Part shown: in pieces, positions 1 through 64,000 of the stretch
Numbering within the stretch: position 1 is the first letter of the stretch
Layout of the letters: each line of letters opens with the position of its first letter
DNA from: Pedococcus sp. 5OH_020
Lineage (GTDB): Bacteria; Actinomycetota; Actinomycetes; Actinomycetales; Dermatophilaceae
Direction: 5' to 3'
NCBI RefSeq assembly: GCF_027812955.1
Contig: NZ_JAPYZV010000007.1
Span: 1-64,000, forward strand
Length of the DNA: 64,000 bases
Translations under genes and position numbers: made by a program
Notes under the pieces: generated by a model
Seen by the model: the letters and a program-made list of their open reading frames with translations, nothing else
Databases searched by the model: none
What the model was told of the DNA's origin: nothing

Positions 1-383
1 GGCGCCCGCCGGCCCAGGGCGGTCAGGAACCGGGAGGCGATGCCGTCGAGCTGGCGCACGTGCCCGAACGTGAACGCCCGCAGGAACGAGCCCAGCGTCG
101 AGGGGGCGTACGCGTGGTCGAAGACCCGGCCCATCCCGCCGTGCCGCAACAGGCCCATGTCCTCGATGCTGTCCGCGCCGGCGAGCATCCCGGCGACCAG
201 CGAGACGACCTTCAACCCGGCGTTGGCGCCCTTGTCCGTCGGCACGCTCAACCGCTCCCGCGCCAGCTCAGCCAGCCCGGCCAAGTCCGCCAGGGCGAGC
301 ATCGGGACCAGCCCGGCCGAGGCGACCAGGTTCGGGTCGTCGAAGACCGCCGTGGTCCCGCTGTGCGTGTGAGAGAGTTGCAC
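1..383 (-). mobile_element. IS1380-family transposase, N-terminal part, cut by the window edge
   Basis: The minus strand reads from a GTG at 383 off the left edge (127 codons visible). It begins V-Q-L-S-H-T and continues with FDDPNLVASAGLVP and LARERLSVPTDKGANAG, the usual N-terminus of IS1380-family DDE transposases. The catalytic residues lie outside the window. Just upstream, an inverted repeat (AGATGCCC at 389-396, GGGCATCT at 449-456) may mark the terminal or promoter region of the element, but I could not place the exact IS end. The IS lies inside what appears to be an integrated island ending at the tRNA-Ala fragment near 728. Confidence 0.8.
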
Positions 384-684
384 CTCAGAGATGCCCTTCC
401 GGGTGGGTCGATTGGGACTGTCGCAAGAACCAATCTCCCAGCACGGCGGGGCATCTCGTTGTTACGGCGCGCTCAACACCTCAGGCCCATCGGTGGATCG
501 AGGCTTAGCGAGCGCGAACTAGTCGCTGTTCCCGTGCGCCAACGAGTTGAGTCCATGGGCGCGCGTTCGCCTTCGGAAGTACTGCACCGAAGTACTGCAA
601 CGGGTGGTCGAACGGGCATCTGCAACTGCCGGTTCACGCCTCGCGCCACGCACGGACGGCCCGTTTCGACGACCTCGCGCCGAG
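384..684. other. Non-coding stretch between IS1380 and tRNA-Ala fragment
   Basis: No convincing gene was seen. It contains the inverted repeat 389-396/449-456 and a direct repeat of about 13 bases (gaagtactgcacc/cgaagtactgcaac, about 575-602). It probably holds the IS right end and the distal end of the integrated element whose att site follows. Confidence 0.4.
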
Positions 685-728
685 TTTGCAAGCAGGGGGT
701 TAGGGGTTCGAGTCCCCTTGGCTCCACC
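685..728 (+). tRNA. 3' half of tRNA-Ala(TGC), probable attachment-site remnant
   Basis: The sequence matches the anticodon loop TTTGCAA (anticodon TGC at 687-689), the 3' anticodon-stem strand GCAGG, a complete T arm (AGGGG-TTCGAGT-CCCCT, 702-718), the 3' acceptor strand TGGCTCC (719-725) and discriminator A. The 5' half (acceptor strand, D arm, 5' anticodon stem) is absent. Integrases that target tRNA genes leave such 3' duplications at the far end of the element, so the intact tRNA-Ala should lie left of the window. In related genomes alaT sits between gyrA and ppiA, which fits this position. Confidence 0.75.
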
Positions 729-733
729 GCAGG

Positions 734-3700
734 TCAGAGGCCCTTCCGCTGGCGGGGAGGGCTACTGTCGGCTTCGGACCCAGGAAGCACCGCAGCGCGT
801 GTCCTGGATTTAGCCCGCTCAGGGCAGCGAATCCTCTCCTCGCCAACCCGGGGGCTGTTCGTGCAGCAAGGGCCCTTCGCCCGCAGCAGCACGGTGCGAC
901 GAACTCGCGATCTGGCTGCTAGAGCACAACGCTTGCCATGGCGAAAGTCCGCCGCCGGCATAGGACTCCGTAGGTGCCAGGTGATGGCGATCGGCCGCTC
1001 TCCACGGTGCTGGACGTAGTCCGCCTCGCCGAGGAACAGGTAGGGCGCCCCAGTGCCGAGCGCGGAGACCTTGTTCGGCCGAGTGAAGAGGAGGATGTGG
1101 CTGCCGTTGGCACGGTGCTTGAGGTAGCGCTGACCGGTTTTTGAGGCGACCGTCGTTCCTGACTGGGACTCCCAATGAAACAGATCGGGACTTATCGCGT
1201 AGTCCTGGTACATGGTGGTCGGCGAGTAGTCGGCCTCGGACTTGTGCAGAGTCACGAGGAAGGCATCGGCGTTGGCCGCGGCTGAGAAGAGAACCCCTTC
1301 GCGGAAGCTGTTGGGCTTGCGTCCGTCGATGGAGACGTAGTCCAGTGCAGCGACGATCTCTTCCCGTGTGTACCGGGCGTGGACCCTCAGTGGCCGCATG
1401 CCCAGCTGACCAGGCAGCGGGGTGGCGACCCGCTCGGCCTCCCGCAGACCGAGCCCCACCACAGCTCTCAGGTCCTGCCGCAGAGCGGGCTCATCGCGCA
1501 GCGCGCCGAGCGCCGCGCCGTACGACTCGAACCCACCCCCATCCGGCCACAGCGAAAAGAACAACATCCGTGCGTACGCCTGAAGGACAGGGTTGGCTTT
1601 GCCATAGCTCGGTGCGTCATCGTGGAGCCAGGTCAGGTACGCGTCCGCGCGCTCGCGGTCGTCGACGTGGCACAGCGCGCGGACACGTTTCAGAAGCCGC
1701 GCCTCGAGGGGGCCCTCTTCAGCCACCTCGAGACCGGCCTCACGGCGAAGACGAGCCCAGGAGCGATCGCCGCGGATTACGTCGGCCAGCTCCACGCCGG
1801 AGTCGCCGAGGAAGGTGCCGAGGTCATCGGTCGGGTGGGCTCTCAGCTCCGACGTGATGTTGGGCCAGCGCTTGGTGATCTGACTCTTGATGTTCTCCAG
1901 GACCAGCTTCTGGCTCTGGCGGTCGAGAACAATCTGGCTACCAGCGGGAAGGAACGGGAAGCCCTGCTCGATGTCGCGCTCGAGCGCTGCACGGGTGCTG
2001 CCTGTCATCGCACGGAACCGTTGGTCGAAGCGGAACTCCTTGCGATGGTGGCCGACGAAGTCAAGCGCGGTGAGGACCGCCTTGTCCTTCGCACGACGAA
2101 GCCCTCGTCCAAGTTGCTGCAGGAACACGGTGGAGCTCTCCGTGGGCCGGAGGAAAAGCACGGTGTTGATGGCCGGTACGTCGACACCTTCGTTGAACAC
2201 GTCGACCGTGAACACCACCTGTACGGCGCCATCTCGGAGGTCCTGCACCGCGGCGTCGCGGTCGCTCGACGCAGTGTTGCCGAGCACTGTCGCCGCTTTG
2301 ATCCCGGCCTCGTTGAAGACCTTGGTCATGTACCGCGCATGGTCGCGGGAGACACAGAACCCCAACGCCTTCATGGCCGTGAGATCGGCGACCTTGTCAC
2401 GAACAGCCTTGAGGACGATCCGCGCTCGAGCGTCATTCCCAGTGAATAGATTCGACAGCTCGCCCGTGTCGTAGGCGCCGGCTTTCCAGTCGAGGCGTGT
2501 CAGGTCCATACCGTCCGCCACGGCGAAGTAATGGAACGGTATGAGCAGGTCCGCCTTGAGGGCATCCCAGAGGCGCAGCTCGGCCGCAGTGCGGCCATCA
2601 AAGAAGGACCGCACGTCCAGGCCGTCACCGCGTTCGGGAGTGGCCGTAAGACCAAGGAGTTCCCTCGGGTTGAGGTGACCGAGGATGCGTCGGTAAGTCT
2701 TCGCCTCTGCGTGGTGGAACTCGTCGATGACGACGACTCGGTAGGCCCCGGCGGGGATGTTGGTGATGCCATAGCTGGACAGTGACTGGACCGAAGCGAA
2801 GACATGCGCCCAGCGCTCGGGGCGACGACCGTCCACGTAGAGCTCGCCGAAGCTGGCGTCACCAAGGACCTCGCGATAAGTGCGCATGGACTGCTGGAGG
2901 ATCTCGCGCCGGCGTGCGATGAAGAGCAGCCCCGGGAGCGTTGGGGCCTCGGCAGCCAGGCGCCGGTAGTCGAGGGCAGCGACGACCGTCTTTCCCGTGC
3001 CAGTCGCGGCGACCAAGAGGTTTCGGTGACGGCCGTGAACGACGCGCTCGACCTCGAGCTGGTCGAGCATCTCCTGTTGGTACGGGTAGGCGCGGACTTC
3101 GAGGCCCGAGAGTGTGAGGGTCGCCCTGTCATGAAGGCGCTTGCCGGCTGCTTCGGCCAGCGCATCATCCAACTTGTCGCGATCGGCGTTGGGGTCGTAG
3201 CACTCGAACGTGGCGTCGTTCCAGTAACTGTCGAACGTGGCGAGGAACTTCTGCAGCAAGGGCGGCGTGGACACGGACGACAAGCGCACGTTCCACTCGA
3301 CGCCATCCAGCATCGCGGCACGCGAGAGGTTGCTGGAGCCCACGTACGCCGTGTCGAAGCCGGTGTTGCGTCGGAAGAGCCAGGCTTTGGCGTGCAGTCT
3401 CGTTCGTTGGGCGTCGTACTGCACCTTAACTTGAGCTCCGAAGTCCCTCACCAGTCGATCGAGGGCGGCCCGCTCAGTCGCCCCCATGTAGGTCGTGGTG
3501 ATCACACGGAGAGGGACGCCACGCTCTCGTAGCGCCTTCAGCCGGTCGTCAAAGAGGCGCAGGCCGTACCACTTGACGAACGCCATGATGACATCGACCT
3601 GGTCAGCACTCGTCAGCTCAGCGCGAATCTCGTGGCCAATTCCTGGCTCACCCGGGGCATTGGTAAGCAGAGCGGCCTCCGAGAGCGGTGTAGACGGACG

Positions 3701-4030
3701 CTCGTCAAGCACACGGACCAGGGTGCCCGGGGCGGACGGCATCGCAAGGGCGAGGAGTTGGCGTGCGGCCGACAGGGAATCCTCAGAAGCCCCCAGCGTC
3801 TCAACGATCCGGTTGACCAGGGCCAACCGTCGCTCAGCGTCCCTCTCCTGGCGTAGGGCCCGCAGGGTGACATCACGGACATGCCTTGCGAGGACATCCG
3901 GCTCGTCGGCCTCGTCGATCGCTCCCCTGTGGACGACCAAGGTCGAGATATCCGCCAGACGCTTCTCCAGGGCACGCGTAATCAGGCTTTCGTATATCCC
4001 CTCAAGCAGGGTTCCGTCCCCGTTTGTCAC
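734..4030 (-). CDS. PLD-nuclease/DEAH helicase with DUF3427 domain, C-terminal frameshift
   Basis: Superfamily II helicase of about 1,040 native residues. The N-terminal third has a phospholipase-D-like nuclease segment (RLHAKAWLFRR, then GSSNLSRAA, about residues 205-235). The ATPase core follows: Walker A AATGTGKT (about 340), DEFHH Walker B (about 437), LTATPER motif III and QQLGRGLRR motif VI. The C-terminal part is DUF3427. GTG start at 4030. Near 950 the reading frame departs from the family ending: removing one T from GACTTTCGCC gives D-F-A-M-A-S-V-V-L-stop at 919. As read, the protein instead runs about 60 unrelated residues further to 734. Such helicases often occur on mobile or defence islands, and this one abuts the tRNA-Ala scar. 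Confidence 0.85.
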   Translation of the reverse strand: MTNGDGTLLEGIYESLITRALEKRLADISTLVVHRGAIDEADEPDVLARHVRDVTLRALRQERDAERRLALVNRIVETLGASEDSLSAARQLLALAMPSAPGTLVRVLDERPSTPLSEAALLTNAPGEPGIGHEIRAELTSADQVDVIMAFVKWYGLRLFDDRLKALRERGVPLRVITTTYMGATERAALDRLVRDFGAQVKVQYDAQRTRLHAKAWLFRRNTGFDTAYVGSSNLSRAAMLDGVEWNVRLSSVSTPPLLQKFLATFDSYWNDATFECYDPNADRDKLDDALAEAAGKRLHDRATLTLSGLEVRAYPYQQEMLDQLEVERVVHGRHRNLLVAATGTGKTVVAALDYRRLAAEAPTLPGLLFIARRREILQQSMRTYREVLGDASFGELYVDGRRPERWAHVFASVQSLSSYGITNIPAGAYRVVVIDEFHHAEAKTYRRILGHLNPRELLGLTATPERGDGLDVRSFFDGRTAAELRLWDALKADLLIPFHYFAVADGMDLTRLDWKAGAYDTGELSNLFTGNDARARIVLKAVRDKVADLTAMKALGFCVSRDHARYMTKVFNEAGIKAATVLGNTASSDRDAAVQDLRDGAVQVVFTVDVFNEGVDVPAINTVLFLRPTESSTVFLQQLGRGLRRAKDKAVLTALDFVGHHRKEFRFDQRFRAMTGSTRAALERDIEQGFPFLPAGSQIVLDRQSQKLVLENIKSQITKRWPNITSELRAHPTDDLGTFLGDSGVELADVIRGDRSWARLRREAGLEVAEEGPLEARLLKRVRALCHVDDRERADAYLTWLHDDAPSYGKANPVLQAYARMLFFSLWPDGGGFESYGAALGALRDEPALRQDLRAVVGLGLREAERVATPLPGQLGMRPLRVHARYTREEIVAALDYVSIDGRKPNSFREGVLFSAAANADAFLVTLHKSEADYSPTTMYQDYAISPDLFHWESQSGTTVASKTGQRYLKHRANGSHILLFTRPNKVSALGTGAPYLFLGEADYVQHRGERPIAITWHLRSPMPAADFRHGKRCALAARSRVRRTVLLRAKGPCCTNSPRVGEERIRCPERAKSRTRAAVLPGSEADSSPPRQRKGL

Positions 4031-4125
4031 GCTGGCAGCCTGCCAGGTGCGCCTGACACATGCGCCGCTTTCGAGCGTTGCGCACTCTCGGTGTGGCGAG
4101 GCCTAGGGTGGCGATCGTGTCCGGC

Positions 4126-4740
4126 ATGCACTTCGAGCGGATGGCGCGTGAGTATGCCGGATCGCGTCCGCCATACCCCGATGCCCTCTTCGCCGCCCTG
4201 CGAGCAGCGGGCGTGGCCGGCCCAGGGCTCCGGGTCCTCGAGGTCGGCGCTGGCGATGGGCTCGCCACGAGAGAGCTGCTCCGCCTAGGCAGCGGCGTGG
4301 TCGCTCTCGAGCCCGGCCAGCAGCTCGCAGACCTGCTGGCAGCTGCCAACCCGGGTGCGGAAGTCGTCCACGCGCGACTCGAAGACGCGATCCTGCCGGA
4401 CACCACCTTCGACTCGGTCGTCGCGGCCACCTCGCTCCACTGGGTCGACCTCTCCGTCGGCCTGCCCAAGCTTCACGCCGCGCTGCGACCTCACGGGTGG
4501 CTCGCCGTCTGGCGGACGATCTTCGGCGACGACTCTGTCGAGACGAAGTTCCGCCGAAGGGTCACGGAGATCGTCGCGGCGCGGCAACAACAGGACCAAG
4601 AGCCCAAGAGGGAAGAGCGTCCCACGATGGAGGAGCTCGCCGCCGGGGGCTGGTTCGATCCGGTGGGCACCCAGCACTGGCGGTGGTCGATATACCTGAG
4701 CACAGACCAGGTCCGCCGGCTCTTTCGGACCTTTCAGTAA
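4126..4740 (+). CDS. Class I SAM-dependent methyltransferase, frameshifted near its 3' end
   Basis: The start MHFERMAREYA is typical of this family (GTG at 4117 is an alternative). The SAM-binding motif VLEVGAGDG is followed by VALEPG and the substrate-region motif SLHWVD. The frame stops at 4740 after LFRTFQ. One T fewer in ACCTTTCAGTAAC restores F-S-N-W-D-S-T-E and carries the frame to a stop at 4852, including EHYQTVLHLLRR, the normal C-terminal helix. The gene is therefore probably one 4126-4852 reading frame with a +1 frameshift near 4733. The substrate is unknown. It is divergent from the helicase gene. Confidence 0.8.
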   Translation: MHFERMAREYAGSRPPYPDALFAALRAAGVAGPGLRVLEVGAGDGLATRELLRLGSGVVALEPGQQLADLLAAANPGAEVVHARLEDAILPDTTFDSVVAATSLHWVDLSVGLPKLHAALRPHGWLAVWRTIFGDDSVETKFRRRVTEIVAARQQQDQEPKREERPTMEELAAGGWFDPVGTQHWRWSIYLSTDQVRRLFRTFQ

Positions 4741-4877
4741 CTGGGACAGCACCGAGGTCGAGGCCGCAGCAGCCGCAGTCGACGACGTCGGTGGCCAGGT
4801 CACCGAGCACTACCAGACCGTCCTGCACCTCCTTCGCCGCATCGCCCGGTAGCCAACCGCCTCCCGCCGACCGCTGG

Positions 4878-5669
4878 CTACCGTGCGTCCAGAGCGGGCG
4901 GCGGGAGGGTCACCCCGAACCCTGCAACGGCCAGGCGCAGCAACACTTGCCCCGGGGCCAGGAGGTCGGCGATGCGGGCGGCACTCAGCACCTCGAGCTC
5001 CGCCAGCCGCGCGGCATACGGCTCTGGGCCGGCAAGCCGAGCCCCCTGCAGCTCCATGGTGTTGTGCCACACCTTCTGTCTCGCCTCCCGCAGGAACCGT
5101 CTGGACGACAGCCGGTTCAATGGTTGCAGCACGCGGTCGAGCAGGGTGCGTCCGGCAACGGCCCCCAGCTCCTCGTCCTCGGCGGCCACGCGGCCGGACA
5201 GGATCCCGTCGATCCGTTCGTGGTCGCGACGCCGGCGACCGACGACCACCGGGTTGTCGAAGTCGACGTCCCTGATCACCGCCAGTAACGCCTGCGGCAG
5301 GTCGTAGTTGATGTGCGCGTTGATCCCGAGCAGCACGTGTCGCAGAGCCGGTAGCTCCAGAGGCGCGTCGAAGGCCAGCCGCCACGGCCGGGGCACCGAC
5401 GGGCTGCCGGCGAGGTCGAGGTCGAGCGCGGCGAGGTAGAGGTCGGCGAAGACGACGTCCCACTGCTCCACCCAGTGGGGGTCCTCGAACTGCGCGTCGG
5501 AGATGGCCTTGCCCACGGCCGCCGTGGTCCGGCGGTACGTCTCGAGGAAGAGCCGCTGTGAGGTCCGTTCGGGTGGCATCCGGTCGAGCCGGTCCGCCAT
5601 GGCGCCGAGCACCGTGTCGAGGCCGCGGTCCGAGGGCGTCGGCGCAGACCCAGGCGAGCTGGTGGACAT
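4878..5669 (-). CDS. DUF5995 family protein
   Basis: 263 residues. The hallmark LLGINAHINYDLPQAL lies near residue 112, preceded by a region that follows the DUF5995 pattern (RTSQRLFLETYRR, HWVEQWDVVFADLY). No signal peptide or membrane segment is visible. The biochemical role of the family is not established. The ATG at 5669 is divergent from the next gene, with about 107 bp between them. Confidence 0.8.
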   Translation of the reverse strand: MSTSSPGSAPTPSDRGLDTVLGAMADRLDRMPPERTSQRLFLETYRRTTAAVGKAISDAQFEDPHWVEQWDVVFADLYLAALDLDLAGSPSVPRPWRLAFDAPLELPALRHVLLGINAHINYDLPQALLAVIRDVDFDNPVVVGRRRRDHERIDGILSGRVAAEDEELGAVAGRTLLDRVLQPLNRLSSRRFLREARQKVWHNTMELQGARLAGPEPYAARLAELEVLSAARIADLLAPGQVLLRLAVAGFGVTLPPPALDAR

Positions 5670-5776
5670 CCGGAACTCCTCACGAGCGCGGTCCCTGCGG
5701 GACTATTCTCGGACTCGGCCGGGCGGTTGTCAGGCAGTTGCCGGGCGCGTCCACCGGCCGGGAAGCCAGGTACGCC

Positions 5777-6373
5777 GTGCTGACCCGCCACAGTCCTCGC
5801 GAGTTCGACGCCGTTGCGCTGGGCCGGCTCGAGACCGACGCGTGGGCCGGGTACTACCGTCGTGAGTGGCTTCGCGCGCTCCGGGCGTTCGTGGGGATGG
5901 TGCGGGAGGGCTTCGGGCTGGGACCGTGGTTCACCCTCGTCGGCGCCTGGCACGTGCTCCGCGCGAACCAGGCGTGGGCGCCGTTCCCGCGGAACGACCC
6001 GGATGCGGCCCGGGCCTCGATGCGCCGGTTCTATGCCTTGGTCGTCGCGCACTCGGACCTGCGCCTTGACCCGACCCGCGCTGCGGAGCTCGAGGTCGAG
6101 TGGTGGCGGCTTCACCGGGCACGCCAACACGACTCCTCCGTCTCCCGCGCAGACCTCGAGCAGGCCCTCGTCGACCTCTACGCCTATGTCTACGGCACGG
6201 CACCGAGCCTCATGGCCGAGGCCGCCCGCTGCCGCGCCGAAGCCATGGACCTCTCCGACGCCTGGGTCGCCGCCGGCTGCGACCCCGCCGACCCCCTCCT
6301 CGCAGCGGAGCGGCGGGCGCTCGTCGCCTCGTACGCCGCTCTGCTCGACGCGGTGTCCAGGAGCCCGGTATGA
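5777..6373 (+). CDS. Conserved hypothetical protein
   Basis: About 198 residues from the GTG at 5777 (VLTRHSPREFD). Features are aromatic and Arg-rich: WAGYYRREWLRALRAF, FTLVGAWHVLRANQAWAP, and LEVEWWRLHR near residue 115. There is no clear membrane segment or catalytic motif and I do not recognise the family. Its TGA overlaps the ATG of the next gene (ATGA at 6370-6373), so the two are translationally coupled and may act together at the membrane. The start is uncertain because the frame is open further upstream. Confidence 0.65.
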   Translation: MLTRHSPREFDAVALGRLETDAWAGYYRREWLRALRAFVGMVREGFGLGPWFTLVGAWHVLRANQAWAPFPRNDPDAARASMRRFYALVVAHSDLRLDPTRAAELEVEWWRLHRARQHDSSVSRADLEQALVDLYAYVYGTAPSLMAEAARCRAEAMDLSDAWVAAGCDPADPLLAAERRALVASYAALLDAVSRSPV

Positions 6374-7272
6374 CCCCCGCTGTCTCCGCCAACGACTCCA
6401 CCCCCGAAGGCACCGCCCCGGAAGGCATCAGCCACGACGACCGGCTGCTCGGGACGACGAGGCTCCTGTCCGCGTTCATCGCCCCGTTCCTGCTCGTGGC
6501 CTTCGTGATCCTCTACGGGTTCCCCGGCGAGACGAAGCGCTTGTGGTCGTGGACCATCCAGTCTCACCTGACCTCCATGCTGCTGGCCTCCGCGTACCTC
6601 GGCGGGTGCTACTTCTTCGTCCGGGTCGTCTTCGTGGAGCGGCACTGGGCCGCCGTCCGCGCAGGGTTCGTGGCGGTCACCATCTTCGCGAGCCTGCTCG
6701 GGGTCGCGACGATCGTGCACTGGGACCGCTTCAGCCACGGCAACGTCGCCTTCTGGATCTGGACGGCCCTCTACTTCACGGCCCCGTTCCTCGTCGCTGC
6801 GTCCTGGGTCACGAACCAGCGGTATGCGGCGCCACCGGGCGCAGCGCAGGCGCGGGTCCCGGCCGGTGCTCGCTGGGCGGTGGCCGGGGTGAGTGGGCTG
6901 GCTCTCGTGACCGGCGTCGTGCTCTTCCTGACCCCGGTGTGGGCCGCACGACTGTGGCCCTGGACGCTGACGCCGCTCACGGCGCGAGTGGTGGGCGCGA
7001 CGTTCTGCCTCGGCAGTGCGGGGCTCGTGGTGCTGGTCGACGACCGCCTCGAAGCGGTACGGCTGATGAACGAGGTCCAGCTCGTCGTGTTCGCGCTGAT
7101 CCTTCTCGGGGCCGTGCGGTCGCGACACGAGCTCATCGGCGACCGCCCGCTCACCTGGGTCATGGGGGTCGCCTTCGTCGCCCTGTTCGTCGTCTCGGCC
7201 GCGGTCCCGTTCGCGACGGCCCGGTCGCGCGGACCCGGACGGCCCCTTGCTCCCCTGCCGAGCAAGGAGTAG
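6370..7272 (+). CDS. Polytopic membrane protein of unknown function
   Basis: 300 residues from the ATG at 6370, sharing ATGA with the upstream stop. Hydrophobic stretches suggest about eight membrane helices (for example FIAPFLLVAFVILYGF, SMLLASAYLGGCYFFVRVVF, ALVTGVVLFLTPVWA). The N-terminal 30 residues are acidic and low in complexity. The end (GPGRPLAPLPSKE) is a soluble tail. No transporter or enzyme motif is recognised. Operon context with the preceding hypothetical protein is the only functional hint. Confidence 0.7.
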   Translation: MTPAVSANDSTPEGTAPEGISHDDRLLGTTRLLSAFIAPFLLVAFVILYGFPGETKRLWSWTIQSHLTSMLLASAYLGGCYFFVRVVFVERHWAAVRAGFVAVTIFASLLGVATIVHWDRFSHGNVAFWIWTALYFTAPFLVAASWVTNQRYAAPPGAAQARVPAGARWAVAGVSGLALVTGVVLFLTPVWAARLWPWTLTPLTARVVGATFCLGSAGLVVLVDDRLEAVRLMNEVQLVVFALILLGAVRSRHELIGDRPLTWVMGVAFVALFVVSAAVPFATARSRGPGRPLAPLPSKE

Positions 7273-7290
7273 GTCAGCGACAGCCGTTCG

Positions 7291-7725
7291 TCAGTCTGTC
7301 CGCCGTGGTCGGCTGCCGCGCGAGTAGGTCAGCTGCAGGAAGGCCGGGAACCTTCCGCTGCCCACAAGTCGCCTGACTGGACCTTTGGCCTGCGCCGCAG
7401 CCACCTCGGCACCCACCAGGCGAGGCTCCGTCGCGGCGTACTCCCGCCCCTTCCAGGTCACCGTCGCGCCGCCTGCAGCGAGGACGTTGCGCGCCCAGTT
7501 GGTCGTGGTCCCCCACGGCAGACCGATGAGCATGGTGTCCGAGGAGCCGGTAGGGATGATGGCTACGGGGACGGCGTACTCCTTTCCCGACCTGCGCCCG
7601 CGGTGATGCACCACGGCCCAGATCGGGAACCAGCGCCGCCCGGCCAGCAGCCTGGCCACCGGCTCACTGGCGCGGACCGCCCACGCAGGGGGACCCGTGG
7701 CCGCGCTCTTCTTGGTGTCATTCAC
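7291..7725 (-). CDS. Deazaflavin (F420)-dependent nitroreductase/quinone reductase-like protein
   Basis: 144 residues from a GTG at 7725. The pattern HHRGRRSGKEYAVPV, then LPWGTTTNWARNVLAAGGATVTWKGREY is characteristic of the small split-barrel F420H2-dependent Ddn/DUF385 family, which reduces quinones or nitro compounds. Family membership is clear from these motifs, but the substrate cannot be inferred. It is convergent with the membrane-protein gene (18 bp gap). Confidence 0.8.
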   Translation of the reverse strand: MNDTKKSAATGPPAWAVRASEPVARLLAGRRWFPIWAVVHHRGRRSGKEYAVPVAIIPTGSSDTMLIGLPWGTTTNWARNVLAAGGATVTWKGREYAATEPRLVGAEVAAAQAKGPVRRLVGSGRFPAFLQLTYSRGSRPRRTD

Positions 7726-7775
7726 CCACCAAGGATGCGCCAATTCACCACGTAATGAAAGGGTGGAGGGGTGTC

Positions 7776-8276
7776 TTACGGAGCCAGCAGGGCGAACGGG
7801 ACCCGGCAGCTCACCCCCACTGTGTTGAGCCGCTCCACCAGGGGCCGGCCGTCGACCACCGGCAGGTGCATCGGCCTCGGCCTGCCTGCCGCGAGGGACT
7901 GTGCGTACCCGTCGCGGGCCGCGACCAGCCGCTGCCAGTCGGCGAGCCACCGCTCTACCGGACGGTCCGAGGCGAGCCGCTCGGCCCCCAGCTGCTCCAT
8001 CGTCGCGACCAGCTCGGTCACGGCGTCGTTCTGGGCGTTGATCGCCCCGACCCGCTGCGAGATCGGAGCAGTGGTGCCCACGGCGGCCTCGGACGCGGTG
8101 TCACGCATCCGGGCGCAGGCGGCTGCCGCCGTGCGGGTGATGACCGACTGCTCGAGGACGTCCGGGTCGTCGGTGTGCGCGAAGCTCCACAGCTTGGTCA
8201 GAGCCACGGACACGAGCACGATTGCGAGGACCACCGAGAGGCGGGCGAGCCAGCCTCTGACCCTCTCCCCGGTCAC
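7776..8276 (-). CDS. Membrane-anchored hypothetical protein
   Basis: 166 residues from a GTG at 8276. One N-terminal membrane helix (LSVVLAIVLVSVALTKLW, residues about 13-30) is followed by an extracytoplasmic helical domain with a Cys pair (Cys about 54 and Cys about 157), which could form a disulphide. I recognise no family. It lies 26 bp downstream of the SRPBCC gene on the same strand. Confidence 0.6.
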   Translation of the reverse strand: MTGERVRGWLARLSVVLAIVLVSVALTKLWSFAHTDDPDVLEQSVITRTAAAACARMRDTASEAAVGTTAPISQRVGAINAQNDAVTELVATMEQLGAERLASDRPVERWLADWQRLVAARDGYAQSLAAGRPRPMHLPVVDGRPLVERLNTVGVSCRVPFALLAP

Positions 8277-8302
8277 GGCCGACCTCCGCGCGTGTTACGG
8301 GC

Positions 8303-8746
8303 TCAGCGCGGCATGCCGCTCTCCGCCATGGCCTTCAGTTTGGTCATGGCGTCCAGCGTCTGGTTCGGCAGCTGGCGTTTGATCAGGGGCGAGAACACCT
8401 TGCCGACCCCCTTGGTGGCGATGTCGATCGTGTGCGTCAGGGTCGTCCCGACCCCGTCGGACGCCGCCACGAAGTCGACCGTCACGTCCATCATCTTGTC
8501 CGAGAACTTCATCGCGAAGTGCCGGGCCGGTTCCCGGGCCACGATCTCGCCGTCCATCGTCCCGGTGCGGCGGCTGTCGTGGTAGTGGTACGTGAGCTTC
8601 GTCCCCACCTCGTTGGGCCCCGAGTCGAGCTTGTCGATGCCCGTGCAGCGCGAGAGCCACTGAGGCGTCTTGGTGAAGTCGTCCATGATGGCGAAGACCT
8701 CCTGCGGAGGCGCGCTGACCGAGAGCGTGTGCGAGAAGTGCGGCAT
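8303..8746 (-). CDS. SRPBCC (START-like) lipid/polyketide-binding family protein
   Basis: 147 residues. The pattern MPHFSHTLSVSAPPQEVFAIMDDFTK and WLSRCTGIDKL follows the helix-grip SRPBCC fold (polyketide cyclase/coenzyme Q-binding COQ10 type). Such proteins bind small hydrophobic ligands. No catalytic residue can be assigned. Confidence 0.75.
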   Translation of the reverse strand: MPHFSHTLSVSAPPQEVFAIMDDFTKTPQWLSRCTGIDKLDSGPNEVGTKLTYHYHDSRRTGTMDGEIVAREPARHFAMKFSDKMMDVTVDFVAASDGVGTTLTHTIDIATKGVGKVFSPLIKRQLPNQTLDAMTKLKAMAESGMPR

Positions 8747-8876
8747 GGCGTGCTCCGAACGGCAGAGGTATGAGGTGGACTCACGCTACTGCGTCTGCGC
8801 GCCCCCGAGATCGGCCGCGAACAACCGCATGACCTCAGCAATGACCTCAGCCATGACCCCGGCTGTGACCCTGCTG

Positions 8877-9203
8877 CTACGGCGACGGCGGTAGCTCGGC
8901 CTCGGCGTGCAGGCTCGGCGGGCTCGGAAGGGGCCGTCGTGGCTCGCGGACCCCGGCAGTGCCGCCGCCGTCGCTGCCACCCTCGCTGGGAAACACCCAC
9001 ACCAGCTTGCGGCGCCGGGCGCGACCGTGCCGGTACACCGCGTAGAGCGTGAGGTCCTGACCGTGCCCCGAGCCGTGCACCTCGCGCCGCAAGGTCGGCA
9101 GAGCGAGGACGACCGCATCGCCGGGCGTGGAGGCGCGGACGTGGACTGCCCGCCCTCGCGCGTGGCCGGTCCGGTCCTGGGCGACGAGCTCGAAGCGTGG
9201 CAT
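8877..9203 (-). CDS. Small hypothetical protein
   Basis: 108 residues from the ATG at 9203 (MPRFELVAQDRTGHARGRAVHV). The first 75 residues look like a compact beta-rich domain ending in RKLVWVFPSEGG. The rest is Gly/Pro/Ser-rich and may be disordered. No recognised family. It is listed because it is the only plausible frame between the SRPBCC gene and selD. GTG/ATG codons further upstream in frame make the start uncertain. Confidence 0.4.
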   Translation of the reverse strand: MPRFELVAQDRTGHARGRAVHVRASTPGDAVVLALPTLRREVHGSGHGQDLTLYAVYRHGRARRRKLVWVFPSEGGSDGGGTAGVREPRRPLPSPPSLHAEAELPPSP

Positions 9204-9300
9204 GTGCCAAGAGTGCGTCTCAGACACCGTGCTGCACAAGCACTCTCGGCAGTCCGGTGGTCGAGGTCGAGAGCCGGTGCGGGACGGCCGAACGGCTCGG

Positions 9301-10290
9301 TCAGTCGACCCGGATCCGTGCGGGGCCGGCGACCGTGCGACCGATGACCGGATAGCCAGGTAGCTCGCCCACTACGAGGAGGCCGCCGCTGGTCTGCGCG
9401 TCGGCCAGCATGAGCAGCGTGTCCTCGGTGGCCGAACCGTCGAGGTGCGGCCGCACCCAGTCCAGGTTCCGCCGGGTGCCACCACTGACATACCCAGCCC
9501 GCTGCGCCTCCCGCGCCCCCTCCAACAGCGGCACCGAGGCCGCGTCGAGCTCGGCCCCGACGCCGGAGGCCCGGAGCAGCTTGTAGAGGTGCCCCAGCAG
9601 CCCGAAGCCCGTGACGTCCGTGGCCGCCCGTGCCCCTGCCGCCAGCGCGGCATCGCGAGCGCGGTCGTTGAGCGTCGTCATGGACGCGATCGCCTGCGGG
9701 GACACCTCGCCGGTCGCCTTGTGCCGGTTGTTCAGCATGCCGACGCCGATCGGCTTGGTGAGGGTGATCGGCGCCCCAGCCTCGGCGGAGTCGTTCCGCA
9801 GGAGCTGGTTCGGGTCCGCGAGGCCGGTGACCGCCATCCCGTACTTGGGCTCCGGGTCGTCGATGCTGTGACCACCGGCCACCGCACACCCGGCCTGGGT
9901 GGCGACGTCCAGGCCGCCGCGCAGCACCTCACGCAGGAGCTCCAAGGGCAGCACCGAGCGGGGCCAGCCGACCAGGTTCAGGGCCAGCACCGGCCGACCG
10001 CCCATGGCATAGACGTCGGACAGCGCGTTGGCGGCCACGATGCGACCGAAGTCGTAGGCGTCGTCGACCACCGGGGTGAAGAAGTCGGCCGTGCTCACCA
10101 CCGCGGTCCGGTCGTCGAGGCGCAGCACGGCGGCGTCGTCCCCGTCGTCGAGGCCCACGAGCAGCCCCTCGTGGCTGTCGCCCACGAGGCCTCGAACCAC
10201 CTCCTCGAGTTCCCCGGGCGGGATCTTGCAGGCACACCCGCCGCCGGCGGCATACTGCGTCAGCCTCACGGCCAGGCTCTGAGCGGTCAC
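9301..10290 (-). CDS. selD: Selenide, water dikinase
   Basis: 329 residues from the GTG at 10290. SelD makes selenophosphate, the selenium donor for selenocysteyl-tRNA, from selenide and ATP. The N-terminal active site reads G-G-G-C-A-C-K-I-P-P. The essential Cys and Lys are present, and the Cys form is used rather than Sec. The AIRS-like ATP domain follows, with DDAAVLRLDDRTAVVSTADFFTP and NALSDVYAMGG. It is divergent from selA across 47 bp, so the two probably share a promoter region. Together they imply an active selenocysteine pathway, although selB and tRNA-Sec are not in this window. Confidence 0.95.
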   Translation of the reverse strand: MTAQSLAVRLTQYAAGGGCACKIPPGELEEVVRGLVGDSHEGLLVGLDDGDDAAVLRLDDRTAVVSTADFFTPVVDDAYDFGRIVAANALSDVYAMGGRPVLALNLVGWPRSVLPLELLREVLRGGLDVATQAGCAVAGGHSIDDPEPKYGMAVTGLADPNQLLRNDSAEAGAPITLTKPIGVGMLNNRHKATGEVSPQAIASMTTLNDRARDAALAAGARAATDVTGFGLLGHLYKLLRASGVGAELDAASVPLLEGAREAQRAGYVSGGTRRNLDWVRPHLDGSATEDTLLMLADAQTSGGLLVVGELPGYPVIGRTVAGPARIRVD

Positions 10291-10337
10291 GGTGCCTACG
10301 CTAACCTCACCACCGCACGAGCACCCCTGGAGGACGT

Positions 10338-11642
10338 ATGCCGCAGCCGCCGCCCACGGAGGCGCGCCGGCTGGTGCCCCGGACAGACGTCGTGCTGGCG
10401 GATCCTGCTGTGGTGGCTGCCATCTCACGGTGGGGTCGCGACACGGTGCGCACCGCCGTGGTGACGGCCCAGGACCGCGTCCGGCGCGGCGAGCTCGCTC
10501 CGGACGCGGTGGTCGAGGCCACGCTCGCGGCCCTACCGGTCCGCCCCACCTCGCTCACTCCCGTGCTGAACGCCACGGGCGTCGTCATCCACACGAACCT
10601 CGGCCGCGCGCCCCTGTCGCCGGCCGCAGTGGAGGCCATGACGCTGGCCGCCGGGACCGTCGACGTCGAGTTCGACCTCGCCACCGGCCAGCGGTCGCGG
10701 CGCGGTCGTGGCACCCTCGCCGCCCTCCTCGCTGCGGTGCCGCAGGCCGAGGCCGCCCTGGTCGTCAACAACGGTGCCGCCGCGCTGGTGCTGGCAACCA
10801 CCGCGCTGGCCGCAGGACGGGACGTCGTCGTCAGCCGCGGCGAGATGGTGGAGATCGGCGACGGCTTCCGCCTGCCAGAGCTCATCCAGAGCGCCGGCGC
10901 CAGGCTGCGCGAGGTCGGCACGACGAACCGCACGACGCTCGCCGACTACGAAGCGGCCATCGGCCCCGAGACGGGATGCGTCCTCAAGGTCCACCCCAGC
11001 AACTTCCGGGTCGAGGGGTTCACGTCGTCGGTGGGCGTCGCGGCGCTCGCAACGCTCGGCACGCCCCTGGTCCACGACATCGGCAGTGGCCTCCTCCAGC
11101 CGCATCCGCTCCTGCCCGAGGAGCCGGACGCCGCCCGCTCCCTGGCCGAAGGGGCCTCGGTCGTCACCGCCAGCGGCGACAAGCTCCTGGGCGGGCCGCA
11201 GGCTGGGCTGGTCCTCGGGCGGGCCGACATCGTGGAGACGTTGCGCCGCCACCCGCTGGCCCGGGCCCTGCGCGTCGACAAGACGACCCTTGCCGCCCTC
11301 GAGGCCACCCTGCGAGGTCCCGCCCCGCCGGTGCGGCAGGCGCTCGAAGCCGACCCGCAGGTCCTACGGTCGCGCTGCGAGGCCCTGGTGGCGGCCCTTC
11401 CGGCGGACCTGCGCGCCGAGACCGTTCCAGCGGAGGGAGTGGTCGGTGGCGGTGGCGCGCCCGGGCTGGCCCTGCCCGGGTGGGCGGTCGCCCTTCCCGA
11501 GCCGTACGCCGCGCGCCTCCGGTCGCTGGACCACCCCGTCGTCGCGCGCCTCGAGCGGGGACACTGCCTGGTGGACCTACGGTGCATCGCGGCGGAGGCG
11601 GACGGCGCGGTGCTGGACGCCATCCTCTCCGCCAGGGGGTGA
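10338..11642 (+). CDS. selA: L-seryl-tRNA(Sec) selenium transferase
   Basis: 434 residues from the ATG at 10338, preceded by GGAGG at 10328. SelA is the PLP enzyme that converts seryl-tRNA(Sec) to selenocysteyl-tRNA(Sec) using selenophosphate. Visible features are the N-terminal tRNA-binding region, NATGVVIHTNLGRAPLS, NNGAAALVLATTAL, and the PLP lysine in TASGDKLLGGPQAG near residue 282. Length is close to the usual 430-470. It is convergent with the mau-like operon, with only 43 bp between stops. In many genomes selB follows selA, but here it does not. Confidence 0.95.
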   Translation: MPQPPPTEARRLVPRTDVVLADPAVVAAISRWGRDTVRTAVVTAQDRVRRGELAPDAVVEATLAALPVRPTSLTPVLNATGVVIHTNLGRAPLSPAAVEAMTLAAGTVDVEFDLATGQRSRRGRGTLAALLAAVPQAEAALVVNNGAAALVLATTALAAGRDVVVSRGEMVEIGDGFRLPELIQSAGARLREVGTTNRTTLADYEAAIGPETGCVLKVHPSNFRVEGFTSSVGVAALATLGTPLVHDIGSGLLQPHPLLPEEPDAARSLAEGASVVTASGDKLLGGPQAGLVLGRADIVETLRRHPLARALRVDKTTLAALEATLRGPAPPVRQALEADPQVLRSRCEALVAALPADLRAETVPAEGVVGGGGAPGLALPGWAVALPEPYAARLRSLDHPVVARLERGHCLVDLRCIAAEADGAVLDAILSARG

Positions 11643-11685
11643 TCGTCAGGCTCCGATGGGTTGGGCCGTGATCGTCAGGCCGGCC

Positions 11686-13248
11686 TCAGGCTGTGATCGT
11701 GCCGCCCTCGAAGGTGCAGGTGAGCTGCCCGTCCGCGGTCGCCACGGTGTCCGTGAGCGGGAACCCGTACTGGCCGGTGGAGCCTCCGGCGAGCTTCCAC
11801 TGGGTCAGCACCGCACCGTAGACCCGCTTCGGCGCAGGCGTCGTCGAGGTCAGGGCCCACAGCTCCCCACGCTGGAAGAACTGCGCCGTCCCCCGCGTGA
11901 CGCTGTGGCTGGCACCCGTGGGATACCCGAGTACGCCACCTTCGCGGCCGGCTGCCACCCACCGTGCGTACATGGGTGCGAAGACGGCCTGCGTGGGGAC
12001 GGGTCCCCCACAGATCGCTCCGTTCTGGAAAGGCTGGATCCAGCCGCTGTTCACGGCCGCCTTCTGCGGTCCGGTGGGGTAGCCGAGAGGCCCGCGCTCG
12101 CGGGACAGCTGTTTCCACGTGGCGTAGCTCTGGCCCACCACGAGCTGTGTCGACGTGACGCTGCTGTCTGCAATGGCACCCTTCTGGAACAGCTGGTACC
12201 AGCCGCCCTGGGTGCTCGTCGCGTACGCGCCGACGGGATAGCCGAGGACCCCGCGCTCGCGCCCGTTGGCCTTCCACAGCGTCCAGCGATAGCCCCACAC
12301 CACCTGCGTGGTCGTGCTGGCGGAGTCGGTGATGGCGCCCTTCTCGAAGATCTGCATCCAGCCGGAGTCGGTGAGACCGCGCACGGTGGCCGCGGTCGGG
12401 TAGCCGAGACGCCCGGTCGGGCCGCCGTTCGCGGCGTAGATCGTGCGCATCCACTCGGTGACGGGGACAGCGCCATACGTGGACGTGTAGTAGATGACCC
12501 CACCCTGGTAGGCGACGTAGCGTCCCCGCCCGTCACCGATGGCCCGCACCGGCCCGCGAGAGGCCTTGAGGTACGACCCCTGCTCGCCCATCGCGTGGTA
12601 CTTCCGGGTGATCGGCTCCCACTTCGGCAGGCACGGCGCGCTGTGCTCGCTGGTGCGGTTGTCCGACAGGGAGGTCGTCGTGCAGTTGGCCCAGTGGTAC
12701 GGCGCGACGCAACTGACGACCCGGCAGTGGACCCCTCCGCTGCACTTGACCTGAGTGTTGCACTGGCCGTAACGGAAGGCGTTGCAGCAGACCCGCCGCT
12801 GGTCGCACGTGGCGGTGGAGCCGGAACCGCACGAGCAGCTCCAGCACCTGCTGTCACAGATGCCGTCACTGCAGCCCGAGGTGCACTTCGAGCAGGAGGC
12901 GTTGCAGTCGACGATGTAGCGGTACCCGCTGCCGCACCAGGAGGAGTCGGCCGCCTTCCACCACCCTGCCGAGAAGCTGCCTGGCGGGCAGGCGTTGACA
13001 CCGTTGTTGATCGTGCAGCAGAAGACGGTCCAGCCGCTGCTCGCCGTGTTGCCCGGTCCGCAGATCGTCGCGTACGCCGGCACTGGCCGCAGCACGTACT
13101 CCTTGGGTTTGGTGACGAGCGCGGCCGCCGCCACGGTGGTCCCGACGAGCAGGTCGCGCCGTCTCACCGGACGCAGACGGCGTGACAGCGACCCGATGAG
13201 CCCGGCGACCCCGCCGGGCCCCTCGATGACGTCGTCCAGCGTGCTCAT
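11686..13248 (-). CDS. Tat-exported Cys-rich MauA-like protein with LGFP repeats
   Basis: 520 residues. A twin-arginine signal (RRRDLLVGTTVAAAALV, residues 29-45) precedes a domain with 22 cysteines between residues 63 and 206. The segment NACPPGSFSAGWWKAADSSWC then YRYIVDCNASC resembles the methylamine dehydrogenase light chain (MauA), in which CPPG..W..C surrounds a tryptophan that becomes part of tryptophan tryptophylquinone (TTQ). PYHWANC near 183-189 could correspond to the second. The C-terminal half carries about five LGFP repeats of roughly 54 residues (RLGYPT, VLGYPV, PLGYPT, VLGYPT, QYGFPL), a module linked to cell-wall binding. It is last in the operon, with ATGA overlap with the gene before it. 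The similarity is by eye, and TTQ formation is inference. Confidence 0.7.
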   Translation of the reverse strand: MSTLDDVIEGPGGVAGLIGSLSRRLRPVRRRDLLVGTTVAAAALVTKPKEYVLRPVPAYATICGPGNTASSGWTVFCCTINNGVNACPPGSFSAGWWKAADSSWCGSGYRYIVDCNASCSKCTSGCSDGICDSRCWSCSCGSGSTATCDQRRVCCNAFRYGQCNTQVKCSGGVHCRVVSCVAPYHWANCTTTSLSDNRTSEHSAPCLPKWEPITRKYHAMGEQGSYLKASRGPVRAIGDGRGRYVAYQGGVIYYTSTYGAVPVTEWMRTIYAANGGPTGRLGYPTAATVRGLTDSGWMQIFEKGAITDSASTTTQVVWGYRWTLWKANGRERGVLGYPVGAYATSTQGGWYQLFQKGAIADSSVTSTQLVVGQSYATWKQLSRERGPLGYPTGPQKAAVNSGWIQPFQNGAICGGPVPTQAVFAPMYARWVAAGREGGVLGYPTGASHSVTRGTAQFFQRGELWALTSTTPAPKRVYGAVLTQWKLAGGSTGQYGFPLTDTVATADGQLTCTFEGGTITA

Positions 13249-13754
13249 GGCCGTCCTCCCTGGCGGACGAGGGTGTCTCGGTCGGTGATGTGCACGGTCT
13301 TGATCAGCTGAGCCGCCCGTGGCACCGAGGCCATCCGGCGGGCATGGCTGCCCAGCACCGTGAACAGACAGAAGGCACGCCCGCCGGAGGAGAAGAAGTG
13401 CTGGGCGGCACTCATGCCCGGCAGCGGCCGCTGCAGCCGGTTCGGGGCGAACTGGGAGGGCGCAAGCCGCGGCATGCCCTGCCGTTCGAAGAGCCCCTGG
13501 TCGGCGACCTCCGGGCCGTAGTCCACCAGCGCGACGAAGATGTCGTCGGGCCCGAGGAGGTCCACGACTCCCGTGCCGAAGTCGCCCCGCGCGGCGGGCA
13601 TCGTCCGGGTGCAGGCGTGCAGCACCGGACGGGTGACGTCCTGAAGGGTCATCGAGCGTGCGGAAGGCTCGAGCGGTTCGGCTCCCGGACGTCGCGTGAC
13701 GGCGACCTGCCAGCCACGCGGCGGAGCAGCCTTGATTCCGTAGTCGTCTGCCAT
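13245..13754 (-). CDS. Unrecognised protein of the mau-like operon
   Basis: 169 residues from the ATG at 13754, two bases after the stop of the CcdA/MauF-like gene; its TGA overlaps the ATG of the MauA-like gene. No signal peptide or membrane helix is evident. Recognisable stretches are GWQVAVTRRPGAEPLEP, DIFVALVDYGPEVAD and GGRAFCLFTVLGSHA. It looks cytosolic and mostly beta-stranded. I do not recognise the family. Tight coupling to both neighbours makes it a component of the same system, perhaps a chaperone or assembly factor for the Cys-rich exported protein (inference). Confidence 0.6.
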   Translation of the reverse strand: MADDYGIKAAPPRGWQVAVTRRPGAEPLEPSARSMTLQDVTRPVLHACTRTMPAARGDFGTGVVDLLGPDDIFVALVDYGPEVADQGLFERQGMPRLAPSQFAPNRLQRPLPGMSAAQHFFSSGGRAFCLFTVLGSHARRMASVPRAAQLIKTVHITDRDTLVRQGGRP

Positions 13755-13756
13755 GC

Positions 13757-14446
13757 CTAGCTCCCCGTCGCCGCGGCCAGGAGGGCTACGGCAGCGCCTC
13801 CGAGCGCCACCCTAGCCACGACCTGCGCCGGAACTGCCCATCGATCGACCGTGCCGAAGACCGCGTGGAGCGCCTCTCGGGACCGCACACGCGCCATGAG
13901 CAACGACGGTACGGCACGCACCACCCCGAACACCGCACCGATCGCGAACCCGACCTCCACGCGTCCGCTCAGCGTCGCGAGCAACACCACCGCGTACGTC
14001 GTCGCGCTCGTGACGATCGTGACCAGCCCGAACCCGAGCTGGGCACCGAAGCCGACGCCGTAGACCCAGCCGCGGTACCGGGTGAGCCACTGCTCGTCCA
14101 CCTGTCGGCGCCACGACGGCACGCCAGCGCCACCGGGGCGCAGGTCGAGCGCCAGTCCCAGCAGGAGGAGGCCGCCTGCCGCGAGCAGCGCCCAGCGTGA
14201 GCCGCGGACTGCGTCCGGGAGAAGGCCGCCGAGTAGCGCGGCGAGGCCACCGAGAGCCAGACCGCCGGCCAGCGAGCCGACCAGGTATGCCGCGGTGGTC
14301 AGCCACCACCGGGAGCCGCGGGCCCGCTCACCGAGCGGGCTGATGCTGGAGAGCATCGACTCGCCTCAAGGCGACCACGTGGCGCGCACCGCCGCGACCA
14401 CGGCCATGGGCAGCCCCAGGCCGAGCGCGAGAGTCGTCACCGACAT
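13757..14446 (-). CDS. CcdA/MauF-like membrane protein with in-frame UGA; candidate selenoprotein
   Basis: From the ATG at 14446 (four bases after the upstream stop) the frame reads M-S-V-T-T-L-A-L-G, a first membrane helix, then A-T-W-S-P-UGA-G-E-S-M-L-S-S-I-S-P, and continues without interruption to 13757. The UGA (14368-14366) is codon 27. In CcdA/DsbD-type electron carriers the first helix ends in an S-P-C motif, so UGA replaces that cysteine. The rest, about 200 residues with no cysteine at all, has about five more membrane helices (TTAAYLVGSLAGGLALGG; LGFGLVTIVTSATTYAVVLL). Reading from the internal ATG at 14356 would give a 199-residue protein lacking helix 1. selA and selD lie about 2-4 kb away. 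A nonsense mutation from UGC is the alternative. Confidence 0.7.
14322..14340 (-). promoter_or_regulatory. Possible bacterial SECIS hairpin downstream of the UGA
   Basis: On the coding strand, GCCCGCTC-GGT-GAGCGGGC forms a perfect 8-bp stem with a three-base loop starting with G. The loop begins about 33 nt after the UGA. Bacterial SECIS elements recognised by SelB are expected about 16-37 nt downstream, with a G among the first loop bases. A second, shorter hairpin (GATGCT-CTCC-AGCATC, loop about 14 nt after the UGA) lies between and is a less good fit. Confidence 0.55.
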
Positions 14447-14449
14447 GGT

Positions 14450-15445
14450 TCAGCGTCCGTGGTCCGCGTGGTCCGCGTGGTCCGCGTGGTCCGCGTGGTC
14501 CGCGTGGTCATGGTGGTCATGGTGGTCATGGTGGTCATGGTGGGCATGGCTGGCGTGGTCGTGATGGTGGCCGTGGTTGTGGTCGTGGTGGTGACCCTCG
14601 GTGTCCGGATGCTCGCCGTCCAGAACTCCGCCATCCAGAACTCCGCGATCCAGAGCCTCGACATCCGGCGACTGGAAGAGGCTGGGGTCGCCAGGTCGCA
14701 GGCCGGCGGCCAGCAGCTCCTCGTCCATCCGCGGGACGTTGTCGCGCTCGCCGCGGCCGAGGTCCTCGCCGACCAGCAGGCCGGGGCCGCTGCGGCCCGC
14801 GGCGGCACGGGCGTCCGCGCTGTCGGAGACGCCTTGCGCCATCAGGTCCCGCACCTGCGGCCAGGTCGTCGCCGAGCCCTCCCCGGTGATCCGACCGCCC
14901 TCCACGTAGACGAAGTAGGGGGAGCCCGGGATGTCGTAGTCGGTCCAGGCCCCCGAGGACTGCACGACCGGCAGGTCTCCGGCGAGCTTGCGAAGGCTCG
15001 GCACCGACTCCTCCTCCGGCCCCTTGGCTACCACGCGCAGGTCTCCGTTGCCCGGCACGTCGACCTCCTGCCTGAACTCCTGCCAGAACGTCTCGCAGAC
15101 GCTGCATCCGCTCGTGAGAAACGCCAGCAGCGTCCGCGACCCGGGCGTCGTCACGGTCACGGTCGTCTCGGCACGGTCGAGGTCGGTGCCGACGATGTCG
15201 CGTGCCCGGGTCGACTCCTTCCTGCTGGCCGGGACGACGCCCGGCTCCAGCTCCACCGGGACCGGCCCCGGACCGCCTCCGGTCGTGGCTCGAGTCACCC
15301 CGGTGCCCGCTTCCTTCTCGAGCTCCAGGCCCGCACCCAGCTCGTGAAGCGCCTTGAGGATCAGGGCGTGGCTTCGCAGGAGCCCCAGGACCAGGACGCC
15401 GAGCAGGGCGATGGCGACGCCCTCGGCGACGACTGCAGCAAGCAT
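14450..15445 (-). CDS. Membrane-anchored thioredoxin-like protein (MauD/TlpA type) with His-rich tail
   Basis: 331 residues from the ATG at 15445. An N-terminal membrane helix (AEGVAIALLGVLVLGLL) precedes a thioredoxin fold with active-site-like SGCSVCETFW and the cis-Pro region DIPGSPYFVYVEGG. MauD plays this role in methylamine dehydrogenase light-chain disulphide assembly. The last 50 residues are almost only His, Asp and Ala (HHHDHNHGHHHDH, then repeated HDH and HAD units), a likely metal-binding tail not usual for MauD. It starts two bases after the MauE-like stop and ends four bases before the selenoprotein start. Confidence 0.8.
   Translation of the reverse strand: MLAAVVAEGVAIALLGVLVLGLLRSHALILKALHELGAGLELEKEAGTGVTRATTGGGPGPVPVELEPGVVPASRKESTRARDIVGTDLDRAETTVTVTTPGSRTLLAFLTSGCSVCETFWQEFRQEVDVPGNGDLRVVAKGPEEESVPSLRKLAGDLPVVQSSGAWTDYDIPGSPYFVYVEGGRITGEGSATTWPQVRDLMAQGVSDSADARAAAGRSGPGLLVGEDLGRGERDNVPRMDEELLAAGLRPGDPSLFQSPDVEALDRGVLDGGVLDGEHPDTEGHHHDHNHGHHHDHASHAHHDHHDHHDHHDHADHADHADHADHADHGR
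14459..14575. repeat. Short tandem repeats encoding the His-rich tail
   Basis: Nine-base units (tccgcgtgg, about five copies, 14459-14505) followed by tcatggtgg copies (14506-14541) on the plus strand encode repeated H-A-D and H-D-H triplets of the thioredoxin-like protein. These are coding microsatellites likely to vary in copy number. Confidence 0.85.
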
Positions 15446-15447
15446 GT

Positions 15448-15975
15448 TCAGCCCTTCGTGGTGCCGCGGATGGCGGCAGGGGAGACGGTGGGCAGGACGG
15501 CCATGACCTGCCAGGCCAGGAAGCCGACCAGCAGGGCGAGTGCCACGGTCGTCACGGTGGCGGCGTCGACGGCCGACCAGGCGCCCTGCGGTGGCTCCAG
15601 TGCGACGGCGACGCCCGTCAGCGCCGCAAGCCCGGTGAGCGCCGCATGCGTCCGCGTGGCCGGCGTGTCCGGCTTGCCGAAGCAGCCGCACGACCCGAGG
15701 ATGCCGCCGCGCGTGAGGACCCGCACCACGAACGCCGTGAAGACCAGGTACGCCGTCGCGACCAGCGCCGCGCCGATCCGCCCGGGCGCCAGCACCGCCC
15801 AGCCACCCACCAGGACCTCGGCAGCGGCGAAGCCGCGCACGACCAGGCGGTTGGCCGGCAGCCCGGCGGCGCGCAGGGCCCGGACGAGGGGCATGGGGTC
15901 GGCGACCTTGGGCACTCCGGCCACGACGAGCAGCCCCGCCGCGGCGAGGAACGGTCCGGCAGCTACGTCCCACAT
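15448..15975 (-). CDS. MauE/DoxX-like redox membrane protein
   Basis: 175 residues with four predicted membrane helices, beginning with GPFLAAAGLLVVAGVPKVADP, the usual DoxX/MauE opening. The GGILGSCGCFGKPD motif near residue 95 matches the conserved Cys pair region of MauE-type proteins, which are needed for methylamine dehydrogenase light-chain maturation. It is first in the five-gene operon, whose promoter should lie in 15976-16130. No other mau gene (mauB, mauG) is present, so the substrate is probably the Cys-rich protein at the operon end. Confidence 0.8.
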   Translation of the reverse strand: MWDVAAGPFLAAAGLLVVAGVPKVADPMPLVRALRAAGLPANRLVVRGFAAAEVLVGGWAVLAPGRIGAALVATAYLVFTAFVVRVLTRGGILGSCGCFGKPDTPATRTHAALTGLAALTGVAVALEPPQGAWSAVDAATVTTVALALLVGFLAWQVMAVLPTVSPAAIRGTTKG

Positions 15976-16132
15976 ACGAGGTCACCGTACCGGGCCACCG
16001 CCGACATCCCCATGCGAAACGGGGGCCGCGTCTCGACCGCCGGCTCACAGTGCCGTGTCGTCACGCGACCCCCGTTTCGGCAGACCTGGTGGTCGGTCCA
16101 GCAGACCTTGTGGTCGTCCAGGAGACCGTTGG

Positions 16133-16954
16133 TCAGTCGAGCCGGTCCTTCACCTCTTGCGGCTCGTTCCCGAAGCTGCCCGCGGTGCCGCCGAGCTCGT
16201 CGGTCGCGTCGCCGGTGCCGAGTGCCGGGCCCGATCCCGTGTCAGAGGCGGTGTCGAAGCTCGTGTCGCCGCTCTGTCCGCCGCCCAGGGAGTCCTTGGC
16301 GTCGCTCGCCTTCTCCTTCGCGGCCTCGGCGAGACCGCCGATCTTCTCGGTGGCCGAGTCGGTGCTCGAGCCCTGGCCGGTCGAGGGAGCGGTGTAGGGG
16401 TCGTCCAGCGGCGTGGCCCAGGGGTCCTCCCGGGGGGTCGTCTTCCTGAACGCGGCTACGGCAGCCGCAGCGGCGGCGACCAGGCCGAGGAAGATGAGCA
16501 GCCGACCCTTCTTGCGGCGGCGCGGCCGCGAGGCCACCGCCTCGCCCTTCAGGACGGCCAGCGCGTCGGGGGCTCGTTCGGCCGTCTCACCGGCGGTCGC
16601 CTTGGCAGCCGCGGAGGCGGCGGCCACGGCCGCGATGGCCTCGGCCACCTTGGGCAGCAGGCTGTCCACGATCGTGTCGCGGGCGGTGTCGACCTTGGGC
16701 GCCAGACTCTCCACGGCCCCCTGCAGCTTCGGCGCCGCCAGCTCGATGCCGTGGTCCACGTGGGGCTTCACCCAGTCCCGGGCGGCCTCCACGTGCGGCT
16801 TGCCCCAGTCCTTGGCGTGGCTCGCGCGGTCCTTGGCTATCTCAGCCGCGGGGGCGACCCGGTCCCGGAGCGCCGCGGCATACTCTGCGGCGGCCTGGAC
16901 CGACGAGCTCGCCGCCTCGGTGGCCTGTTCGGTCTTGGTCTTGGTGCGGAACAC
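16133..16954 (-). CDS. Helical membrane-associated hypothetical protein
   Basis: 273 residues from a GTG at 16954, preceded by GGGAGG. Residues 1-140 are Ala/Lys/Glu-rich amphipathic helix (QAAAEYAAALRDRV, KDWGKPHVEAARDWVKPHV). A basic patch SRPRRRKKGR leads into one membrane helix (LLIFLGLVAAAAAAVAAF), then an acidic Ser/Gly/Asp-rich tail ending PQEVKDRLD. This architecture is common beside ppiA in Intrasporangiaceae-type genomes as I recall it, but no function is known. Confidence 0.7.
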   Translation of the reverse strand: MFRTKTKTEQATEAASSSVQAAAEYAAALRDRVAPAAEIAKDRASHAKDWGKPHVEAARDWVKPHVDHGIELAAPKLQGAVESLAPKVDTARDTIVDSLLPKVAEAIAAVAAASAAAKATAGETAERAPDALAVLKGEAVASRPRRRKKGRLLIFLGLVAAAAAAVAAFRKTTPREDPWATPLDDPYTAPSTGQGSSTDSATEKIGGLAEAAKEKASDAKDSLGGGQSGDTSFDTASDTGSGPALGTGDATDELGGTAGSFGNEPQEVKDRLD

Positions 16955-17106
16955 CCGTGCCTCCCTCGTGATGCAGACATGACGTGCGTACGTGCTTCCG
17001 CGTCCATCCTGCCCTGTTTCGGCCACCGGGCAAGCCCGTGGGGGGTGCCCCGGGCCCGCGGACGTCCGCCAGCCGGCCCCCGCGACGGGCATGGAAGGAT
17101 GAGGCC

Positions 17107-17625
17107 ATGGACGTCACCCTGAAGACCAACCACGGCGACATCAACATCACGCTGTTCCCCGACCACGCGCCGAAGACCGTCAAGAACTTCGTCGGACTGG
17201 CCAAGGGGGAGCAGGAGTACCGCGACGACGCCGGTCGCACCAACCCGACGCCGTTCTTCGACGGCCTGATCTTCCACCGCATCATTCCCGGCTTCATGAT
17301 CCAGGGCGGCTGCCCCCTCGGCCAGGGCATGGGCGGGCCCGGCTACACCTTCGACGACGAGATCAGTCCCGACAAGAACTTCACCAAGCCCTACATGCTG
17401 GCGATGGCGAACGCCGGCAAGCGGATGGGCAAGGGGACCAACGGCTCCCAGTTCTTCATCACCGTGGGCGACACCACCTGGCTGCAGGGCAAGCACACGA
17501 TCTTCGGTGAGGTGTCCGACGGCCCCAGCCGAGAGGTCGTCGACAAGATCGCCGCGGTGCCCACGGGTGCGAACGACAAGCCCGTCGAGGACGTTGTCAT
17601 CGAGTCGGTCGTGGTCCACGACTGA
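17107..17625 (+). CDS. ppiA: Peptidyl-prolyl cis-trans isomerase, cyclophilin type
   Basis: 172 residues from the ATG at 17107. Cyclophilin motifs are FHRIIPGFMIQGGCP, GTNGSQFFIT and LQGKHTIFGEV, with the catalytic Arg in FHRI. There is no signal peptide, so it is a cytosolic proline isomerase. It is the first gene of the conserved origin-proximal block and is followed 33 bp later by the rhomboid gene. Confidence 0.95.
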   Translation: MDVTLKTNHGDINITLFPDHAPKTVKNFVGLAKGEQEYRDDAGRTNPTPFFDGLIFHRIIPGFMIQGGCPLGQGMGGPGYTFDDEISPDKNFTKPYMLAMANAGKRMGKGTNGSQFFITVGDTTWLQGKHTIFGEVSDGPSREVVDKIAAVPTGANDKPVEDVVIESVVVHD

Positions 17626-17658
17626 GCCGCCCTTCCGCAGCCAGGACGAGGTACCCGC

Positions 17659-18543
17659 ATGAGTGAGCCCACGGCCTACCCGCAGCAGCAGACGACCCCC
17701 GTCTGCCCGCGGCATCCCGAACGGGTCTCCTACGTGCGGTGCCAGCGCTGCGGCCGGCCCGTCTGTCCGGAGTGCCAGCGGCCCGCGGCCGTGGGTGTGC
17801 AGTGCGTGGACTGCGTCCGCGAGCAGGCGCGGACCATGCGGTCGGCGACGACCGTCTTCGGCGGGCGGGTGAGTGACACCCCCAGGGTCTCCTACGGGAT
17901 CATCGCCCTCTGCGTGCTCGTGTACCTGCTGCAGACGGCCCGGCCTGGGCTCACTCGCGACATCGCGTTCGTCCCGGTCCTCGGCCAGCACGAGCCGTGG
18001 CGGTTCCTCACCGCGGCCTTCGCCCACGCGACGGTCACCCACATCCTCTTCAACATGCTGGCGCTGTGGATGGTGGGTGCCCAGTACCTCGAGCGCCTCC
18101 TGGGTGGCGCGAGGTATGCGGCGGTCTACCTGGTCAGTGCGCTGGGTGGGTCGGTGGTCTACCTGCTCATGGCCTCGCCGCCGACCGCGGACTTCGCCAC
18201 GGGCAGCGCCTGGCTGACCCCGACCGTAGGGGCGTCCGGCGCCGTCTTCGGGCTGTTCGGGGCGCTCCTGGTGCTGAACCGTCATCTCGGACGGTCCTCC
18301 GCCGGGATGTACGCGACGATCGGCATCAACGCGGTGATCGGCTTCATCGTGCCCGGGATCGCCTGGCAGGCCCACCTCGGCGGCCTGCTGACCGGGGCCG
18401 CGGTCGCGGCCGTCGTGGCGTGGACGACCCCGCCCGCACGCCGACGGCTGCAGTGGCCGGGCATCGGCCTGGTGCTGGTCATCCTGGTGTTGGCCGCCGT
18501 GGTGAAGTACGCGCTCACTCCGAGCGTCGTCCTGGTGGGCTGA
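17659..18543 (+). CDS. Rhomboid family intramembrane serine protease
   Basis: 294 residues. The N-terminal zinc-finger-like segment has C-P-R-H-P and CQRCGRPVCPECQ, then six or seven membrane helices. Catalytic Ser is in the GASGAVFGLFGA motif (about residue 192) and catalytic His in AHLGGLLTG. HILFNMLALWMVG is the conserved helix-2 region. It cleaves membrane-protein substrates that cannot be named from sequence. It is convergent with crgA across a 147-bp region that includes a palindrome (acgtcatttgacgt). Confidence 0.93.
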   Translation: MSEPTAYPQQQTTPVCPRHPERVSYVRCQRCGRPVCPECQRPAAVGVQCVDCVREQARTMRSATTVFGGRVSDTPRVSYGIIALCVLVYLLQTARPGLTRDIAFVPVLGQHEPWRFLTAAFAHATVTHILFNMLALWMVGAQYLERLLGGARYAAVYLVSALGGSVVYLLMASPPTADFATGSAWLTPTVGASGAVFGLFGALLVLNRHLGRSSAGMYATIGINAVIGFIVPGIAWQAHLGGLLTGAAVAAVVAWTTPPARRRLQWPGIGLVLVILVLAAVVKYALTPSVVLVG

Positions 18544-18690
18544 GCAGGGGCAAAGCTGCCACCCCGGCAATGTCCCCTTTGTCCGTTCCTCTACGTCATT
18601 TGACGTATTACACGACTGTCATTCTGTCCCCAGGTGTGAACAACCCTGTGGAAAACAGTGCTGACGGGGGGAAGCCGACGGAAGGGGCCG
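18544..18690. other. Convergent intergenic region with lower GC
   Basis: Between the stop codons of the rhomboid gene and crgA lies a conspicuously AT-richer patch with the palindrome ACGTCATTTGACGT (about 18594-18607) and a DnaA-box-like TGTGGAAAA (about 18649). I see no gene or classical terminator. Confidence 0.35.
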
Positions 18691-18939
18691 TCAGCGCCAC
18701 CGAGTGGTCATGGCGAAGCCGGCAAGCATGAGACCGAACCCGATCCCGAGGTTCCACCGGCCAAGGGACTCGAGCGGGAAGCGCTGGCTGGTGATGTAGA
18801 AGACCACGATCCACAGCAGGCCGACAACCATCAGGGCCAGCATCACCGGGACGAACCACGTCGGATTGCCTACCTTGGCCTTCGCGGGCTTGCTGGGCGG
18901 GGTGTAGGCGCGCTTCGCGCGGCCCTTGGACTCGGGCAC
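18691..18939 (-). CDS. crgA: Cell division protein CrgA
   Basis: 82 residues from a GTG at 18939. A basic cytoplasmic N-terminus (PESKGRAKRAYTPPSKPAKA) precedes two membrane helices (FVPVMLALMVVGLLWIVVFYI; LGIGFGLMLAGFAM). The intervening YITSQRFPLESLGRWN is the CrgA signature. CrgA recruits septal peptidoglycan synthases such as FtsI/PbpA to the divisome in actinobacteria. It is divergent from the DUF881 gene. Confidence 0.93.
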   Translation of the reverse strand: MPESKGRAKRAYTPPSKPAKAKVGNPTWFVPVMLALMVVGLLWIVVFYITSQRFPLESLGRWNLGIGFGLMLAGFAMTTRWR

Positions 18940-18966
18940 GGAACACTCCTTGCAGGTCGAACGGCA

Positions 18967-19003
18967 GGTCGGACAGCAGTCGGAAAGGCGGTCGGACAGC
19001 AGC
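18967..19003. repeat. Direct repeat in crgA/DUF881 divergent promoter
   Basis: GGTCGGACAGCAG occurs at 18967-18979 and again at 18990-19002, with starts 23 bp apart, in the 98-bp divergent intergenic region. Two helical turns apart, they could be a dimeric regulator site. Confidence 0.45.
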
Positions 19004-19037
19004 GGGGCCACCTCGACGTTTGGCATAGCGTAGTGCC

Positions 19038-19790
19038 ATGGCACCACAGCGGCTGACGTGGCTGACACGCCGGCCGACGGCCTGGTCGGCGGTCGTGCCG
19101 CTCGTCGCCCTCGGCGCCGGGATCATGTTCGCCACCAGTGCCACCACGGCCAACGGCACCGACCTGCGCTCGTCCGGCGGCGACCTTCCGGGGCTGATCC
19201 GCGAGCAGACCCGCCGTAACGCGATCGCCGCCGAGCAGGTCCGCCGGCTGCGTGCCGACGTCGACGCGCTGTCTGCCGAGCAGGCGCCGGGCGACCTCAG
19301 GGTCACCCAGCTCACCAGGCAGGCCGACCGGCTCATGCTCGCAGCGGGCACCGAGGCCGTGACGGGGCCGACCGTGAAGGTCACGCTCACGGACGCCAAG
19401 TCGGTACCCGGCGTCCTACCGGACGACTTCACCGTCGACGACTATGTCGTCCACCAGCAGGACGTCCAGGCGGTGGTGAACGCACTGTGGCAGGGAGGCG
19501 CCGAGGCCCTGATGCTCATGGACCAGCGCGTCATCTCCACGAGCGCCGTACGGTGCGTGGGCAACACGCTGATCCTTCAGGGCAGGGTGTACTCCCCGCC
19601 CTACGTCATCACCGCGATCGGTAACCAGAGCGACCTCAAGGCTGCCCTGGACGCCAGCCCCACCGTCGGCATCTACAAGCAGTGGGTGCAGGCTGTCGGG
19701 CTGGGCTACGACGTCACGACGAGCCCTGAGCAGACTCTTCCGGCGTATGCCGGCTCGATCAACCTCAACAAGGCAAGGGCAGGTAGATGA
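19038..19790 (+). CDS. DUF881 family protein
   Basis: 250 residues. One N-terminal membrane helix (AWSAVVPLVALGAGIMFATS), then a coiled-coil segment (IREQTRRNAIAAEQVRRLRADVDAL), then the DUF881 domain with VKVTLTDA, DDYVVHQQDVQAVVNALWQGGAEA and VRCVGNTLILQGRVYSPPY. The family is related to FtsQ/DivIB-like wall proteins by position (Rv0012 in M. tuberculosis). Its TGA overlaps the sortase ATG. Confidence 0.9.
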   Translation: MAPQRLTWLTRRPTAWSAVVPLVALGAGIMFATSATTANGTDLRSSGGDLPGLIREQTRRNAIAAEQVRRLRADVDALSAEQAPGDLRVTQLTRQADRLMLAAGTEAVTGPTVKVTLTDAKSVPGVLPDDFTVDDYVVHQQDVQAVVNALWQGGAEALMLMDQRVISTSAVRCVGNTLILQGRVYSPPYVITAIGNQSDLKAALDASPTVGIYKQWVQAVGLGYDVTTSPEQTLPAYAGSINLNKARAGR

Positions 19791-20479
19791 AGCTGATGCG
19801 GTGGGGCCTCGGCCTCACGGGGGACCTGTTGGTCACGGCGGGCCTGCTTCTTCTGCTCTTCGTCGGCTGGCAGCTGTGGTGGACCGATGTCACCGCGAAC
19901 CGGGCGCAGCACGGCACGGTCTCCACCCTGACCCGCGACTTCGCCGCAGCGCCGAAGGGCTCCACGACGCCTGCCTCCCAGACGCCGAAGCCGGTCGTCT
20001 TCGGGAAGGCGTTCGCCATCGTACGGATCCCCAGGTTCGGGGCCGACTACGCCCGTCCGGTGCTGGAGGGCACCAGTCGCGACATCCTCCAGGAGGGAGT
20101 CGGGCACTACGACGGCACGGCGCTGCCTGGGGACGTGGGCAACTTCGCGGTGGCCGGCCATCGCACGACGTACGGCCGGCCGTTCCACGACATCGACAGG
20201 CTCCGTGAGGGCGACGTGGTGGTCGTCGAGACGAGGACGGCATACAGCGTGTATGCCGTGAAGCGCCACGTCATCGTGGCGCCGACCGCGGTGGACGTGA
20301 TCGCGCCGGTGCCCCAGAGGCCCGGCGCCAAGCCCACCCAGCGATGGATGACGATGACCGCCTGCCATCCCAAGTACTCTGCCGCCCAGCGGTATGTCGT
20401 CTTCGCCGAGCTGGTGAGGACGTACCCCCACGCCGAGGGCCTGCCCGCGGGCACTCTGGCGGCCCCGAAGGGAGACTGA
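19787..20479 (+). CDS. srtE: Class E sortase
   Basis: 230 residues. An N-terminal membrane anchor (LLVTAGLLLLLFVGWQLWW) is followed by the sortase barrel. Catalytic His is in FAVAGHRTTYG, Cys in MTMTACHPKYS, and Arg follows in AAQRYVVFAEL. Class E sortases of high-GC actinobacteria cut LAxTG rather than LPxTG. Two proteins ending LAFTG-helix-RRR are encoded in this window (36886-38337 and 38549-40708). It is translationally coupled to the DUF881 gene. Confidence 0.93.
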   Translation: MKLMRWGLGLTGDLLVTAGLLLLLFVGWQLWWTDVTANRAQHGTVSTLTRDFAAAPKGSTTPASQTPKPVVFGKAFAIVRIPRFGADYARPVLEGTSRDILQEGVGHYDGTALPGDVGNFAVAGHRTTYGRPFHDIDRLREGDVVVVETRTAYSVYAVKRHVIVAPTAVDVIAPVPQRPGAKPTQRWMTMTACHPKYSAAQRYVVFAELVRTYPHAEGLPAGTLAAPKGD

Positions 20480-20482
20480 CCC

Positions 20483-20686
20483 ATGCTGTACGCCGCGATC
20501 TGGCGCGCCCTGCCTGGGCCGCTCGTCGTCAGGCTGCTCCTGGCTGTGGCGCTCGCGTTCGCCGTGGTCGCCTTCTGCTTCCTGTGGCTCTTCCCCCGGA
20601 TCGCGCCCCTCATGCCGTTCAACGACAACACCGTTGACCCGTCGGCCACCGGCGTGCACCTGATGGACGTGAGGGCAGCCCGATGA
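20483..20686 (+). CDS. Small single-pass membrane protein
   Basis: 67 residues with one helix (LLLAVALAFAVVAFCFLWLFPRI), then a short extracytoplasmic tail. It sits three bases after the sortase stop, and its TGA overlaps the ATG of pabA (ATGA at 20683-20686). Genes of this type are regular members of the srtE-pabA neighbourhood. Function unknown. Confidence 0.8.
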   Translation: MLYAAIWRALPGPLVVRLLLAVALAFAVVAFCFLWLFPRIAPLMPFNDNTVDPSATGVHLMDVRAAR

Positions 20687-21339
20687 GCCGGATCCTGGTC
20701 GTCGACAACTACGACAGCTTCGTCTTCACCATCGTGGGGTACCTGCAGCAGCTCGGCGCCGAGTGCGAGGTACGGCGCAACGACGAGGTGGCGCCCTCCG
20801 ACGGCGCCGACTTCGACGGCGTCCTCATCTCGCCGGGGCCCGGTACCCCAGAGGAGGCCGGTGTGTCGCTGGCCATGATCGAGGCGTGCGCTGAGCGGCG
20901 CCAACCGATGTTGGGTGTGTGCCTCGGTCACCAGGCGCTCGGGGTGGCGATGGGTGCCACGGTCGGTCGCGCGCCCGAGCTCCTGCACGGCAAGACCTCA
21001 CGGGTCAGACATGACGACACGGGTGTGCTGTCGGGTCTCTCCAGTCCGTTCACGGCGACGCGGTACCACTCCCTGACGATTGACCCCCAGACGGTTCCCG
21101 AGACGCTGGTGGCCAACGGGCACACCGAGTCGGGCATCATCATGGCGGTCCGCCACCGTGACCTGCCCCTGCACGGGGTCCAGTTCCATCCCGAGAGCGT
21201 GCTCACCGAAGGTGGTCATCGGATCCTGGCGAACTGGCTGCAGCTTTCCGGGCAGGAGGACGCGGTGAGCCGCTCGGAGGGCTTGAGCCCACTGGTGCGC
21301 GACGCCAAGGGCGTGGCCCGCGCGGTCGCCGCCGACTGA
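20683..21339 (+). CDS. pabA: Glutamine amidotransferase, aminodeoxychorismate/anthranilate synthase component II
   Basis: 218 residues. Class I amidotransferase triad: nucleophile Cys in LGVCLGHQALG, His and Glu in VQFHPESVLTEGG. The start ILVVDNYDSFVFTIVGYLQQLG is the TrpG/PabA signature. It delivers ammonia to chorismate for folate and/or tryptophan synthesis. In M. tuberculosis the orthologue at this locus is called trpG. It is convergent with the dienelactone hydrolase gene (four bases between stops). Confidence 0.93.
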   Translation: MSRILVVDNYDSFVFTIVGYLQQLGAECEVRRNDEVAPSDGADFDGVLISPGPGTPEEAGVSLAMIEACAERRQPMLGVCLGHQALGVAMGATVGRAPELLHGKTSRVRHDDTGVLSGLSSPFTATRYHSLTIDPQTVPETLVANGHTESGIIMAVRHRDLPLHGVQFHPESVLTEGGHRILANWLQLSGQEDAVSRSEGLSPLVRDAKGVARAVAAD

Positions 21340-21343
21340 GTCG

Positions 21344-21928
21344 CTACTTCTCCCCAGCGTCCTCCAGGAACGCCAGGACCCGCTGGCTCAGCAGCGCCGT
21401 CGCGTCTGCGTCGTACGCCGCAAGAGAGCTGTCGGCGAAGAGGTGCTGGTCACCCGGGTAGAGGAACAGCTCGGCGCTGGTGCTCTGGTCGACGAGCGCG
21501 CGGGCGGCGTCGATGTCGCCGTCGTCCACGAAGAACGGGTCGGCCTCCATGGCGTGGATCTGCACGGGCACGTCCTGCGGCCAGGAGTCACCGAACTCCG
21601 ACACGGCCACACACGCGTGGAAGAGCAGCGCACCGCGCGCGCCCAGCCGGGTCTGGGCCAGCTTCTGCGCCGGCAGGACGCCGAGCGAGAACCCGCCGTA
21701 GACCACCTCCGGCGGCAGGCCCTCGACGGCGGCGACGGCCCGCTCGAGCACCGTGTCGAACCCCAGCTGACGGACGTGGGCCATCCCGTCGTCTATGGAC
21801 TCGAACGTGCTGCCCTCGAAGAGGTCGGGCACATGCACCATGTGGCCGGCCTGGCGCAGCCCCTCGGCGAACGCGACCACCCCGGGGGTCAGGCCTTGCA
21901 CGTGGTGGAAAAGGACTACCTCAGCCAT
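21344..21928 (-). CDS. Dienelactone hydrolase family protein
   Basis: 194 residues with an alpha/beta-hydrolase fold. The nucleophile elbow is GGFSLGVLPAQ (Ser; many DLH members have Cys), Asp is in MEADPFFVDDGD, and His in YPGDQHLFAD. It opens MAEVVLFHHVQGLTPG. A small hydrolase of unknown substrate. It is separated by 123 bp from the end of pknB on the same strand. Confidence 0.88.
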   Translation of the reverse strand: MAEVVLFHHVQGLTPGVVAFAEGLRQAGHMVHVPDLFEGSTFESIDDGMAHVRQLGFDTVLERAVAAVEGLPPEVVYGGFSLGVLPAQKLAQTRLGARGALLFHACVAVSEFGDSWPQDVPVQIHAMEADPFFVDDGDIDAARALVDQSTSAELFLYPGDQHLFADSSLAAYDADATALLSQRVLAFLEDAGEK

Positions 21929-22051
21929 CTGCTGCCCCTCTGCTCCTGAACCGAGACCGACCTACCGAGCCCTCCCGGGACGAGGACTGTAGAACGAGAA
22001 CGAGCACTGTAGAACCAGGACTGTAGAAGGAGCCGCCGACAGCGCGCAGCC

Positions 22052-23995
22052 TCAGGGCTTGGCGGTCGTGGTGGCGGTGGCCGTAGGCGTCCCCGGTGGA
22101 GTAGCGGTGGTCGTCGTGGGCGAAGGGCTGCGGGTGGCCGTGGTCGGCGGCGCGGCGGTCGTCGTCACCGTGGTCGGGGTGGGGAGTGCCGGCTGGGCGA
22201 CGGTGAGGGAGACCGTCGTGCCGTCGGCCACCTTGCTGCCGGCCTTGACGCTCTGCTTCAGCACGGTGTTCTCCGGTTGCGTGCTGGGCACGTACGTCGT
22301 CTTGGCGCGCAGGCCGGCGTTGCCGAGGGCGTCGACCGCGTCGTTGCGGGCCTTACCGACCACGTCGGGAACCGTCACGAGCCCGGACGACACGTTCAGG
22401 GCGACCTTGCTGCCGACGGCCACGCTGGAGCCCGGGTCCGGACTGGTCGAGACCACCTTGCCCTCGTCTATGCCGCTGTCGTCGACCTTCGTGACGGCGC
22501 CTACCCCGAGCCCCAGGTTCCCGAGGAACGTCTTGGCCTCGTCGAGGCTGTACCCCTTGAGGTCAGGGACCTCGGCGGTGTCGGGACCGGCGGACACGCT
22601 CAGGTCTACCTTGGAGCCGCGGTCGACCCGCTCGTCGGCGCCTGGGCTCTGCTCGACGACGTGGCCGACCTCCTTGGAGCTGGCCACCTGGGTCGCTTCC
22701 GGCACGAGCCCCGCGGCGCGGACGGCAGCCTCGGCCGTCTCGACCGGCAGGTCGACGACCGACGGCACGGCGACCTGCGCAGAGCCCTGCGGGGGGCGGT
22801 CCAGCAGCCCCTTGCCGGCCAGCACGAGCAGCACCAGAGCACCGACGACGGCCATCACGAGCAGCACGTAGGCCAGGCCCCGGCGTCGTCGCGGCTCGTC
22901 GTCGGGATCGTGGCCGATGGCGGGCAGGGACGCGGTGTTGCTGCGATCGCCGACGGGGGCAGGAGTCTCGTACGCGCCGTCCGAAGGGATCACCGTGGTG
23001 GCGCCTGCGGACCCGGCCGACCCGATCGCGCCTCCCGCTCCCCGAGCCGCCGCGGCGGCGGCGGCAGCCACGCCCGCACCGAGAGCCACGGTGGCGTCGG
23101 CGCCCTGCACCGCAGTGCCCCGCGCTCCGTCACTGATGGGCCGCCCGAGGCGCGCCGCCTGCAGGTCGGCCCGGAAGGCGGTGGCGTCCTGGTAGCGCGC
23201 TTCACGGTCCTTGTTGAGGGCGTGCAGCACCACGGCGTCGAGCGCATGCCCGACCTCGGGGTTGAACGAGGAGGGGCGGGGCGGGGGCTGACCGACGTGC
23301 TGGTACGCGATGGCGACCGGCGAGTCGGCCTGGAACGGGGGACGCCCGGTGAGCAGCTCGAAGAGCAGGCACCCGGTGGAGTACAGGTCCGAGCGGTTGT
23401 CGACGTGGTGCCCCTGCGCCTGCTCCGGTGAGAGGTACTGGGCAGTGCCGATAACTGCCTGGGTCTGAGTCATCGTGGCGTTGGCGTCGGCCACGGCGCG
23501 GGCGATGCCGAAGTCCATGACCTTGATGCCACCGTGGGGGGTCACCATGACGTTGGCCGGCTTGATGTCCCGATGGACGATCCCCATCCGGTGGCTGTAC
23601 GCCAGGGCGTCGAGGATGCCCTCGGTGATGCGGGCAGCCTCCGCGGGGTCCAGTGGGGACCGCTCGTTGAGCACCTCGCGGAGGGTTCGCCCCTCGACGT
23701 ACTCCATGACGATGTACGGCACGGGCACGCTGGCGCCGCCCGCCTCGACCAGCTTGTCCTCGCCCGAGTCGTAGACGGCGACGATGGACGCGTGGTTGAG
23801 GCCCGCGGCGGACTGTGCCTCACGGCGGAAGCGGTTGAGGAACGAGGTGTCCCGGGCCAGGTCGGACCGGAGCATCTTGATGGCGACGGGCCGCGAGAGC
23901 CTCGTGTCGTAGCCGAGATGGACCTCTGCCATCCCGCCGCGGCCGATGAGCTCGCCGACCTCGTAGCGGCCTCCGAGGAGGCGCGGTGCGGTCAC
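22052..23995 (-). CDS. pknB: Serine/threonine protein kinase with PASTA domains
   Basis: 647 residues from the GTG at 23995, which fits the kinase start RYEVGELIGRGGMAEVHLG. Visible motifs are HRDIKPANV (catalytic loop), MDFGIA (DFG) and YLSPEQAQG (activation loop). A Pro/Ala linker and membrane helix (LAYVLLVMAVVGALVLLVLAGKG) lead to three PASTA repeats, each about 65 residues (VPSVVDLP, VPDLKGYS, VPDVVGKA), and a Thr/Pro tail. PASTA domains sense muropeptides or lipid II. PknB controls growth, division and wall synthesis and is countered by PstP. Last gene of the fhaA-pknB operon. M. tuberculosis PknB has four PASTA repeats; this one has three. Confidence 0.95.
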   Translation of the reverse strand: MTAPRLLGGRYEVGELIGRGGMAEVHLGYDTRLSRPVAIKMLRSDLARDTSFLNRFRREAQSAAGLNHASIVAVYDSGEDKLVEAGGASVPVPYIVMEYVEGRTLREVLNERSPLDPAEAARITEGILDALAYSHRMGIVHRDIKPANVMVTPHGGIKVMDFGIARAVADANATMTQTQAVIGTAQYLSPEQAQGHHVDNRSDLYSTGCLLFELLTGRPPFQADSPVAIAYQHVGQPPPRPSSFNPEVGHALDAVVLHALNKDREARYQDATAFRADLQAARLGRPISDGARGTAVQGADATVALGAGVAAAAAAAARGAGGAIGSAGSAGATTVIPSDGAYETPAPVGDRSNTASLPAIGHDPDDEPRRRRGLAYVLLVMAVVGALVLLVLAGKGLLDRPPQGSAQVAVPSVVDLPVETAEAAVRAAGLVPEATQVASSKEVGHVVEQSPGADERVDRGSKVDLSVSAGPDTAEVPDLKGYSLDEAKTFLGNLGLGVGAVTKVDDSGIDEGKVVSTSPDPGSSVAVGSKVALNVSSGLVTVPDVVGKARNDAVDALGNAGLRAKTTYVPSTQPENTVLKQSVKAGSKVADGTTVSLTVAQPALPTPTTVTTTAAPPTTATRSPSPTTTTATPPGTPTATATTTAKP

Positions 23996-24156
23996 TTCTT
24001 CTTTCCCCCTTTGCCGGCGCCGTTGCCCGGGTGTGGTGCGGGCGTCGACGACGGCGACGTACGGACAGCACCCGGGGCCGGGGCTGCCGTGGCTGTGCTG
24101 ATGGTCTTCCGGAAGGCGGTCTGGCGCAGCCGCGAACCTGCCTGACGCGCGCTCAC
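23992..24156 (-). pseudogene. 54-codon ORF, probable remnant of deleted pknA
   Basis: The GTG at 24156 overlaps the pbpA stop (GTGA), and the TGA at 23994-23992 overlaps the pknB GTG start (GTGA). The peptide starts VSARQAGSRLRQTAF and becomes Pro/Ala/Ser-rich, ending GNGAGKGGKKK. This slot holds pknA (over 400 codons) in related genomes. Both coupling junctions and a disordered kinase-tail-like C-terminus are retained, while no kinase residue is left, as expected for an in-frame internal deletion. A genuine small coupled protein is the alternative. Confidence 0.6.
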
Positions 24157-25610
24157 CGGCCCAGCACCGCTTCCATGACTGCCTTGGCGATGGGCGCGGC
24201 CACGCGGCCACCGACCGCCTCGTTGCCGGCGTTGCCGCCGTCCTCCACGACGACCGCGACGGCGACCTTGGCGTCCACGGCCGGCGCGAACCCGGTGAAC
24301 CACGCGTGCGGAGCCTGGCCGACGGCGTGCTGCGCCGTGCCCGTCTTGCCTGCGACGTCGATGCCCGGGATCTGGGCCGCCGTGCCGGTCCCGCTCTCCA
24401 CGACCTTCTGCATCATCCGCGTCAGAGCCGTGGCCGTGTCGGTGGAGACGGCGTGGGACAGCTCCCGTGGTTCGGGCTCGTCCAGCACCTCCAGCTCCGA
24501 GGAGGTCACCTTCTTCACCAGGTGCGGCATCATGACGACCCCGCGGTTGGCCACCGCGGCGGAGATCATGGCGACCTGCAGGGGGGTGACCCGGACGTCG
24601 CGCTGCCCGATGGCGGACTGGGCCAAGGACGGCGGGTCGAGGTTGCTGGGAATCGTGCTGGGCGTCACGGTCATCGGGATGGCGAGCCGGTCTCCGATGC
24701 CGAACTTCGACGCCTGGTCGACCAGGTCCTTCGCTCCGAGCTGCAGCCCCAGCCAGCCGAACGCGGTGTTGCACGAGATCTCCAACGCGTGCGTCAGCGA
24801 CGTCTTGCCGTCGGGGCCACAGGGCTGTCGGTCGTCGTTCGGCAGGGGGGTGGAGGTCTGCGGCAGCTTGAGGGTCGCCGGGCCGGGGATCCGGCTCTCC
24901 TCGGTGAACTTCCCGGACTCGAGGGCCGCGGCGGACGTCACGATCTTGAAGGTCGAGCCCGGCGGGTACAGGTTCCCGGCGATGGCCCGGTCCACCATCG
25001 GTCTCGCCTGGTCGGCGTTGAGCTTCTTCCAGGCGGTCGTCACCTTGGTCGTGTTGTGGCTGCTCAGTACGGAGGGGTCGTACGTCGGGTGGCTGACCAG
25101 GGCGAGGATCTCGCCGGTCGAGGGGTCCAGGGCCACCACGGCGCCGCGCTGGTTTCCCAGCGCCTTGTCGGCGGCCGCCTGCGCCTTGGGGTTGAGGGTG
25201 AGCTCCAGGCTCGCGCCCGTCTGGTCCTTGCCGGTCAGGATGTCGGAGACCCGGCGGTAGAACAGCTTGTCGGAGGCGCCGGACAGGAGGCTGTCCTCGG
25301 CGCCCTCGATCCCTCCACCGGCGCCGTAGGTGAAGGAGTAGAAGCCCGTGACGTGGGCGTAGAGCTCGCCCTGCGGGTACGTGCGGAGCCACTTGAGCTC
25401 GTCCTTGGTGGCGGTCGACTTGGCGACCGGGCGGCCGTCGACGAGGATCTGGCCGCGCTCGCGGGCGTAGTTGGCGAGCAGCGTGCGTCGGTTTCCGGGG
25501 CGTTCCTGCAGGGACTTGGCCTGGACCACCTGGATGAACGTCGAGGAGATGAGCAGCGCGGTGAAGAGCAGGGCCACCACGACCGACATACGCCGGATCG
25601 GTGCGTTCAT
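24153..25610 (-). CDS. pbpA: Class B penicillin-binding protein (transpeptidase)
   Basis: 485 residues from the ATG at 25610. N-terminal membrane anchor (MSVVVALLFTALLISSTFIQV), dimerisation domain, then the transpeptidase: SxxK serine in YPPGSTFKI, SxN in LEISCNTAF, KTG in VAGKTGTAQ. It cross-links peptidoglycan, partnered with RodA. ATGA overlap with rodA upstream. Confidence 0.95.
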   Translation of the reverse strand: MNAPIRRMSVVVALLFTALLISSTFIQVVQAKSLQERPGNRRTLLANYARERGQILVDGRPVAKSTATKDELKWLRTYPQGELYAHVTGFYSFTYGAGGGIEGAEDSLLSGASDKLFYRRVSDILTGKDQTGASLELTLNPKAQAAADKALGNQRGAVVALDPSTGEILALVSHPTYDPSVLSSHNTTKVTTAWKKLNADQARPMVDRAIAGNLYPPGSTFKIVTSAAALESGKFTEESRIPGPATLKLPQTSTPLPNDDRQPCGPDGKTSLTHALEISCNTAFGWLGLQLGAKDLVDQASKFGIGDRLAIPMTVTPSTIPSNLDPPSLAQSAIGQRDVRVTPLQVAMISAAVANRGVVMMPHLVKKVTSSELEVLDEPEPRELSHAVSTDTATALTRMMQKVVESGTGTAAQIPGIDVAGKTGTAQHAVGQAPHAWFTGFAPAVDAKVAVAVVVEDGGNAGNEAVGGRVAAPIAKAVMEAVLGR

Positions 25611-26983
25611 CGCATACTCACCAGCTCGGTCTTGGCCTCGCCCGGCGACCGTGCGCCCTGGACCGGGTCGATCACGGGGCGCCGTGCCTGGTCGCTGATC
25701 CTCAGGAGGATCGCCACGAGAGACCAGTTGGCCAGCAGGCTGGACCCCCCGTAGGACAGGAACGGCATGGTGAGACCAGTGAGCGGGATGACCCGTGTCA
25801 CGCCTCCGACGACGACGAAGCACTGCAGGGCCACCGAGAACGCCAGCCCGGTGGCGAGCAGCTTTCCGAAGCCGTCGCGGACGCCCAGCGCCGTCCGCAG
25901 GCCACGCTCGACGAGCAGGACGTACAGCATGAGCAGGGCGAAGAGCCCGACGAGCCCGATCTCCTCGCCGAAGCTCGGCACGATGAAGTCGGACTCGGCG
26001 AAGTAGGTCAGGTCAGGACGCCCCCGGCCGAGGCCGGTGCCGAGCAGGCCACCGGCCGCCATACCCATGAGGCCCTTGGCGATCTGGTCGGACTGGCCGG
26101 GCGCGAACGGGTCGAGCCACAGGTGGACGCGGGCCTGGACGTGGCCGAAGACCAGGAACGCCAGGTAGGCGCCCGCGCTGAAGAGGGCAAGGCCGATGGC
26201 GATCCAGGAGATCCGCTCGGTGGCGACGTAGAGCATGCACACGAACAGGCCGAAGAGCAGCAGGGAGGACCCGAGGTCCGTCTCGAAGACCAGCACGAGC
26301 AGGGACAGCACCCACGCGACCAGGATCGGGCCGAGGTCACGCGCCCGGGGCAGCGTCAGGCCGACGATCTTGCGTCCCGCCAGCGAGAGCGCGTCCCGGG
26401 TCTGCACGAGATATCCGGCGAAGAACACCGCCAGGGCGATCTTGGCCACCTCGCCGGGCTGGAACGTGAAAGGTCCCAGGCCGATCCAGATGCGGGAGCC
26501 GTAGACGCTGCGCCCGATCCCGGGCACCAGGGGCAGGACCAGGAGCAGGAAGGCCACGACCGCCGCCGTGAAGGTGTACCGCCGAAGGGTGCGGTGGTCG
26601 CGAACGAGGAACAGCACTGCGGCGGCGATGGCGACCGCCAGGGCGCTCCAGGTCAGCTGCTTGAGAGCCAGCCCTTCGGCCAGCGTCCTGCCGTGGGCCA
26701 GGTCGAGGCGGTGGATCATGACGAGCCCCAGCCCGTTCAGCAGGGTGACGATGGGCAGCAGGAGCGGGTCGGCGTACGCGGCCCTCCAGCGCAGCAGCAG
26801 GTGGAACGCCAGCGAGATGGCGAGCAGGCCGGCACCGTGCGTGGCCAGGTCCGGAGGGAACGTCCCCGAGACCGAGAGGCTGACGTCGACGTAGGCGAGG
26901 ACGACGATCCCGACAGCGAGCAGCAGGAGGGCAAGCTCGACGTTGCGGCGGGTCTTGGGGGCGAAGCTGGAGATCGTCGTCAT
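25607..26983 (-). CDS. rodA: FtsW/RodA/SpoVE family peptidoglycan glycosyltransferase
   Basis: 458 residues with about 12 membrane helices, starting MTTISSFAPKTRRNVELALLLLAVG. SEDS signatures are FQPGEVAKIALAVFFAGYL, FETDLGSSLLLFGLF, GRGRPDLTYFAESDFI and MPFLSYGGSSLLANW. It polymerises lipid II glycan chains with its cognate PBP (pbpA next in the operon). It overlaps pstP and pbpA by four bases each. Confidence 0.95.
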   Translation of the reverse strand: MTTISSFAPKTRRNVELALLLLAVGIVVLAYVDVSLSVSGTFPPDLATHGAGLLAISLAFHLLLRWRAAYADPLLLPIVTLLNGLGLVMIHRLDLAHGRTLAEGLALKQLTWSALAVAIAAAVLFLVRDHRTLRRYTFTAAVVAFLLLVLPLVPGIGRSVYGSRIWIGLGPFTFQPGEVAKIALAVFFAGYLVQTRDALSLAGRKIVGLTLPRARDLGPILVAWVLSLLVLVFETDLGSSLLLFGLFVCMLYVATERISWIAIGLALFSAGAYLAFLVFGHVQARVHLWLDPFAPGQSDQIAKGLMGMAAGGLLGTGLGRGRPDLTYFAESDFIVPSFGEEIGLVGLFALLMLYVLLVERGLRTALGVRDGFGKLLATGLAFSVALQCFVVVGGVTRVIPLTGLTMPFLSYGGSSLLANWSLVAILLRISDQARRPVIDPVQGARSPGEAKTELVSMR

Positions 26984-28347
26984 GGTGTCGTGCCGGTGGT
27001 GGGGGTGCGGACCGGTGGCGTGTTCGTCGGGTTGCTGTGCGCCGTAGTGCTCTCCGTGGTGCTGGGTGTCGTGGTCGTCGTGGAGCTCGTGGCGCTCTCG
27101 GTGCAGGGGTCCCCGGTGGCCCTGCTCGCGGCGCACCTGTCGGCCTCCACGCGAAGCTCCTCGACGAGCGCCTGGGCGTCGCGCTTGGTTGCCTTGGAGA
27201 TGGTGTCCTGCACCTTGCCGCGGTAGAAGTCGGGCAGGTCTGCCACGGCCACGTCGGACTGGGACGCGACGTGCGACAGCTTGAGTGGCCCCACGTCCTG
27301 GGAGACACCCTGGAACACGGCCACTCTGCCGTCGTTGCTGCCGACGAACCACTGGTGCTGCGACCAGTCGTATGCCGCGTAGGCGCCGCCGGACACGACG
27401 ACGAGGGCAAGCATCACCAGTGCGGCCGCGCGCAGCCATCTACCGGTGCGGGACCGGGGTGCCTCCTCGGCCAGCGTGAAGGAGTCGTCGTTCTCGCCGG
27501 CGGCCTGCCGGGACAGGGCGGCGGCCTTGGCGGCTGGCGTGACCGGGACGGGCCGGGTGCCCTTGTGACGGCTCGAGGCGGCACCCACGATCTGGGGCTG
27601 CGTCGAGAGCGAGGCCGGCTTGGTGGCGTCCGTGACGTCACCCACCACGACGGTGACGTTGTCCGGTGCGCCGGCCTTCAAGGCCAGGTCGACGAGACGG
27701 TCGGCGGTCGGTCCGGGCGGGTCGCCGGCAGTGGCGATGTCGGCGATGGTGTCCGTCGCGACGTAGTCGGTCAGGCCGTCCGAGGCGATGAGGTAGCGGT
27801 CGCCGATCCGAGCCTCTCGCACCGTGATGTCCGGCTCGTCGTCCTCGTGACCTGTGAGCACGCGCGTCACGAGCGAGCGTTGCGGATGGCCGATCGCCTC
27901 GTCCTCGCTGATCCGGCCCTCGTCGACGAGGCTCTGCACGAAGGAGTGGTCCTTGGTGATCTGGGTCAGCTTGCCGTCGCGGGCGAGGTAGGCGCGCGAG
28001 TCGCCGATGTGCGCGAGCACCAGCTTGTTCTGGGAGCGCAGGATCGCGATCAGCGTCGTTCCCATACCGCGCAGGCTGGGGTCGTGCTGCACCATCTCCG
28101 CCAGCTGCTCGTTCGCGGAGGTGATGCGGTGCTGCAGGGCACGGGTGGCCTCACTGCTGCCGAGCGCCTCCCCGTCGAGGTCGGCCAGGGCCCCGATGAC
28201 GACCGAGGAGGCGATGTCACCGCCGGCGTGCCCGCCCATGCCGTCCGCCATGGCAAGCAGGCGTGGACCGGCATACCCGGAGTCCTGGTTCTCGGATCGG
28301 ACCATGCCCACGTCGGAACGCGCGGCATAGTCGAAAGCGAAGGGCAT
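26980..28347 (-). CDS. pstP: PP2C-family serine/threonine phosphatase
   Basis: 455 residues. Metal-binding PP2C motifs are RSDVGMVRSENQDSG, ADGMGGHAGG, HIGDSRAYL and LIASDGLTDYV. One membrane helix (AAALVMLALVVVSGGAYAAYDW, about residue 310) precedes an extracytoplasmic domain and a Thr-rich tail of repeated TTT/ESTT. It reverses PknB-type phosphorylation and is the only phosphatase in the operon. Confidence 0.95.
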   Translation of the reverse strand: MPFAFDYAARSDVGMVRSENQDSGYAGPRLLAMADGMGGHAGGDIASSVVIGALADLDGEALGSSEATRALQHRITSANEQLAEMVQHDPSLRGMGTTLIAILRSQNKLVLAHIGDSRAYLARDGKLTQITKDHSFVQSLVDEGRISEDEAIGHPQRSLVTRVLTGHEDDEPDITVREARIGDRYLIASDGLTDYVATDTIADIATAGDPPGPTADRLVDLALKAGAPDNVTVVVGDVTDATKPASLSTQPQIVGAASSRHKGTRPVPVTPAAKAAALSRQAAGENDDSFTLAEEAPRSRTGRWLRAAALVMLALVVVSGGAYAAYDWSQHQWFVGSNDGRVAVFQGVSQDVGPLKLSHVASQSDVAVADLPDFYRGKVQDTISKATKRDAQALVEELRVEADRCAASRATGDPCTESATSSTTTTTPSTTESTTAHSNPTNTPPVRTPTTGTTP

Positions 28348-28359
28348 CGTCGTCGTGCC

Positions 28360-28860
28360 TTATCGCCGCAGCTCGATGACGGTCTTGCCGATGCGCAGCG
28401 CGGCGCCCGCCTCCACCGGGCGGGCGCTGGTGAGCCGCTCCTGCCCCAGGAAGGTTCCGTTGGTCGACCCCAGGTCCTCGACGAACCAGGAACCGTCCTG
28501 GTGGAACACGCGTGCGTGCCGGCCGCTGGCGAAGTCGTCGTCGAGCACCAGCGCGCACTCGGGGTTGCGGCCGATCACCGTTCCGGCCTCGCGCAACGGC
28601 AGGGTCGTCCCGGTCAGGGGTCCCTGCGTGACGACCAGCGTTCGCGGCGCCGTGGAGTGGGGCTGACGTCTGCCGGGCCGGCCGCCGTCCGCCGCCGTCC
28701 GCGCGGGCTGGCGCTTCGGTGGAGTGGACCTGCGGGGCGTACGGCTCACGACGCGGGTGCCGTAGATGTCGCCCCGGAGCACACCGACGACGCTGAAGAC
28801 GAAGACCCAGAGGAGAACGAGCAGACCCAACCGGATGATCGTGAGGGTGAGTTCACTCAT
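28360..28860 (-). CDS. fhaB: FHA-domain protein FhaB (FipA)
   Basis: 166 residues. An N-terminal membrane helix (IIRLGLLVLLWVFVFSVVGVL), a basic linker with TPPKRQPARTA, then an FHA domain whose phosphothreonine pocket is visible: VIGRNPECALVLDD, SGRHARVF, EDLGSTNGTFLG. FHA proteins bind phosphothreonine on kinase substrates in this operon and link FtsZ to the division machinery in mycobacteria. Confidence 0.95.
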   Translation of the reverse strand: MSELTLTIIRLGLLVLLWVFVFSVVGVLRGDIYGTRVVSRTPRRSTPPKRQPARTAADGGRPGRRQPHSTAPRTLVVTQGPLTGTTLPLREAGTVIGRNPECALVLDDDFASGRHARVFHQDGSWFVEDLGSTNGTFLGQERLTSARPVEAGAALRIGKTVIELRR

Positions 28861-28869
28861 GCGTGGCGT

Positions 28870-29754
28870 TCACCGCCGCCCGCCGCGGTAGATGACGGAG
28901 GTGCGCCCCACCGTGATCCGGTCCCCGTCGGAGAGGCGCTGGCTGGTGACCCGCTCGCTGTTGACGAACGTGCCGTTGGTGGAGCCGAGGTCGCGGATGC
29001 TGGCGACCAGATGGGGGCCGTCGTTCGTGACCCGGACCTCGCTGTGCCGCCGGGAGATCCCGGGGTCGTCGAGGATGATGTCGGCGCTGTCGTCGCGCCC
29101 CAGGACGGTGAGGGCGCCCATCAGGGGATAGCGCTCGCCGTCGACGTCGAGCCATGGCCGGTCGGCGGGGTTGGTCCGGCGGGCGGGCGGCGGAGGCTGG
29201 GGAGCCTGGTGCCGCTGGGTCGGCTCGAGGCCGTCGTCGACCGGCTGCGGTCGAGGCGTATGCCGCTCGGCGGGCAGGGCGGCACCCGCCGCCTGCGCCA
29301 CCCCGGGCATCGCACCGGGGGCTGGCCCCGCGCCATACCCGTCCTCCGGGTGCCCCGCAGGGGATCCTGCTGGCGGACCTGGTCGCCGAGCGGTGGAGGT
29401 GCGCAGGCGGAAGACACCGGTCTCCAGGTCGTTCGCGCTGGAGAAGGTCACCCGAAGCGGGCCCCCGGGCTGGTAGCGCTGCGACTCGGCGTGCTCCTGC
29501 GCTGCGGCGATGAGCTCCTCCTCGAGCTGCTCGTCGTAGCCCGCCAGGCGCTCGTAGTCGGTGTCGGACAGCTCGACGGTGAAGAGGTTCGGCACGATCG
29601 TGCGGCCCTGGCCCACGATGGCGGCGCGGTCGTCCATGGCCCGGCGGATCGCGCTGGCGATCTCCACGGGTTGGACCTCGGACTTGAAGGCGCGCGCGAA
29701 GGCACCGTTGACGGCACGCTCTAGGCGTTGCTCGACCCGGTCGAACAGTCCCAC
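28870..29754 (-). CDS. fhaA: FHA-domain protein FhaA with DUF3662 domain
   Basis: 294 residues from the GTG at 29754. The N-terminal DUF3662 domain (GLFDRVEQRLERAVNGAFARAFKSEVQPVEIA) is followed by a Pro-rich linker and an FHA domain (VLGRDDSADIILDD, SRRHSEVRV, RDLGSTNGTFVN). In mycobacteria FhaA binds the pseudokinase MviN/MurJ and tunes wall synthesis. It is first in the operon; the promoter should lie in 29755-29948. Confidence 0.95.
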   Translation of the reverse strand: MGLFDRVEQRLERAVNGAFARAFKSEVQPVEIASAIRRAMDDRAAIVGQGRTIVPNLFTVELSDTDYERLAGYDEQLEEELIAAAQEHAESQRYQPGGPLRVTFSSANDLETGVFRLRTSTARRPGPPAGSPAGHPEDGYGAGPAPGAMPGVAQAAGAALPAERHTPRPQPVDDGLEPTQRHQAPQPPPPARRTNPADRPWLDVDGERYPLMGALTVLGRDDSADIILDDPGISRRHSEVRVTNDGPHLVASIRDLGSTNGTFVNSERVTSQRLSDGDRITVGRTSVIYRGGRR

Positions 29755-29948
29755 CGCTCGGCCTCCTTCTGTGACTGGTTCTTGATCGTAACCGGCTGGG
29801 CTGGGTGCACTCGGCACACGCGCCGCCCGGCATCTTGACGACGAGGTGCAGCGTCCTGGGCTCGCGCCGGCCCGTCGTCAGGGGGTCGGGCGTCCCCGCC
29901 GGGGCGGTTTGGAGTTCCAGCCCGCCATGCAGCACACTGTTCACCGCG

Positions 29949-30031
29949 CGCGAGTGGCGGAACGGCAGACGCGCTGGCTTCAGGTGCCAGTGTCCGAGAG
30001 GGCGTGGGGGTTCAAATCCCCCCTCGCGCAC
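29949..30031 (+). tRNA. tRNA-Leu(CAG)
   Basis: A complete class II tRNA: acceptor GCGCGAG/CTCGCGC with discriminator A, anticodon stem CTGGC/GCCAG with loop TTCAGGT (anticodon CAG at 29982-29984), long variable arm (TGTCCGAGAGGGCGT), T arm GGGGG-TTCAAAT-CCCCC. No CCA is encoded. The position after fhaA matches leuT in M. tuberculosis. Confidence 0.97.
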
Positions 30032-30053
30032 GCAGGAGTGGGGTTTCCCTACG

Positions 30054-30101
30054 ACCCCGGCCGGGTGGCCCGACGAGAGTCGGACCGCCCGGCCGGGGTC
30101 A
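30054..30101. terminator. Strong GC hairpin after tRNA-Leu
   Basis: GACCCCGGCCGGG at 30054-30066 pairs with CCCGGCCGGGGTC at 30089-30101, extended inward by further pairs. There is no T-tract, so termination is probable but not certain. It may serve both the tRNA and the convergent minus-strand gene ending at 30182. Confidence 0.55.
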
Positions 30102-30181
30102 GGTCCGGACCCGGCCGGCAGTCCGACGCGGCGGTTCCCAGGCTCAGCCGGGACGAGGACCTCACCGAGGACGAGCGCGAC

Positions 30182-30757
30182 TCAGGCCTGGACGGCGAAC
30201 CCTGCTGTCCACGGGATCTTCTCTGCGGCCGCGAGGGTGATCTGCAGGAACCCGAGCGCCTCCAGCTCGCGGGCCCGGCTCAGGGAGCCGGCGTCGATGG
30301 CGCGCAGGCCCCCCGCCGTGACGATCTCAGCCAGCTGGGACTTCGCCTCGGCGTCGTCGCCGGCGATGAGCACCGCCGTCGGCTGGTCGCCGATAGAGCC
30401 GGAGGCCAGCGTGGCCGCGAAGTTGGTGTTGAAGGCCTTCACGACCCGGGAGCCGGACAGCGCCGCGGCGATCTCGGCAGCGGCCGAGGAGTCCGCTGGC
30501 ACGGTGAGGGAGTCGAAGGTCTCGAAGTTCAGGGGGTTGGTGATGTCGACCACGACCTTGTCGGCCAGCTGGTCACCACGCTGCTTCAGTACCTCCCTCA
30601 CGGCGGGGTACGGCACCGCCAGGACGACGATCTCGCCGCTGACAGGCTTGTCGGTGTCCTTGCTGCCGAGGAGCTCTACGGTGTTGCCACCCTTCTCGAC
30701 GATGCCGGCGATTGCGGAGCCCATGTTGCCTTTGCCCAGGATGCTGACGGTCGTCAT
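30182..30757 (-). CDS. NADPH-dependent F420 reductase-like protein
   Basis: 191 residues from the ATG at 30757. The Rossmann start MTTVSILGKGNMGSAIAGI (GxGxxG variant) and VVVDITNPLNFETFDSL, KAFNTNFAATL are typical of the Npd/YqgA NADP(H)-F420 oxidoreductase family. It would transfer hydride between NADPH and F420. An F420-dependent nitroreductase-like gene is present at 7291-7725. Exact electron acceptor not determined. Confidence 0.85.
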   Translation of the reverse strand: MTTVSILGKGNMGSAIAGIVEKGGNTVELLGSKDTDKPVSGEIVVLAVPYPAVREVLKQRGDQLADKVVVDITNPLNFETFDSLTVPADSSAAAEIAAALSGSRVVKAFNTNFAATLASGSIGDQPTAVLIAGDDAEAKSQLAEIVTAGGLRAIDAGSLSRARELEALGFLQITLAAAEKIPWTAGFAVQA

Positions 30758-30847
30758 GACGCTCTCCCTTGGTCGCTCGACGACCACCGTGGTCGTCGCT
30801 ACACCGAATCTACGACCGGCATGACGTGGAAGGGCACCTGTCGTTCG

Positions 30848-31396
30848 TCAGCTGCTCCGCAGGCGGTAGGTCAGTACGGCGTTGCCGGCAGAGGTGACGG
30901 CGCTGTCGACCAGCTCCAGGCGCGTCGTCGGCACCGTCTCGTCGAAGAGGCGTCGGCCCTCGCCGACCGCGGGGTGGACGGTCAGCGTCAGGGTATCCAC
31001 GACCCCTGCCAGGAACAGGCTGCGGACAGTCTCGATCCCGCCCGCCACCAGGATGTTCCCGCCGTCGCCGTCCTTCAGCGACTGCAGGTACCGCACCGGC
31101 TCACCGCCGACCACGGTGCTGTTCCACCCCGGATCGCCCTCGAGCGTCGAGGAGATGACGTGCTTGCGCACCGGGTTGATGAAGGCGGCGAAGGGGTCGC
31201 CCTCGGCTGCGGACGGCCAGTACTCCGACCACTCCTGCCACAGCGTCCGGCCGAGGACGACGTCGGTCGCGCCGCTGATCGCCCTGCCCATGAGCTCCAT
31301 CTCCTCGGGGCCGAAGGCGTCGAACTGGAAGGTGTTCGGGGCCTCGACGACCCCGTTCACGGCGCTGAAGAGATGGGCGCTGACGTTGCGTGACAT
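30848..31396 (-). CDS. Dihydrofolate-reductase-like (RibD C-terminal) protein
   Basis: 182 residues. It opens MSRNVSAHLFSAVNGVVEAP, contains VLGRTLWQEWSEYWP and NILVAGGIETVRSLFLAGVVDTLTL, the RibD_C/DHFR-fold pattern that binds NADPH. No deaminase domain, so it is not a full RibD. A reductase of unknown substrate. It precedes the F420 reductase-like gene on the same strand with a 90-bp gap. Confidence 0.88.
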   Translation of the reverse strand: MSRNVSAHLFSAVNGVVEAPNTFQFDAFGPEEMELMGRAISGATDVVLGRTLWQEWSEYWPSAAEGDPFAAFINPVRKHVISSTLEGDPGWNSTVVGGEPVRYLQSLKDGDGGNILVAGGIETVRSLFLAGVVDTLTLTVHPAVGEGRRLFDETVPTTRLELVDSAVTSAGNAVLTYRLRSS

Positions 31397-31620
31397 GTGG
31401 TGCCTCCTTGGGTGCGGTGCGGTCAGCCAACAGACCGGGCGGATGGCCGGAACTCATCGCGCCGAGCGTCTGCCCCGTGCGTCTCGCCCGGAGGGCCTGT
31501 CGCTGCAAGGCAACCTACCTACGTCGGCGGCGACTTGGGCGCACCCTCTGGGGGCGCCACCTCGGCACCGCCTCCAGGCGTCGGGGGGCGCCGGAAGGGC
31601 GGGCGGGTTAGCGTCGGCGG

Positions 31621-32163
31621 ATGACGCTGCTCAGTACGACGATCCGGGCTACCCACCTCGTGACGAATGCGGCCTGGTTCGGGGGCTCGCTCATGGCGGC
31701 GGTCGGTCTGCACCCCGCTGCCGAGAAGGCCGACCGGCCGGCGGACCGGACCCAGGTCGTCAGCACGGGCTGGGAACGCTGGGGTCCGGTGCAGGGGGCA
31801 GCCATGGGGCTTCACCTGCTCAGCGGGCTGGCGATCCTCGCCGACAACCGGAACCGCGTCCGGCGCCACCGCTCCACGCAGGCCACGACGGTGGTCAAGA
31901 CGGTGCTCACCGCCGGGGCCGTGGGTGCGACCGCGTGGGCGTACCTGGACGGTCACCTCAGTGGAGAGCTGGCCGGTGACGACGGTGCCGAGCGGTGGCG
32001 GAGCCCGCGCGAGCAACTGGAGCTGCGCAAGCTCAGAGACCGCCTGCGTTGGCTGCAGTGGGTCACTCCCGCACTCACCGGCGCGATGCTGGTCGCGGAC
32101 TCCGCGCTCGGCGAGGAGCAGCGCGGTACGGCCGGCCTGTTGGACCGCCCCTTCGGCCGCTGA
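31621..32163 (+). CDS. Small polytopic membrane protein
   Basis: 180 residues with four hydrophobic segments (IRATHLVTNAAWFGGSLMAAVG, GAAMGLHLLSGLAILAD, TVLTAGAVGATAWAYL, VTPALTGAMLVADSAL). The cytosolic loop DGAERWRSPREQLELRKLRDR is basic. No recognised family. ATG at 31621 follows a GC-rich region; convergent with the next gene (15 bp gap). Confidence 0.7.
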   Translation: MTLLSTTIRATHLVTNAAWFGGSLMAAVGLHPAAEKADRPADRTQVVSTGWERWGPVQGAAMGLHLLSGLAILADNRNRVRRHRSTQATTVVKTVLTAGAVGATAWAYLDGHLSGELAGDDGAERWRSPREQLELRKLRDRLRWLQWVTPALTGAMLVADSALGEEQRGTAGLLDRPFGR

Positions 32164-32178
32164 GGCAGCGGGAGGGGC

Positions 32179-32685
32179 TCAGAGCCGTCCGGTGGTGATC
32201 CACTCACAGGCGGTGTGGAGGGCCTCCCACCCGTCCGTACCCAGCACCGTGCTGAAGGTGTCGCGGTACGCGGCCTGCGGGTCGTGGAACGTGGCGCACC
32301 ACGTCTGGCCCTTGCCCTCCACCGAGAGGACTGCGCGGCGCAGCAGGGTGCAGGAGGAGACCTCCACCCGCATCGACCCGCCGCCCCCGGTCTCCCGGCG
32401 GACGCAGAAGGCATGTCCCGCCACGATGTCGGTGCACCGTGCCGCCTCGGCGGCCCGGGCCTTGGCGCGGTCATGCTGGGCCTGCGAGGCGTTGCCCATG
32501 GACAGCGCCAGGGCCGATCTCGCGGGCGACACGTTGGCGACGGTGCGGGCGCGCGCCGCGTCCTCCAGGGCGGCCTCCCGGTCCATCCAGGTGCGCGTGA
32601 CGTCTGCTGCCAGCTCTGCCCGCGCCTGTGGCGAGGCGTGGGCGACGTACCAGCTGTTGTCGTAGAGACGCTCGATGACCGTCAT
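32179..32685 (-). CDS. Hypothetical protein
   Basis: 168 residues from the ATG at 32685. The N-terminal half is helical and charged (SPQARAELAADVTRTWMDREAALEDAARA), the C-terminal half contains Cys, Trp and aromatic residues (GQTWCATFHDPQAAYRDTF, ALHTACEWITTG). No signal peptide and no known motif. The family is not recognised. Confidence 0.6.
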   Translation of the reverse strand: MTVIERLYDNSWYVAHASPQARAELAADVTRTWMDREAALEDAARARTVANVSPARSALALSMGNASQAQHDRAKARAAEAARCTDIVAGHAFCVRRETGGGGSMRVEVSSCTLLRRAVLSVEGKGQTWCATFHDPQAAYRDTFSTVLGTDGWEALHTACEWITTGRL

Positions 32686-32963
32686 GGCGAAACCCCCTGC
32701 AAGGTGACGTTGATGCGGTCCGGGCCCGTAGGACGGTTTCCCGGTCCTCCCAATGCTGCTGGCAGGTGACGCACGGGGCATCACCCAGGCGCGGGCGCGC
32801 GTGCTCCACCAGCCGGACGAGGGCGCATTTGCGACTACGGTCGTTTGGCGGTGTTTCTCGGATTTCGGCCCTGGTTGGCCGTGCGGTGGCGCTCCGGGTC
32901 ACCTCGGCGCATAGTGGAGAAAGGGCCGCGGCGAGTGCCCGCGGCAGGTCAAGTGGGGTTGCC

Positions 32964-33653
32964 ATGAGGGCTGTGAGTGATTCGTTCGGAACGTTGCCGG
33001 ACCTGGTTCCCGTGCTGTCCGCGGGTCGGCACCGGAACGCGCGCAAGGGCGCGTGCTTCATGGAGATGGCGTCGTTCCTCGCAGGTGAGCGATGGAGCGA
33101 CCATCCCACCTGTACCCATCCGTTGCTCGCGTCCTTGGCCCGCCTGGTCAACGACTCGCTGAGCGACGACGACCGTCCCCGCATCGCCGGGTTCATCCCC
33201 GATGTGGTGGGCCTGACGAGCGCGGACGTGGAGATCGACGTGGCGATCGCGACCCGGGCCGCCGCAGCGGCGCTGCCAGTCGCCCCGGCCACGCGCCAGA
33301 ACGTCCTGGCGGTGGGCCTGCTCACCTCCCAACGGATGGTGGCGACCCTGCCCTCGCCGGAGCCGGCTCTGGAGGAGCTCTGCCGCACGGCGTTCGCCTG
33401 CGCTCCGCAGGCACGCGCCTGGGCCGAGCGCTATGCCCGTGACGCCAGGGTCAGCGAACGTACCTTCCGTCGGCAGACTGCGCCGCACATCGTGTCGTAT
33501 GCCGTCGAAGGCATCGCGGTGGCGTGTGTCGCAGACCCGGCCGACCGCCTCGTCACCTTGCTGGAGGACACCATCCGCGACACCGCCACGCGTATCAGGG
33601 CCCGCGGCGAGCGCCGGGCCGACATGCCGCTGGAGGCGCCGGTGCGGCAGTAG
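32964..33653 (+). CDS. Conserved hypothetical actinobacterial protein
   Basis: 229 residues. Starts MRAVSDSFGTLPDLVPVLSAGRHRNARKGACFMEMASFLAGERWSDHP in overview: a compact Cys-containing N-terminal segment (GRHRNARKGACFMEMASF) recurs in actinobacterial hypothetical proteins I recall. The rest is helical and Ala-rich with one hydrophobic stretch. No function known. The 278 bp upstream (32686-32963) contain no gene I recognise. Confidence 0.6.
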   Translation: MRAVSDSFGTLPDLVPVLSAGRHRNARKGACFMEMASFLAGERWSDHPTCTHPLLASLARLVNDSLSDDDRPRIAGFIPDVVGLTSADVEIDVAIATRAAAAALPVAPATRQNVLAVGLLTSQRMVATLPSPEPALEELCRTAFACAPQARAWAERYARDARVSERTFRRQTAPHIVSYAVEGIAVACVADPADRLVTLLEDTIRDTATRIRARGERRADMPLEAPVRQ

Positions 33654-33660
33654 CTCGAGA

Positions 33661-33688
33661 GGGGCCGGCTCAACCCCAAGTCGGCCCC
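33661..33688. terminator. GC hairpin downstream of the hypothetical gene
   Basis: GGGGCCG at 33661-33667 pairs with CGGCCCC at 33682-33688 across a 14-base loop, eight bases after the stop at 33653. There is no T-run. Confidence 0.45.
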
Positions 33689-33757
33689 AAGTGACTCACA
33701 AGCGCTCCGGCGCAGCCTGTTCCGCATACCCACCACTGCGGAACAAGGAGTCACACC

Positions 33758-33907
33758 ATGACCATCGAGCTCACCACCCCCACCTCCCGCGCCGCCTCGC
33801 TGCGCGGTCTGTGCGCCGGTGCCGTGCACCTGCCCGGCGATCCGGGGTACGACGCGGCCCGGCTGCCCTGGAACGTCGCGCTCGACCAACGCCCGGCCGC
33901 CGTGGTC
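33758..33907 (+). pseudogene. FAD-binding oxidoreductase, N-terminal fragment
   Basis: An AAGGAG ribosome site (33746-33751) and the ATG at 33758 open a frame whose first 50 residues end VHLPGDPGYDAARLPWNVALDQRPAAV. This is the beginning of the BBE/FAD-linked oxidase family (PF01565). After about 33905 the similarity stops and the frame reads antisense to the hemerythrin gene. The catalytic FAD-binding part is missing, so this is a 5' remnant with its promoter intact. Confidence 0.7.
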
Positions 33908-34315
33908 GGCGTGCTTCGAGAGCCTGTCGAAGCCCGCGCCGCACGCGGTGAGGATCGGGTCGATCTGCTCGTGCTCGGACCCCATGGCCTCCAGGACCCG
34001 GGGGCCGTCCTCGTCGGCACGCTGCAGGAGCGCCGGCCACAGTCCGGCGTCCTCTCCGCTGTGGTGGTGGTGCAGGACCTCGGAGAACAGGTCCCAACGG
34101 TCGGCGAGCGCCTTCCAGCTGTCCCGGTCGGTTGCCGGGGTGGCCTGAGCGGCTGCCGCGAAGGCTGTCAGGTCACGGCGGAAGCCGTGATGCATGACGT
34201 ACATCATCATCATGTCCACCGGCCCTGGGTGGGCGGCGGTCTGGCCCGGGAAGGTGAGCTGTTCCGGCCAGCGGTGGGCGGTGGCGGTCGAGGCGGTGGT
34301 CGAAGGGGTTGTCAT
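33908..34315 (-). pseudogene. Hemerythrin domain protein, C-terminally truncated
   Basis: From the ATG at 34315 the frame gives 136 family-like residues: MMYVMHHGFRRDLTAF, FSEVLHHHHSGEDAGLWPAL, MGSEHEQIDPIL, GFDRLSKHA. The His and Glu ligands of a di-iron HHE site are present up to His about 115. The sequence then runs into the FAD-oxidase remnant on the opposite strand, so the last ligand helix is gone. The reading frame stays open to about 33431 but without family similarity. Confidence 0.75.
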
Positions 34316-34417
34316 GGTGGTGGTCCTTTCCGGTTCTGGTCGGGACCAGAGTGCGGGCGCCCGGTTGCAGACCACTTGGGGCTGGCTTGGGGCCGGCCTG
34401 CCGGCGGACGTGGGGTC

Positions 34418-34894
34418 CTACCTGCCGCGCGCGGCCTGGCGTCGCAGGAGCGGAGGAAGGTACGCAGCCCCCGGGGCGCTTGCGGACCGCGCCGCGAGGT
34501 CGCTGGGGTTGGAGATCGCACACTGCTTGAGCGACAGGCAGCCGCAGCCTATGCAGGAGTCGAGCTTGTCCCGCAACGCCTCCAGGGCAGCCATCTGCTC
34601 GTCCAGCCGGGTCCGCCAGTGGGCCGAGATCCGGTGCCAGTCCGACTTGGTCGGGGTCCGGTTCTCAGGGAGCTGGACCAGCTCCTCCCGAATCTCGTCG
34701 AGGGTGAGGCCCACATTGCTCGCGGCGCGGATGAAGGCCAGCCGTCGCAGCACGCTCCGGCGATACCGGCGCTGTCCACCCGAGGTCCGAGCCGACTGGA
34801 TCAGGCCCTGCTCCTCGTAGTAGCGCAGTGCGGAGGCGGCGAACCCGCTACGCCGAGCCACCTCGGAGACCGTCAGGACGTCGGTCGGCTCCAT
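34418..34894 (-). CDS. soxR: Redox-sensitive MerR-family regulator SoxR
   Basis: 158 residues from the ATG at 34894. MerR helix-turn-helix (LTVSEVARRSGFAASALRYYEEQGLI), coiled-coil dimer helix, then the [2Fe-2S] ligand cluster C-I-G-C-G-C-L-S-L-K-Q-C, the SoxR signature. Actinobacterial SoxR responds to redox-active metabolites. The likely target is the divergent SDR/QueA-like pair. The C-terminal tail (about 20 residues after the cluster) is somewhat long. Confidence 0.95.
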   Translation of the reverse strand: MEPTDVLTVSEVARRSGFAASALRYYEEQGLIQSARTSGGQRRYRRSVLRRLAFIRAASNVGLTLDEIREELVQLPENRTPTKSDWHRISAHWRTRLDEQMAALEALRDKLDSCIGCGCLSLKQCAISNPSDLAARSASAPGAAYLPPLLRRQAARGR

Positions 34895-34914
34895 ACTGCT
34901 CCTCCCCTGGGGGG

Positions 34915-34940
34915 TTGACTTCAAGTCCACTTTAACTCTG
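34915..34940. promoter_or_regulatory. Candidate SoxR operator in the divergent promoter
   Basis: TTGACT (34915-34920, -35-like) is followed by the near-palindrome TCAAGTCCACTTTA (34921-34934, core AAGT-CC-ACTT). This resembles a MerR-type operator lying in a long (about 19 bp) promoter spacer, between soxR and the SDR gene. The -10 is weak to the eye. Confidence 0.55.
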
Positions 34941-34981
34941 ACCATGGGAAGGAGACAGACGACCAGCATCGGAGGACCACC

Positions 34982-35731
34982 ATGCACACCGCACTTGTGA
35001 CCGGCGGGTCGGCGGGGCTCGGCCTCGCGCTCACCCGTGGTCTGGCGCTGGAGGGCTGGCACGTCGTCTCGGATGGCCGTCACCACGACCGTCTGGCCGG
35101 GGCTGCCAGCACCGACCCCGGTGACGTTCGGGACCGCCTCATCCGCGTGGCCGGTGACGTCACCGACGCGGAGCATCGTCGTGAGCTGTCTCGGCTGGTG
35201 GCGCTGACCGGACGCCTGGACCTCCTGGTCCACAACGCCAGCACGCTCGGGCAGACCCCGCTCCCGGCCCTGGCGGAGGTCGACCTGCGTGCGCTGGCCC
35301 AGGTGTGGGAGACCAACGTCGCAGCTCCCCTGGCCCTCACCCAGGCCCTCCTTCCGCTGCTGCGGGGCTGCCGCGGCGTCCTGCTCAGCATCTCCTCGGA
35401 CGCGGCGGTGGCGCACTACGAGGGTTGGGGGGCGTACGGGGCGTCGAAGGCAGCGCTCGACCACCTCACCCTGACCCTGGGAGTGGAGAACCCGGAGCTG
35501 GCCGTGTACGCCGTCGACCCGGGTGACATGCGTACCGCGATGCACCAGGCCGCCTTCCCGGGCGAGGACATCAGCGACCGCCCACCACCGGAGTCGGTCG
35601 TCCCCCAGCTGCTGGAGCTGCTTCGTCGTCGGCCCGCCAGCGGACGGTACAGAGCGGCGGATCTCCGCACTGGTCCTGCAGCCGCCGCGAGCGAGGTCCA
35701 GGGCCCTCCCTCAGCGGGGTGGTCGGTGTGA
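34982..35731 (+). CDS. SDR family oxidoreductase
   Basis: 249 residues. Rossmann motif TALVTGGSAGLGLAL, NAS motif in LVHNASTLG, catalytic Ser in LLSISSDAAV and YxxK in YGASKAALD. Short-chain dehydrogenase/reductase using NAD(P). Ribosome site GGAGGACCACC precedes the ATG. Its TGA overlaps the GTG of the next gene, so the SDR and QueA-like proteins are made together, probably under SoxR control. Confidence 0.9.
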   Translation: MHTALVTGGSAGLGLALTRGLALEGWHVVSDGRHHDRLAGAASTDPGDVRDRLIRVAGDVTDAEHRRELSRLVALTGRLDLLVHNASTLGQTPLPALAEVDLRALAQVWETNVAAPLALTQALLPLLRGCRGVLLSISSDAAVAHYEGWGAYGASKAALDHLTLTLGVENPELAVYAVDPGDMRTAMHQAAFPGEDISDRPPPESVVPQLLELLRRRPASGRYRAADLRTGPAAAASEVQGPPSAGWSV

Positions 35732-36804
35732 GCATCCTGTCCGTGGCTCCACTGACTCGGTCGGAGGGTCCCCTGGACATGACGGCCCCCGCGCCCCCCG
35801 AGGAGCGCGGGCTGGCGCGGGACGAGGTGAGGTTGCTCGTGGCAACGGAGGAGGGGCTGACCCACGCGACGTTCCGCGACCTTCCCGCCTTCCTCAAACC
35901 CGGTGATCTCGTCGTAGTGAACAACTCCGCCACGGTGGCCGCTCAGCTCGACGCGGTCCTCCTTGGCCGCGGCCCCGTGGTGGTGCATGCTGCCACCCAC
36001 CTGGACGACGGAACGTGGCTGGTCGAGCTTCGTACCTCGCCCGCGGCCGACCGGCCCATCCTGGACGCCCTGCCGGGCGACCGGCTGGAGCTGCCTGCTA
36101 CGGGGCAGCTGACGCTCCTCGGCCCTTATCGCCGGACCGGCGCCTCACCAACGGGTGAGGGCAACCGGCTCTGGCACGCGGCCCTGAGCGGACCCACGCC
36201 CTTGGAGCAGCAACTGGCTCGCCATGGACGCCCGATCGCCTACGGCTACCTCGACGGTGGCTACCCCCTGGCGTCGTACCAGACGGTCTTCGCAGCCTGT
36301 CCCGGAAGCGCCGAGATGCCCAGTGCGGGGCGGCCCTTCAGCCACGAGCTCGTCACGCGGCTGGTCGCCCGCGAGATCGGCGTCGCGACGGTGACCCTGC
36401 ACGCCGGCGTGTCCTCGCAGGAGGCGGGCGAGACACCCCTGCCAGAGCGGTTCGCGGTGAGCGCACTGACCGCGCGCCTCGTCAACGCGACCCGCGCCGA
36501 GGGAGGACGGGTCATCGCAGTCGGGACGACCGTGACGCGTGCTCTGGAGTCCGCTGCGGGACCGGACGCCATGGTGGTGGGGCGCCGAGGCTGGACGGAG
36601 CGCGTGGTCACCCGCCACGACCCGCCGCGGGTTGTCGACGGCCTCGTGACCGGGTGGCACGACCCCAAGGCGTCACACCTGCTGCTCGTCGAGGCCGTGG
36701 CGGGACCTGCGCTGGCCCAGCGTGCCTACGACGAGGCTCGGATCGCGGGGTACCTCTGGCATGAGTTCGGTGACTCTGCGCTGTTCCTGCCTCCTCGGCA
36801 GTGA
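35728..36804 (+). CDS. QueA-like S-adenosylmethionine:tRNA ribosyltransferase-isomerase homologue
   Basis: 358 residues from the GTG at 35728 (GTGA overlap; an in-frame GTG at 35719 is possible). The fold pattern matches QueA: FRDLPAFLKPGDLVVVNNSATVAA, YQTVFAACPGSAEMPSAGRPFS, LHAGVSSQEAGETP, FAVSALTARLVNATRAEGGRVIAVGTT. The QueA consensus APTAGLHF appears here as MPSAGRPF, and other positions also differ. Queuosine genes are not seen nearby and many actinobacteria lack them, so this may be a divergent paralogue with another substrate. Confidence 0.8.
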   Translation: MSILSVAPLTRSEGPLDMTAPAPPEERGLARDEVRLLVATEEGLTHATFRDLPAFLKPGDLVVVNNSATVAAQLDAVLLGRGPVVVHAATHLDDGTWLVELRTSPAADRPILDALPGDRLELPATGQLTLLGPYRRTGASPTGEGNRLWHAALSGPTPLEQQLARHGRPIAYGYLDGGYPLASYQTVFAACPGSAEMPSAGRPFSHELVTRLVAREIGVATVTLHAGVSSQEAGETPLPERFAVSALTARLVNATRAEGGRVIAVGTTVTRALESAAGPDAMVVGRRGWTERVVTRHDPPRVVDGLVTGWHDPKASHLLLVEAVAGPALAQRAYDEARIAGYLWHEFGDSALFLPPRQ

Positions 36805-36824
36805 CACGAGCGCACGACGAGCCG

Positions 36825-36857
36825 CCGGGCGAGCGGTGGAGGCCACCACTCGCCCGG
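36825..36857. terminator. Bidirectional terminator hairpin
   Basis: CCGGGCGAG-C-GGTGG (36825-36839) pairs with CCACC-A-CTCGCCCGG (36843-36857) around a three-base loop, between the convergent QueA-like and LAFTG genes. There is no long T-tract. Confidence 0.65.
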
Positions 36858-36885
36858 TTGCACGCGGTCCTCGTTGTCAGTGCGC

Positions 36886-38337
36886 TTAGTGCGCCCGGCG
36901 TCGGGCGGACCGCGTCACGACCAGGCCGAGCACGGCCAGGGCAGTGCCCCCCAGCAGCAAGGGCCAGACCAGTGCGCCCGTGAAGGCGAGCCGGTCGCTG
37001 GTGGAGCCTGGTGTCGCCACTGCCGTGGTGCCGGTGACCACAGTGGTGCTCGCGCCGGTTACGTCCGTACCTGCGGAGGTGGAGGGGAGGGTCTCGGTCG
37101 TCGTGCTGGACGTCGAGGCAGTCACCTCCGGTGAGGTGGTGCTCGAGGTGGAGCTGGAGGGTGCGGTGGCTTTTGTCGTGCTGGTGACCGGAGCGGTCGT
37201 GGTGGGAGGCGGCGTCGCTGTGGTCGTGGTGACGGTCGGCCCCGGGGTGGTCGCCGTCGGCGTGGCGGTGGGGATGGCTCCGCTGCCTGTGCCGCTGGCG
37301 TCCGTCCGCACGACGGTGCCCTGCACGGGCGTCCCGGCGCCGTTCAGGGTGACAGTCCCGCGGTTGGTGTACGTCGAGAGCGTCGGGTCGACGACCTCCG
37401 CCTGCACCCAGAGCTCGGTGTACTCCCCGGCCGGCACGCCGGTCCATCGGGCCGTCGCTTGGAGCGGCGTGCAGTGCACCTCGGCGGGGTGGGCGGCGTC
37501 GTCCGTGGGGTCGACGATGGTGCTCACCGCGTCCAGCGTCCGTCCGATGCGCGCCCGTACAGAGCTGCAGTCCAAAGCCAGTCCAGGGTCGGGAGTGTCC
37601 GTGAGGACGACCGTCGTGGTGGCCGCCGTCGTGCCGGGGCCGGCCACCACCGTCTGGGTCCGGTCCTGGGCGCCGTCCGTCCACCACATCGCCTTGCTGG
37701 CCTGCGTACGGTCGGGACCGCAGCGCTCGCTGCACGGCGGCCCGGTCTGCAACGGCACGCGGATGATGTCCGCACCCACCTGGAACTCCAGGTCCTCCTG
37801 CCCGCCGGTGGTGGTCGCGACGAGCTGCGTCGTGAAGGCACAGGTTCCGTGGACGTCGGTGGGATGGGTGGTCACATAGTCCGAGAGCGTGAAGGTGACC
37901 AGCCCGCCGGTGGAGACCTGCGCCCGGGCCACGACCTGCCCGTCGGGCGCCTTCAGGGAGAACTGGGTTGCCCCAGACCAGCGCAGCTGGTCGGGCAGCC
38001 GCAGGGTGAAGGTGTCGCCTGGTGCAGACCCGTCCGGGACTGCCCACTGGCACGTGAAGTCGACCTGGTCGTACTGGGAGGTGTGGCTGGCCGTGGTCTG
38101 GATCCCGGTGATGCCGCCACTGATGACGGTGCCGAGCGCGGTGCCGCCGCCGAAGAGGATGGTCCCGAGGACGACGAGCACGGCGACCAGCGCGAGCCGG
38201 CCTGGTCCGCGGGGTGTGGTGCTGCGGGGTGTGGTGCCGCGCGGTGTGGTGCTGGCTGGTGTCGTGTTGGCTGGTGTGGTGCTGGCTCGAAGGACTTCCG
38301 ACCGGCGTCGGCCGGGCGCGCGAAGTTGATGGGTCAC
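36886..38337 (-). CDS. Cell-wall-anchored surface protein with LAFTG sorting signal
   Basis: 483 residues from the GTG at 38337, with AAGGAGCTGCA just before it. N-terminal Thr/Pro/Arg repeats precede a membrane or signal helix (LALVAVLVVLGTILFGGG). Extracellular beta-rich domains follow (FTCQWAVPDGSAPGDTFTLRLPDQL resembles adhesin Ig-like folds), then a Thr/Ser-rich stalk of about 130 residues and the sorting signal DRLAFTG, helix LVWPLLLGGTALAVLGLVV, RSARRRAH. LAxTG fits class E sortase, and srtE is at 19787-20479. Probable adhesin-like wall protein. Confidence 0.85.
   Translation of the reverse strand: MTHQLRAPGRRRSEVLRASTTPANTTPASTTPRGTTPRSTTPRGPGRLALVAVLVVLGTILFGGGTALGTVISGGITGIQTTASHTSQYDQVDFTCQWAVPDGSAPGDTFTLRLPDQLRWSGATQFSLKAPDGQVVARAQVSTGGLVTFTLSDYVTTHPTDVHGTCAFTTQLVATTTGGQEDLEFQVGADIIRVPLQTGPPCSERCGPDRTQASKAMWWTDGAQDRTQTVVAGPGTTAATTTVVLTDTPDPGLALDCSSVRARIGRTLDAVSTIVDPTDDAAHPAEVHCTPLQATARWTGVPAGEYTELWVQAEVVDPTLSTYTNRGTVTLNGAGTPVQGTVVRTDASGTGSGAIPTATPTATTPGPTVTTTTATPPPTTTAPVTSTTKATAPSSSTSSTTSPEVTASTSSTTTETLPSTSAGTDVTGASTTVVTGTTAVATPGSTSDRLAFTGALVWPLLLGGTALAVLGLVVTRSARRRAH
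38209..38286. repeat. 15-base tandem repeats in the 5' coding part of the LAFTG protein
   Basis: GTGTGGTGCTGCGGG-type units of about 15 bases encode repeated T-T-P-[AR]-x (TTPANTTPASTTPRGTTP) of the N-terminal cytoplasmic/secretory region. Confidence 0.8.
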
Positions 38338-38548
38338 TGCAGCTCCTTGGGCTTGATGGACAGACTTCACTGTGGGGTGAGACGCTCAAAGGCCGCAAAG
38401 GTGACGAAAGGTGATCATCCGGACGCAAAGGGCATCGTGTGGCGCAGGTCACCTATGCGGGGCGTCACGCCATCGCCGGTCAGGCGTCCTATCCATGGGC
38501 CCCGCTCGTCAGGGGGCCGTTCCCCCGCCTGTTCGTCGATTGGTCCCC

Positions 38549-40708
38549 ATGCCCTCACCCATCCCCGTGACCCCTCTGCGCGGCTTCGGCGCAGGTCCGG
38601 TCGTCGGACGAGTCTCGACTCTCCTCCTCGCGCTCATGGTGGGGCTTGCCGTGGTCGGCTCCGCCGGCCGAGCGGCCGCCTCCGTCCCCACGGGCCCGGC
38701 ACCCATCGCGTGCCGGACCCCCACGGTCTTCGTCGCTGCGGGCCAGCCCACGGTGCTGTACGCGCAGACCCGGTCGGCGTCCGCCTCGACGTTCACCCCG
38801 CTCGGAACTGCTGACGGCGTCTACAACGCCCTGGCCTACAACGCCGCTGACCGCATGCTGTACGCGGTCCAGACGCTGGCGGGCGTGTCGCACCTTGTGG
38901 TCGTGGACGGTCACGGCGCTCTCACCGACCTGGGCCCCTTGACCGGGATCTCGGTCGCGGACATGGGCTCGCGGATCATCGCGGGGGCCTTCGACACAGC
39001 CGGCCACTACTGGGTCGCCGCGGGCGCCACGACGGGTAGCGGCGACGTGTACCGGGTGGACGTCAGGGCGCGTACCGCAACGCGGCTGGACACCTCGGCG
39101 ACCGTTCACTCCCTGGACCTCACCTACGCGCAGGGTTACCTGTGGGGCATCCGGAACGGCACCCGCGCGGTTCAGCGCATCGACGTCAGGACTGGCGCGG
39201 TCACGGACTTCGTCGTCCCCTCGGTTCCAGCCGGCCCGTATGGCGCCGCCTGGACCTACGGCAACGGCGACCTGGGCTTCGACATCAACACGGGCGGCGT
39301 CTTCGTGCTACACGTGACGCATCCGGCGAGCGCGAGCCCGGACTTCACCCTCGTCACGTCGTCGTCGGGGCCAAGCTCCAACAACAACGACGGCACGTCC
39401 TGCGTGCCCGGACCGGTGGACCTGCAGGTCGTGACGCGGGGTCCGGCGACTGTGGCTCCGGGCGGCCCGGTGAGGTGGACGGTCACCGTCCGCAACCTGG
39501 GACCGAACCCGGGCTCAGGCTTCCGCGTGATCGACGCCGTGCCGCCTGGGTACACGGGCATCGCCACGACGATCCCGGGGTGCACCGTCACGGCACGGAG
39601 CCTGTCGTGCGCCGGGGGCGAGCTCGCCGTGGGCGCGATCATGAGCATGGTCATCACCGCCCACGCGCCGCCGAGCGCCGGCTGTCTGACGAACCGCGCC
39701 TCCGTCCGGGGCAACGAGGTGGATCCGTTGTCCTCCAACGACACGGCGGCAGTGACCACCTGCGTGACGAGCAGTCCGGCGATCACGCTGACGAAGTCGG
39801 TGACGCTCACCCACGACGGGAACCACGACGGGCTTGCCGGAGTCGCTGACCGCCTGACCTACACGTTCACCGTGCGGAACACCGGGGACGTGAGCCTCGC
39901 GTCTGTCGCAGTCTCCGATCCTGCGCTCGCCGGAGCGACTCCAGCAGTACCGGTGAGCTGCCCGCACACGACCCTGACACCCGGAGGCCGCATGCTGTGC
40001 ACCTCCGGGGCGTACCCCGTCACGCAGGCCGACGTCGATGCTCGCGCCGTCCGCAACAGCGCGAGGGCCATCGGTAGGCCGCCCACCGGTCGATGGGTGG
40101 TCAGCGCTCCGTCCAGGACCACGACCCATACGCCAGGGGCCGGCATCCGCGTGACCCAGAGTGCCGAGCTGCACGAGAGGGACGGTGACTCCGTGGCCGA
40201 CCCGGGCGAGGGGATCTCGTACCGCTTCGTCGTCACCAACACGGGTGCGGTGACGTTGCGCGGCTCCCTCGTGGATGACGAGCGCCTCACCCGGCTCGGC
40301 CTGGTCGTCCTCTGTCCGACCGCGACGCTCGCTCCGGGAGCGAGCATGGTGTGCCGGACCGCGTCCTACCGGGTCAGGCAGGCCGACGTCGACCGGGGGC
40401 TCGTGCCGAACGTCGTCACCACCACCACCACGGCCATGCTCACGGCCACGGCCACTGGCGCCATGGACGCGGCCCCTGGCTCGCTCGGGATCTCGGCAGT
40501 GGGGTTCCCCGGAAGCCCGGCGCTCGGCTCTCGGCGCCAGCACTCCTCGTTCGCCGTGGACACCGGCGGTGAGGGTGCCCGCTCGCAGCGGGCCCTCGCC
40601 TTCACCGGGCCGACGAGCGACGGGCTGGCGCCGGTCGGCCTGGGTCTGCTCGTTCTCGGCCTCCTCCTGACGGCAGGGGCCCGCAGACGCCGACGGGAAG
40701 CGGACTAG
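38549..40708 (+). CDS. Cell-wall-anchored DUF11-type surface protein with LAFTG sorting signal
   Basis: About 719 residues from the ATG at 38549 (other in-frame starts upstream to 38411). Signal peptide TLLLALMVGLAVVGSAGRAAAS. The first 300 residues look like a beta-propeller or teneurin-like domain (DRMLYAVQTLAGVSHL, YWVAAGATTGSGDVYRVD). Three DUF11/Ig-like repeats follow (VDLQVVTRGPATVAPGGP; YTFTVRNTGDVSLASVAV; RFVVTNTGAVTLRGSL). It ends RALAFTG, helix VGLGLLVLGLLLTAG, ARRRRREAD. Divergent from the other LAFTG gene across 211 bp containing AAAGGTGA direct repeats (about 38397-38414). Confidence 0.85.
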   Translation: MPSPIPVTPLRGFGAGPVVGRVSTLLLALMVGLAVVGSAGRAAASVPTGPAPIACRTPTVFVAAGQPTVLYAQTRSASASTFTPLGTADGVYNALAYNAADRMLYAVQTLAGVSHLVVVDGHGALTDLGPLTGISVADMGSRIIAGAFDTAGHYWVAAGATTGSGDVYRVDVRARTATRLDTSATVHSLDLTYAQGYLWGIRNGTRAVQRIDVRTGAVTDFVVPSVPAGPYGAAWTYGNGDLGFDINTGGVFVLHVTHPASASPDFTLVTSSSGPSSNNNDGTSCVPGPVDLQVVTRGPATVAPGGPVRWTVTVRNLGPNPGSGFRVIDAVPPGYTGIATTIPGCTVTARSLSCAGGELAVGAIMSMVITAHAPPSAGCLTNRASVRGNEVDPLSSNDTAAVTTCVTSSPAITLTKSVTLTHDGNHDGLAGVADRLTYTFTVRNTGDVSLASVAVSDPALAGATPAVPVSCPHTTLTPGGRMLCTSGAYPVTQADVDARAVRNSARAIGRPPTGRWVVSAPSRTTTHTPGAGIRVTQSAELHERDGDSVADPGEGISYRFVVTNTGAVTLRGSLVDDERLTRLGLVVLCPTATLAPGASMVCRTASYRVRQADVDRGLVPNVVTTTTTAMLTATATGAMDAAPGSLGISAVGFPGSPALGSRRQHSSFAVDTGGEGARSQRALAFTGPTSDGLAPVGLGLLVLGLLLTAGARRRRREAD

Positions 40709-40849
40709 CGGGAGGCGCCCGCCCTGGGGGCAGGCGCACGCTTGTGCTCGAGGGCAGGCAGCGAGAGGGGGCGGCGTCATGGGCGGAGCCCAGCGCTCTC
40801 TAAAGAATGCACGACTCAGGTGTCGTGTGCTGAGACGAGGGAGAAGCAC

Positions 40850-41146
40850 GTGCAGGCACTGGCTCATCTGCTCCGGGACATCCATGAGGTCAAGTCGTCG
40901 ACCGCCCAACCGGTGCCGTGCACCGCCGGCGAGTCCGAGCTGTGGTTCTCGGACCTCGCTACGGAGGTCGACCGTGCGAAGTCGCTCTGCCGCGGCTGCC
41001 CCCAGCGCGAGCCGTGTCTGGCTGGTGCGCTGGCACGCCGGGAGCCGCAGGGCGTGTGGGGCGGCGAGCAGTTCACCAGGGGCAGGGTCCGTGGACCACG
41101 CCGCCGCCGGACCACCAACAAGAGCCTTGGCGAGAAGAGCCCATGA
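40850..41146 (+). CDS. WhiB-family transcriptional regulator
   Basis: 98 residues from a GTG at 40850 with GAGGGAG just upstream. Four Fe-S cysteines: VPCTAGE, then SLCRGCPQREPC. The WhiB signature GVWGGEQF is followed by a basic C-terminus GRVRGPRRRRTT, similar to the AT-hook tail of WhiB7. It probably partners with a principal sigma factor. The target genes are not known; the adjacent surface-protein locus is a candidate (inference). Confidence 0.9.
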   Translation: MQALAHLLRDIHEVKSSTAQPVPCTAGESELWFSDLATEVDRAKSLCRGCPQREPCLAGALARREPQGVWGGEQFTRGRVRGPRRRRTTNKSLGEKSP

Positions 41147-41172
41147 CGAGAAGAGCCGATGACGAGAAGAGC
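41130..41172 (+). repeat. Tandem 15-base repeat downstream of whiB
   Basis: Three copies of a GAYGACGAGAAGAGC-like unit (…GGCGAGAAGAGCCC, ATGACGAGAAGAGCC, GATGACGAGAAGAGC) straddle the WhiB stop codon. Confidence 0.7.
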
Positions 41173-41294
41173 TCGCCACCAGATCTGGGCAGGTCGAGAA
41201 CGCCTCGTGAGGAGATGCCGGGACGTCACAGTTCCGCTCGCCGTGCGTCTCCCTCTCCGAAGGGGACACCTAGGGAAAGGTGCTGGTACGGCGC

Positions 41295-41606
41295 ATGAGT
41301 GAGTTTCGCTTCGGTGAGGGCGCCGAGGAGCTCATCGCTCTGACCAGGGCGATCTTCGACCTTGAGGTCGCGGAGATGGGGATGCCGCACATCGTGCTGA
41401 CCCGCAGCCCGGACACGGGTGCGGTCTCCTACTCCGGCCCCTACGACTCCGGACTCGACGCCATGGAGGCGGCGGAGCGCGAACGACAGGCCGACCTCGA
41501 AGCCGGCGGTCAGGGCGAGGTGACCTTCGAAGTCGCCGCGCTGTACTCCCCGCTCCCCCCTGTTCATGCGCACCGCACGGCCCTCGAGCTGCCGCGAGGC
41601 AGCTGA
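41295..41606 (+). CDS. Small acidic hypothetical protein
   Basis: 103 residues from the ATG at 41295 (MSEFRFGEGAEELIALTRAIFD). Acidic and compact, with SPDTGAVSYSGPYDSGLDAMEAAERERQ in its middle. No known family. The TGA overlaps the ATG of the sigma-factor gene by one base (TGATG), so it is coupled and may be part of the same regulatory unit. Confidence 0.65.
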   Translation: MSEFRFGEGAEELIALTRAIFDLEVAEMGMPHIVLTRSPDTGAVSYSGPYDSGLDAMEAAERERQADLEAGGQGEVTFEVAALYSPLPPVHAHRTALELPRGS

Positions 41607-43120
41607 TGACCGACCAGCTGATGGCAGCCACCGACGACGAGCTCACCGCACTGGCCCGTCAGGGGGACCAGCACGCGATCGTCGAGCTGTGGACCGAACA
41701 CTTCCCGGCCACGCTGTCGGCGGCTCGCCGGTACGCCCACCAACCGCGCGATGCCGAGGAGATCGCCTCCGACGCCTTCGCCGGGATGCTGGCGGCCCTG
41801 GCGTCCGGCAAGGGGCCCGGCACCTCTGTGCGCGGCTACCTCGTCACGTCGGTGCGCAACCTCGCGGCGTCACGCTCACGCCGCGGCTCCTCCAGTGACG
41901 TCCTCACGGACAACTCGGACACCTTCGACCGTGTCGGACAGGTCCCCAGCGACCCAGTGGCGCAGCTCGGGGAGCTCGGACTGGTCCGGGAGGCGTTCGC
42001 GATGCTTCCGCGGAGGTGGCAGACGGTCCTGTGGCGTACCGCGGTGGACGCCGACAGCAACGTGACGATTGGCGAGGACATGGGGATCTCGCCCAACGCC
42101 GTGGCGGCCCTGTCGAGACGTGCCCGCCGAGGGCTTCGCACGGCGTACCTCCAGGTCCACGTGTCGCGCAGCGGCGTCGCGCCGGAGTGTCAACCGTTCA
42201 TCGACGGGCTCGCGGACTTCGTCGTGAACGAGGAGGGCGCGCCTGCCGCTCTGCGTGCACACGTGCGCACCTGCGCACGGTGCGGGGCCCGGGTGGCGGA
42301 GCTCCGCACGATGGAGCGTGGCATGGGCGGCCTGCTCGGACCGGCGATCCTCGCCTTGGCGCCTGCCCAGCTCGTGACGGCTGGGTCGACGACCGTCGGT
42401 GGTGCCGTCGCTGCCGGCGCGACCGCAGCCGACGGCGCAGCGGGGTCGCGTGGACGCCTCTCCAGCCGCTGGTTGCTGCTGGCCGCCGCTGCCCTCGTCG
42501 CGTTGGTCACTGTGGCGGTTCTCTGGTCGCCGACGAAGGGTGGCACTCAGGGCGCTGCACTTCGCCACACCTCAGCAACGACGAGCGCCGCCGTGACGGG
42601 CTCAGCCACGGGCTCCGCGACACCCGTGACGGCGGCCACGACGGCAGCGCCACGCGTGACCGCGCTGCCTGTCACGCCGCCGCCGGTGATCAGCCCCAGC
42701 GTGACGGTTCTGCCGGTACAGCCGCCGAGTCCCCGACCGACGAGACCGGCTCCAACCGTTGCGAACAGGCCGCCCAGCCGTCCGGCGGCCATCGACCTCG
42801 AGCTGTCCGGTGACGCCGCGGACACGGTCATGACGGTTCGCGGAGATGTGCCCGGCGTGCGTGGCGCGGTCACGCTCCTGGTCACGGTTCCCCGAGGGGT
42901 GAGCCTGGGCAGCACCGAGGGCGACTGGACGGCGTGCCGCCAGAACGGGGCGCAGATCGCCTGCACCGGAGGCAGCCGTGCCTCGGACCGGTGGTCCGGC
43001 AGCCTCCATACGACGTGGCCCGCCACACTGACCAGCGGCCCCGTAAAGGCGCAGGTCAGCGGTCGGTACGCGTCCGGGAAGGTGGCCAACGCGTCGGTGC
43101 AGACCACCTGGTTCCCCTGA
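41606..43120 (+). CDS. ECF sigma factor fused to zinc-finger anti-sigma, membrane helix and extracellular domain
   Basis: 504 residues. Residues about 1-185 are an ECF sigma factor: region 2 (ARRYAHQPRDAEEIASDAFAGML) and region 4 (MLPRRWQTVLWRTAVDADSNVTIGEDMGISPNAVAALSRRARRGL). Next comes an anti-sigma zinc-finger pattern H-V-R-T-C-A-R-C-G (HxxxCxxC). A membrane helix (RWLLLAAAALVALVTVAVLW) leads to a Thr/Pro linker and a C-terminal beta-rich extracellular domain. Such single-chain architecture resembles ECF groups with C-terminal fused anti-sigma and sensor regions. It could link an envelope signal to expression of the neighbouring surface genes. Confidence 0.88.
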   Translation: MTDQLMAATDDELTALARQGDQHAIVELWTEHFPATLSAARRYAHQPRDAEEIASDAFAGMLAALASGKGPGTSVRGYLVTSVRNLAASRSRRGSSSDVLTDNSDTFDRVGQVPSDPVAQLGELGLVREAFAMLPRRWQTVLWRTAVDADSNVTIGEDMGISPNAVAALSRRARRGLRTAYLQVHVSRSGVAPECQPFIDGLADFVVNEEGAPAALRAHVRTCARCGARVAELRTMERGMGGLLGPAILALAPAQLVTAGSTTVGGAVAAGATAADGAAGSRGRLSSRWLLLAAAALVALVTVAVLWSPTKGGTQGAALRHTSATTSAAVTGSATGSATPVTAATTAAPRVTALPVTPPPVISPSVTVLPVQPPSPRPTRPAPTVANRPPSRPAAIDLELSGDAADTVMTVRGDVPGVRGAVTLLVTVPRGVSLGSTEGDWTACRQNGAQIACTGGSRASDRWSGSLHTTWPATLTSGPVKAQVSGRYASGKVANASVQTTWFP

Positions 43121-43196
43121 GGCCAGGTTCATCCGGCGTCGCCACGACAACAGATGTACCCTCACGGCGGTTGACCCACGAGCGGAGGCACGGAAG

Positions 43197-43409
43197 ATGA
43201 GCTCACGAATTGTCCGAGTGCCGGTGGAGGAGCTGGACCAGCTGCTCGTTGCGCTCGAGCGCATGGAGCAGCTCCAGAGCGAAGCGTGCCCCTCGGGCTT
43301 CGATCCCTGTGCCGCTCTCGAGGGGCTTGCCACCGTGTACGCCGCCTGCCGACGCTTCATCCAGCTCAGCGCGCTTTCCGCGGCGCAGGAAGCGGCACCC
43401 GCTCTCTAG
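43197..43409 (+). CDS. Small hypothetical protein
   Basis: 70 residues from the ATG at 43197, with GCGGAGG upstream. Helical, with Leu/Glu heptads (VEELDQLLVALERMEQLQSE) and a Cys at residues 31, 37 and 51. No family recognised. Confidence 0.55.
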   Translation: MSSRIVRVPVEELDQLLVALERMEQLQSEACPSGFDPCAALEGLATVYAACRRFIQLSALSAAQEAAPAL

Positions 43410-43430
43410 CGGTCTGCGTTGCTGTGCCGG

Positions 43431-44204
43431 CTACTGGTACCGGCGAGCCAGCTGCACCGCGCGTCGCGGGTAGTCGGCGCCGAAGAGCAGGGCATGCACC
43501 AGCAGCGGATGCAGCTGGTGCAGGGCCACTCGTTCGGGCCACTGCGCGTCCAGACGGTGCTCGGCGAGATAGCCGCCGATCACGTAGTCCCAGTGCGGGC
43601 AGCCGAAGAGCGCCAGCATGGCCAGGTCGGTCTCTCGATGACCTCCATGAGCGGCAGGGTCGATGAGCACGCCTCCGTCCGCCGTCCACGCCACGTTGCC
43701 GGACCACAGGTCTCCGTGGATCCTGGCGGGCGGTGCGCCGTCGTCGAACTCGCCAGACATCAACCGCCGTGCGATCGTCTCGAATGGCGCTGTATCGGAT
43801 CGATGGTAGAGACCCCTATCGACCGCCATCGACACCATGGGGAGCAACCTCTGCTCCGCGTAGAAGGGCCCCCAGCTCGCGGACGGCCGGAGTGCCAGGC
43901 GGAGTGGCTGCGCCGTTGGCCCCAGGAAGCCGTCCCCCTCCCACCCGTCCGGGGGGCTGCCGTACGCGGCGGCTCCCGCGTCATGCGTGCGGGCCAGCCC
44001 CGCCCCGAACGCCTCCGCCATGGCGGGATCGGGGTTGACGAACACCAGCCGACGCAGGTCCAGATGGTGCGCGGTGACCTCGAGCGGCTCCACCACTGCG
44101 GCGCCTCCTGACGCCGCAGCGAGCCATCTCAGCCCTGCTGCCTCCCAGCGGAAGTAGCCATCGGGGACCGTACCGCTGCCCTTCCGGAAGACGGGCCCAC
44201 CCAT
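43431..44204 (-). CDS. Fructosamine kinase family protein
   Basis: 257 residues. The APH-like kinase fold shows the catalytic RIHGDLWSGNVAW (HGDxxxGN) and metal-binding LIDPAAHGGHRETDLAMLALFG. It opens MGGPVFRKGSGTVPDGYFRWEAAGLRWL. The family phosphorylates ketoamines for deglycation. Single gene, convergent with the small gene upstream and divergent from the GAF-ANTAR gene. Confidence 0.92.
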   Translation of the reverse strand: MGGPVFRKGSGTVPDGYFRWEAAGLRWLAAASGGAAVVEPLEVTAHHLDLRRLVFVNPDPAMAEAFGAGLARTHDAGAAAYGSPPDGWEGDGFLGPTAQPLRLALRPSASWGPFYAEQRLLPMVSMAVDRGLYHRSDTAPFETIARRLMSGEFDDGAPPARIHGDLWSGNVAWTADGGVLIDPAAHGGHRETDLAMLALFGCPHWDYVIGGYLAEHRLDAQWPERVALHQLHPLLVHALLFGADYPRRAVQLARRYQ

Positions 44205-44311
44205 GGCGGCAGGGTAGGCCCCCGCCGACGATCGTGGGAATCCGGCAGTGCCGCCGCTCAGGTCGGCGGTACGGTATGTCTGTTCAACAGGTCTTTGCCG
44301 AGGAGGTGCCC

Positions 44312-45103
44312 ATGGCCGAGCTGGCCGCCGCCACCGACCCGTCTCAGAGCTCCCCCGATGCGGAGTCGAGTGCGCGCGGGGCCGAGGTGCAGAGCCTGGC
44401 CACCGCGCAACGGCTGATGAGCGAGCTCGCCGGCACGCTGCACACGCTCGACGACCTCACGCCATACCTCGAGCGCCTGGTCCACGCCGTCAACGCGAAC
44501 ATCGACGGCTGCGACGCTGTCGGGGTGACCGTGGTCATGGACGACCGTCCGCGTACCGCGGCGTACACGACGGTGGAGACGCTGGAGATCGACGCGGTGC
44601 AGTACTCCGTCGGTGACGGGCCTTGCCTGGACGCTTTCCGCAACGGCCGGGAGAACCGCGTGGACTTCGTCGGCGGTGAGCAGCGCTGGCCCGCGTTCAT
44701 GCTGGGTTGCGAGCCGGGGCAGGTGCAGTCCATGTTCGCCCTGCCCCTGGAGTCGGACGGGCGCAGGTTCGGCTCGCTCAACCTCTACGGGTACCGGCGG
44801 GACGCCTTCCAGGGTCCCGAGGTCGCTGTGATCAGGATGGCGGCGCAGCGCGCTGCCGATGCCCTAGCGGCCGCGGTCCACATCGCGGGTGCCCGCGCCG
44901 TGGCGGCACAGATGGAGCAGGCCATGGCGAGCAGGGCCGTCATCGAGCAGGCCAAGGGGGTCCTCATGGCCAGGCACGCGATCGACGAGACGGTGGCGTT
45001 CGAGCTGCTTCGTCGCCAGTCCCAGGAGCAGAACCTCAAGCTTCGCGTCGTGGCCGCCCAGCTCGTCGCCGAGGCGCGATCTTCCCATTCGCGAACAATG
45101 TGA
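44312..45103 (+). CDS. GAF-ANTAR antitermination regulator
   Basis: 263 residues from the ATG at 44312 with GAGGAGG five bases ahead (MSVQQVF at 44276 is possible). GAF domain (DGCDAVGVTVVMDDRPRTAAYTTVET, QSMFALPLESDGRRFGSLNLYG), then the ANTAR helix bundle (SRAVIEQAKGVLMARHAIDETVAFELLRRQSQEQNLKLRVVA in part: AKGVLMARHAID). ANTAR domains bind paired hairpins in RNA and prevent termination. A strong terminator follows immediately. Confidence 0.93.
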   Translation: MAELAAATDPSQSSPDAESSARGAEVQSLATAQRLMSELAGTLHTLDDLTPYLERLVHAVNANIDGCDAVGVTVVMDDRPRTAAYTTVETLEIDAVQYSVGDGPCLDAFRNGRENRVDFVGGEQRWPAFMLGCEPGQVQSMFALPLESDGRRFGSLNLYGYRRDAFQGPEVAVIRMAAQRAADALAAAVHIAGARAVAAQMEQAMASRAVIEQAKGVLMARHAIDETVAFELLRRQSQEQNLKLRVVAAQLVAEARSSHSRTM

Positions 45104-45109
45104 GTTAAC

Positions 45110-45163
45110 CTTCAACGCACCTGAAGCAACCGGGTCGGCCAGCTGGCCCCCGGTTGTTTTTTT
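45110..45163 (+). terminator. Tandem hairpins ending in an intrinsic terminator
   Basis: A 5-bp hairpin CTTCA-ACGCACC-TGAAG (45110-45126) abuts CAACCGGG...CCCGGTTG (45127-45156), followed by seven T (45157-45163). The second hairpin is a textbook terminator and the only clear T-tract terminator in the window. The pair lies directly after the ANTAR gene, and the next gene starts 19 bp later, so it may be an ANTAR target. The known ANTAR hexaloop (A1, G4) is not exactly matched. Confidence 0.85.
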
Positions 45164-45181
45164 GTGTCTGGAGGATCGCAC

Positions 45182-45952
45182 ATGAGAGGTGCTCCCCGCG
45201 GCTGCGGTTACCACCGCGAGCACACGTCACGCCGCCCCCCTGTCAACCTCCTCTCCTGGTGCGAGCACGGGCGGTCGGCTCACCCCGTCGCCGGCCGTCT
45301 TGCCGGGGAGCCCCGCCTCGCGGGCCCCTCCACCATCGACGCGTCGACGCTCCTGGTCTATGTGATGGACATCTACGATCCGTGGTCCTACGCGTACCTG
45401 CCCTCGGTGAGTGCGGTGCTGAGCGCCGCCTGCAGCCTGGTGGACGTCGAGGTCGTGCACGCGGGCCGGTATGCCGCACAGCCGTTCTCGGCCCTCGCGG
45501 ACAGCGTCGCCGACGCTGCGCTGCAGACCACCGCCCGCTTCGGTGACGACTTCCTGGAGGCGCTCCACTCGGGGCGGCTGACGGTCGACCCCACGGCCGC
45601 CGCGGCCGCCATGATCTCGCTGCTGGCGGCCGAGGAGCTGCCGGTGTCCACGGTTCTGGCGGCCGTGCAGCACGAGTTCTTCGTCCACGGAGCGCCGATC
45701 GAGGCCCCGGGCGTCCTGTCGCGCGTGGCGACCGACCTCGGGCTGGACGCGCCTGCGGTCGAGCTGTTCGCCGGCTCCACGCGGGCGCAGGAGCTGGCGG
45801 CGGAGGACTTCGAGATGGCCAAGGACCTGGACGCGCGAGGCGGGCCGCTGCTGCTGGCGAGCCGCGGCGAGCGGTTGTTCGAGTTCGACGGGCTGGGCGC
45901 GTCCGCTGAACGTCTGGTCGACCAGTTCAGGACCGTGCTCACCAGGCCGTAG
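45182..45952 (+). CDS. DsbA-family (thioredoxin-fold) protein lacking the CxxC motif
   Basis: 256 residues from the ATG at 45182 (GGAGG seven bases ahead). The DsbA/FrnE helical-insert fold is suggested by STLLVYVMDIYDPWSYAYLPSV and LDAPAVELFAGSTRAQELAAEDFEMAKDL. Where related proteins have D-x-x-C-x-x-C, this one has D-P-W-S-Y-A-Y, so the catalytic cysteines are absent. Only a non-redox role (for example binding or a distant FrnE-like function) is likely. It lies downstream of the ANTAR terminator. Confidence 0.75.
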   Translation: MRGAPRGCGYHREHTSRRPPVNLLSWCEHGRSAHPVAGRLAGEPRLAGPSTIDASTLLVYVMDIYDPWSYAYLPSVSAVLSAACSLVDVEVVHAGRYAAQPFSALADSVADAALQTTARFGDDFLEALHSGRLTVDPTAAAAAMISLLAAEELPVSTVLAAVQHEFFVHGAPIEAPGVLSRVATDLGLDAPAVELFAGSTRAQELAAEDFEMAKDLDARGGPLLLASRGERLFEFDGLGASAERLVDQFRTVLTRP

Positions 45953-45961
45953 GGTCTCAGC

Positions 45962-47035
45962 ATGGCCCGCCCCCACGCCTCAGCCATCGTCGAGGACGCC
46001 TGGCATCGCCGGGTCGACGCCGTCCTCCGCGCTCGCGGGTGGAAGACGCGCATCGTGGCGCACACCGGGTACGGCTCCCAGGCGTTCGTCCGGGTGCTCG
46101 GCAGGGTGCTGCTGACCCGGCGGCCCGAGGCCGGCTCTCGCGAGGACGCGGGCGCTACCACGGCCGAGCTGCGGTCGGCTGAGGACGAGCGACGCGGCTG
46201 GCGCGCGTTCATCACCGCGCCCGCGATGAACGTCCCGGTGACGATCACGGTGGGCGAGCAGGTGATCCGGACGCGCACGGACCGCAGCGGCTACGTCGAC
46301 GTACGGGTCAAGGAGCACGGGCTCGCCCCCGGCTGGCACGAGGCCCGGCTGACCTCCGTCGATGCCGAGGACGTCGTGGCCGCCGTGGTCGTCATCGACT
46401 CGGAGCAGACGTTCGGTCTCATCTCCGACATCGACGACACCGTCATCTCCACGTCCCTGCCCCGCCCGATGATCGCCGCCTGGAACACGTTCGTGAAGAA
46501 CGAGAACGCCCGCCACGTGGTCGGCGGGATGGCGACGATGTACCGGTCCCTTCTCGAGGCGCATCCGGGCGCGCCGATGGTCTACGTCTCGACCGGCGCC
46601 TGGAACACCGCGCCGACCCTGACCCGCTTCCTGCGACGGCACGGCTACCCACCGGGCCCACTCCTGCTCACCGACTGGGGGCCCACCAACACTGGCTGGT
46701 TCCGCTCCGGTCAGGACCACAAGCGCGCCTGCCTGCACCGGCTCGCCAACGAGTTCCCGTCGATCCGGTGGGTGCTGGTGGGAGACGACGGTCAGCACGA
46801 CCCCAAGATCTACGGTGACTTCGCGGAACAGCGCCCGGATGCGGTGGCCGCCATCGCGATCCGCGAGCTGACGCCCAGCGAGCAGGTGCTGTCCCACGGC
46901 ATCCCGGTGTCGCTGGAGGAGTTCGTCCCTGCCCGCGAGCGGCACCGCAAGCACGTCCCGGTCTGCCGTGCCGGGGACGGCTACGGCCTCCTGCGGCTTC
47001 TGCAGGCGGCGCTGGAGATCGACGCGCGCCTCTAG
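45962..47035 (+). CDS. App1-family phosphatase-domain protein (DUF2183)
   Basis: 357 residues. The catalytic HAD-type motif DIDDTVISTSL near residue 160, YVSTGAWNTAP, and GDDGQHDPKIYGDFA are the App1/DUF2183 signatures (phosphatidate phosphatase-like in yeast). N-terminal beta-domain with TRTDRSGYVDV. A lipid-phosphate phosphatase role is inferred from the family only. Ten bases downstream of the DsbA-like gene, so probably the same transcript. Confidence 0.9.
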   Translation: MARPHASAIVEDAWHRRVDAVLRARGWKTRIVAHTGYGSQAFVRVLGRVLLTRRPEAGSREDAGATTAELRSAEDERRGWRAFITAPAMNVPVTITVGEQVIRTRTDRSGYVDVRVKEHGLAPGWHEARLTSVDAEDVVAAVVVIDSEQTFGLISDIDDTVISTSLPRPMIAAWNTFVKNENARHVVGGMATMYRSLLEAHPGAPMVYVSTGAWNTAPTLTRFLRRHGYPPGPLLLTDWGPTNTGWFRSGQDHKRACLHRLANEFPSIRWVLVGDDGQHDPKIYGDFAEQRPDAVAAIAIRELTPSEQVLSHGIPVSLEEFVPARERHRKHVPVCRAGDGYGLLRLLQAALEIDARL

Positions 47036-47071
47036 CATCACAGCCACCTGTGCAACAGCTGGAACGCACCG

Positions 47072-48523
47072 CTAACGGGCCGTCACGTCGAGGTGCGGGG
47101 TGTCCGCACAGGCGGGGTTCTCCCGTCGCAGTCCGAGCTCCGTCAGGGCGGCGCCGGCGACCAGCAGAGCGGCGCAGACCAGCATTGCAAGGCGGTACGA
47201 GGGAGCCAGCGCCTGCGCGGACGCATAGTCCTCACCGCGGAGCCCGACCAGCGGCGGGAGCGCAGCCACCGCCAGCAGTCCAGCCGTGCGCGCGACGGCG
47301 TTGTTCACCCCGCTCGCCGTGCCGGCCAGCTCATCCGGCGCGGCTGCCAGCACCGTCCCGGTGAGGGGTGCCACGGTCAACGACAGCCCGAGGCCGACCA
47401 ACGTGATGCCCGGGAAGATGTGGAGGGCGAACGACGGCTCGCGGGGCGACATCGCGAGCAGGACGAACCCGGCTGCGGCGCTGAGCGTCCCGCCCACCAT
47501 GAACGGACGCGGGCTGGTCCTGGCCGCCAGCGACCCGAACCGCCGTGCCAGCACGAGCATCACCGCGCTCAGTGGGAGGGTGGCGGCGCCGGCCTGCAGC
47601 GCCGACCAGCCCGCCACCGTCTGGAGGAACAGCACGAGGAAGAGCAGTGCGGCCGACAGCCCGGCATACACCAGCAGCGTCACGAGGTTGACGGTCGTGA
47701 ACACGCGGTTGGCGAACAGGCTGGGCGGCACCAGGGGGTGCGGGGAGCGGTCCTCCGTGACCGCGAAGGCAGCCAGCGCAGCGAGGCCTACGGCGCCGAT
47801 CGTCAGCGATCGCGGGTCCAGACCGTTCGAGGCCTGGGTCAGGGTGAACGTGACACCCGCCAGCCCGAGCACGGCCAGCACCACACCGCCTACGTCGAAG
47901 TGCTTGTCCGCCAACGGGTTCCACGACTCCGGGACGACCCTGAGGCTGAGCAGCACCACGAGCGCCGAGAGCGGCACGTTGAGCCAGAAGGCCCATCGCC
48001 AGTCGTGCTCGACGAGCCAGCCGCCGATGATCGGCCCAGATGCGGAGGCGACCCCCAGCAGGCCGGTCCACGCCCCGATCGCCGCCATCCGGTCCTCCCG
48101 GTGGAAGGAGGCCTGAAGGATGGCCAGGCTCCCGGGCACCAGGAGAGCGGCGCAGACGCCCTGCAGGCCCCGTGCCGCCACCAGGGTGCCCACCGTCGGC
48201 GACACAGCGCACAGCACGGAGGCAGCACCGAACCCGGCGACCCCCACGGCATACACCCGACGACGACCGAACCGGTCCCCCAGGGACCCGCCCAGCAGGA
48301 TCAGCGCCGCCAGCGTCAGAGCGTAGGCGTTGACGACCCACTGCAGTCCAGCCAGGTCGGCGCTCAGGTCCCGGCCGATGGTCGGCAGAGCGACGTTGAC
48401 CACCGTCGAGTCGAGGAGTGCGATGCCGCTGCCGAGAACCGTCGTGGTCAGCACGAACCTGCCCCGGTGGGACCTGAGCCGGAGGAGCTCGTGCGGCGCG
48501 GCCTCGGTGGTCATGGGGCACAT
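47072..48523 (-). CDS. MFS transporter, DHA2 (EmrB/QacA) family
   Basis: 483 residues from the ATG at 48523 (MCPMTTEA; an ATG at 48514 is possible). About 14 membrane helices. GIALLDSTVVNVALPTIGRDL (motif D1), LGDRFGRRRVY (motif A), and GPIIGGWLVEHDWRWAFWLNVP (motif C, typical of drug exporters) are visible. Likely a drug:H+ antiporter; substrate unknown. Convergent with the App1 gene (36 bp). Confidence 0.93.
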   Translation of the reverse strand: MCPMTTEAAPHELLRLRSHRGRFVLTTTVLGSGIALLDSTVVNVALPTIGRDLSADLAGLQWVVNAYALTLAALILLGGSLGDRFGRRRVYAVGVAGFGAASVLCAVSPTVGTLVAARGLQGVCAALLVPGSLAILQASFHREDRMAAIGAWTGLLGVASASGPIIGGWLVEHDWRWAFWLNVPLSALVVLLSLRVVPESWNPLADKHFDVGGVVLAVLGLAGVTFTLTQASNGLDPRSLTIGAVGLAALAAFAVTEDRSPHPLVPPSLFANRVFTTVNLVTLLVYAGLSAALLFLVLFLQTVAGWSALQAGAATLPLSAVMLVLARRFGSLAARTSPRPFMVGGTLSAAAGFVLLAMSPREPSFALHIFPGITLVGLGLSLTVAPLTGTVLAAAPDELAGTASGVNNAVARTAGLLAVAALPPLVGLRGEDYASAQALAPSYRLAMLVCAALLVAGAALTELGLRRENPACADTPHLDVTAR

Positions 48524-48656
48524 GGTCCCACCGGGGACGTCCCGAGCCGCCCGCACGCATCAGAAGCGGGTGACCAGAAAGCACTGCGCGGCAACTCCGA
48601 GCGGCGGTGCACCCAGCCGGCTGCAGGATGGCGGACCGGTGGGACAGAATGAGCCC

Positions 48657-49517
48657 GTGCCGGAGCTGCCGGAGGTTCAGGCGCTCGTCGACTTCCTCGC
48701 CGAGCGGGTCGTCGGGCTGGCCGTGACAGGGGTCGAGCTGGGGTCCTTCTCCGTCCTCAAGACGTTCGACCCGCCTCCGCAGGCGCTGGAAGGCGTGCCG
48801 GTCGACTCCGTGAGCAGGCACGGCAAGTTCGTCGACCTCGACTGCGACGGCGTGCACCTGGTCTTCCACCTCGCCCGAGCCGGGTGGCTCAGGTGGTCCG
48901 ACGCGCTCCCCAACACCGTCCTGCGCCCTGGCAAGTCGCCCATCGCTCTGCGGGTCCGGTTCTCCGACGCCTCCGGCTTCGACCTCACCGAGGCAGGGAC
49001 GAAGAAGCGGCTGGCGGCCTATCTCGTCCGGGACCCCAAGGAGGTCCCGGGCATCGCGACCCTCGGCCCCGACCCGCTGGCGGACGACTTCACCCGTGAG
49101 GACTTCGCGGCCCTTCTCGCGGGCAGACGGTCCCAGGTGAAGGGCCTGCTGCGCGACCAGGGCTGGATCGCAGGGGTGGGAAACGCGTACTCCGACGAGA
49201 TCCTGCACGTGGCCAAGATGTCCCCGTTCGCCCTCGCATCGAGCGTGGACGACGAGGCGGTGGACCGGCTGTACGCGGCGTTGCGCGAGACGTTGACCAG
49301 CGCCGTGGCGGCCGCCTCAGGCAAACCCGCCAAGGAGCTCAAGGACGCCAAGCGTGCCGGGATGCGGGTCCACGGCCGCACCGGAGAGAAGTGTCCGGTC
49401 TGCGGCGACGTCGTACAGGAGGTCTCGTTCGCCGACTCCTCCCTCCAGTACTGCGCCACCTGTCAGACGGGCGGCAAGCCGCTGGCGGACCGCAGGATGT
49501 CCCGGCTGCTCAAGTGA
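48657..49517 (+). CDS. DNA-formamidopyrimidine glycosylase / endonuclease VIII-like protein
   Basis: 286 residues from the GTG at 48657, so that Pro2-Glu3 (PELPEV), the catalytic N-terminus, is preserved. Helix-two-turn-helix QGWIAGVGNAYSDEIL, C-terminal zinc finger CPVCGDVV...YCATCQTGG. Fpg/Nei family DNA glycosylase for oxidised bases. Divergent from the MFS gene; followed 13 bp later by the rhodanese gene. Confidence 0.92.
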   Translation: MPELPEVQALVDFLAERVVGLAVTGVELGSFSVLKTFDPPPQALEGVPVDSVSRHGKFVDLDCDGVHLVFHLARAGWLRWSDALPNTVLRPGKSPIALRVRFSDASGFDLTEAGTKKRLAAYLVRDPKEVPGIATLGPDPLADDFTREDFAALLAGRRSQVKGLLRDQGWIAGVGNAYSDEILHVAKMSPFALASSVDDEAVDRLYAALRETLTSAVAAASGKPAKELKDAKRAGMRVHGRTGEKCPVCGDVVQEVSFADSSLQYCATCQTGGKPLADRRMSRLLK

Positions 49518-49530
49518 AAGGATGGAGGGC

Positions 49531-49857
49531 ATGAACATCCCGGCTGTCTCCGTCAACGACCTCCCCGACGACGCCGTCATCCTCGACGTCCGTGAGCAGG
49601 ACGAGTGGGACGCCGGCCATGCCCCCGGTGCGGTCCATATCCCGCTCGCCGAGCTCCCGTCGCGACTTGACGAGCTGCCCGAGACGGACGAGGCGACCCT
49701 TGCGGTGGTATGCCGTGGCGGTGGTCGGTCTTCGCGCGCTGTCGCGTGGCTGTCCCAGCAGGGCTTCGACGTCGCCAACCTCGACGGGGGCATGAAGGCC
49801 TGGCAGGGCGCGGGCAAGCAGCTCGTCGCCGAGTCCGGCGCCGCAACGGTGAAGTAG
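49531..49857 (+). CDS. Rhodanese-like domain protein
   Basis: 108 residues. Typical pattern VILDVREQDEWDAGHAPGAVHIPL, active-site Cys in VVCRGGGRSSRAV, and NLDGGMKAWQGAG. Single rhodanese domain, a sulfurtransferase or persulphide carrier; acceptor unknown. GGATGGAGGG ribosome site. Confidence 0.92.
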   Translation: MNIPAVSVNDLPDDAVILDVREQDEWDAGHAPGAVHIPLAELPSRLDELPETDEATLAVVCRGGGRSSRAVAWLSQQGFDVANLDGGMKAWQGAGKQLVAESGAATVK

Positions 49858-49865
49858 CCCCGCCC

Positions 49866-50381
49866 GTGGCCTGGTTCGGACGGCGGCGGGACGACGCGCC
49901 ACATGAGGAGCCTTTCGAGGCCGAGGAGGTGCGGCTGCCCGACGCCGGGGACACCCTCGACGACGGGGCGGCGCTCCGTCCGCTGGTCCAACCCCTCGGC
50001 GACCAGGAGCGGACCCGCATCGCCCAGGCCTTGACGGACCTCCAGGCGGAAGGGGTGGACGTCGACGACCTCGAGGCGCTGGGGTCGGCGCTGGACCGCG
50101 CGTACTCCGCGTGGCGGGACGCCCCGGACGGCACGCGGCCCGACCACGCCGCCATCGTGGAGCGGTACGCCGTGGGCATCGGTGAGTACCTGGAACGGCA
50201 TACGGACCTGGACTGGCAGGTGGTGACCGATGTCTTCGGCACCGACCTGTCCCTCACCGAGGGGTTCAAGGGCTCCTTCGTCGTCGTGCCGCACAACCTC
50301 GTCGCGGGGCGCTGGATGCGAGGGGAGACCGGCTGGGTGCCCGCGGTGGTGGGGCACATCGTGCGCCGCCGCAACCGCTGA
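49866..50381 (+). CDS. DUF3806-like protein
   Basis: 171 residues from the GTG at 49866, eight bases after the rhodanese stop. Acidic N-terminus, then helical GDQERTRIAQALTDLQAEGVD and a C-terminal sheet with LERHTDLDWQVVTDVFGTDLS and ETGWVPAVVGHIV. This matches the DUF3806 outline; role unknown. Confidence 0.7.
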   Translation: MAWFGRRRDDAPHEEPFEAEEVRLPDAGDTLDDGAALRPLVQPLGDQERTRIAQALTDLQAEGVDVDDLEALGSALDRAYSAWRDAPDGTRPDHAAIVERYAVGIGEYLERHTDLDWQVVTDVFGTDLSLTEGFKGSFVVVPHNLVAGRWMRGETGWVPAVVGHIVRRRNR

Positions 50382-50470
50382 TCCTTCTGGTCTGCCCCGG
50401 AGCCCGCGACACGCTCACGATGTATGGGGAAATCTCAGGTAGGTGCTAGAGAGACGCATACGCTGCGATC

Positions 50471-51682
50471 GTGGACCCCATTCGCAACCCGTATGCCCCT
50501 GGAGCCGGCCAGCGGCCGCCCGAGCTGGCGGGTCGGGACGAGCAGCTCCAGGCGTTCGACGTCGTCCTCGAGCGCATCGCCCGCGGCCGCCCGGAGCGCT
50601 CGATCGTCCTGACCGGGCTGCGCGGAGTCGGCAAGACGGTGCTGTTGAACGCCCTTCGCTCGGCCGCTGTCCGCGCCCACTGGGGGACCGGCAAGCTCGA
50701 GGCGCGCCCGGACCAGGGGCTGCGGCGTCCACTGTCCGCAGCCCTGCACGTCGCCGTCCGCGAGCTCGGCCATCCGCAGGGGGATGACGTCGACCACGTC
50801 CTGGGCGTCATCAAGGCCTTCGCCCAGCGGGACGCCGCACCCGGCGCCAGGCTGCGTGACCGCTGGAGCCCCGGCATCGAGGCACCGGCGGTCTCCGGGC
50901 GCGCCGACTCCGGCGACATCGAGATCGACCTGGTCGAGCTGCTCACCGACGTCGGCGGGCTTGCGGCGGACGTCGGCAAGGGCGTGGCCATCTTCGTGGA
51001 CGAGATGCAGGACCTCTCCGCGGACGACGTGTCGGCGGTCTGTGCGGCGTGCCACGAGATCTCCCAGTCCGGCCTGCCGGTGATCGTCGTCGGTGCCGGC
51101 CTGCCGCACCTGCCGGCCGTCCTGTCCGCGTCGAAGTCCTACTCGGAGCGGCTGTTCCGCTACCAGCGGATCGACCGCCTGGACCGCACCGCGGCCGACC
51201 TGGCACTGGTCGCGCCGGCAGCGGACGAGGACGCTGCGTTCACGGCGGAGGCCCTCGACGCCATGTACGCGGCGACCGCCGGGTACCCGTACTTCGTCCA
51301 GGCCTACGGCAAGGTCGCCTGGGACGTGGCGCCGCGCTCACCCATCACCACCGAGGACGTCACGGTGGCGGCCCCCGAGGCTGAGGCGGAGCTCGCCGTA
51401 GGGTTCTTCGGGTCTCGGTTCGAGCGTGCCACCCCGGCCGAGCGCGAGTACCTGCGCGCCATGGCGGACGCCGCGGTGTCCATGGCCGATGCGGGCGAGG
51501 CGGTGGACGAGACCGAGTCGGTGCCGACCTCCGCGGTGGCGACGGTCCTGGACCGCAAGCCGCAGTCGCTCTCGCCCGCCCGGGACGCGCTGCTCAAGAA
51601 GGGCCTGATCTACTCCGGCGAGCGAGGACGTATCGCCTTCACGGTGCCCCACTTCGGCCGCTACCTGCGGACGACGGGCTGA
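50471..51682 (+). CDS. AAA/ORC1-like ATPase
   Basis: 403 residues from a GTG at 50471. Walker A TGLRGVGKTVLL (about 48-59), Walker B VAIFVDEMQDLS (about 172-183), sensor region IVVGAGLPHLPAV. C-terminal winged-helix-like part ending GRIAFTVPHFGRYLR. The outline is that of the single-gene actinobacterial Orc1/Cdc6-like or STAND ATPases. Role unknown, possibly a regulator or DNA-binding switch. Confidence 0.8.
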   Translation: MDPIRNPYAPGAGQRPPELAGRDEQLQAFDVVLERIARGRPERSIVLTGLRGVGKTVLLNALRSAAVRAHWGTGKLEARPDQGLRRPLSAALHVAVRELGHPQGDDVDHVLGVIKAFAQRDAAPGARLRDRWSPGIEAPAVSGRADSGDIEIDLVELLTDVGGLAADVGKGVAIFVDEMQDLSADDVSAVCAACHEISQSGLPVIVVGAGLPHLPAVLSASKSYSERLFRYQRIDRLDRTAADLALVAPAADEDAAFTAEALDAMYAATAGYPYFVQAYGKVAWDVAPRSPITTEDVTVAAPEAEAELAVGFFGSRFERATPAEREYLRAMADAAVSMADAGEAVDETESVPTSAVATVLDRKPQSLSPARDALLKKGLIYSGERGRIAFTVPHFGRYLRTTG

Positions 51683-51707
51683 CCGGCCCCGTGAGCCCCC
51701 TAGTTCC

Positions 51708-52325
51708 CTAGCCCTGCGGCCGTGCCCGTAGCGTTGCGGCCCCCCGCATCTCGAGGTCCAGCAGGTAGCGCTTGGCAGCCAGCCCCCCGGCGTACCCGGT
51801 GAGGGCGCCGTCGGAGGCAACGACCCGGTGGCACGGCACGACGACGCACAACGGGTTGGCGCCCAGCGCCGCGCCGACCGCGCGGGCCGCTGTCGGGCGC
51901 TGGAGCAGGGTGGCGAGCTCACCGTAGGTCGCGCGACGTCCGTACTCGACGGAGGCGGCCAGTCCTGGCAGCACGACGCGCTGGAAGTCCGAGGCCAGCG
52001 CCAGGTCCGTCCGGACCGTGAAACGCCTGCTGCGGCCCGCCAGGAAGTCCTCCAGCTCGCGACGAGCCAGGTCGAGGGCCGCCGGGTGCCGCAGGATCCG
52101 GGGCGACACCCGGGTGCTCAGCCGCGCCAGCAGGCGGTCCTCGGCCGCGGTGTCGGGGACGTACGCCGAGGCGACCAGGGCTCCGTCTGACCGGCTGGCC
52201 AGCAGCATCCGTCCGACGACCGTGTCGTCGACGACGTAGGAGACGTCGGAGGTGGGCAGCAGGGGCGGGTGCACAGCTGGTGAGAAGGCCGCGAACGCGG
52301 CGGGCAGGTCTACGGGGTCGTTCAT
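51708..52325 (-). CDS. Methylated-DNA--protein-cysteine S-methyltransferase
   Basis: 205 residues from the ATG at 52325. The suicidal active site VVPCHRVVASDG, with the helix-turn-helix region ARAVGAALGANPL ahead, is diagnostic of Ogt/MGMT. It removes alkyl groups from O6-guanine. Coupled to the sigma-factor gene (ATGA overlap at 52322-52325). Confidence 0.94.
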   Translation of the reverse strand: MNDPVDLPAAFAAFSPAVHPPLLPTSDVSYVVDDTVVGRMLLASRSDGALVASAYVPDTAAEDRLLARLSTRVSPRILRHPAALDLARRELEDFLAGRSRRFTVRTDLALASDFQRVVLPGLAASVEYGRRATYGELATLLQRPTAARAVGAALGANPLCVVVPCHRVVASDGALTGYAGGLAAKRYLLDLEMRGAATLRARPQG

Positions 52326-52807
52326 GGCAGCTCCTTGCGTAGCGTGGCGAGGGCGTCGCTGACGAGGCGCCGGCTCATCGCCGGTGAACAGCCGAGCGCG
52401 AGAGCGATGCGCGGGTGGTCGAGGTCGCCCACGTACTTGAGGACGACCGCGTGCCGCTGGCGTTCTGGGAGCCGTGCGACCAGGGCCCACAGCGGCTCGT
52501 GGGGGAGGGTGGCGTCGGGCCCGTCCGTGAGCGGGACCGACGCCAGGGACGCCGGGTCGTCGTGCGGCACCGGGCGACGGCCCCGGCTGCGGTGCACGTC
52601 CATCGCGCACCGATGCGTGATGGTGAGCAGCCAGGCCCGGAGGTTGCCGGCCGAGCGGAGCGAGGGGTACGCCGCGAGGGCCTGCGTCCAGGCCTGCTGC
52701 GCCACGTCGTCGCCGTCGACCGGCCCGGCGAGGGCATGGGCCAGCCGGGCGACGTCGCGCCAGTGAGCGTCGACGAGTGTCTGGAAGGCCGGCAGGTTCA
52801 CACCCAT
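52322..52807 (-). CDS. RNA polymerase sigma factor, ECF-like
   Basis: 161 residues from the ATG at 52807. Region 2 (DVARLAHALAGPVDGDDVAQQAWTQALAA) and region 4 (RLPERQRHAVVLKYVGDLDHPRIALALGCSPAMSRRLVSDALATLRK). No fused anti-sigma. Its translational coupling to the alkyltransferase gene suggests a DNA-damage or alkylation regulon. Confidence 0.9.
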   Translation of the reverse strand: MGVNLPAFQTLVDAHWRDVARLAHALAGPVDGDDVAQQAWTQALAAYPSLRSAGNLRAWLLTITHRCAMDVHRSRGRRPVPHDDPASLASVPLTDGPDATLPHEPLWALVARLPERQRHAVVLKYVGDLDHPRIALALGCSPAMSRRLVSDALATLRKELP

Positions 52808-52919
52808 CGAACGCCTCGCCTCCCTGTTCTGTGAGCCACCGCCGTACCGCGCACGCTTCGCGGTGCGTGGCGTCATCGTGCCGCACCCGCACCGGCCCGC
52901 AATGTGCAAGCATTGACTG

Positions 52920-53759
52920 GTGCTCGACGACGCCGTCCCTGCGCGACGCGGTTCCTTGACCGTCACGCAGCCGCCGCTGGTGATCGCCCACCGGGGTTCC
53001 AGCCTGGCCGAACCGGAGCACACGCTGAAGGCCTACCTCCGTGCCATCGACGACGGCGCCGACGCGGTCGAGTGCGACGTCCGGCTGACCGCGGACTCGC
53101 ATCTCGTGTGCGTGCACGACCGGCGCGTCAACCGCACCTCGAACGGCAGCGGCAGCGTCTCCACCCTCGAGCTCGCCGAGCTCGAGGGCCTCGACTGGGG
53201 CTCGTGGAGGAAGCTCCACGGCAACGACGACGAGCTCCCGGACCGTGACCGGAACCGGCTGCTGACCCTGCGCTCCCTGCTGACCACGGTGACTGCGCAC
53301 GAGCGGCCCATCGGCGTGACCATCGAGACGAAGCACCCGACCCGGTATGCCGGGCTGGTCGAGAGGCAGCTGGCCAAGGTGCTCGCCGAGTTCGGGCTCG
53401 ACGGCCCGGCACGGCCGGGGCAGCACTGGGTGCGGGTCATGTCGTTCTCCCAGCTGGCCGTGCAGCGCATGCGACAGCTGTGCCCGGCGGTCCCGGCGGT
53501 CTACCTGGTCGAGGCGTCGATGCCGCTGCGGTTCCGCGACGGCTCCCTGCCCAAGGGCGTACACACGGTGGGCCTGGACATCGCCATCGTCCGCCGGTAC
53601 CCGGAGACGGTCGTGCGGCAGCACCGGCACGGGCACGAGGTCTACGTCTGGACGGTGGACGACGCGCGCGACGTGGAGCTGTGCCTGGAGCTCGGTGTGG
53701 AAGGGATCATCAGCAACCACCCCAGCGCAGTTCTCGACGCTGTGCGCCTCGCTAGGTAG
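52920..53759 (+). CDS. Glycerophosphodiester phosphodiesterase
   Basis: 279 residues. Catalytic signature IAHRGSSLAEPEHTLKAYLRAIDDGADAVECDVRLTADSHLVCVHD in parts: the HRG, E-x-T, E-C-D and HD residues of the GDPD TIM barrel. C-terminal EVYVWTVDD and EGIISNHPS are conserved. Cytosolic (no signal). It hydrolyses glycerophosphodiesters to glycerol-3-phosphate. Confidence 0.94.
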   Translation: MLDDAVPARRGSLTVTQPPLVIAHRGSSLAEPEHTLKAYLRAIDDGADAVECDVRLTADSHLVCVHDRRVNRTSNGSGSVSTLELAELEGLDWGSWRKLHGNDDELPDRDRNRLLTLRSLLTTVTAHERPIGVTIETKHPTRYAGLVERQLAKVLAEFGLDGPARPGQHWVRVMSFSQLAVQRMRQLCPAVPAVYLVEASMPLRFRDGSLPKGVHTVGLDIAIVRRYPETVVRQHRHGHEVYVWTVDDARDVELCLELGVEGIISNHPSAVLDAVRLAR

Positions 53760-53798
53760 TCTCCCTGCGAAAGGGCGACGAACGGACGTAGACCTCGC

Positions 53799-54305
53799 AT
53801 GACTGCCGCTTCACACCGAGACCGCTCCTCGCGGTCCGAGTCGCTGTCCGCCGCGCCCGGTGGCGACGCCCGCACGCTGCGGGTCCCCTGGCGGGCGACG
53901 TCCGTGGCGACGGTCCGTAAGACGCTGGTGGACGACCTCGAGGGAAGAGGCATCCCAGCGGCCGTCATCGACGAGGCGGAGATCGTGATCTCCGAGCTCG
54001 TCTCCAACGCCATCCGCCATGCCCGCCCTCTTGCCGACGGGACCTTGCGAGTGCACTGGAAGGTCAAGGGGGGCGTCGTGGAGGTCGAGGTCACCGACGG
54101 TGGCGGCGACAGCACCCCGCGACCGGCACCCCGGACGATCTGGGCGCCGTCAGGACGAGGGCTGCGGATCGTCCGCAGTCTCGCGCACGAGTGGGGTGTC
54201 ACCGAGGACCGGAGCGGGTCCACCGTCTGGGCGTCCGTGGGTGGCCCCTCCCGGCGCCGCACGCAACTGAGCGCGCCGCCTGGTCGTCCTGACCGGCCCC
54301 ACTAG
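53799..54305 (+). CDS. RsbW-like ATP-binding anti-sigma regulatory factor
   Basis: 168 residues. HATPase_c_2 fold: N-box EIVISELVSNAIRHARPLADG, G1 VEVTDGGGDSTP, G2 GRGLRIVRSLAHEWG. Serine kinase/anti-sigma proteins of this type regulate stress sigma factors or anti-anti-sigma factors. Partner not visible nearby. Confidence 0.92.
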   Translation: MTAASHRDRSSRSESLSAAPGGDARTLRVPWRATSVATVRKTLVDDLEGRGIPAAVIDEAEIVISELVSNAIRHARPLADGTLRVHWKVKGGVVEVEVTDGGGDSTPRPAPRTIWAPSGRGLRIVRSLAHEWGVTEDRSGSTVWASVGGPSRRRTQLSAPPGRPDRPH

Positions 54306-54315
54306 GGTTTGCGCC

Positions 54316-55218
54316 ATGGGTAAGGCATCGCGGCGCCGCAGACAGGGCGCAGACCACGCAGCGGCCGGGGTCGCACCGACCAAGGCACCACCGGCCCCGT
54401 TCGTGGCCCGGCCGTTCCAGGGGCTGCCCCAGGAGACCGAGTGGGTCGCCATGCGGGAGATCCTGCCCGCGGCCACGGCGGGCGTGCGCTTCGCCGACGG
54501 CCGAGCGCCCGATGGCGCACCGGCAGAGGTGACCGTCGCGACGGTCCTGCCCCTCGCGTGGCCGGCCCTGCACCGGGCTGACGGCACCGTCTTCGTCGGC
54601 ACCCAGTCCGGCTCGGTCTCCGGCGACGCCTCCCGGGACCTGGCGATGTCGCTGCTGGCCGCGGTGGCAGCCGAGCAGGGCACCCCGGTGGTCAGCACGC
54701 CGGCCGCCACCGCGGACACTCCACGGCTGCAGGAGCTGCTCGACGCCTCGGCGCCCTTCGAGGTCACCGTCCACGACGGTTTCGACTTCTGGGTGGGTGA
54801 CAGCGAGCTGGACGAGGAGGGCCAGGCGTCGCTGGAGCGGGCGAACGAGTCCGTCATCCCGACCGTCAGGCTCGAGGCCGCCGCCTCGGCGTACTGGTGC
54901 CGGATCGGGGAGCGGACGCATCTGCGCCTCGTACTCCCGGAGGACGAGGACGTGGCGACGAACGCCCTTGCCCGCCTGCACGCCGCCGGCGACAGCGGAC
55001 TCGGGGACGCGACCCGGCTGCTCGGCGCGTTCCGGGCGTGCGGTCTCCTGGTGCCGGTCTGGGACCTGGACCCCAAGAAGTCCGCGGAGGAGTACGAGGG
55101 ACCCTTGAGCACGTTCACCACCAGGTATGCCGAGGCTCTCGCGTCGCACGACCCGCTGACGCCTGACGAGCGGCGTGCGAGGTCGGGGCTTCTGAGCCGC
55201 CAGGTCACCCTGCGCTGA
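54316..55218 (+). CDS. DUF5926 family protein
   Basis: 300 residues. Basic, SEC-C-like start MGKASRRRRQGADHAAAG, then ETEWVAMREILPAATA, TVFVGTQSGSVSGDASRDLAMSLLAAV, and DGFDFWVGDSELDEEG, a conserved pattern of DUF5926. No enzyme residues assigned. Ten bases after the anti-sigma gene (stop 54305), so likely one transcript with it and the next genes. Confidence 0.85.
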   Translation: MGKASRRRRQGADHAAAGVAPTKAPPAPFVARPFQGLPQETEWVAMREILPAATAGVRFADGRAPDGAPAEVTVATVLPLAWPALHRADGTVFVGTQSGSVSGDASRDLAMSLLAAVAAEQGTPVVSTPAATADTPRLQELLDASAPFEVTVHDGFDFWVGDSELDEEGQASLERANESVIPTVRLEAAASAYWCRIGERTHLRLVLPEDEDVATNALARLHAAGDSGLGDATRLLGAFRACGLLVPVWDLDPKKSAEEYEGPLSTFTTRYAEALASHDPLTPDERRARSGLLSRQVTLR

Positions 55219-55228
55219 GCGGTAGGAG

Positions 55229-55957
55229 ATGAGCCCTTCGCCGGCCGGTGGCGTGGCCGCCGTCATCCCCGCCAAGGACGAGGCCGACCGGATCGCAGCG
55301 ACCGTGACAGCGGTACGAGCGATCCCCGCGGTGGACCTGGTGGTGGTCGTCGACGACGGCAGTACCGACAGTACGGCGGACCGTGCCAGGGCAGCGGGGG
55401 CGCACGTCGTCTCCCACGCGCGCAACCGCGGCAAGGCTGCCGCCATGACCACGGGCGCAGAGTTCGTGAGCCGCCACGAGGCCGCGGAGGATCGGGAGCA
55501 CCGGCGGCCCCTGCTCTTCGTGGACGCTGACCTGGAGGGGTCGGCGGCGAACGTCGCCGTCCTCGTCCCGCCGGTCGCCGAGGGCCGGGCCGACATGTCC
55601 ATCGCCACCCTGCCGCCGCAGAGGAGCTCCGGTGGCGGGCACGGTTTCGTGGTCCGCCTGGCGCGCGACGGCATCGAGCGCCTCACGGGGTTCCGCGCAG
55701 CCCAGCCGCTGTCCGGGATGCGGTGCCTGTCCCGTCAAGCCTTCGAGACCGCCACACCGCTCGCCCCCGGCTGGGGCGTCGAGGTGGGTCTGACCGTGGA
55801 CGTCCTGCTCGCTGGCCTGGAGGTGGTGGAGGTGCCCTGCGACCTGCACCACCGGGTCAGTGGCGCCGACTGGCGGGGCCAGGTGCACCGGGCGACGCAG
55901 TACCGTGACGTTGCTCTGGCGCTGGCCCGCCGCAGGGTCCGCCGCGGGCTGCGCTGA
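55229..55957 (+). CDS. Family 2 glycosyltransferase
   Basis: 242 residues, AGGAG six bases before the ATG. GT-A features: AAVIPAKDEADRIAATV, VVVVDDGSTDSTAD (DxD-like nucleotide site), LLFVDADLEGSAANV (second metal-binding DxD) and MRCLSRQAFETATPLAPGWGVEVGLTV. Dolichol-phosphate-mannose synthase-like; it could supply the lipid-linked sugar used by the membrane mannosyltransferases downstream (inference). Confidence 0.9.
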   Translation: MSPSPAGGVAAVIPAKDEADRIAATVTAVRAIPAVDLVVVVDDGSTDSTADRARAAGAHVVSHARNRGKAAAMTTGAEFVSRHEAAEDREHRRPLLFVDADLEGSAANVAVLVPPVAEGRADMSIATLPPQRSSGGGHGFVVRLARDGIERLTGFRAAQPLSGMRCLSRQAFETATPLAPGWGVEVGLTVDVLLAGLEVVEVPCDLHHRVSGADWRGQVHRATQYRDVALALARRRVRRGLR

Positions 55958-55974
55958 GCCGGCCGGCCCTCGCG

Positions 55975-57558
55975 ATGACCTCGACCCGGGACCGGGTGAC
56001 CGCCTCGGCGCTCGCGTTGTCCTTCGGCCTCCTGCTGCTCGTAGGAGTGTCAGGGCCGAGCGCCGCCAAGCCGCCGCTGTCGGCACCTGGCTGGGCGCCT
56101 GGCACCCTCCCCTGGTCGCCGGAACCCGCCCTCGTCACCGGACTGCTGTGGTGTGCGTACGCCCTGGGGGCGGGTGGGGTGGCGCTTCGCCTCCGGTCCG
56201 ACGGACGAATCGGCAGGGATCGCAGAGTCCCCGCCGGCTGGCGCGACTGGGCGCTGCCGGTCCTGCTCGCCGCGGCGGCGCTGCTCACCGGACCCTTCGG
56301 CTCCGCGGACCACACGAACTACGCCGCGTACGGTCGGATCGCCGCACTGGGTGGGGACCCGTACCTCACCCCTCCCAACGCGTGGCCTGCGTCCGACCCG
56401 GTCACCAGCCTCGTGGAACCGCCGTGGACCGGCACCGTGAGTGTGTACGGGCCCTTCGCCACGCTGCTCCAGGCTGTCGCCTCGCACCTCGGAGGCGACA
56501 GCCAGCGCCAGACCGTCTGGGCCTGGCAGGTCGTCGTGGTCCTCTCCTGGCTCGGTGTCCGGGCCGTGCTGCTGCGTGCCGGCGCCTCCCCGCGCCGGGT
56601 CGACACTCTCTGGACGCTCAACCCGCTGGTCTTCGGCATCGGAGTGCTGGGTGCCCACGTGGACGTCGTTGCCGGCGCGCTGGCGGTCGCCGCGCTCGTC
56701 GTGGCGACCCGCACCCCGCTGGCGGCCGGCCTGCTGGCAGGCCTTGCGACCTCCTGCAAGGTCACGTACGGCGTGGTGGGGCTTGCCATCCTCGCGGCGT
56801 GGTGGACGGAGCGGCGCGAGGCCATCGGGTGGCGTGATGCGGTGCGTGGCCGTGAGGCCGTGGGTGGCCGTGAAGCCGTGGGTGGCCGTGAAGGCGTGGG
56901 ATGGCGGGCGGCGGGGCTCGCCCTGGGCGCCCTCGTCGTGGCGGTCCCGTTGCACCTGTGGGCCGGTCCGCATGTGTTCGACCAGCTGGACCGGGCACGA
57001 CGGTCCATCTCGCTCGCCACCCCGTGGCGGCTGGTCTACCAGGGCCTCACCGGCCCGCTGCCCGAGGGCGCGGCGCGCACCGTGGTCTCCTGGTCGTCCG
57101 TCGTCCTCGCGCTCTGCCTCGTGGTGGTGCTTCGCCGGCTGACCCTTCCCCCCGACAGCGCCACCACCGACAGCGCCACCATCGACGGCGCCACCACCGA
57201 CGGCGCCACCGTGGACCGGGTGACGGCAGCTGCCGCCCGGTGGGCGCTCGTCCTCACCACGGCGTACACGCTCGCGGCGCCATACAGCCTGCCCTGGTAC
57301 GACGTGCTGACCTGGGCCACCCTGCCGCTGCTCGCTGCGGGCCGGCTCGACACCATTCTGCTGGTGCGTCTGGCGGCCCTGGCGGTGGCGTACGTGCCTG
57401 GCCGGGTCGTCGGGATGACGCCCGAGGTGCAGCGGGTCACTCTCGAGGTACGCCGCCGGGTCGTGCCCTACGTGGTGCTCGGCGTGTGGGCCTGGCTCAG
57501 CGTCGCCGCAGCGCGCGGGTGGAAGCGGACGAGCGCGCCTCGTCCTCCAGCACCCTGA
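55975..57558 (+). CDS. Polyprenol-phosphate-mannose-dependent mannosyltransferase-like membrane protein (MptB type)
   Basis: 527 residues with about 12 membrane helices. First extracytoplasmic loop SADHTNYAAYGRIAALGGDPYL has acidic residue(s) typical of GT-C enzymes; later loop SLPWYDVLTW. Resembles alpha-1,6-mannosyltransferase MptB of lipomannan synthesis. Two low-complexity insertions (56848-56901 and 57154-57213) lie in cytosolic loops. Its 3' end overlaps the convergent gene by 62 bases. Confidence 0.82.
   Translation: MTSTRDRVTASALALSFGLLLLVGVSGPSAAKPPLSAPGWAPGTLPWSPEPALVTGLLWCAYALGAGGVALRLRSDGRIGRDRRVPAGWRDWALPVLLAAAALLTGPFGSADHTNYAAYGRIAALGGDPYLTPPNAWPASDPVTSLVEPPWTGTVSVYGPFATLLQAVASHLGGDSQRQTVWAWQVVVVLSWLGVRAVLLRAGASPRRVDTLWTLNPLVFGIGVLGAHVDVVAGALAVAALVVATRTPLAAGLLAGLATSCKVTYGVVGLAILAAWWTERREAIGWRDAVRGREAVGGREAVGGREGVGWRAAGLALGALVVAVPLHLWAGPHVFDQLDRARRSISLATPWRLVYQGLTGPLPEGAARTVVSWSSVVLALCLVVVLRRLTLPPDSATTDSATIDGATTDGATVDRVTAAAARWALVLTTAYTLAAPYSLPWYDVLTWATLPLLAAGRLDTILLVRLAALAVAYVPGRVVGMTPEVQRVTLEVRRRVVPYVVLGVWAWLSVAAARGWKRTSAPRPPAP
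56848..56901 (+). repeat. 18-base tandem repeat (three copies) in the MptB-like gene
   Basis: Units GGCCGTGAGGCCGTGGGT, GGCCGTGAAGCCGTGGGT, GGCCGTGAAGGCGTGGGA encode G-R-E-A/G-V-G repeats in a cytosolic loop. Confidence 0.9.
57154..57213 (+). repeat. 15-base tandem repeat (four copies) in the MptB-like gene
   Basis: Units GACAGCGCCACCACC, GACAGCGCCACCATC, GACGGCGCCACCACC, GACGGCGCCACCGTG encode D-[SG]-A-T-[TIV] repeats. Confidence 0.9.
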
Positions 57559-59665
57559 CACTGACGGCGATGATCAGCGGGACGGCGATGATGGCGCCGT
57601 TGGCAGGGATGGCCACGCCGGAGTCGTTGATGGCGAAGCCGATGGTCAGGGTGATGAGCAGTGCGACCAGGCCCGGCTGCAGCGTCGGGCACGCCTCGTA
57701 CGACCGCTGAAGCGCCCGCGAGCCCCACGAGGTCGGCCGGGCCAGGATGTAGATGACGAAGACCAGCGCGATCGGGACCAGCAGGGCGAGACGGTAGTTC
57801 CCGAAGAGGATGGAGATGTTCTGGTCGAGCTTGCGACTGACGATGTCCCAGGCACCTCCTTCCACCAGGGACCGGAAGAACCTGCCGAGGTGCGAGCGGG
57901 ACTCCGTCGGCCGGAGGGAGTCGAGGAAGGCCACTAGGAGGAACAGCCCGGCGGTGACCAGGCCGATCAGCGCCCCCCGCCGCCACGTCATCCGGATGCC
58001 GAGGATGGCCAGGACGAGGTAGGCCAGCCCTGGGAGCAGCGCGGGCGGACCACCGCCGTCGGCGCCCCAGCTCGGCAGGCCGTCGACGACGACGGCGGTG
58101 AGACCGACCGCCAGCGTGGCGAGCGCCGCCCATCGCCGCTGCCCCCTCTTCACGAAGTAGCCGGACACGGCGATGCACAGCAGCAGGGCGGACGTGCCGA
58201 ACAGCGCGAACGTCACGTTGCCCATGCCGTAGAACCGCCCGCCCACCACCGGCTGCAGGCCCATGAGCGAGGAGATCTGGAGCCTCGAGCCGAGGATCAC
58301 GTCACCCCCGAGCACGACCATCGTGGCGATCGAGACGGCTGCCAGTGGACCAGTGAGTCGCCGCCCCCACGGGCCCAGGAACGCGACGGCCGAGATGACG
58401 GCCACAAAGAGCGCGACCGATGCGATGACCGCCAGCATCGGGACGGGGAAGCGCCACCAGGGGATGAGGTTGGCCAGGAACGTGGAGGCGGGCACGGTCG
58501 CTGCGATGACGGCCACCCGGCGGACGATGCGCAGCAGCCGCAGCCGTAGCGTGGTCGAGCCGAAGTCCCGGCGCCACACCACTGCGGCGAAGAGGTAGAT
58601 CGCGATCTGGGTGTAGACGACGCCGTTGAAGAACGGCGGCACGAGGCTGTGCACCTCGTGGCTCGCCTGGTCGAAGTCGACGAGCTGGCGCAGCCGGTCG
58701 CGCGCCGCCTCCTCGGAGTTGGCGCCGACGTCCCCGCGCCGCAGCGCCGCGCCGCCGAGCGCCCCCGGGACCGGCACGCCGGCCGACGTCAGGAGGGTCA
58801 CCGTGAGGTCGCCCGCTTGGACCAGCCCTGCCTGGCGGGTGGAGGGGGACCCCAGCGTGCCTGGCCCATAGTGCGGCCCCTTGGCCGCGACGAGCCGCAG
58901 GCGCTCGCTGCGTCCCGCGTCGGACAGGCTCGCCACGAGGATGTCCGACCCGTTCGGTGCGGCGGCCAGGACCTTGGCCACCCGTTGGTCGATCGCCGCC
59001 GCCTGCTCACTGCGGCTGCCCAGCTCCGGCGTCCGCTCTGCCGCAGGTAGGTCGGTCGGGTCCCTGAGGGACCCGACGTCCACGAGGGTGACGCGGCACC
59101 CCGACAGCGAGCGCGTCAGGTCCGAGCCGTCCAGCTCGGTGAACCGAGGGACTGCCCCGGACAGGTAGGCGGCTGCCACGCCGGCCCCCGGCCCGACAGC
59201 CTGCACGCACTGCTGGTGGCTGGCGAGCTGCTCGCCCAGGGTGCCCAGCATCGAGTCGAACTTCAGGGCCTCGGCGGTGCGCACGTAGTCGCCCCAGCCA
59301 GGCACGACCCCACTCTCGACCGTCGGCACCGGAGGGCACGGGTCCCCGGGGCTGCGGCTGCCGTTCTTGCCCGGCCCTGCCGCGGCGGCGCGGTTCCCCG
59401 CTGACAGGCTCAGCCAGCCGTCGACAGGGCACGTGTTGGTGAAGACCGACCGCACGGACAGGGCGGCGCTGGACCCGTCGCGAAGGAAGGACCACAGCGC
59501 GGGGGTGCCCGTGGGGGACACGTCGCTCCAGGTGAGGCCGCCGGTGCCGAGGAGGATGACGGGCGCGGGACTGGCCGAGGACGAGGCCGTCGCGGCGGTC
59601 GGGACGAAGATGGCCACCGTGGTCGCGAGCAGGCCGGCAAGGCAGAGCAGGGCGCGGCGGGTCAC
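57497..59665 (-). CDS. Large membrane protein with N-terminal alkaline-phosphatase-like domain
   Basis: 722 residues. Signal peptide (ALLCLAGLLATTVAIFVPTAATA). An extracytoplasmic domain of about 330 residues resembles the alkaline-phosphatase superfamily (ILLGTGGLTWSDVSPTGTPALWS, NTCPVDGWLSLSAGNRA, ILVASLSDAG). At least ten membrane helices follow (VYTQIAIYLFAAVVW; GNVTFALFGTSALLLCIAVSGYF). Conserved in actinobacteria; function unknown, possibly envelope-lipid or teichoic-acid-like modification. Convergent overlap of 62 bases with the MptB-like gene. Confidence 0.78.
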   Translation of the reverse strand: MTRRALLCLAGLLATTVAIFVPTAATASSSASPAPVILLGTGGLTWSDVSPTGTPALWSFLRDGSSAALSVRSVFTNTCPVDGWLSLSAGNRAAAAGPGKNGSRSPGDPCPPVPTVESGVVPGWGDYVRTAEALKFDSMLGTLGEQLASHQQCVQAVGPGAGVAAAYLSGAVPRFTELDGSDLTRSLSGCRVTLVDVGSLRDPTDLPAAERTPELGSRSEQAAAIDQRVAKVLAAAPNGSDILVASLSDAGRSERLRLVAAKGPHYGPGTLGSPSTRQAGLVQAGDLTVTLLTSAGVPVPGALGGAALRRGDVGANSEEAARDRLRQLVDFDQASHEVHSLVPPFFNGVVYTQIAIYLFAAVVWRRDFGSTTLRLRLLRIVRRVAVIAATVPASTFLANLIPWWRFPVPMLAVIASVALFVAVISAVAFLGPWGRRLTGPLAAVSIATMVVLGGDVILGSRLQISSLMGLQPVVGGRFYGMGNVTFALFGTSALLLCIAVSGYFVKRGQRRWAALATLAVGLTAVVVDGLPSWGADGGGPPALLPGLAYLVLAILGIRMTWRRGALIGLVTAGLFLLVAFLDSLRPTESRSHLGRFFRSLVEGGAWDIVSRKLDQNISILFGNYRLALLVPIALVFVIYILARPTSWGSRALQRSYEACPTLQPGLVALLITLTIGFAINDSGVAIPANGAIIAVPLIIAVSVRVLEDEARSSASTRALRRR

Positions 59666-59705
59666 CGGTACAGGCTACGGGCAGGCCACACGCCAGAATG
59701 GACGC

Positions 59706-61097
59706 GTGACCACCACGACGCCAACGGCCGCTGTGTCGGACGAGCAGCCGGGGGTCATGGTCCGCCTGGGTCGCCGAGTGGCTCGACGAAGCCGGACCGT
59801 CGCGCATCGGGTCGCAGGCTGGCCGCGCGCGGCCCGGGTCGCGCTGGCCGTCGTGGTCGTGCTGCTGGCCGCGGCTCTTCCGGTCCTTCGCTACCTCGTC
59901 TTCTGGCCGCTCGACCAGTGGCAGGTGGACGTGGAGGTCTACCGCGAGGCAGGGGTCTCGGTCCTCACCGGCCGCCCGGTCTACCAGGCGATGACCGAGG
60001 CGCCGCAGCTGCTGCCCTTCACCTACCCGCCGTTCGCGGCCGTGCTGGCGGTCCCGCTGGCCTTCCTGCCGTTCGGGCTGGTGGGCTGGCTCTGGACCGC
60101 TGCCCAGGTGCTCGCCACCACCGCGGTGGTCTGGTATGCCGGCTGGCGCCTGATCCACCGCACCGGGCCGCTGGTACCCGTCACGCTCGCCCTACTCACC
60201 GCTCCGATGCTGTGGCTGCACCCCGTCTCGGACGGCATCCGCTTCGGGCAGGTCAACGCCTTCATGGTGCTCGCCTGCCTGATGGACCTGCGCCGTCCGC
60301 GACCGCGCCTCCTGACGCGGGTCCCCCCGGGCGTCCTCGTCGGGCTGGCCATGTCCATCAAGCTCACGCCAGGGGTCTTCGTCGTGCACTACCTGCTCAA
60401 CCGCCGGTGGAAGGAGGCGGCTACGGCGGTGCTGACCGCCGGGGCGGTCACCGTCGGCGCGTGGATGCTGTTGCCGGAGGCGTCGTTCGCGTTCTGGGGC
60501 GGCGCCCTCCAGGACCCGGCTCGGCTCGGACCCAATGCCGGCACGTCCAACCAGAGCATCCGGGGTTTCCTGCTCCGGGTGGGCCCGCCCGGTCTGGCCG
60601 GCACCGTGCTGTGGCTCGTCCTGGTCGCTGTGGTCGGCACCATCGGCTACGCCCTGGCCCGCCGGGCCTACCGCGCCGGCGACTCGGTGAGCGAGGTGGC
60701 CGCGGTCGGCCTCATGGCGGTCCTGCTGTCCCCCGTCGCGTGGATCCACCACCTGCACTGGATGGTCGTGGTCGTCTTCGCCATCCTCGGTGCGGACCCG
60801 TGGCGGGACCGGCGCCGGCTGGTGGCAGCAGGGGTGGTCACGGGCTTTTTCCTCTGCCGGCTTCCCTGGTGGGGCATCACCTGGCTCAGCCATCCCCAGT
60901 GGCCCCAGCTCCCAGGCCGGATGCTCCAGAACGCCGACACGGTGGGCTCCCTGATCGCCCTGGCGCTGCTCTGGTGGGCGCTGCACCGCCCGCCAGTGAC
61001 CGACGTCAGCCGACCGCCCCGGCGATCTGCAGCACTGTCAGGAGGGCCAGGAGCAGGCACACACCGCCACCGACCCGACGGATCGTCGCCAGCCTGA
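59706..61097 (+). CDS. GT87-family mannosyltransferase-like membrane protein
   Basis: 463 residues from the GTG at 59706. About 10-11 membrane helices. The first loop QWQVDVEVYREAGVSVLTGRPVYQ contains the acidic motif and DxxxYR pattern of GT87 (PimE-type) polyprenol-phosphate-mannose enzymes; FTYPPFAAVLAVPLAFLPFG and SIKLTPGVFVVHYL are also conserved in the family. The C-terminal 40 residues after VTDVSRPP overlap the convergent GDT1 gene and may vary. Confidence 0.88.
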   Translation: MTTTTPTAAVSDEQPGVMVRLGRRVARRSRTVAHRVAGWPRAARVALAVVVVLLAAALPVLRYLVFWPLDQWQVDVEVYREAGVSVLTGRPVYQAMTEAPQLLPFTYPPFAAVLAVPLAFLPFGLVGWLWTAAQVLATTAVVWYAGWRLIHRTGPLVPVTLALLTAPMLWLHPVSDGIRFGQVNAFMVLACLMDLRRPRPRLLTRVPPGVLVGLAMSIKLTPGVFVVHYLLNRRWKEAATAVLTAGAVTVGAWMLLPEASFAFWGGALQDPARLGPNAGTSNQSIRGFLLRVGPPGLAGTVLWLVLVAVVGTIGYALARRAYRAGDSVSEVAAVGLMAVLLSPVAWIHHLHWMVVVVFAILGADPWRDRRRLVAAGVVTGFFLCRLPWWGITWLSHPQWPQLPGRMLQNADTVGSLIALALLWWALHRPPVTDVSRPPRRSAALSGGPGAGTHRHRPDGSSPA

Positions 61098-61623
61098 CCC
61101 GTCGGAGCAGGGCGCGGCCGATGAGGGCGCCGAGCGCCGACACCGCGGCCAGCGCGAGGAAGGCGCCGACGAAGACCGAGAGCGGCTGGTGGAACCGCAG
61201 GACCATGGAGGCGGTCAGCAGCTGGGAGAGGTCGCCCCACTCGGCGAGGAACAGCACCGAGAACGACACAGCCACGGCCTTCAGGCCGACCGCCGTCGCC
61301 GCGCCCTTGTGCGCGAACTGCTCCTCGGTCTCCTCCTCCTCCGCGTCCGCCCGGTCCGCACCGCGAAGCAGGACGATGCCGCCGACCAGGAACATCAGGG
61401 CGGCGAAGACCTCCACCGGTCGTTTCGGCAGCTGGGCGAGGAGTCCGCCCACCGAGACCGCGACGACGGTCTGGACCAGGAACGCCAGGCAGACGCCGAC
61501 CCACACGAACAGGGGACGGAAGCGGGTGGCGAGCACCAGGGTGGCGATGAAGGTCTTGTCCGGGAGCTCCACGAGGAAGATGGCGCCGAAGACGATGGCC
61601 GCGGTGACGAGGTCGAGTTCCAT
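61006..61623 (-). CDS. TMEM165/GDT1 family cation transporter
   Basis: 205 residues, six membrane helices. The two family motifs are E-L-P-D-K-T (first, G replaced by P) and E-W-G-D-L-S. An acidic cytosolic loop ADAEEEETEEQ separates the halves. Related bacterial proteins export Mn2+ or Ca2+. Start MELDLVTAAIVFGA. It overlaps the GT87 gene by 92 bases in convergent orientation. Confidence 0.9.
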   Translation of the reverse strand: MELDLVTAAIVFGAIFLVELPDKTFIATLVLATRFRPLFVWVGVCLAFLVQTVVAVSVGGLLAQLPKRPVEVFAALMFLVGGIVLLRGADRADAEEEETEEQFAHKGAATAVGLKAVAVSFSVLFLAEWGDLSQLLTASMVLRFHQPLSVFVGAFLALAAVSALGALIGRALLRRVRLATIRRVGGGVCLLLALLTVLQIAGAVG

Positions 61624-61665
61624 ATCGCCGTCGACTCTAGCCAGCGGGCCGAATACGCTGCGACG

Positions 61666-62082
61666 GTGTCCGATCCGTCCACCCTCACGCTGCTGACGCT
61701 CGGCGTGGCCTGTCTCGCCCTGGTGGGCGGGGCGGTGGCCGTCGGCCAGCTGGCGCGGGTGCGCTCCCAGCTTCGCGTGATGGAGGGCCATCGTCCGGTC
61801 GGCGCGGGAGACCTCGCTGCCCTGCGGGAAGACGTGGCACAGGCTCTTCGGCACGTGGCCGTCGTGCGGTACGACGCGTTCGGCGACATGGGTGGGCGGC
61901 TCTCGTTCAGCGCCGCCCTGGTCGACGACCGGGGCGACGGCCTGGTGCTCTCCGCCATCCACGCCCGCGGAGAGTCGCGGACGTACGCCAAGGGTGTGGT
62001 GCGCGGCCGGTCCGACACGACGTTGACCCCCGAGGAGCAACAGGCCCTGGCGGCCGCTCGCACCGGATCGCAGAGCGGCTGA
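61666..62082 (+). CDS. DUF4446 family protein
   Basis: 138 residues from the GTG at 61666. One N-terminal membrane helix (LTLLTLGVACLALVGGAVAV), then the DUF4446 signature VAVVRYDAFGDMGGRLSFSAALVDDRGDGLVLSAIHARGESRTYAKGV in parts (YDAFGDMGGRLSFS is diagnostic). Function unknown. Five bases before pheA. Confidence 0.9.
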   Translation: MSDPSTLTLLTLGVACLALVGGAVAVGQLARVRSQLRVMEGHRPVGAGDLAALREDVAQALRHVAVVRYDAFGDMGGRLSFSAALVDDRGDGLVLSAIHARGESRTYAKGVVRGRSDTTLTPEEQQALAAARTGSQSG

Positions 62083-62087
62083 GCATT

Positions 62088-63014
62088 GTGACGACCTACG
62101 CCTACCTCGGTCCCGCGGGAACCTTCACGCAGATGGCCCTCGACGCCTGGGGCCCGGCCGCCGGGGCCTCCCACCTACCCTGCGGATCCGTCGACGCCGC
62201 GCTCGGGCTGCTGCGCTCCGGCGAGGTCGACGGTGCCATGGTCCCGATCGAGAACTCGGTGGAGGGTGGCGTGAGCGCCACGCTCGACGCCCTGGCCAGT
62301 GGCGACCCTCTGGTCGTGGTGGCAGAGGTGCTCGTGCCGATCACGTTCGTGCTGGCGGCTGCTCCCGGGACGTCGTGGGACGACGTCGCCGCGGTGGGGA
62401 CGCACAGCCATGCCTGGGCACAGGTGCGGGGCTGGATGCAGGAGAACCTTCCCCAGGCTGTCTACGTGCCCACCCTGTCGACCGCCGCCGCAGCGGCCGC
62501 CCTCGCTGCGGGCCAGCCGGAGCGCACGTCGTACCAGGCGGCGGTCTGCGCGCCGGCAGCGGTGAAGGACCACGGGCTCACCCAGCTCGCCGAGGACATC
62601 GGCGACAACCGGTCGGCCGTGACGCGGTTCGTGCTGGTGGCCCGGCCCGGCGCCCTGCCGGAGCCGACCGGCGCCGACAAGACGACGCTGGTGCTCTTCC
62701 AGCGCGACGACCACGCGGGAGGTCTGCTGGAGCTCCTCGAGCAGTTCGCCGTCCGGGGCATCAACATGTCACGGCTGGAGTCGCGCCCGACCAAGGACTC
62801 CATGGGCAGCTACTGCTTCTCCATCGACATCGAGGGCCATGTGCTGGACGAGCGGGTCGGAGAGGCGCTCCTGGGGCTGAAGCGGGTCTGTGCCGACGTA
62901 CGGTTCCTCGGCAGCTACCCCGCCGCGCACGGCACCGCCGTGCGGGTCAGCCCGCATACGACGGACGAGGCCTTCGCGGAGGCACGGTCCTGGCTGCGGT
63001 CGCTGCGCGGCTGA
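62088..63014 (+). CDS. pheA: Prephenate dehydratase
   Basis: 308 residues from a GTG at 62088. Substrate motifs VPIENSVEGGVSATLD and NRSAVTRFVLV (TRF), then the ACT domain with VLFQRDDHAGGLLELLEQFAVRGINMSRLESRPTK (ESRP) binding phenylalanine. Converts prephenate to phenylpyruvate. No fused chorismate mutase. Confidence 0.95.
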   Translation: MTTYAYLGPAGTFTQMALDAWGPAAGASHLPCGSVDAALGLLRSGEVDGAMVPIENSVEGGVSATLDALASGDPLVVVAEVLVPITFVLAAAPGTSWDDVAAVGTHSHAWAQVRGWMQENLPQAVYVPTLSTAAAAAALAAGQPERTSYQAAVCAPAAVKDHGLTQLAEDIGDNRSAVTRFVLVARPGALPEPTGADKTTLVLFQRDDHAGGLLELLEQFAVRGINMSRLESRPTKDSMGSYCFSIDIEGHVLDERVGEALLGLKRVCADVRFLGSYPAAHGTAVRVSPHTTDEAFAEARSWLRSLRG

Positions 63015-63101
63015 GGTACGCCGGACTGCACTCCACGACCCTGCCGGGCGCGGCGCCCACGACCTCTCGGCGCTCCAGGCTCCTTGCTGGCGGGCTGGCC
63101 C

Positions 63102-64000
63102 TTACTTCTTCTCGCGCCAGGCCCTTTCGAACGGGAGGCGCCACGCGTGCGGCGCGATGAGCTGGTGGATGGCGTTCGGCCCCCAGGTGCCGGCCTGGTA
63201 CGGCTTGACCTCGGGGGGGTTGTCGAGCAGTGGCTGGGACCGCTCCCACAGCGACTCGATGCCCTCTGCTGTGGTGAAGAGCGTGTGGTCGCCGCGCATG
63301 GCGTCGAGGATCAGACGCTCGTACGCCTCCAGCACGTCCCCGGCACGCTCCGTCTCGCGCGTGGAGAACTGCATCGACAGCTTCTCCAGCCGCATGCCCG
63401 GCCCAGGCCGCTTGCCGTAGAAGGACAGCGACACCTTGGACTCGTCGGCCAGGTCGAACGTGAGGTGGTCCGGGCCGGCCGACCCGACCCCGGAGTTCAG
63501 GGGGAACATGGAGCGCGGCGCCTCCTTGAACGCGATCGAGATGATCCGGGCGCCCTCCGCCATCCGCTTGCCGGTTCGCAGGTAGAACGGCACACCGGCC
63601 CACCGCCAGTTGTCCAGTCCGGCCTTGAGCGCGATGAACGTCTCCGTGTCCGAGTCCGGTGCCACGCCGTCGAGCCGGGTGTACCCCGCGAACTGCCCGC
63701 GGACGACCTGCGACGGGTCGACGGGCAGCAGCGAGCGGAACACCTTGTTCTTCTCCTCGGAGATGGCCCGCGGTTCCAGCGCCGTGGGCGGCTCCATCGC
63801 GACGAAGGCCAGGACCTGGAACAGGTGGGTGACGACCATGTCCTTGTAGGCGCCGGTCGCCTCGTAGAACCCGGCCCGCTCGTCCAGACCCAGGGTCTCG
63901 GGGATGTCGATCTGGACGTGGTCGATGAAGTTGCGGTTCCAGATGGGCTCGAAGAGCCCGTTGGCGAAGCGGAAGGCGAGGATGTTCTGGGCCGCCTCCT
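63102..64000 (-). CDS. zwf: Glucose-6-phosphate dehydrogenase, C-terminal part
   Basis: The stop at 63102; the gene runs off the right edge (about 299 codons visible). Conserved regions are FEPIWNRNFIDHVQIDIPETLG (with the ID-HVQI substrate region), FYEATGAYKDMVVTHLFQ, PFYLRTGKRMAEGA and SFYGKRPGPGMRLEKLSM. It oxidises glucose-6-phosphate with NADP+. The Rossmann domain and start lie outside the window. Confidence 0.95.
   Translation of the reverse strand, partial: EAAQNILAFRFANGLFEPIWNRNFIDHVQIDIPETLGLDERAGFYEATGAYKDMVVTHLFQVLAFVAMEPPTALEPRAISEEKNKVFRSLLPVDPSQVVRGQFAGYTRLDGVAPDSDTETFIALKAGLDNWRWAGVPFYLRTGKRMAEGARIISIAFKEAPRSMFPLNSGVGSAGPDHLTFDLADESKVSLSFYGKRPGPGMRLEKLSMQFSTRETERAGDVLEAYERLILDAMRGDHTLFTTAEGIESLWERSQPLLDNPPEVKPYQAGTWGPNAIHQLIAPHAWRLPFERAWREKK

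Follow-up and report, generated by a model that had tools for sequence, protein, structure and literature searches.

Does the TGA triplet that interrupts an otherwise open reading frame in Pedococcus sp. 5OH_020 terminate a short peptide, or is it read as selenocysteine (Sec)? The window, by which is meant the whole 64,000-nucleotide stretch of DNA analysed, carries on its minus strand a frame that runs from an ATG at 14446 to a TAG at 13757 (13757..14446), specifies 229 residues and contains one in-frame TGA, at codon 27 (14366..14368). In the translated frame a hydrophobic helix and the residues WSP precede this codon and GESMLSS follows it, so that the site reads WSP-U-GESMLSSISPLGER, with U aligned to the Cys of the WSPCG motif of MauF. 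There is no Cys elsewhere in the protein, here called Sec-MauF, and residue 27 is the only site of its kind. The gene is separated by 3 nt from the stop of the ORF before it, and 2 nt lie between its own stop and the start of the ORF that follows. An earlier note, made from these letters alone, had claimed a UGA inside a frame opening at ATG 14446, ends that fit the spacing of an operon and the lack of any other Cys, and each of these statements holds. A gene finder halting at the TGA would report Sec-MauF as a 199-residue ORF.

Judged from sequence, the gene at 13757..14446 very probably (probability roughly 0.93) encodes a Sec-containing MauF, that is, a selenoprotein. The computed support consists of conservation of the UGA, exchange between Cys and Sec, a downstream hairpin, co-occurrence with the Sec machinery, homology to MauF and conservation of the operon.

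The UGA codon is conserved and exchanges with cysteine

A homologue was present in 14 of 149 sampled genomes of the order (the source genome included), and all 14 had exactly one internal TGA, which excludes chance. TGA was likewise present in 6/6 named GTDB loci (two Phycicoccus, Pedococcus, Piscicoccus, Kineosphaera and one MAG). More widely, profile matches were obtained in 64/394 genomes of the class and 59/296 of the phylum; eight weak class matches proved on inspection to be ordinary CcdA-like SPC proteins, and a hand count put a TGA inside the match in 43 of the 296 Actinomycetota genomes sampled. Reading of 77 distinct sites, among which three pairs are near-identical and all share descent, gave TGA in 70 and TGC in seven. 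This set was confined to N-free sites within profile hits at E 1e-6, with at least 60 bases before and 90 after the codon, and to two motif patterns permitting only U or C; two sites of the form SGST-U-S (L053, L055) are thus excluded from the 70. An 81-row alignment built without any choice of U or C had TGA or TGC in 76 rows, a gap in four and a masked position in one, and no other codon in real sequence. The proposal that Sec replaces Cys, and the alignment of homologues that had been suggested as its check, are therefore borne out: UGA stands opposite UGA in 70 of the 77 sites and opposite Cys (TGC) in the other seven, and the 81-row alignment shows the same exchange.

Were the UGA a true stop, the locus would hold a 26-residue leader and a second ORF starting at the ATG at 14356 or nearby, perhaps translationally coupled to it, and the downstream ORF does possess an ATG at 14356, four codons past the UGA. 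However, the codons 5′ of the UGA have been kept as protein (differences of 0.353, 0.266 and 0.513 at codon positions 1, 2 and 3 across 39 genes, position 3 being the highest), so this region is translated in the frame of Sec-MauF; moreover, it is contiguous with WSPCG in MauF and in seven actinobacterial Cys homologues. Stops at the site are all TGA (70/70, among sites selected for TGA or Cys), with no other codon in the unselected alignment, and SelA was found in 51/51 UGA genomes as against 0/5 Cys genomes given. On these grounds a stop followed by an internal start was rejected as very improbable. A start of the homologues at 14356, which the earlier note had named as a finding that would refute its claim, is ruled out by the conservation of the upstream codons and of WSP, and by Cys-type MauF proteins that run uninterrupted through WSPCG.

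At least three UGA subfamilies could be told apart: one marked by WSP-U-G.SM, a second in which (F/Y)GP-U-GLSMVETI predominates, and a third, further diverged, with GYSLSGSV-U-(S/T).NS, into which the two SGST-U-S variants (L053, L055) fall. The divergent subfamily (L045-L053, L055, L061 and L125-L131) probably represents one more branch of Sec-MauF, carried by other bacteria of the same class; at L127, L129 and L130 its UGA gene sits beside MauE and MauD-like genes and one for a Cys-rich exported protein. One genome (G605; loci L140 and L141) has both a Cys-type WSPCG copy and a divergent UGA-type copy, TSTG-U-GTS. A tree drawn by a quick method with long branches flagged, from which five rows without the site and one window copy were left out, requires at least four Sec/Cys changes, two of them forced by well-supported branches.

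A GG-loop hairpin lies downstream of the UGA

The bacterial SECIS is a hairpin just downstream of the UGA with a G in its apical loop. A candidate in the window, GCCCGCTC-GGT-GAGCGGGC (14322..14340, minus strand), pairs perfectly over an 8 bp stem, and its GGU loop comes 33 nt downstream of the UGA. A second hairpin, GATGCT-CTCC-AGCATC (14342..14357, minus strand), stands just 3′ of the UGA and occurs in many relatives; it may extend the SECIS, or may follow from the conserved SMLSSI codons.

GGU-loop hairpins with stems of at least 6 bp were found in 52/70 UGA genes (synonymous shuffles: mean 3.1, maximum 10), and hairpins with any GG loop and the same minimum stem in 63/70 (mean 11.3, maximum 19), figures to be read with the GG motif having been picked after hairpins were seen and with shuffles overstating independence among sequences related by descent. 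An initial version of the loop test, with stems of at least 5 bp, had given 43/55 (shuffle mean 4.2, maximum 10); it was extended from 55 to 70 sites and the stem raised to at least 6 bp. Cys genes had the GGU loop in 0/7 cases and a GG loop in 1/7, a set so small (five, then seven) that the zero is weak taken alone. A GG-loop hairpin of this length was absent from seven of the 70 UGA genes and a GGU-loop one from 18, among them L033, whose cluster holds a true mauA.

Within the 63 GG-loop hairpins, at least three pair types occurred at each of stem positions 1–7, counted inside found hairpins only (position 4, for example, was G-C in 30, C-G in 26 and T-A in seven), and the loop GG varied among genes between codon phase 0 and codon phase 2. 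Such variety of stem pairs, together with two loop phases, indicates that it is the RNA that has been kept, not protein alone. Folding energy relative to synonymous shuffles was lower after the UGA (mean z −0.98, n = 55) than in an upstream control (−0.05), but failed to separate UGA from Cys genes (z −1.51, 0.45, −0.38, −0.78 and −1.62 in five Cys genes), and the loop-specific test was therefore relied on instead.

Selenocysteine machinery in the same genome and across relatives

As had been noted from the letters, genes for selenocysteine synthesis are near at hand: selA at 10338..11642 on the plus strand (TIGR00474, E 4.4e-125) and selD at 9301..10428 on the minus strand (TIGR00476, E 1.4e-115; start probably 10290), the latter encoding the Cys form of selenophosphate synthetase (GGCACK) and not a Sec form. 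The window is one contig (C30) of a 4.43 Mb genome rated 100% complete, and the search for selB and tRNA-Sec elsewhere in the genome that the earlier note had recommended found the two adjoining on another contig, C2 (tRNA-Sec 78.6 bits; ARAGORN anticodon tca). C2 also carries a formate-dehydrogenase match that contains a single TGA (G000:C2:28218-28961), and the genome thus seems to have a second selenoprotein, of known kind.

SelA scored above cut-off in all 51 UGA genomes given and in none of the five Cys genomes given; a further Cys genome, G526, was absent from the SelA matches of the phylum sample. G605, which has a divergent UGA copy besides its Cys copy, had SelA. Across the phylum sample as a whole SelA was above cut-off in 181/296 genomes. 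Among the 43 phylum genomes with UGA, 40 had SelA at E 4.2e-70 or better; the three without a strong match were two genomes 68 and 73% complete with no SelA match (G735 and G748) and G697, which is 94% complete and in which no more than a weak fragment matched (E 2.4e-12). Co-occurrence with tRNA-Sec is less telling, as the model also scores tRNA-Ser at its cut-off, and 55/56 genomes lay above it. The five Cys genomes had best tRNA-Sec E values between 3.1e-10 and 2.7e-8, and the UGA genomes 1.1e-11 or lower, with four exceptions (G782, 3.2e-11; G560, 1.3e-10; G651, 2.0e-9; G288, 4.5e-6).

These data also bear on whether Trp, Cys or Arg, as an ordinary residue, might be inserted at the UGA, by near-cognate decoding or under a changed code. 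The one point in favour is the open frame to either side of the codon. Against it, TGA serves as a normal stop elsewhere in the window, for instance in the gene directly upstream; the replacement codon is TGC in 7/7 cases; SelA is missing from 5/5 Cys genomes given; and the SECIS-like hairpin exceeds synonymous shuffles. Ordinary readthrough was rejected for these reasons, its chance of being correct being slight in the extreme, and selenocysteine remains the preferred reading of codon 27.

Sec-MauF is a MauF, with CcdA as a remote relative

In profile comparisons with hhalign, the 81-row family matched five MauF proteins with a probability of 99.8 (E 7.5e-30, 201 columns), and A1 matched Paracoccus denitrificans MauF alone with 99.3 (E 1.2e-20, 198 columns), WSPC falling on WSP-U. 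MauF from the mau cluster of P. denitrificans PD1222 contains LLSTWSPCGYSS. The only Cys common to all five canonical MauF proteins is that of WSPCG, the place at which Sec-MauF has Sec; in the family alignment this C/U column is occupied in 76/81 rows, and the next-best Cys column in 8/81. Eight CcdA proteins were matched by the family at 91.9 (E 7e-7, 166 columns, SPC on SPU), and the five canonical MauF proteins matched CcdA at 16.3 (E 0.0016). The CcdA relay works through two Cys in the membrane domain (PF02683, shared with DsbD); the second redox Cys of this type is absent from Sec-MauF. Of the description 'CcdA/MauF-like' first attached to the protein, the MauF part stands, whereas CcdA/DsbD proves to be a remote relative only. 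We know of no clear role ever assigned to MauF.

An AlphaFold2 model computed from seven sequences (pLDDT 85.1, pTM 0.83) has a predicted helix at residues 3–24 that ends just before the SP-U-G break. Fold searches of the PDB with this model returned no significant match, CcdA (5vkv) ranking 26th (E 0.7, TM 0.31). By the positive-inside rule, which orients membrane helices, the Arg-rich loops at residues 41–46 and 103–125 suggest a location for Sec27 in the cytoplasmic direction along helix 1, near that end.

Remote likeness to the CcdA profile (91.9, E 7e-7) and the SP-U break where the first helix ends would both suit a CcdA-like importer of electrons, by which the MauD-like protein encoded next to Sec-MauF would be reduced for isomerisation or reduction, and not oxidation. 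This is possible, if somewhat doubtful: CcdA uses two Cys, while a single shared site is found here and in MauF, canonical MauF alone matches CcdA poorly, and the structure search gave no significant match.

A conserved operon with a cysteine-rich exported protein

All genes of the operon lie on the minus strand. The first encodes the membrane protein MauE (15448..15975; PF07291, CGCF motif) and the second a MauD-like protein (14450..15445) with a CSVC motif, a hydrophobic N-terminus and a His-rich tail. After Sec-MauF come F3, a small conserved protein (13245..13754) without a Pfam or NCBIfam match, and F2, a Cys-rich protein with LGFP repeats (11686..13248; PF08310), the proposed substrate, in which a twin-Arg signal was seen by eye only, no signal model being matched. 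Across 47 loci, the window included, a MauD-like gene was near in 37, MauE in 32, F2 in 29 and F3 in 27, and the commonest gene order was MauE, MauD-like, Sec-MauF, F3, F2. The MauD-like family matched the MauD profile at 99.7 (E 4.8e-26) and retained its CxxC in 37/37 cases. In the window, its C-terminus (14450-14630) forms a long His/Asp repeat tail (HDHHDHADHADH), possibly metal-binding.

Among 30 aligned F2 rows, 12 columns hold a Cys in at least 70% of sequences, the same number as the 12 Cys of P. denitrificans MauA, with which F2 gave a weak match, in part in the signal region (86.0, E 5.1e-6). Proteins of another subfamily, F11, matched MauA better than F2 did (97.0, E 1.2e-10), again in part in the signal region; F29 and F28 did not match it, nor did the window F2 protein match any Pfam light-chain model. 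A twin-arginine signal model was above cut-off in two scanned exported proteins of relatives (L113, L120). The Cys-rich exported partners carry varied tails: LGFP repeats in the window (11686-13248), peptidoglycan-binding domains, or cell wall binding domain 2 just below cut-off (examples in relatives are L127 7370-8287 and L123 5128-6495).

One relative, L101, has Sec-MauF clustered with MauE, a MauD-like protein and the methylamine dehydrogenase light chain mauA (PF02975, E 2.9e-29); the heavy chain may be a 441-residue protein for which Pfam has no match. This actinobacterial cluster (L101 3908-8421 and upstream) also holds a protein that by eye resembles multicopper oxidases. L101 is the point in favour of an operon that makes a TTQ-type quinone-cofactor amine dehydrogenase, with Sec-MauF serving formation of the cofactor. 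For the window this is unlikely, since its own Cys-rich protein has no light-chain match in Pfam and bears LGFP repeats, two relatives have peptidoglycan-binding or sub-threshold cell wall binding domains, and MauG had no match in eight genomes, searched without a positive control.

In P. denitrificans, MauE and MauD are needed for the disulfides of the methylamine dehydrogenase light chain, MauA, which is exported by the Tat route. On the simplest reading, the unit of MauE, MauD-like protein and MauF probably forms or corrects disulfides of Cys-rich exported proteins, and in Actinomycetota Sec takes the place of the one Cys that MauF proteins have in common. The steps that we infer, from Sec insertion in the cell through redox partners and the direction of electron flow to the substrate, would run as follows. 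SelB and tRNA-Sec of this genome would read the UGA of codon 27 as Sec, helped by the downstream hairpin. The product would be a membrane protein built of helices, the first of them ending at WSP-U, and Sec27, standing where MauF proteins have their one shared Cys, would be its sole redox-active residue. Together with MauE (CGCF) and the thioredoxin-type MauD-like protein (CxxC), it would act on the Cys-rich protein encoded in the operon, which is probably exported by Tat and in the window bears LGFP repeats. As Sec-MauF has no partner Cys, Sec27 must pair with a different protein, most likely through the CxxC of the MauD-like protein; the three proteins would most likely pass electrons, or swap disulfides and selenenylsulfides, as substrate disulfides form or are corrected. 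Sec attacks disulfides faster than Cys and returns from selenenylsulfides easily.

Sec-MauF among known selenoproteins and mau systems

The locus had been put forward as a candidate new selenoprotein, and conservation of the UGA, the machinery and the hairpin all support that. None of the 87 prokaryotic selenoprotein families in a 2022 table is named MauF, CcdA, DsbD or MauE (PMC9312934), a comparison made by name, for the tabled hypothetical proteins too. The accessible text of the 2025 deep-Sep paper names no such protein among its new families (PMC12013277), and Sec-MauF had no match in NCBIfam 20.0 or Pfam. Among the matches listed in the open literature, as far as their accessible text extends, no paper deals with a Sec-containing MauF, MauE or CcdA, and an earlier description outside it is possible. 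Sec-MauF is thus apparently a widespread selenoprotein family that has gone uncatalogued.

According to the accessible text of a 2006 survey, no selenoproteome was without FdhA or SelD (PMC1794560). At least 21 of 33 Sec-MauF genomes gave a formate-dehydrogenase match bearing a TGA (G438, G475 and G773 not being among those searched alone). In nine of the 33, each searched alone, there was no formate-dehydrogenase match with a TGA inside, in a search that a TGA outside the matched stretches would escape; SelA is present in all nine (G108, G004, G318, G411, G189, G555, G560, G676 and G782). Sec-MauF may therefore help to explain why these genomes retain the Sec machinery, formate dehydrogenase being the one selenoprotein searched for. 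We tentatively suggest, as a prospect about evenly balanced, that Sec-MauF is a common selenoprotein of Actinomycetota at the heart of selenium-dependent folding of Cys-rich, Tat-exported, wall-associated proteins, and that it may sustain the Sec machinery where a genome has no Sec-containing formate dehydrogenase. The UGA stands 26 codons into one gene of an operon with tight coupling, so the supply of selenium would then also set the expression of the genes downstream. Sec-MauF would tie selenium to the maturation of exported proteins, and it gives MauF a defined single redox residue that is open to testing.

Comparison with known systems places the protein as follows. The MauF proteins of Paracoccus denitrificans, Methylobacterium sp. 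DM1 and Indioceanicola profundi (L132, L135, L136) resemble Sec-MauF in the WSP-C/U-G motif and the RxQV loop, and canonical MauF, like Sec-MauF, is found in the company of mauE and mauD; it has Cys, however, where the window protein has Sec. In the operon of the window, mauB, mauG, amicyanin and a Pfam-level mauA were not seen, and the partner is a Cys-rich protein with LGFP repeats. CcdA and DsbD show a profile likeness to the family that is remote and weaker than that of MauF, and their two-Cys feature is missing in Sec-MauF. With known prokaryotic selenoproteins, finally, Sec-MauF shares a Sec that occupies a Cys position in a family linked to redox chemistry, Cys-bearing homologues where the genome lacks SelA, and a hairpin like the bacterial SECIS.
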